Shown here: positions 1 through 15,535 of the stretch, in pieces | Layout of the letters: the number at the start of each line of letters is the position of its first letter | Position numbering within the stretch: the stretch's first letter is position 1 | NCBI GenBank assembly: GCA_036674765.1 | Contig: JARVKI010000207.1 | Location: forward strand, 1-15,535 | DNA from: Seiridium cupressi | Taxonomy: Eukaryota; Ascomycota; Sordariomycetes; Amphisphaeriales; Sporocadaceae | Length of the DNA: 15,535 nt | Direction of reading: 5' to 3' | Program-made: the position numbers and the translations under genes | The notes under the pieces: generated by a model | Told to the model about the DNA's origin: nothing | The model's database searches: none | What the model saw: the letters and a program-made list of their open reading frames with translations, nothing else

Positions 1-72
<72 letters not shown>
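1..72. repeat. Terminal poly-C tract (probable artefact)
   Basis: An uninterrupted run of 72 C opens the window. The window closes with 73 G, so both strands end 3' in poly-G. This is the pattern left by two-colour sequencers reporting no signal as G and an assembler extending into a poly-G k-mer. It is most likely not genomic. Confidence 0.85.
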
Positions 73-74
<2 letters not shown>

Positions 75-846
75 GCTTTTAGGGGTTCAAGGTATAATAG
101 CATTCGAATCATTAGGACCAACTCTAGGTAGCCCGTCTCACTGCTATAACCACACATGCCTTATTGGTCAGTCAACGTGGTGATACACGTGGATCGAGCA
201 TCTGTCGGCCTTCATTTCCGGGCCTGAGTTGCTGGAATTCCGAGTTTTGTGTACTTGTTCTCTTACCCCGGTATTTATATTCATCGCGGCACGTCGTAAA
301 AGACGTTCGAACAGTAATGTTCTCGTCTATTGTCTTGACAGTCTCTTCCGACTATCAGTTCTGTACTCCGAATCGTTGGCGGATGCCATCCATTCTTTCG
401 TTACAGGTCGTACTACGGTCTCTAGGAATTCCGGGCTTTTAGATAGTGAGGGATTCCTTTGTTGGTCATCGTGGTTGCACGGGGTGCCAGAGGCGGATCG
501 TTTTGCGGTACATGGCGGAAAGAATGCCTGCAATGAACCTTGCCTCTTCTTCTAGTTGTATGTAACGTATCTGAAAAACGCCAGTGTCGGGGATTTAAAA
601 CGAGGGACATTACATACCTTATATACATGACCCCGATCTGGCCGAAAGAGGTAGTCCCCACGCTGGTAATTTTTCCCTCACGGCTAGGTCACAGCTAATT
701 GGGCACACGGCCTCGTGAACTTTAGTCTGGGTGTAGATTTGTACCTACCTAGGTAGGTTTTCTTTTTATCCATGTAAGCAAACTTGTCTAGCCTCGCGGG
801 CTTTTCGCTTAACGCCTGCATTCCCAATGCTCACTGGCCCCATATA
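73..846. other. Geneless stretch downstream of the GUA1 pseudogene
   Basis: Several short overlapping open frames occur on both strands (for example 229-555 + and 422-661 -), but none contains a motif, splice signal or domain that I recognise. The only structured item is a 16-bp perfect palindrome at 743-758. The end of the GUA1 remnant lies at about 847. Confidence 0.5.
743..758. repeat. 16-bp perfect palindrome
   Basis: The sequence ACCTACCTAGGTAGGT is identical to its reverse complement. It lies about 90 bp beyond the 3' end of the GUA1 pseudogene. It could be a protein-binding site or a low-complexity motif; no function can be read from it. Confidence 0.6.
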
Positions 847-1133
847 TCAGCCCCGTAGCCACAACCAAACCCAATGCGGCCAACTGACACCATCGATTTC
901 GTTGACGGTGCGCGTAGAGACTTTCTTGAGAAAGGCGATGTCAAAATCACAAGCCTCGGCTGTCATAGAGTCCGTAGTCGCAACGGCGTGAAGAATGATC
1001 ATGTAACGCTCCTGGCGTTTGTCGCCCTGGTGTCAAGAGCTGCATATGCTTGGCCGATGTTGTTATATAAGCCGGCCTAATTGATCATGCTGATAAAGAT
1101 GATGCCTGCCTTCCCTGCTATCTCAACATTTTT

Positions 1134-1280
1134 CTACATCAAATCAAGATTAGTGGTTTCTCTTACGAATAGATTCTAAAAGCTTTGAAATGCGTTTTAG
1201 GCGTGTTCTGCTTCCGAAAGAGTAATCCCAGTCCAGCAACACGCAAAAGGAGATACCGAGGGACTCAATATTGTACGTAC
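1134..1280 (-). repeat. 147-nt intron of GUA1 pseudogene, homologous to polygalacturonase intron 2
   Basis: On the minus strand the intron begins GTACGTAC at 1280 and ends TTGATTTGATGTAG at 1134, with a branch-like CACTAATC about 20 nt before the acceptor. Removing it joins GEVTK to KNVEIA in frame (phase 0) with no residue gained or lost relative to the family pattern, which fixes the boundaries. Its length equals that of the intron at 4563-4709. Ungapped alignment gives 87 of 147 identities overall and 42 of 57 at the 3' end. It is likely an introner-like element. Confidence 0.8.
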
Positions 1281-1333
1281 TTTGGTGACCTCGCCAATAA
1301 TGCGGCTTACTATTCCAGGGCCCAGGAAAGGGT

Positions 1334-1495
1334 CTGGGGAAAAAAAGTAAAGCTAATGTCTCAATCCCGATCGTGTACGAAGTGCTAAGGGTAGTGCAGA
1401 TAGTCAGGCGCAATAGAGATGATCAAGCTTGCTATCGGAACAAGCCCATTCGGACGTGACACGCATGGGACAATTCAACATGTTTTTGTACTTAC
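1334..1495 (-). other. 162-nt intron of the GUA1 pseudogene
   Basis: The donor GTAAGT lies at 1495-1490 on the minus strand. The acceptor CCCCAG ends at 1334 after a strong pyrimidine tract (CTTTACTTTTTTTCC). Splicing joins GLVMRR-type sequence to a HP-F-GPG-I block that belongs to the ATP-pyrophosphatase/dimerisation boundary of GMP synthase. It shows no clear similarity to the two 147-nt introns. Confidence 0.65.
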
Positions 1496-1631
1496 GTCTC
1501 ATGACGAGCCCTTCATTGATCTTCATCTCACGACCGAGGCTTCGCACCTCATCTTTGAAGCTCTCTAAGGGACTCAATGAGCTTCAGGCCTTGCCCATCC
1601 ATCATTCGCTGCGGCAACCCACCGACATTAT

Positions 1632-1680
1632 CCATATGACCTTAGTCTAGGCCCAACTAGAGAGATTGAATTAGACTCAC
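1632..1680 (-). other. 49-nt GUA1 intron with damaged acceptor
   Basis: The donor GTGAGT at 1680-1675 follows TIKTH. Coding resumes at 1631 with NVGGLPQR. The expected acceptor dinucleotide reads GG (CATATGG) instead of AG. The size is typical of fungal introns, so the acceptor loss is probably one of the pseudogene's lesions. Confidence 0.65.
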
Positions 1681-2793
1681 GGTGTGTCTTGATAGTAGAG
1701 GAGTGGCCTTTGAAAAAGATGGCTTTAATGACATCCGGATAGAGGGTGCCCTGGAGGAACCACTGCACACTTCCTGTATTCGGTATGTTTTCGACGGCCT
1801 TCTCGATTTCGATAGCCTCCTCCTCGAACACGTCAATGAAGGTGTGCCGATAAACTTGCGCTTCTTTTCGGCGCCCTTGACACCCTTCAAGCCCTACAGG
1901 AGGCTCCGAGGCATCTACGATTGTGAGATCGATGCCGAGGTGCTCCTGTAGCGTTTTTCTTGACCTGACGACACTCGTCGAGGCGCATATCACCTGGTCT
2001 ACGAGTACGGCGTGGCATCAGTCGCCAGTGGGTTCCTTCAAGAGCCTCGCGGCGACGGAGGAGTCGACACCGCCAGAGACAGCACCAATGATATGTCCTC
2101 TGTCACCAACAAGGTTTCGGATTTGGATCATCTCTCGGCCAATGAACTTGGACATCTTCCGGTTTTGCTGTGCGCCGCAGATGCTGACAGCGGAGTTCTT
2201 CAGCAATTCGGTGCCGCGAAGAGTGTGGGCGACTTCCGGGTGGAACTGGATGCCGTAAATGTGCCTGGTCTCATGTGTTATGCCGGTATATGGTGAGTTT
2301 TGGGTGGTGGCAATGGTGATAAATCTATTGGGTAGCTGGCTGGGTTTACCGTCATGACTCATCCACACCTGCAAGCTATCATCTTGCAAACCCTCGAACA
2401 ACTTATCGGTCGGGCTGTTGTGTCGCTGGGCCATAAGATCCTGGCAGACGGTCAGCTCATGATATTATGAATAAGCGATATGTTAGCGCATAGTATGACC
2501 GAATGTATGGTCGGTGTCGGCATTGACATTGTCCTTGGACAACCTCCATGCTATCTCTTGTAGGCCATAGCATATTCCCAAGATTGGCACGCCAAGGTCA
2601 ATGAATGCAAGGTCCACGTGTTGGGGGGGGTTGGGGGTTCGTGGTCATAGACGGAGTATGGGTATGTCAAAGTCAGTAGGCAAGACCGCGCAAGAAAGCA
2701 CAACGCACACTAACCGCCAGATAGAATGACTCCCTTCGGCTTGAAGCTCAGCTCAGAGAGATTGGTGGTGCTCGGGAGCATTTCACTGTACAC

Positions 2794-2840
2794 CTTGTGA
2801 GAATCTTTCGAACCGTCACATTCGCCTATAAGGTCCCTAC
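2794..2840 (-). other. 47-nt intron of the GUA1 pseudogene
   Basis: The donor GTAGGG begins at 2840 after LRELN and the acceptor CACAAG ends at 2794 before VYSEMLP. Splicing restores the LNVYSEMLP junction that is conserved in fungal GMP synthases. The splice sites look intact. Confidence 0.7.
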
Positions 2841-3108
2841 ATTGAGCTCTCGCAGCCGGCGCGTGATGAGATGCATGACTTGTGAGCCGAAGTCCAAAGT
2901 TAGGATAGCTTAGAAAACCAAGACGAAGCTGGTCAGCGACCAGCCGGCGAGTTTCTGCGTCGTAGTCACTCGCAATGACTAGGTTACCAAACTCGAGTCG
3001 CAATTTTTTTACGTTTATTTTCAAAGACCCGATAGAAGAGGGAGTTAGGCTCCTTACCCCGATCAACTCCACCACCTTTTTGACTCCCGTACATATATCA
3101 TATCCATC

Positions 3109-4341
3109 ATGTCTGCCGCTATTGAACAGGCTGAGGCGCCTCACAAGGCCTAGGATGTTAGTTCAGCTTTCTTTGGGTGTCGGAGGGGTCACGACCATAA
3201 ATTTTTATCGAGCTGCTTATCATTGTTGGGTTGACTCAAATCGCCCGCAAGGAAACGTGGAGTCCTGGAAGTATGTATTTTTGAAAACCTACCTCAAGAC
3301 ATTGCACGACATTCTCTGTTGGGCTTCTAGGCACGTGGCCATAGTGAGCCCATCGGGCGACCCTTGGCTCTCATATACTCATCTTCATTCCACTCTCTTT
3401 GGCTCTTGTGCGTGACATTCTCCTCTTATATATTATTTCATCACTTTGTCTGTTTGATATTGTATACTCTATCTGGGTATCGGTTATTAATATATATCTA
3501 TTTTATCTTTCCCATCTTTTATTTCTTCTTTCCTTCCTTCTTCTTTTTCGTCCTTTTTAGAACGCCGCAGCTTTAAGTTAACGGAACATGGTATAATACG
3601 ACCTGCACGACATTACCTTACGCCGAATCCAGGCGTAACTTCAGCAAGGATCCACTCCAGTTTACCACGGCTGCAGTGGGACGATACGCACCACGTCTAT
3701 ATTTGTCTCTATACGCTCATGTCGACGTGATGGCATCGTAACGAGAAGACTACTACGATCCAAGAGATCCAGAGCACTTTGTTACTCCGTATGGGCCCCA
3801 GGGCGAATGTCGCCTTCCTGCATGGACGAGAATTTAAATGCTGAGATACATTCAACTGTCAGACAATACATCTATCGCAGGGACGTTCCCATGCCAATCC
3901 ATATCAAACACATATCCACACTATGCACACCCGGTCTTGATTATGGACTAAGATAAAGCGGGAGAGGGAGAGAACGCGGTTTGCTTAGTCCAATGGCTTG
4001 GTGACCTTCCACTTGAAGCAATAATTAATCGCGGGAGGTGAAGCCGCGGGGTTTGCAAATGCGAATAGGAATACCATATCTAGCAACCAACTGAAGATTG
4101 TCGCCGGACGGAAGTCCTGTCCCAATTTACCAGTTACTGGCGAATCATTGTATTACCATGCTATACAGCAGTTCAAATATGGAACATTTAGCTGGGACAT
4201 GTCATTCTGGAGCAGGGACGATTCGCAGCTCCTAACCTGTACACAGACTGCGACTAATTAGTTGGGAATGCAAGCTATGTAAACGAATATATACAGGGGT
4301 ACTCTACGACATGAAGTATACATCTCCTCTCGGCGACCCGC
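3109..4341. other. Intergenic region between GUA1 remnant and polygalacturonase
   Basis: No gene is recognised. A pyrimidine-rich plus-strand tract (about 3410-3560, mostly C/T with TATA-like stretches) resembles fungal promoter DNA, but no convincing plus-strand gene follows it. A 15-codon frame at 3109-3153 (+) starts ATG in a good context but ends at TAG. The part from about 3577 to 4341 is plain unique-looking sequence downstream of the polygalacturonase stop. Confidence 0.45.
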
Positions 4342-5677
4342 TTAGCTTGGGCATCCAGAGGCAGGGTAGTTGCAGGTTTGATTGCCACCCGTGATCTCAA
4401 CATTCTCGTATGAGAAGTTAGTGCAGCTACCGTCACCGCACAGAACATAGTAGTTGTACGCATCATCACCAGAGACCGTCCCCGTCACGTCGATGAAACT
4501 GATGTTGGCAATCAAGACACCGTTGGTAGGCTCCCCAGTGGGGCCGCCGTTGAGGTAGTCCTCTACATCAAATCAGGGTCAGTAATTACTCTTGCGGATA
4601 GGTTCTGGGGGTTCTGAAACAGGTCTCAGGAGTATCAGCCCTCAGGGCGTTGTTATCAAGCTCAGAAAGACGCTCAGAGAGGCGAGAGAGGAGCCAAGAA
4701 GGTACGTACGCTGCACATCGATACCGTAATCAGTGATACCGCTCATAGTGATGTTCTTGTAGGTGATATTGTACACCTCGCCGGTAGTGTTAGAGTTGGA
4801 CTTGATGCGGCAGCCATTGCTGGAGTCTACCAGCACGCTGTTGCTGAAAATGACTCCGTCGACGGTGTTGTCACTCTTGCCGCCGATGGAGCCGATGGAG
4901 AGACCGTGCCCACCGTTGCAGTACACATTGTCCACGACGACGTTGGTGCCGCTAGTGACGGCAACGCAGTCATCCTGGTTGATGACCCTGGTGTTCAGGA
5001 TGGAGACATTATCGCTGGTCGACACGCCAAAACCATCGCTGTTGTGAGCGGCAGCCAGGCCATCCGAAATATCGTTGGGCTCGAAGCCAGCACTGTTGTC
5101 CATGTTCAAGCCGTCGATGGTGACGCCGCTGCTGCCAGTGATCTGGATGTTGTGCACAGGCCAGTTGACGATGTGAAGGTTCGTGACAGACGACTCATAC
5201 ACGTTTGAGAGCTTCAGGAACCAGTTGGGCTTGGAGCTGCCGCCGTTGGAGCCCAGGCCGTCCCAGTACGCGGCTCCATTGCCCTCGATCACGTGGCCCT
5301 CGGCTCCCGTGATGGTCAGGTCCGAACCCGAGACCTTGATAGGGATGAAGTCGTGGTCGGCGGTGGTGCCGAACGTCTGAGGCAAGTGTCAGTTCTCGCT
5401 TCCGGCAGACAATCGGGGATTCATGTAGGCTAGTTACCGTGTTGCCGGCAAAAGTCACGGTGGTGCCGTTCTGCAGGCTGGTGAGATCAATGCTCGAGTT
5501 GGCTGGGGCGAATATGTTCTCGAGGACAATGTCCGTGCAACTAGCGACAGCTGAGGCAATGGCCGAGTAGCTTGTGACGGTGCAAGTTGCCGGAGCGGTG
5601 TCGTTCACACTCCTGCATGGGGTAGCAGCACGAGCGGCAGCTAGCAGCGCGGCCAGAGCTACGGTAGAGGAGCGCAT
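4342..5677 (-). CDS. Secreted endopolygalacturonase, GH28
   Basis: This gene should hydrolyse alpha-1,4-galacturonosyl bonds in plant pectin outside the cell. Exons are 5677-5438, 5376-4710 and 4562-4342, joined by introns of 61 and 147 nt, giving 375 residues, the usual size for the family. Residues 1 to about 18 form a signal peptide (MRSSTVALAALLAAARA). The GH28 active-site set is present: NSD at 192-194, DD at 215-216, GHG with His237, RIK with Arg270 and Lys272, and Tyr297 in DYGI. Paired cysteines near the C-terminus (CGDGSC and CNYPASGC) match the family's disulfides. Several N-x-S/T sites suggest glycosylation. The first motif reads NSD where NTD is usual; the catalytic Asp is kept. 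Splice signals are canonical, with branch-like ACTGAC before each acceptor. All key residues are intact, so it should be active. Endo rather than exo action is inferred from overall similarity. Confidence 0.95.
4563..4709 (-). repeat. 147-nt intron 2 of polygalacturonase, homologous to a GUA1-pseudogene intron
   Basis: On the minus strand it begins GTACGTAC at 4709 and ends CTGATTTGATGTAG at 4563, with a TACTGACC branch region. It splits a glutamine codon (phase 1), joining GIDVQ to QDYLNGG. It contains a small perfect hairpin (GCCCTGAGGGC). Its length and both ends match the intron at 1134-1280 in an unrelated gene. Confidence 0.85.
5377..5437 (-). other. 61-nt intron 1 of polygalacturonase
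   Basis: The donor GTAACT starts at 5437 and the acceptor TGCCTCAG ends at 5377, with GAACTGACAC as branch region. Removal joins GNT to TFGTTADHDF in phase 0, as the GH28 family requires. It is unlike intron 2. Confidence 0.85.
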
Positions 5678-5810
5678 TATTAGGGTGGTGGATGACTTCG
5701 GACAATAAAATGAGTGGCTGTAGTTGAGTCTTTGGGCGTTCTGGCGTACCTGCTTGGCGATGAGGGAATGGAACCTCGAGAAGCAAGCAGGAAATCGCCA
5801 AGTCGGGCAT

Positions 5811-5817
5811 CTTTATA
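5811..5817 (-). promoter_or_regulatory. Probable TATA box of the polygalacturonase gene
   Basis: The minus strand reads CCTATAAAG here, 134 bp upstream of the polygalacturonase ATG. Spacing and sequence suit a fungal TATA box; the transcription start is not visible. Confidence 0.5.
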
Positions 5818-6316
5818 GGAACTCAAAGCTTGAGTTGATTTGGACGCAGACTTCAGGGGCGCCAAGAAGGCCCATGAGGTTCTTGGCAGCAGACCGTACC
5901 GCCGGATCTGGTCCCGAGCGACGTTTTGGACAGGCTGCATTTCATCGTGTTTGGGGCTCGCTCCCCTGCTGATGTTTGCTGTCACCCATGTCGCGCCACT
6001 ATCGTAGGGCTTTCCACTCTCTCTGTAACGGCCCCCGGTTTCTCCAGAGCCGCTAGCCTCGGGCCGCCAAGACGGAGCGGGCGCAAAGCTGGGTAAGCCA
6101 GCAGTATTTCCGCCAATCACGTCGTCAAATCGCATCTGCGTTTCTATCTAGGTCAAATTGGCGCGGAGCCGCGTGGTAGAGGTTGTGGGCTCTGTTGTGG
6201 ATGACCTGCAGGTGAGCACTGAGCATGGTCTGTGGTCTGATATGATGGAGAGCCAAAATGGCAAGTTCCGAATGACAGATGCATCTCAAAATGGGTCTCG
6301 AAATCCAGAAACGCCC

Positions 6317-6349
6317 AAAGGTTGGTTGCTCTTTCAGAAAGCAACCTTT
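6317..6349. repeat. Hairpin with two alternative stems
   Basis: GGTTGCT (6324-6330) pairs with AGCAACC (6340-6346). Alternatively AAAGGTTG (6317-6324) pairs with CAACCTTT (6342-6349). The two stems share the AACC segment and so exclude each other. It lies about 200 bp past the stop of the GPI-protein gene and could fall in its 3' UTR. Confidence 0.5.
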
Positions 6350-6551
6350 TCGGCCAATCTTCATGTGTATAGAATCACGCTTGATATTGAACGCTACCTA
6401 TTCTCGCATCCTTCACTGCATGGCCGGATCCGTAGCCCCAGCCGAGGCAAAAGACACGCATCATTATGTCCAGTCCAGTCCATTGCGTATCAAACTGCAG
6501 GGCTCCTTTCGCTACGCTTATCCGAACGAAACACTCCTCCCACGGCTGAAT

Positions 6552-7165
6552 CTAGAGAGCGATAGCGAGCAAAGCGGCACCGCCAGCTAGAGCCTGGATT
6601 CTGGCCATCATGGTAGGCATGGCTCCGGCGGCAGCAGAAGAGCTCGAGCTGGCACTTGGGGAGGCTGCAGTCTCGGAGGCCGCAGTCTCAGAGGCTGTGC
6701 TGGCCTCAGTGCTCTTGGTATCGGTGGCGGTCGAAGTCGTGGTTCCGGTGCTCGATGCAGTCGTTGTTGCTGTCGCCGTGGTCGCTGCGGTGCCAGCAGA
6801 TGAGGTGAATGCTGCATAAGCAGCGCTCTCCTGGCTGACGATGCTGGACTGGAGAGAAGCCGCCTCAGACTGGATGCTCGCGAGGGCGGCGTTGTAGGCT
6901 GTGCCGGTCGCCGTGACCGCCGACTCCTTAGAGAAGATCATGGCGTTCAGGCTGCTGATTTGGCTTTGGTAGCTGCTCACAATCTCTGCTGCCTTGGATG
7001 CCTGACCAACTCCGGGATCTGTCACCGCGGAGGCAGTGTTCTGTGCCTACTCGTTCGTCATTAGTCTTTCGCTGTTGTTTGGCCTCGTAGTCCTGTAGAC
7101 TTTTGGTGCAAACCTACAGCCGCCACAGTGGCAAGGCAGGAAAGAAGAAGCGCGTTCAACTGCAT
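6552..7165 (-). CDS. GPI-anchored Ser/Thr/Ala-rich cell-wall protein
   Basis: Two exons (7165-7118 and 7046-6552) separated by a 71-nt intron encode 180 residues. The intron has donor GTAGGT, branch ACTAATGAC and acceptor GAGTAG, and splices in phase 0. Exon 1 supplies most of the signal peptide (MQLNALLLSCLATVAA). This start is the only choice that yields a secretion signal. The mature N-terminal half (about residues 18-95) is Ala/Ser-rich and probably helical, with few prolines and no cysteine. Residues about 95-155 are a Ser/Thr/Ala linker typical of O-mannosylated wall proteins. The C-terminus has small residues (SSSSSAAAGA) followed by a hydrophobic tail ending LAGGAALLAIAL, a GPI-attachment signal. 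No catalytic domain is seen. It resembles small fungal GPI wall proteins; a link to a named family is not claimed. The gene looks intact. Confidence 0.85.
7047..7117 (-). other. 71-nt intron of the GPI-protein gene
   Basis: The donor GTAGGT starts at 7117, the branch ACTAATGAC lies shortly before the acceptor, and GAGTAG ends at 7047. It separates the secretion-signal exon from the rest and shows no similarity to the 147-nt intron pair. Confidence 0.8.
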
Positions 7166-8198
7166 GATCAAAACTTTATCGACGGCGTGGTTGGATGCTC
7201 GGGACGAACTGAGATGAAGAGTAGGTAAACAACCACCAAAAGGATAATTGTTCGTGCGGGGAAGTTCTGGCCACAGACCACTTGTAGAAGCTGCACGACT
7301 ATTCTTGAGATTTCTAGCGAGTCAGCTTCTCAAAGATAGCGGAACAACAAAATATAAAGGATCCCAAGGGAGTCGCATCATACGTGGTAATGACATCGCA
7401 ACGGCCGGGGTGCTTTGTCGCTAGGGTAACCCGTATTCTGGTGTGCCGCGTCATCGGGTGGGCTCCTACACATACTGTCACGACAGCGAGATGCAAGCCG
7501 GCATTGCTCAAGCCGAATTGCAGCCTTTTATTGAACATCAATTCGCGACCTTGCACCCATAAGCCAAGATACTGATTGCGAGCGCGGCTGGAATCTCATT
7601 GGAGTTTGGCTCTTCATCGTCGCCAAGCCTCCATCGGCGAGTATACAATGTACATAATCGAGGTCACACTCGCTGATTGGGCCATCCCTAGGGGAATTCC
7701 TAGCGCCCACGGGCGCCCACGCAAGCAAAGGAAGCGGCCACGGTATGCCCCGGCCTTGTACCCCATGGTCTCACGAAATCCCACCCCAAGATGGGACACC
7801 TGACCGAGCTGAAATAAGAGGCTAGCCGCGTCATTGTCAGCTTGATGTCGTCCAACATTCAGGTGAGCTGATGCAGCAGTAATTTGCCGTGCGATTCGAA
7901 CAGGCTTAGTCAGGGTCATGACCAGTCTTCCAACCCGTGAAAGCTTGAGGAGAGCCCGCCTTCGGCTAGGACAGGACGCCAACATCAGTCGTGACAAGCA
8001 GGAAAGCTGTTGTCTAGCATTAAATGAAATGAGACGGAGTGGGATTGAACGGAATCTACTTGCGAGGCGCAGCAGCTTCTTCCAGCCTCCTGCTCCTCCA
8101 TATCTGCTGCAAGCCCGCGACTGCATTCGAGAATCCAGTTTTCACCTCCCTGTTCCCGGGTGTGCTTGTCTGCTTCCAGCTTGCCTTCCGGCGGCTGG
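7166..8198. other. No recognisable gene
   Basis: This stretch holds the upstream region of the GPI-protein gene and then DNA with a 170-codon minus-strand frame (7614-8126). That frame is Arg/Ser/Leu-rich, has no motif and no splice context, and looks like a chance frame. No repeat or RNA gene was seen. Confidence 0.45.
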
Positions 8199-8940
8199 TT
8201 TTTTTTTTTATTTTTTTATTTATTCAATTTGCTGTACAGAAGGCATCCCGTCATTCTTCGGATTCTGTAACCCTGCGCAGGACCCAATAGGTCTGACTGA
8301 GGAATCCATCACCTCTTGTGCACTCCGCTTTCCGCTTTGACGAACTACGGTTTTCATTTGTCGATCACGAGATCCATCGCTGATACAATACATGGTTCTT
8401 GAAAATCTGCTGTTGTAATTGATACGGCAGTTGTGATAGACTTGTGTATATCTAACCTAAAACAAGGTAGAGGTGGGATTGGTAGGAGCCGGCCGAGAGC
8501 CTGACGCATCTACAGGCCTGGCAAAATGTGGCTATCGCTTGTTGATACTGGCAGTGCTCGGCGTCTTGCCAGCGTTCCATGATAACAGGCTCGTTCTTAG
8601 CGCCCATAGTCAACAACCGCTCCATTTAAGAGTCGACGGCGAAGGGCTGGTTCCGAGTCAGTAGGTAGCATAATGTAATTCCTGCGATGTTAGTCGTTCA
8701 GTAATCAAAGGATACTGTCCCAGTGATCGCTCCATGCCGACAGGCTCTGGGGTTGAAGGAATCCTGTAAAGGCGCAATGTATAAGAGAAACAGGACCGGG
8801 GCTAAGGGGTCACCGTGGGGAATACAGATATCACAGGAGTAGAGATTGGAAGCAATGTCCGGAAGCCTCATCTTCATATTACAGCTCAACAGGAAAGCGT
8901 GAACGTAGCAAGTGAAGCCAGTTAAGCAAGTCTTGATCAA
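8199..8940 (-). mobile_element. Probable non-LTR (LINE, Tad1-like) retrotransposon remnant
   Basis: The minus-strand frame 8940-8698 contains IPHGDPLAPVLFLLYIAPL (about 8823-8767). It matches the reverse-transcriptase motif usually written G-x-P-Q-G-S-P-L-S-P-I-L-F-L-L-Y in fungal LINEs. Sequence just before it in a neighbouring frame can be read as the preceding W-x-x-x-F-L block, implying a frameshift. I did not find the catalytic Y/F-x-D-D box or an RNase H domain. A T-rich tract at 8199-8224 would be an interrupted poly-A tail on the minus strand, in the right place for the 3' end. If so, the element is both 5'-truncated and internally deleted. The family assignment rests on one motif. 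Confidence 0.5.
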
Positions 8941-11220
8941 GAAGAATCTGGATCAAGATACGAACGACAGCTTTGAATACACAGTCAAAATATGGTATCT
9001 CCACTGAAACCACTCAAACTATACGCCAGCTACTGTGGATTCGATTTAGGACGCAATGAGGGGTTTGTGTTATATTGCTAGAAAGAAAGCTAATGCAGCT
9101 GCTACTCAATGAACTTTCCTAGTAGTGTGGCTAAAGTTACTGCAGGATTTTGCCAGTAATCAACTCTGAAATTTGGGCTGCCAACTCTTCATGAATGACA
9201 TGTCGTATTTTTCAGGGGTTTCCCAGCATGTTCCAGGTCGCATGCTTCCGATCCCTGTGACAGCACGAAAAGGTAATTAGTGGTATAGGTTGAAGAAAAC
9301 GTTAATATAGTCTACGACAGCTTACGCAAAATCTCGAAATACCTCGTACACCAAGCCCATGTGTTCTGAAGGCCTGCTCCGGTAAATTCTGGAACACGTC
9401 GAGAATGCGCTGTCGAAAAATCTGTGGCAACATAACATCTTCGTAGACTCTAGTCTTAACCATGAATATTCGTCGGATAGTAGACTGATAATTCCGGTAT
9501 TGCGTTTGGAATACTTGAAGGACATTGGAGCTGCCACGAGGTACATTGGACCGTTCTTCGTGAGCAAGTCTGCCTTGGCCATGTCAGCCTTACTTTACAT
9601 ATATTAGAAGGCGTCCCTCATTTGGTAATAACCCAGGACTGGTAGGCTTGTGGCTGTTTGCCCTGAATCTCCTTTGCCTAGCGCAGGCAATAGGTACCCA
9701 ATGCACATGTTGGAAGGTGACCTCTGTCAAGCAAGCGTGAAACTCTAGGGCGAGCTCTTCTGTTAATTACTGGCTGTCCTTGCGACGTTCGAAGTATTTT
9801 GTCTGATCAACGCACCGACTTCCTGTTGTGATAAGTAGTACGCTCACGGGGCACATCGACTCTCGGGGCCAGCTCGATGGATCAGTTGTCAGCAAACTTT
9901 GCATCAAACGGGTTGGTGCAACTCCTCTCAATCTGGTAGGAGGGCTCCTGCTGACAAATGTGTCAGACTAATTATGCTCTTGTACGAACCTAAACGATAT
10001 ATAGGCACCCCTTCTGAGTGATGTATGACATTCCCATGCTCATAACTGCATCATATGAACGGCCTTAGTTTCCGGCGGTTGGACGGATCGCCACCCGTTG
10101 CTAGTTGAAGTGTTTCTGGCCGTTACGCCAAAGTGTCTTCTTGTATGAGGTGAGTAATGATGTTAACGATCAGATGGTTGTTTCCCAATATATCCCCACC
10201 AATGCCTCGTGGTGTAAGTTGCCCTCCATCATGTCTTCATGATGTGTGACATGACGCTTGTCTGCCGCGTCTATGCCGTCAGATACTATTCTCAATTCAT
10301 CAAGTAAATTGCCATGATGGTACGTAGAATTAAAGGCCAAAGTGCCGTAGTTTTCATTTACCAAGATACAATGTGGCCCAAAGCTCTCCGTGCGCTTGCA
10401 AACTATGTATAGCGATATATGCCTTGCAGTCTGCTTCACGCATCTGCGTGGACAGCAGGGCGTTTCAAAGTCTACCTTAGGTATGGGGAAAGCATGCGAG
10501 AATTCGGACGTGGTACAAATGGACCAAAGGGCTAGAAACTCCAAGTCAATTATGGAGGTACTCTTACGATGATACTCCAAGCCATGTGGCTGGATGATGA
10601 GCAAGATCGTGAATCACGTGACTGTGCATGTGACCTCATATTGTTTAGACTTTTGCTGGAAGTTCGGATCGTTGTGGTATAAGTAACAGACTATCTTGCG
10701 AAGAGTATTGACGATATCCTTAGATGACGTGAAGTACGTATGTCAGTGATCGTTACACAATTGTTACAAGTCGATAGCCGATTTCAGCGTCGTCGCTGTG
10801 CCCCACCAGCAAATTTCGTGGTGGCGTCGACCGCTCAGATCATATACGGGTGCGAGCTCCCAAAACCCACATCTTTGCAGCGGATGCTGACACGGATCAA
10901 AGAAGACTCAAGGGTGGTTCATTGAAGCAGAGGAATGGCCCTTCGTATCGTTGTGGTATAGAAAGACACAAGCATATGTCTATATCTTATGGTCCGGTAC
11001 CTGGGAAACATTACTCTCACAAAACTAGTCCTTTTTTAGCCTGGTTCAAGAAGCGTACGGGCATTTTATCCTTGTCTTGACGTGGTTCCTTGTAGGAGTG
11101 GGGAGATCTGCGGTCCTGTCACCGCACCGACCAACATGGTGGCGAAGCAAAGTCTCCGGACCGTAATCTAGCTCGAATCCACGCTGTATCGGCTATTTTA
11201 CAAGCAGAAAACGTCAATTA
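8941..11220. other. Decayed region without an intact gene
   Basis: Weak coding remnants are visible only on the minus strand. At about 9330-9520, a frame reads through STIRRIFMVKTRVYEDV and QRILDVFQNLPEQAF. At about 9650-9800, another contains LTEELALEFHACLTEV. At 10170-10604, there is a 144-codon frame. Stops and frame changes interrupt them and no domain was identified. They may be fragments of one old gene or transposon. Confidence 0.35.
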
Positions 11221-11333
11221 GGATGGATGGCCGAGCGGTCTAAGGCGCTGCACTCAAGTCTCTGACTTCTTCATTGAAAATGAGGTGATTTGCAGTCTAG
11301 TAATAGGCGTGGGTTCGAATCCCACTCCATTCA
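11221..11333 (+). tRNA. tL(CAA): tRNA-Leu(CAA) with 31-nt intron
   Basis: It folds as a class II tRNA. The acceptor stem GGATGGA pairs with TCCATTC, with one G-U wobble and discriminator A at 11333. The D stem is GCC/GGC. The anticodon stem CTGCA (11248-11252) pairs with TGCAG (11291-11295), with anticodon CAA at 11255-11257. A 31-nt intron (11259-11289) lies one base 3' of the anticodon. The variable arm is 13 nt with a short CTA/TAG stem, and the T stem GTGGG/CCCAC encloses TTCGAAT. Internal promoters are visible as box A (TGGCCGAGCGGT, 11228-11239) and box B (GGTTCGAATCC, 11312-11322). TTTTT at 11334-11338 is the polymerase III terminator. It looks functional. Confidence 0.95.
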
Positions 11334-11338
11334 TTTTT
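11334..11338 (+). terminator. RNA polymerase III terminator
   Basis: A run of five T starts directly after the discriminator base of tRNA-Leu, as expected for polymerase III termination. Confidence 0.8.
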
Positions 11339-12975
11339 GCACTTGACACACCTGCCACTGAAGGCAGGCACTCCTTAGGTGATCTAGCACGTGATGAGAC
11401 TTACCTTTTCTATGATCTGAGGCGCATTTTCTTGAAAAGATGGTTCCGACGTGTCTTGTGGTAATTTTTGAGCAGTTGACTACGTATTCGAACTACGAAG
11501 TCAAGGGCCGCTTTTGTGCGACCAGTTCTGCACTTTCCGGTGCTTACTGAAACACATGCCTTGCATCGATCGCGAATAGCATAACTTTCAGTTAGTGACA
11601 TGTATATAAATGTAAATTTTGTCTATCAAGCCTGTCTACTATAATCAGGGGCTGATTCAGTACAGCGGGACGCCTCTGTGCCAACTGCGAGACACATGGC
11701 GGAATAATGTGGGGCGCGACCTACAGACTCTCATGGGGGGACTTTTCCACCAGCCGCCACCGACCCTCAAATGAAAGGAATGTTCCTGAGCGCCATCATT
11801 TATTGGATTAAATTAGGTGCAGATCCTTTGGCCAAGTATTGTGACGCAGCTTTGGATGGTTGTAGTACAGCGCAGATGTTCCGAAAGTCTACTAGTCATA
11901 ATTAGAGGATTACAGGTTTCGTTGCGCATTTCAATATGATTGACAGTGTAAGTCCGTATTGAGCAAGATGGGTGTTGGATACGCCAAGATATGTATTTCA
12001 ATTAACCGTCGTAGTAATAATTCGATAGAGGTAATGATTCTTATAATATATAATGTGTATATATTGGTTATTACGCGCAGATTTCAACCCAGGCTGAGTC
12101 GAGGTTAATATAATAATAACTCAGCCGAATTTAGCCAGAAGCATTTTCAGTTCAAGTAGAGTTGGAAATTTCATCGGCCTAGACTTTAGGAATTATAATA
12201 ACTACGACTTTCAATGTGGATGACTACTCTAGCTACACTGAGCTCATGGGGTAATATGTGAAAGAGATCTTTGTCGACAGGTGGTGTTTGTTTAAAGTTT
12301 ATTTAACTTCTATCAAGTTTAAAAACGAAGGTCTGTAGTTTCGATAAGCCCAGAAAGCCCGAAGAACTACATAAGTACAGGTAGGCCAATATTAGACAAT
12401 TCGAAGCTCGATTGATGTAGCTACTAGATTGTTCAAGGTAGTCGGGAAAATCGAAAGCAATTGCTAATGCGACAAAAGTCCACAATTCAAGATATAAACA
12501 AGGCCTGGTTTCCAAGATTTCCGTGCAGTTCAGATGCGGTATTGCAGATATTGCTTACCCGAGGTTCTATACATCACGAACGCCTCTTCACTGGCCTCGA
12601 ACACGGGAGCCAAATAGTTAAAATGTACCCAATCCAATGACGTATAGTAGCTAGAACCGCCACACGTCTCACCACCAGAACATAACTATGTCTAGCTTTT
12701 AACTGGTGAAGAGCGTGGGTTATTAAGCCCATCAGCTTTTACCCCATAATTGTGAAAAACTGTAAATCATCCGGACCGTAGTGGCCGTACCGACAAAGCA
12801 TGTCTCGCTTCCAATATGCAATCTGACTCCAGCCCAGAGCATGTGCTCTTCCGCGAGATATCATTGAGGAGCGAGGAAACCATGCCTAATAAGCGCGATG
12901 GGTCTCAATTCGGCAATGCTAAGGACCCAATAGAATCATCTTAAAATGTCATATCGTTGGCTAAACGTCGGGTTT
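11339..12975. other. Geneless region, AT-rich around 12000-12330
   Basis: Only short frames without recognisable content occur. From about 12001 to 12130 the DNA is strongly AT-rich with many TA steps (for example TTATAATATATAATG), unlike the polygalacturonase region. This may reflect relaxed decay or repeat-induced point mutation, but no repeat family was identified. Confidence 0.4.
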
Positions 12976-13037
12976 CTGCAAATTACCTCATTTTCAATGA
13001 AGAAGTCAGAGACTTGAGTGCAGCGCCTTAGACCGCT
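12976..13037 (-). pseudogene. Truncated tRNA-Leu(CAA) copy, including the intron
   Basis: These 62 bp match positions 11234-11295 of the intact tRNA-Leu gene in reverse orientation with a single mismatch (a G to A change in the intron, six bases before the 3' anticodon stem). The fragment starts inside the D arm and ends exactly at the 3' end of the anticodon stem, so it lacks the acceptor stem, variable arm and T arm. Box A is cut and box B is absent, so it should not be transcribed as a tRNA. The intron is kept, so it derives from DNA or unspliced precursor. Confidence 0.9.
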
Positions 13038-13105
13038 TCGTCTTGATATGGTTTCGTGACGGATACTCTACACCGCCTGGCAGTATTCTGCCACCGGCAG
13101 TGTGG

Positions 13106-14280
13106 TCACCTATGAGTAGATAGGTTCACCTTTAGCTCCAGCTTCCTCATCCATTGAGGACCACACAATATACTGGTTCCCACCCATATTGCGTGCACAT
13201 CGTTTGATTTTCGACATTCTGCCCTGGGAATCATTCTAACAGCCGCGTGCTTGGCTGTTTCCGGAGTATAGTATTTTTCCATGAGATGACTGAAGCTGTC
13301 CTGATTCATATGGTGACGCCGTGCATTCGCGCATGGCCCATGGTTCGAGACAACGTGGCTCGTCTCTACCCAATATTCCGTCCATTACTGAATGTTATCC
13401 TGAAAGACCAAGTGGGCAATGCCGGATTTTTCGCCCTGTGTTCCTGAGGCACTCTACCACCCTCCAGACATCGCCGAGCGGTTCAATACATGTTGCATTT
13501 GGCACCCCTCCATCCAAATTTCAACGACTATGCCTTGGAACTTTGCAATTGCCGTCGAGAGTGTCTTCGATCAATGGCTGAGTTGGTATGAAGAAACTCT
13601 CATCCTAAGCAGTCAGTCCCCTTGGCCCAGTCACCGTGGACTGTTCCCTGTGAGGGTGCTCTTCGCAAGCTCGTTGAAGTTCTGGGAGAACTCTCCAGCC
13701 AGCAAAGGAGTACCGTATGGCAGCAGCAGACATCGTCCCAGCGTCGCTACTCTAGCGACTCTAATCCCTCGATTTCATTCCAAATCAGCGAAAGCTTATT
13801 CGGCATATAGTCCTCGGCGAGGACCATAAGTCTGGGGGACACTCGGAATCCCGTGAGAGAGAGGCACGTCATCGATTTCAATAGCTTCAAAGCATCTCAA
13901 AATTATTACTGACCACCTTTCCCGTAGGCTAGATCCCATTCTGCGCAGCAAGGCCAATCCTTCTCATTGCCCGCCGCGTCAATGTCTGGAGCGTCGTCTA
14001 TCAAAGGGATGCCACTCCGTGGCCCGACTAGACCGTGAGAAATGTGGTAGTCTCAGTGGATGCCGTAGATATGCTGCTCGCCTGTAGGCAGAAGGGAATA
14101 CGTTCTATCGCCAGGTAGCTTTTAGTAGTGGGTTCGAGCCATAACAATCGAGGCGCACGAATCTACGCACTCTGCGGCCCAGTGGGTTACAAAGGCTTAC
14201 GCATTGGCTTCGGCTGGTATATCCTCGCCACTGCGGTGGACCATCGATCGCCCAGTGGCTGACTTCGATTTACTCACCAT
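13106..14280 (-). pseudogene. Unidentified decayed coding region
   Basis: Reading the minus strand from about 14280, one frame runs to 13906. It is interrupted by TAA, TAA and TGA but contains coding-like text such as GIPLIDDAPDIDAAGNEKDW and CCAEWDLAYGKGG. Nearby frames continue with IEIDDVPLSHGIPSVPQTYG (about 13885-13825), LLLPYGTPLLAGEFSQNFNE (about 13725-13665), AIAKFQGIVVEIWMEGCQMQ and, at 13309-13106, YTPETAKHAAVRMIPRAECR. The order is consistent with a single gene broken by several stops and frameshifts, perhaps with introns. I do not recognise the family. A chance origin for the weaker blocks cannot be excluded. Confidence 0.35.
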
Positions 14281-14363
14281 TTCGTCTTTCTCTCCAGGCT
14301 ATGCTGCCTGTTGAGATGGGTGGAATAGTTTCGCCATAACAGAAGGGTGCCAAAGTCTTTATG

Positions 14364-14388
14364 AAAAAAAAAAAAAAAAAAAAAAAAA
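14364..14388 (+). repeat. 25-nt poly-A tract
   Basis: Twenty-five uninterrupted A follow CTTTATG and precede GGCGGTC. It could be a microsatellite or the tail of a plus-strand retroposed sequence ending here. No element body was recognised just upstream. Confidence 0.7.
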
Positions 14389-14654
14389 GGCGGTCACTAA
14401 AGCCAACCCAAACGCTCGATAGCCCCCAACAAAAATACCAGCCTTCGAGAAATCACGACTCCGATAAACGATAGAAGTTATTGCCCCAGCCTGGGTAACT
14501 AACCGCTCCAGACAGAGAAACGGATACCTACACGACATTCTTCTCATTGGCTGGTTTTCAGCCTAATCTCGTGCCTTCCCTTATCGGGCCCGGATGATTG
14601 CCAACATGTAGACTCGACTACAGAAATACCACCCCCAGCCCAGAGATCAACGCC
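14389..14654. other. Spacer before the 3' pseudogene
   Basis: No gene or RNA was recognised between the poly-A tract and the ATG at 14655. The minus-strand frame 14547-14359 ends in a phenylalanine run that only translates the poly-A tract. Confidence 0.4.
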
Positions 14655-15389
14655 ATGGAGAAGCGCCGTCAGACCACTCTCAACAACTAGGTCTCATCTA
14701 GAAAGAGCCAGCAAGCCAAGGCCACGTCTCGCGGTCATCTTCAGCAGGAGGCCACGAGTCACTCACAAGATCCTGCTGGCGATTTACTAAGCAAAGGCGA
14801 GCTGAGGCTGCCGCTGCCATCGATACGTCTCAAGCAGCGGCAGAAAAGCTATTTGAACATGTTCTCAAGTTAGCCAGGGAAAGGACGTCCGAGAAACTCG
14901 ATTACAAGACTTGGCTTGAGGGGATACAGCAAGGAGCTCTTCAACAAGCTTCTCAAGAAATGTGCGTCCGACTATAAGGTGGCGGTTGTCAACAACGTCG
15001 CCAGAGACTCGAAGGAGCTTGTCAAGGAACTCAAGGTGATCACCCTCAAAGAAGACATCTTGCCGGGTTAGTACCTGGGTATCATGACCGACGAGGATGA
15101 CCCAACCTATCCCAGGCTCAACGTCGGCCAGAGCGAGCAGCCTTTAGGTATGAGACGCAAGAAGCACAGAAACAGTCATTCTAGTAAGGAGGGTCTCTTC
15201 TGCGAACTCTAGTACGAGAAGAAGTCCCGCAAAGTCGAGTTCTACAAGCTGGGCCAGCGGTCTAGCAAGAAGGACGGGCTGTGGCTTAACATCGTGGAGA
15301 TGTTTTGGTCTCTGCACTTTCAAACGCTCTCACCAGATGCGCTCGACCATTACCTTCCAGAAGATCTCTTAATACGACGATATAATTAA
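14655..15389 (+). pseudogene. Unidentified Lys-rich protein pseudogene
   Basis: A coding-like frame starts with MEKRRQTTLNN at 14655 and can be followed to TAA at 15387-15389, about 245 codons. It shifts frame near 14795 and returns near 14921, so the two shifts compensate. Readable blocks include AAAAIDTSQAAAEKLFEHVL, LARERTSEKLDYKTWLEG, YSKELFNKLLKKCASDYKVA, VARDSKELVKELKVITLKED and KKDGLWLNIVEMFWSLHFQT. Three in-frame stops (14688, 15069, 15210) are all TAG. The product would be charged and Lys-rich with no visible catalytic motif. GC-rich codon use contrasts with the AT-rich DNA directly after the stop. It may belong to a repeated fungal family or an old transposon; I cannot name it. Confidence 0.5.
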
Positions 15390-15461
15390 TATTATTACGA
15401 TAAATTACAAGTTATAGAAATATTTAATCGTGGTTCTTTTCTCTTTTTCTTATTCGCCCTG

Positions 15462-15462
<1 letters not shown>
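15390..15462. other. AT-rich tail
   Basis: Short AT-rich DNA (TTAATATTATTACG and similar) follows the pseudogene stop and then turns into a T-rich stretch before the terminal G run. Nothing further is recognisable. Confidence 0.4.

Positions 15463-15535
<73 letters not shown>
15463..15535. repeat. Terminal poly-G tract (probable artefact)
   Basis: Seventy-three G close the window. The length is almost the same as that of the 72-C run at the start, which fits an assembler's k-mer limit better than biology. Confidence 0.85.

Follow-up and report, generated by a model that had tools for sequence, protein, structure and literature searches.

The origin of spliceosomal introns is an old open question, and the name of the introner-like elements (ILEs) reportedly goes back to a paper of 2012. 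The Hypoxylaceae and Xylariaceae, in which the so-called sister stwintrons are found, belong to the Xylariomycetidae, the same subclass as the carrier of the intron family considered here. The ascomycete carriers leave no transposon footprint and, therefore, offer few handles on the mechanism. The ILEs of Fulvia fulva and Zymoseptoria tritici are near-identical introns in unrelated genes, with both young and degenerated members, according to the available passages of PMC4457414, and the Seiridium family has this in common with them. It likewise shares the seamless insertion and the lack of target-site duplications (TSDs) with the sister stwintrons and cropped sister introns of the Hypoxylaceae and Xylariaceae, as presented in excerpts of PMC8469720 and PMC12403724, and the direct insertion, with neither TSDs nor terminal inverted repeats (TIRs), with the ascomycete introners as presented in the text passages of Gozashti et al. 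2022 (PMC9860276). The introners of Micromonas and others that are DNA transposons are intron-generating repeats too, in the portions of PMC9860276 and PMC12403724 devoted to them. An RNA intermediate has been proposed earlier for fungi, as stated in parts of PMC3443670, PMC8469720 and PMC9860276. Introners of ascomycetes are already known, and the Seiridium cupressi family is a further member of them; no paper joining Seiridium, genome and introner, nor the terms 'Seiridium cupressi' and 'genome assembly', was found in a search of main texts of papers, few of them from subscription journals.

The stretch of DNA analysed here (the window) comprises 15,535 nucleotides of contig JARVKI010000207.1 of Seiridium cupressi and contains two introns (Table 1) that the preliminary description had read as a diverged pair from an introner-like family of this genome. 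Their places, minus strand, length and common ends (GTACGTAC at the 5' end and TGATTTGATGTAG at the 3' end) were reproduced, as were the phases and the ungapped identity of 87/147, with 15/20 at the 5' end and 42/57 at the 3' end. Against 2000 dinucleotide shuffles, the gapped local score of the pair was 43 (shuffles: mean 15.5, sd 2.2, maximum 32) and the global score 32 (shuffle maximum -3); the 60-nt exon flanks of the two introns gave no sustained match, so the likeness ends at the splice sites. The polygalacturonase intron interrupts CAGC|AGG and carries a CTGAC motif resembling a branch point, whose A lies 17 nt from the 3' end. The GUA1 intron scored 77 bits (E 1.2e-22) with a sequence-only model, R1, of which it is a training member, and is 62% identical to the consensus of the young copies and at best 65% to any other copy.

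Table 1. Features of the window of Seiridium cupressi
Feature	Position	Strand	Details
Young introner copy	4563..4709	-	147 nt; phase 1 intron of the GH28 endopolygalacturonase gene
Old diverged introner copy	1134..1280	-	147 nt; phase 0 intron of the GMP synthase (GUA1)-like pseudogene
GH28 endopolygalacturonase gene	4345..5677	-	375 aa when spliced
Ordinary intron of the polygalacturonase gene	5377-5437	-	61 nt
GUA1-like pseudogene, matched part	883..2113	-	DNA matches to the copy on contig C38 reach 2113; stops present
GMP synthase C-terminal domain match	883-1032	-	In the GUA1-like pseudogene

The preliminary description had staked its reading on further copies in the genome and a significant score against shuffled controls, and both were found, so that the two 147-nt introns are almost certainly members of one introner family, of which 44 matches were recovered in 41 stretches. 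The pair is, however, not one of two equally diverged members, the polygalacturonase copy being young and the GUA1 copy old. The genome search proposed for both introns succeeded with one only: the polygalacturonase intron gave 28 rows at 27 places of its own 45.4-Mb genome, the query included (27 further rows at 26 places), whereas BLAST with the GUA1 intron recovered nothing but that intron. Full-span rows (1-147) made up 20 of the 28, and the 19 besides the query were 80-93% identical to it; the majority consensus as a query returned 31 rows. The 26-nt 3' pattern with up to three mismatches was matched 23 times versus 0 for the reversed pattern, and the 15-nt 3' end pattern with up to two mismatches 139 times versus 64. 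The sequence-only model from the alignment A1 (22 copies, of which 21 have both ends, with column identity averaging 87%, and thus more than five alike introns) gave 43 matches in 41 stretches of 179,797 bases, of which 22 are the training copies that match by construction and 21 are new, the weakest having E = 2e-3. The profile built in turn from these 43 matches gave the 44 matches, 43 of them training members, at E <= 1.6e-5, while the reversed sequences used as a control gave one row at E = 5. Five extra copies were detected with the sequence-only model in the flanks of selected loci, and one more, L068 (site G|G), was found later beyond the 44 matches and stands outside the junction counts. 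No copy was found in a 60-kb sample at preset places, nor in the 16 sources of 80,231 bases that include this sample, and the exact pattern was found 0 times in viral contigs. One of the old copies as a query led to a further old relative (on C137), and another to no new place; the family is thus layered and its copy count is a lower bound. In a scan for tRNA, ARAGORN with bacterial settings returned none and Rfam was positive.

The copies termed young are those with >110 bits in the profile trained on the same copies, that is, 22 with both ends plus L020, and across the 231 young pairs identity has its median at 89% and does not exceed 98%. Six of the 44 matches, with ends missing, cut or replaced, were dropped before the junction counts (L020, L032, L047 twice, L038 at 3715 and L024 at 4021); in L020, with the junction ATT|AAT, the donor at the 5' end was replaced. 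The length of 146-150 nt is kept in 20/22 young copies, the remaining two having 135 and 168 nt, and the 38 delimited copies span 128-168 nt, with no larger relative among the matches. The young copies mostly have the form GTAYGTAC...TGATTTGATGTAG, and the 21 A1 copies with an intact 5' end start with GTAY or GTCC. The units copied run exactly from GT to AG, both splice sites lying inside the repeated unit, and a CTRAY branch-point-like motif places its A at -17 in 29/38 copies and anywhere in the last 50 nt in 35/38. The chosen frame was closed within the intron and continuous after its removal in 37 of the 38 delimited copies (it is open in L036), with phases 0, 1 and 2 in 15, 13 and 10 copies. 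This frame was picked by length, and at least in L013 it is wrong, a different frame giving a better fit. In 19/22 young copies the spanning frame was longer in sense than in antisense (exceptions L013, L014 and L023). Judging from frame, homology and the NCBI gene model, the copies are probably spliced out.

By PDB and Pfam matches, the young copies are hosted by genes for polygalacturonase, photolyase, chitin synthase, class II aldolase, hydroxyacid oxidase, pectate lyase, an FAD enzyme, a sugar transporter, three MFS-like transporters (L015, L018 and L028, matched below Pfam's cut-off), a HET protein and a TPR protein; the old copies are hosted by homoaconitase (two copies in one gene), amidophosphoribosyltransferase, a multicopper oxidase, a membrane transporter and a deaminase-like protein. 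Many unrelated genes are, as befits introners, among the hosts. The Pfam scan of 20 fragments gave nothing for 9, and nine young copies (L010, L012, L013, L017, L019, L021, L022, L026 and L029) were placed by open frame alone. L023, at 14 nt before an ATG, is probably situated in a 5' leader. None of the 23 young copies, including the nine placed by open frame alone, could be clearly placed outside a gene or in antisense.

Seven host proteins (photolyase, chitin synthase, class II aldolase, hydroxyacid oxidase, homoaconitase, amidophosphoribosyltransferase and polygalacturonase) align with PDB relatives over the junction with no gap there, the homoaconitase match being weak (E 6e-6). No TSD was found in the 22 young copies: in 19/22 the intron end is not repeated by even a single exon base on either side, the repeating bases amounting to 1 nt in L014 and L016 and to 1 and 3 nt in L017, and the words common to both flanks are no longer than in shuffles. 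An extended TIR was not found either, the inverted end matches being just 5-6 nt long in the eight copies inspected and the end symmetry of the consensus having p = 0.058. The family thus shows the combination of no TSD and no TIR given for ascomycete introners in sections of PMC9860276, and it has neither the TSD nor the extended TIR by which, separately or together, the DNA-transposon introners are recognized.

The insertion sites are far from uniform. The junction is C|A in 19/22 young copies (p about 1e-19 versus 6.9% CA), the others being C|G (L014), A|G (L016) and G|G (L017), and in 7/16 old ones (p 5e-5; Fisher 0.012 for young versus old), compared to 0/15 candidate ordinary introns, which are predictions of a signal-and-frame filter in the fetched stretches (Fisher 9e-8 versus the young copies). 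Given C|A, the bases C, T, A at -4, -3, -2 and T at +2 are enriched relative to 448 other CA sites (p = 1e-4), and this wider word ranks first of 256 words; the old copies are without it. The final six nucleotides of the intron, AUGUAG, have the resulting word CTACAT as their reverse complement; the +3 base is G in 13/22 young copies, where the pairing with the intron 3' end is not continued. Ordinary splicing is not known to demand C before or A after an intron, and the classical proto-splice site, AG|G, is unlike C|A. Since splicing is not known to require these bases and the bias is weaker in the old copies, C|A has the look of a preference at insertion that is lost over time.

The shared stable structure for which the preliminary description suggested folding is not supported by covariation. 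The pairing of nucleotides 2-6 with the five before the last is complete in 19/22 young copies, 4/16 old ones and 0/15 ordinary introns, and the folding z-scores range from +1.19 to -2.04 over 12 copies. With respect to covariation for an end-to-end structure, 91, 178, 73, 161 and 65 of 500 shuffles reach the five observed values; the named 17-pair structure has 83.9% of cells paired versus 30-45% when slid, and no covariation measure beats the shuffles. For the pairing of own versus swapped ends, p was 0.26 in the young copies, 0.15 in the old and 0.013 in all. Because the copies share ancestry and the covariation is not above that of shuffles, the near-terminal pairing is regarded as a resemblance only.

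One family of exact GT-AG units is therefore present in many unrelated hosts, with unchanged exon length at the junctions checked, no TSD and a C|A preference. In the proposed mechanism, a complete spliceosomal intron of ~147 nt would multiply in the Seiridium cupressi genome, and its landing in a gene would create a new intron there. The mobile form may be the excised intron RNA placed seamlessly into transcribed genes, either by reverse splicing into a transcript with subsequent reverse transcription and gene conversion, or by ligation of the intron into broken DNA. A preference for CTAC|AT would lie with the machinery of insertion or with the RNA, perhaps from pairing with the intron 3' end AUGUAG. 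The footprint-free exact intron unit, together with no young copy being clearly outside genes or antisense, is what an RNA intermediate predicts, although genic and sense placement could be explained by selection instead of mechanism. The whole reading, in which an introner with a short target word moves via an RNA intermediate, is considered probable, and the RNA route of mobility, as a separate component, is moderately favoured. The sharp target, which also departs from the classical AG|G, complicates this route and calls for either RNA pairing or a DNA recombinase preferring TACRT. In a bolder and rather doubtful version, the intron RNA would itself act as a guide, selecting the site by the six-base pairing of AUGUAG with CTAC|AT and inserting seamlessly mid-word; if true, this would be a sequence-directed intron transposition, unlike the random placement described in related fungi and unlike TSD-making transposons.

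Reverse splicing accounts for the sharp target no better than a DNA recombinase would, which leads to the strongest rival, a non-autonomous DNA transposon carrying both splice sites, moved by a TSD-free recombinase that would read (S)TAC(R)T at the ends as well as in the target CTAC|AT, with other copies lost or still unfound, hence the genic sense ones only. Indeed, the inverted last six nucleotides (CTACAT), the first six (GTACGT) and the target (CTACAT) are alike, and the introners of other groups mostly fit DNA transposition in the available text of PMC9860276. Against it stand the lack of any TSD and inverted end matches no longer than 5-6 nt in the eight copies inspected; no relative larger than the delimited copies of 128-168 nt is among the matches, and 0/23 young copies lie clearly outside genes or antisense (nine placed by open frame alone), though a DNA search needs no splicing. 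This explanation is judged less likely than not.

The occurrence of several hosts in families (MFS transporters, polygalacturonases) could suggest that the copies arose when related genes already bearing the intron were duplicated or underwent gene conversion. Nevertheless, the hosts of known family are mostly unrelated, the phases differ and the exon flanks are unrelated. Moreover, the paralogues of both window genes that were examined, which are intron-less comparisons from the same genome, lack the intron. The polygalacturonase paralogues on contigs C53, C131 and C8 are intron-less, the junction residues VQ|QDYLNGG being uninterrupted in PDB 1hg8, in the C53 paralogue and in the NCBI model P0001, and the junction words being GTACAACAAGAC in the paralogue versus GTGCAGC|AGGAC in the intron-bearing gene. 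The apparently intact GUA1 of contig C38, to which the pseudogene is identical at 276/392 positions of the longest DNA alignment, with gaps, has no intron at the place of 1134..1280 and an equal exon length. Duplication or conversion is thus rejected as highly improbable for the copies examined. Convergence or splice-signal constraint instead of copying, for which the splice signals at both ends and the mere 59% identity of the given pair might speak, has a practically negligible chance and is rejected in view of the 19 further full-length copies at 80-93% in end-to-end alignment and of reversed controls that were empty or at E = 5.

The reading of an introner moved via RNA can be compared with the known systems as follows. 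The preliminary description had turned to the Dothideomycetes, which is usable by analogy only because Seiridium cupressi is a Sordariomycete of the order Amphisphaeriales and the family Sporocadaceae; the Dothideomycete ILEs thus belong to another class of fungi and are set apart from the Seiridium family by published descriptions rather than by sequence. ILEs are reported in passages of PMC3443670 to fold stably, whereas the Seiridium family is without a supported stable RNA structure. Some Xylaria stwintrons, in the available part of PMC12403724, are reported to have near-terminal pairing with the terminal Gs unpaired, which the potential pairing in the Seiridium copies resembles. However, the sister stwintrons are described in the same partial accounts as starting with GGU, whereas the Seiridium unit starts with GUACGU and is probably not a twin intron; the GGU start of the [D1,2] sister stwintrons occurs in none of the 21 A1 copies, and the Seiridium consensus has neither the long TIR nor the TTTCTAGAAA palindrome ascribed to them there. 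The insertion of the Hypoxylaceae and Xylariaceae family is reported in sections of PMC12403724 as random and with no exon bias, in contrast to the strongly biased Seiridium sites. The DNA-transposon introners, as far as the excerpts of PMC9860276 and PMC12403724 describe them, carry TSDs, TIRs or both and frequently recruit a splice site, while in Seiridium both sites are internal and no TSD was found. Gozashti et al. 2022 (PMC9860276) give, in their text passages, a general motif and GC bias, as opposed to the C|A and CTAC|AT preference of Seiridium, which was not met in the text passages of the literature on introners. The C|A preference of the young copies and the wider target CTAC|AT are regarded as new here, with the supplementary motif figures of the 2022 survey possibly holding such a case. 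With young copies and a sharp exon target word, the mechanism becomes testable by empty sites, by polymorphic insertions and at the RNA versus DNA level, and mostly one type of insertion point across unrelated genes gives, among ascomycete introners, a handle on the making of new introns.

Among the introner copies in the fetched stretches of the S. cupressi genome (such as L020), several have been altered internally or at the 5' end. The true donor of the old, diverged copy near 2147 of L037 (minus strand) is ambiguous, because the preceding exon ends in gtacgtac, and GTAC consequently stands four times in tandem at the exon/intron border. The neighbouring copies of each closely spaced pair in L025, L040 and L049 probably share one gene, with the young copy (above 110 bits with the family profile) and the old one of L025 being separated by only 36 nt.

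Features of the window and of the fetched stretches (coordinates within each)
Feature	Location	Strand	Details
Homopolymer cap	window 1-72		72 C; contig start
Homopolymer cap	window 15463-15535		73 G; contig end
GUA1 second copy, decayed	window 883-2113	minus	DNA alignment to C38 GUA1
tRNA gene	window 11221-11333		113 nt; Rfam RF00005, 47 bits
Inverted repeat of tRNA-gene part	window 12976-13037		62 nt; 98% identity
Altered copy	L031 2001-2168		internal poly-T tract
Altered copy	L020		new GTAAGG donor in place of original 5' end
Altered copy	L032		5' half rearranged
Copy pair	L025 1818-1964 + 2001-2148		
Copy pair	L040 1557-1698 + 2001-2147		
Copy pair	L049 1680-1802 + 1872-2015		

In the window, the decayed GUA1 was identical to the apparently intact GUA1 of contig C38 at 276/392 positions of the longest alignment. 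The NCBI model P0001 of the polygalacturonase (4345-5677, minus) has a longer N-terminus, differing from the start used in this analysis. The caps at both ends are probably an assembly artefact.

The tRNA gene probably contains an intron, since its length exceeds the 71 positions of the RF00005 model; a piece of this gene recurs inverted 1.7 kb off.
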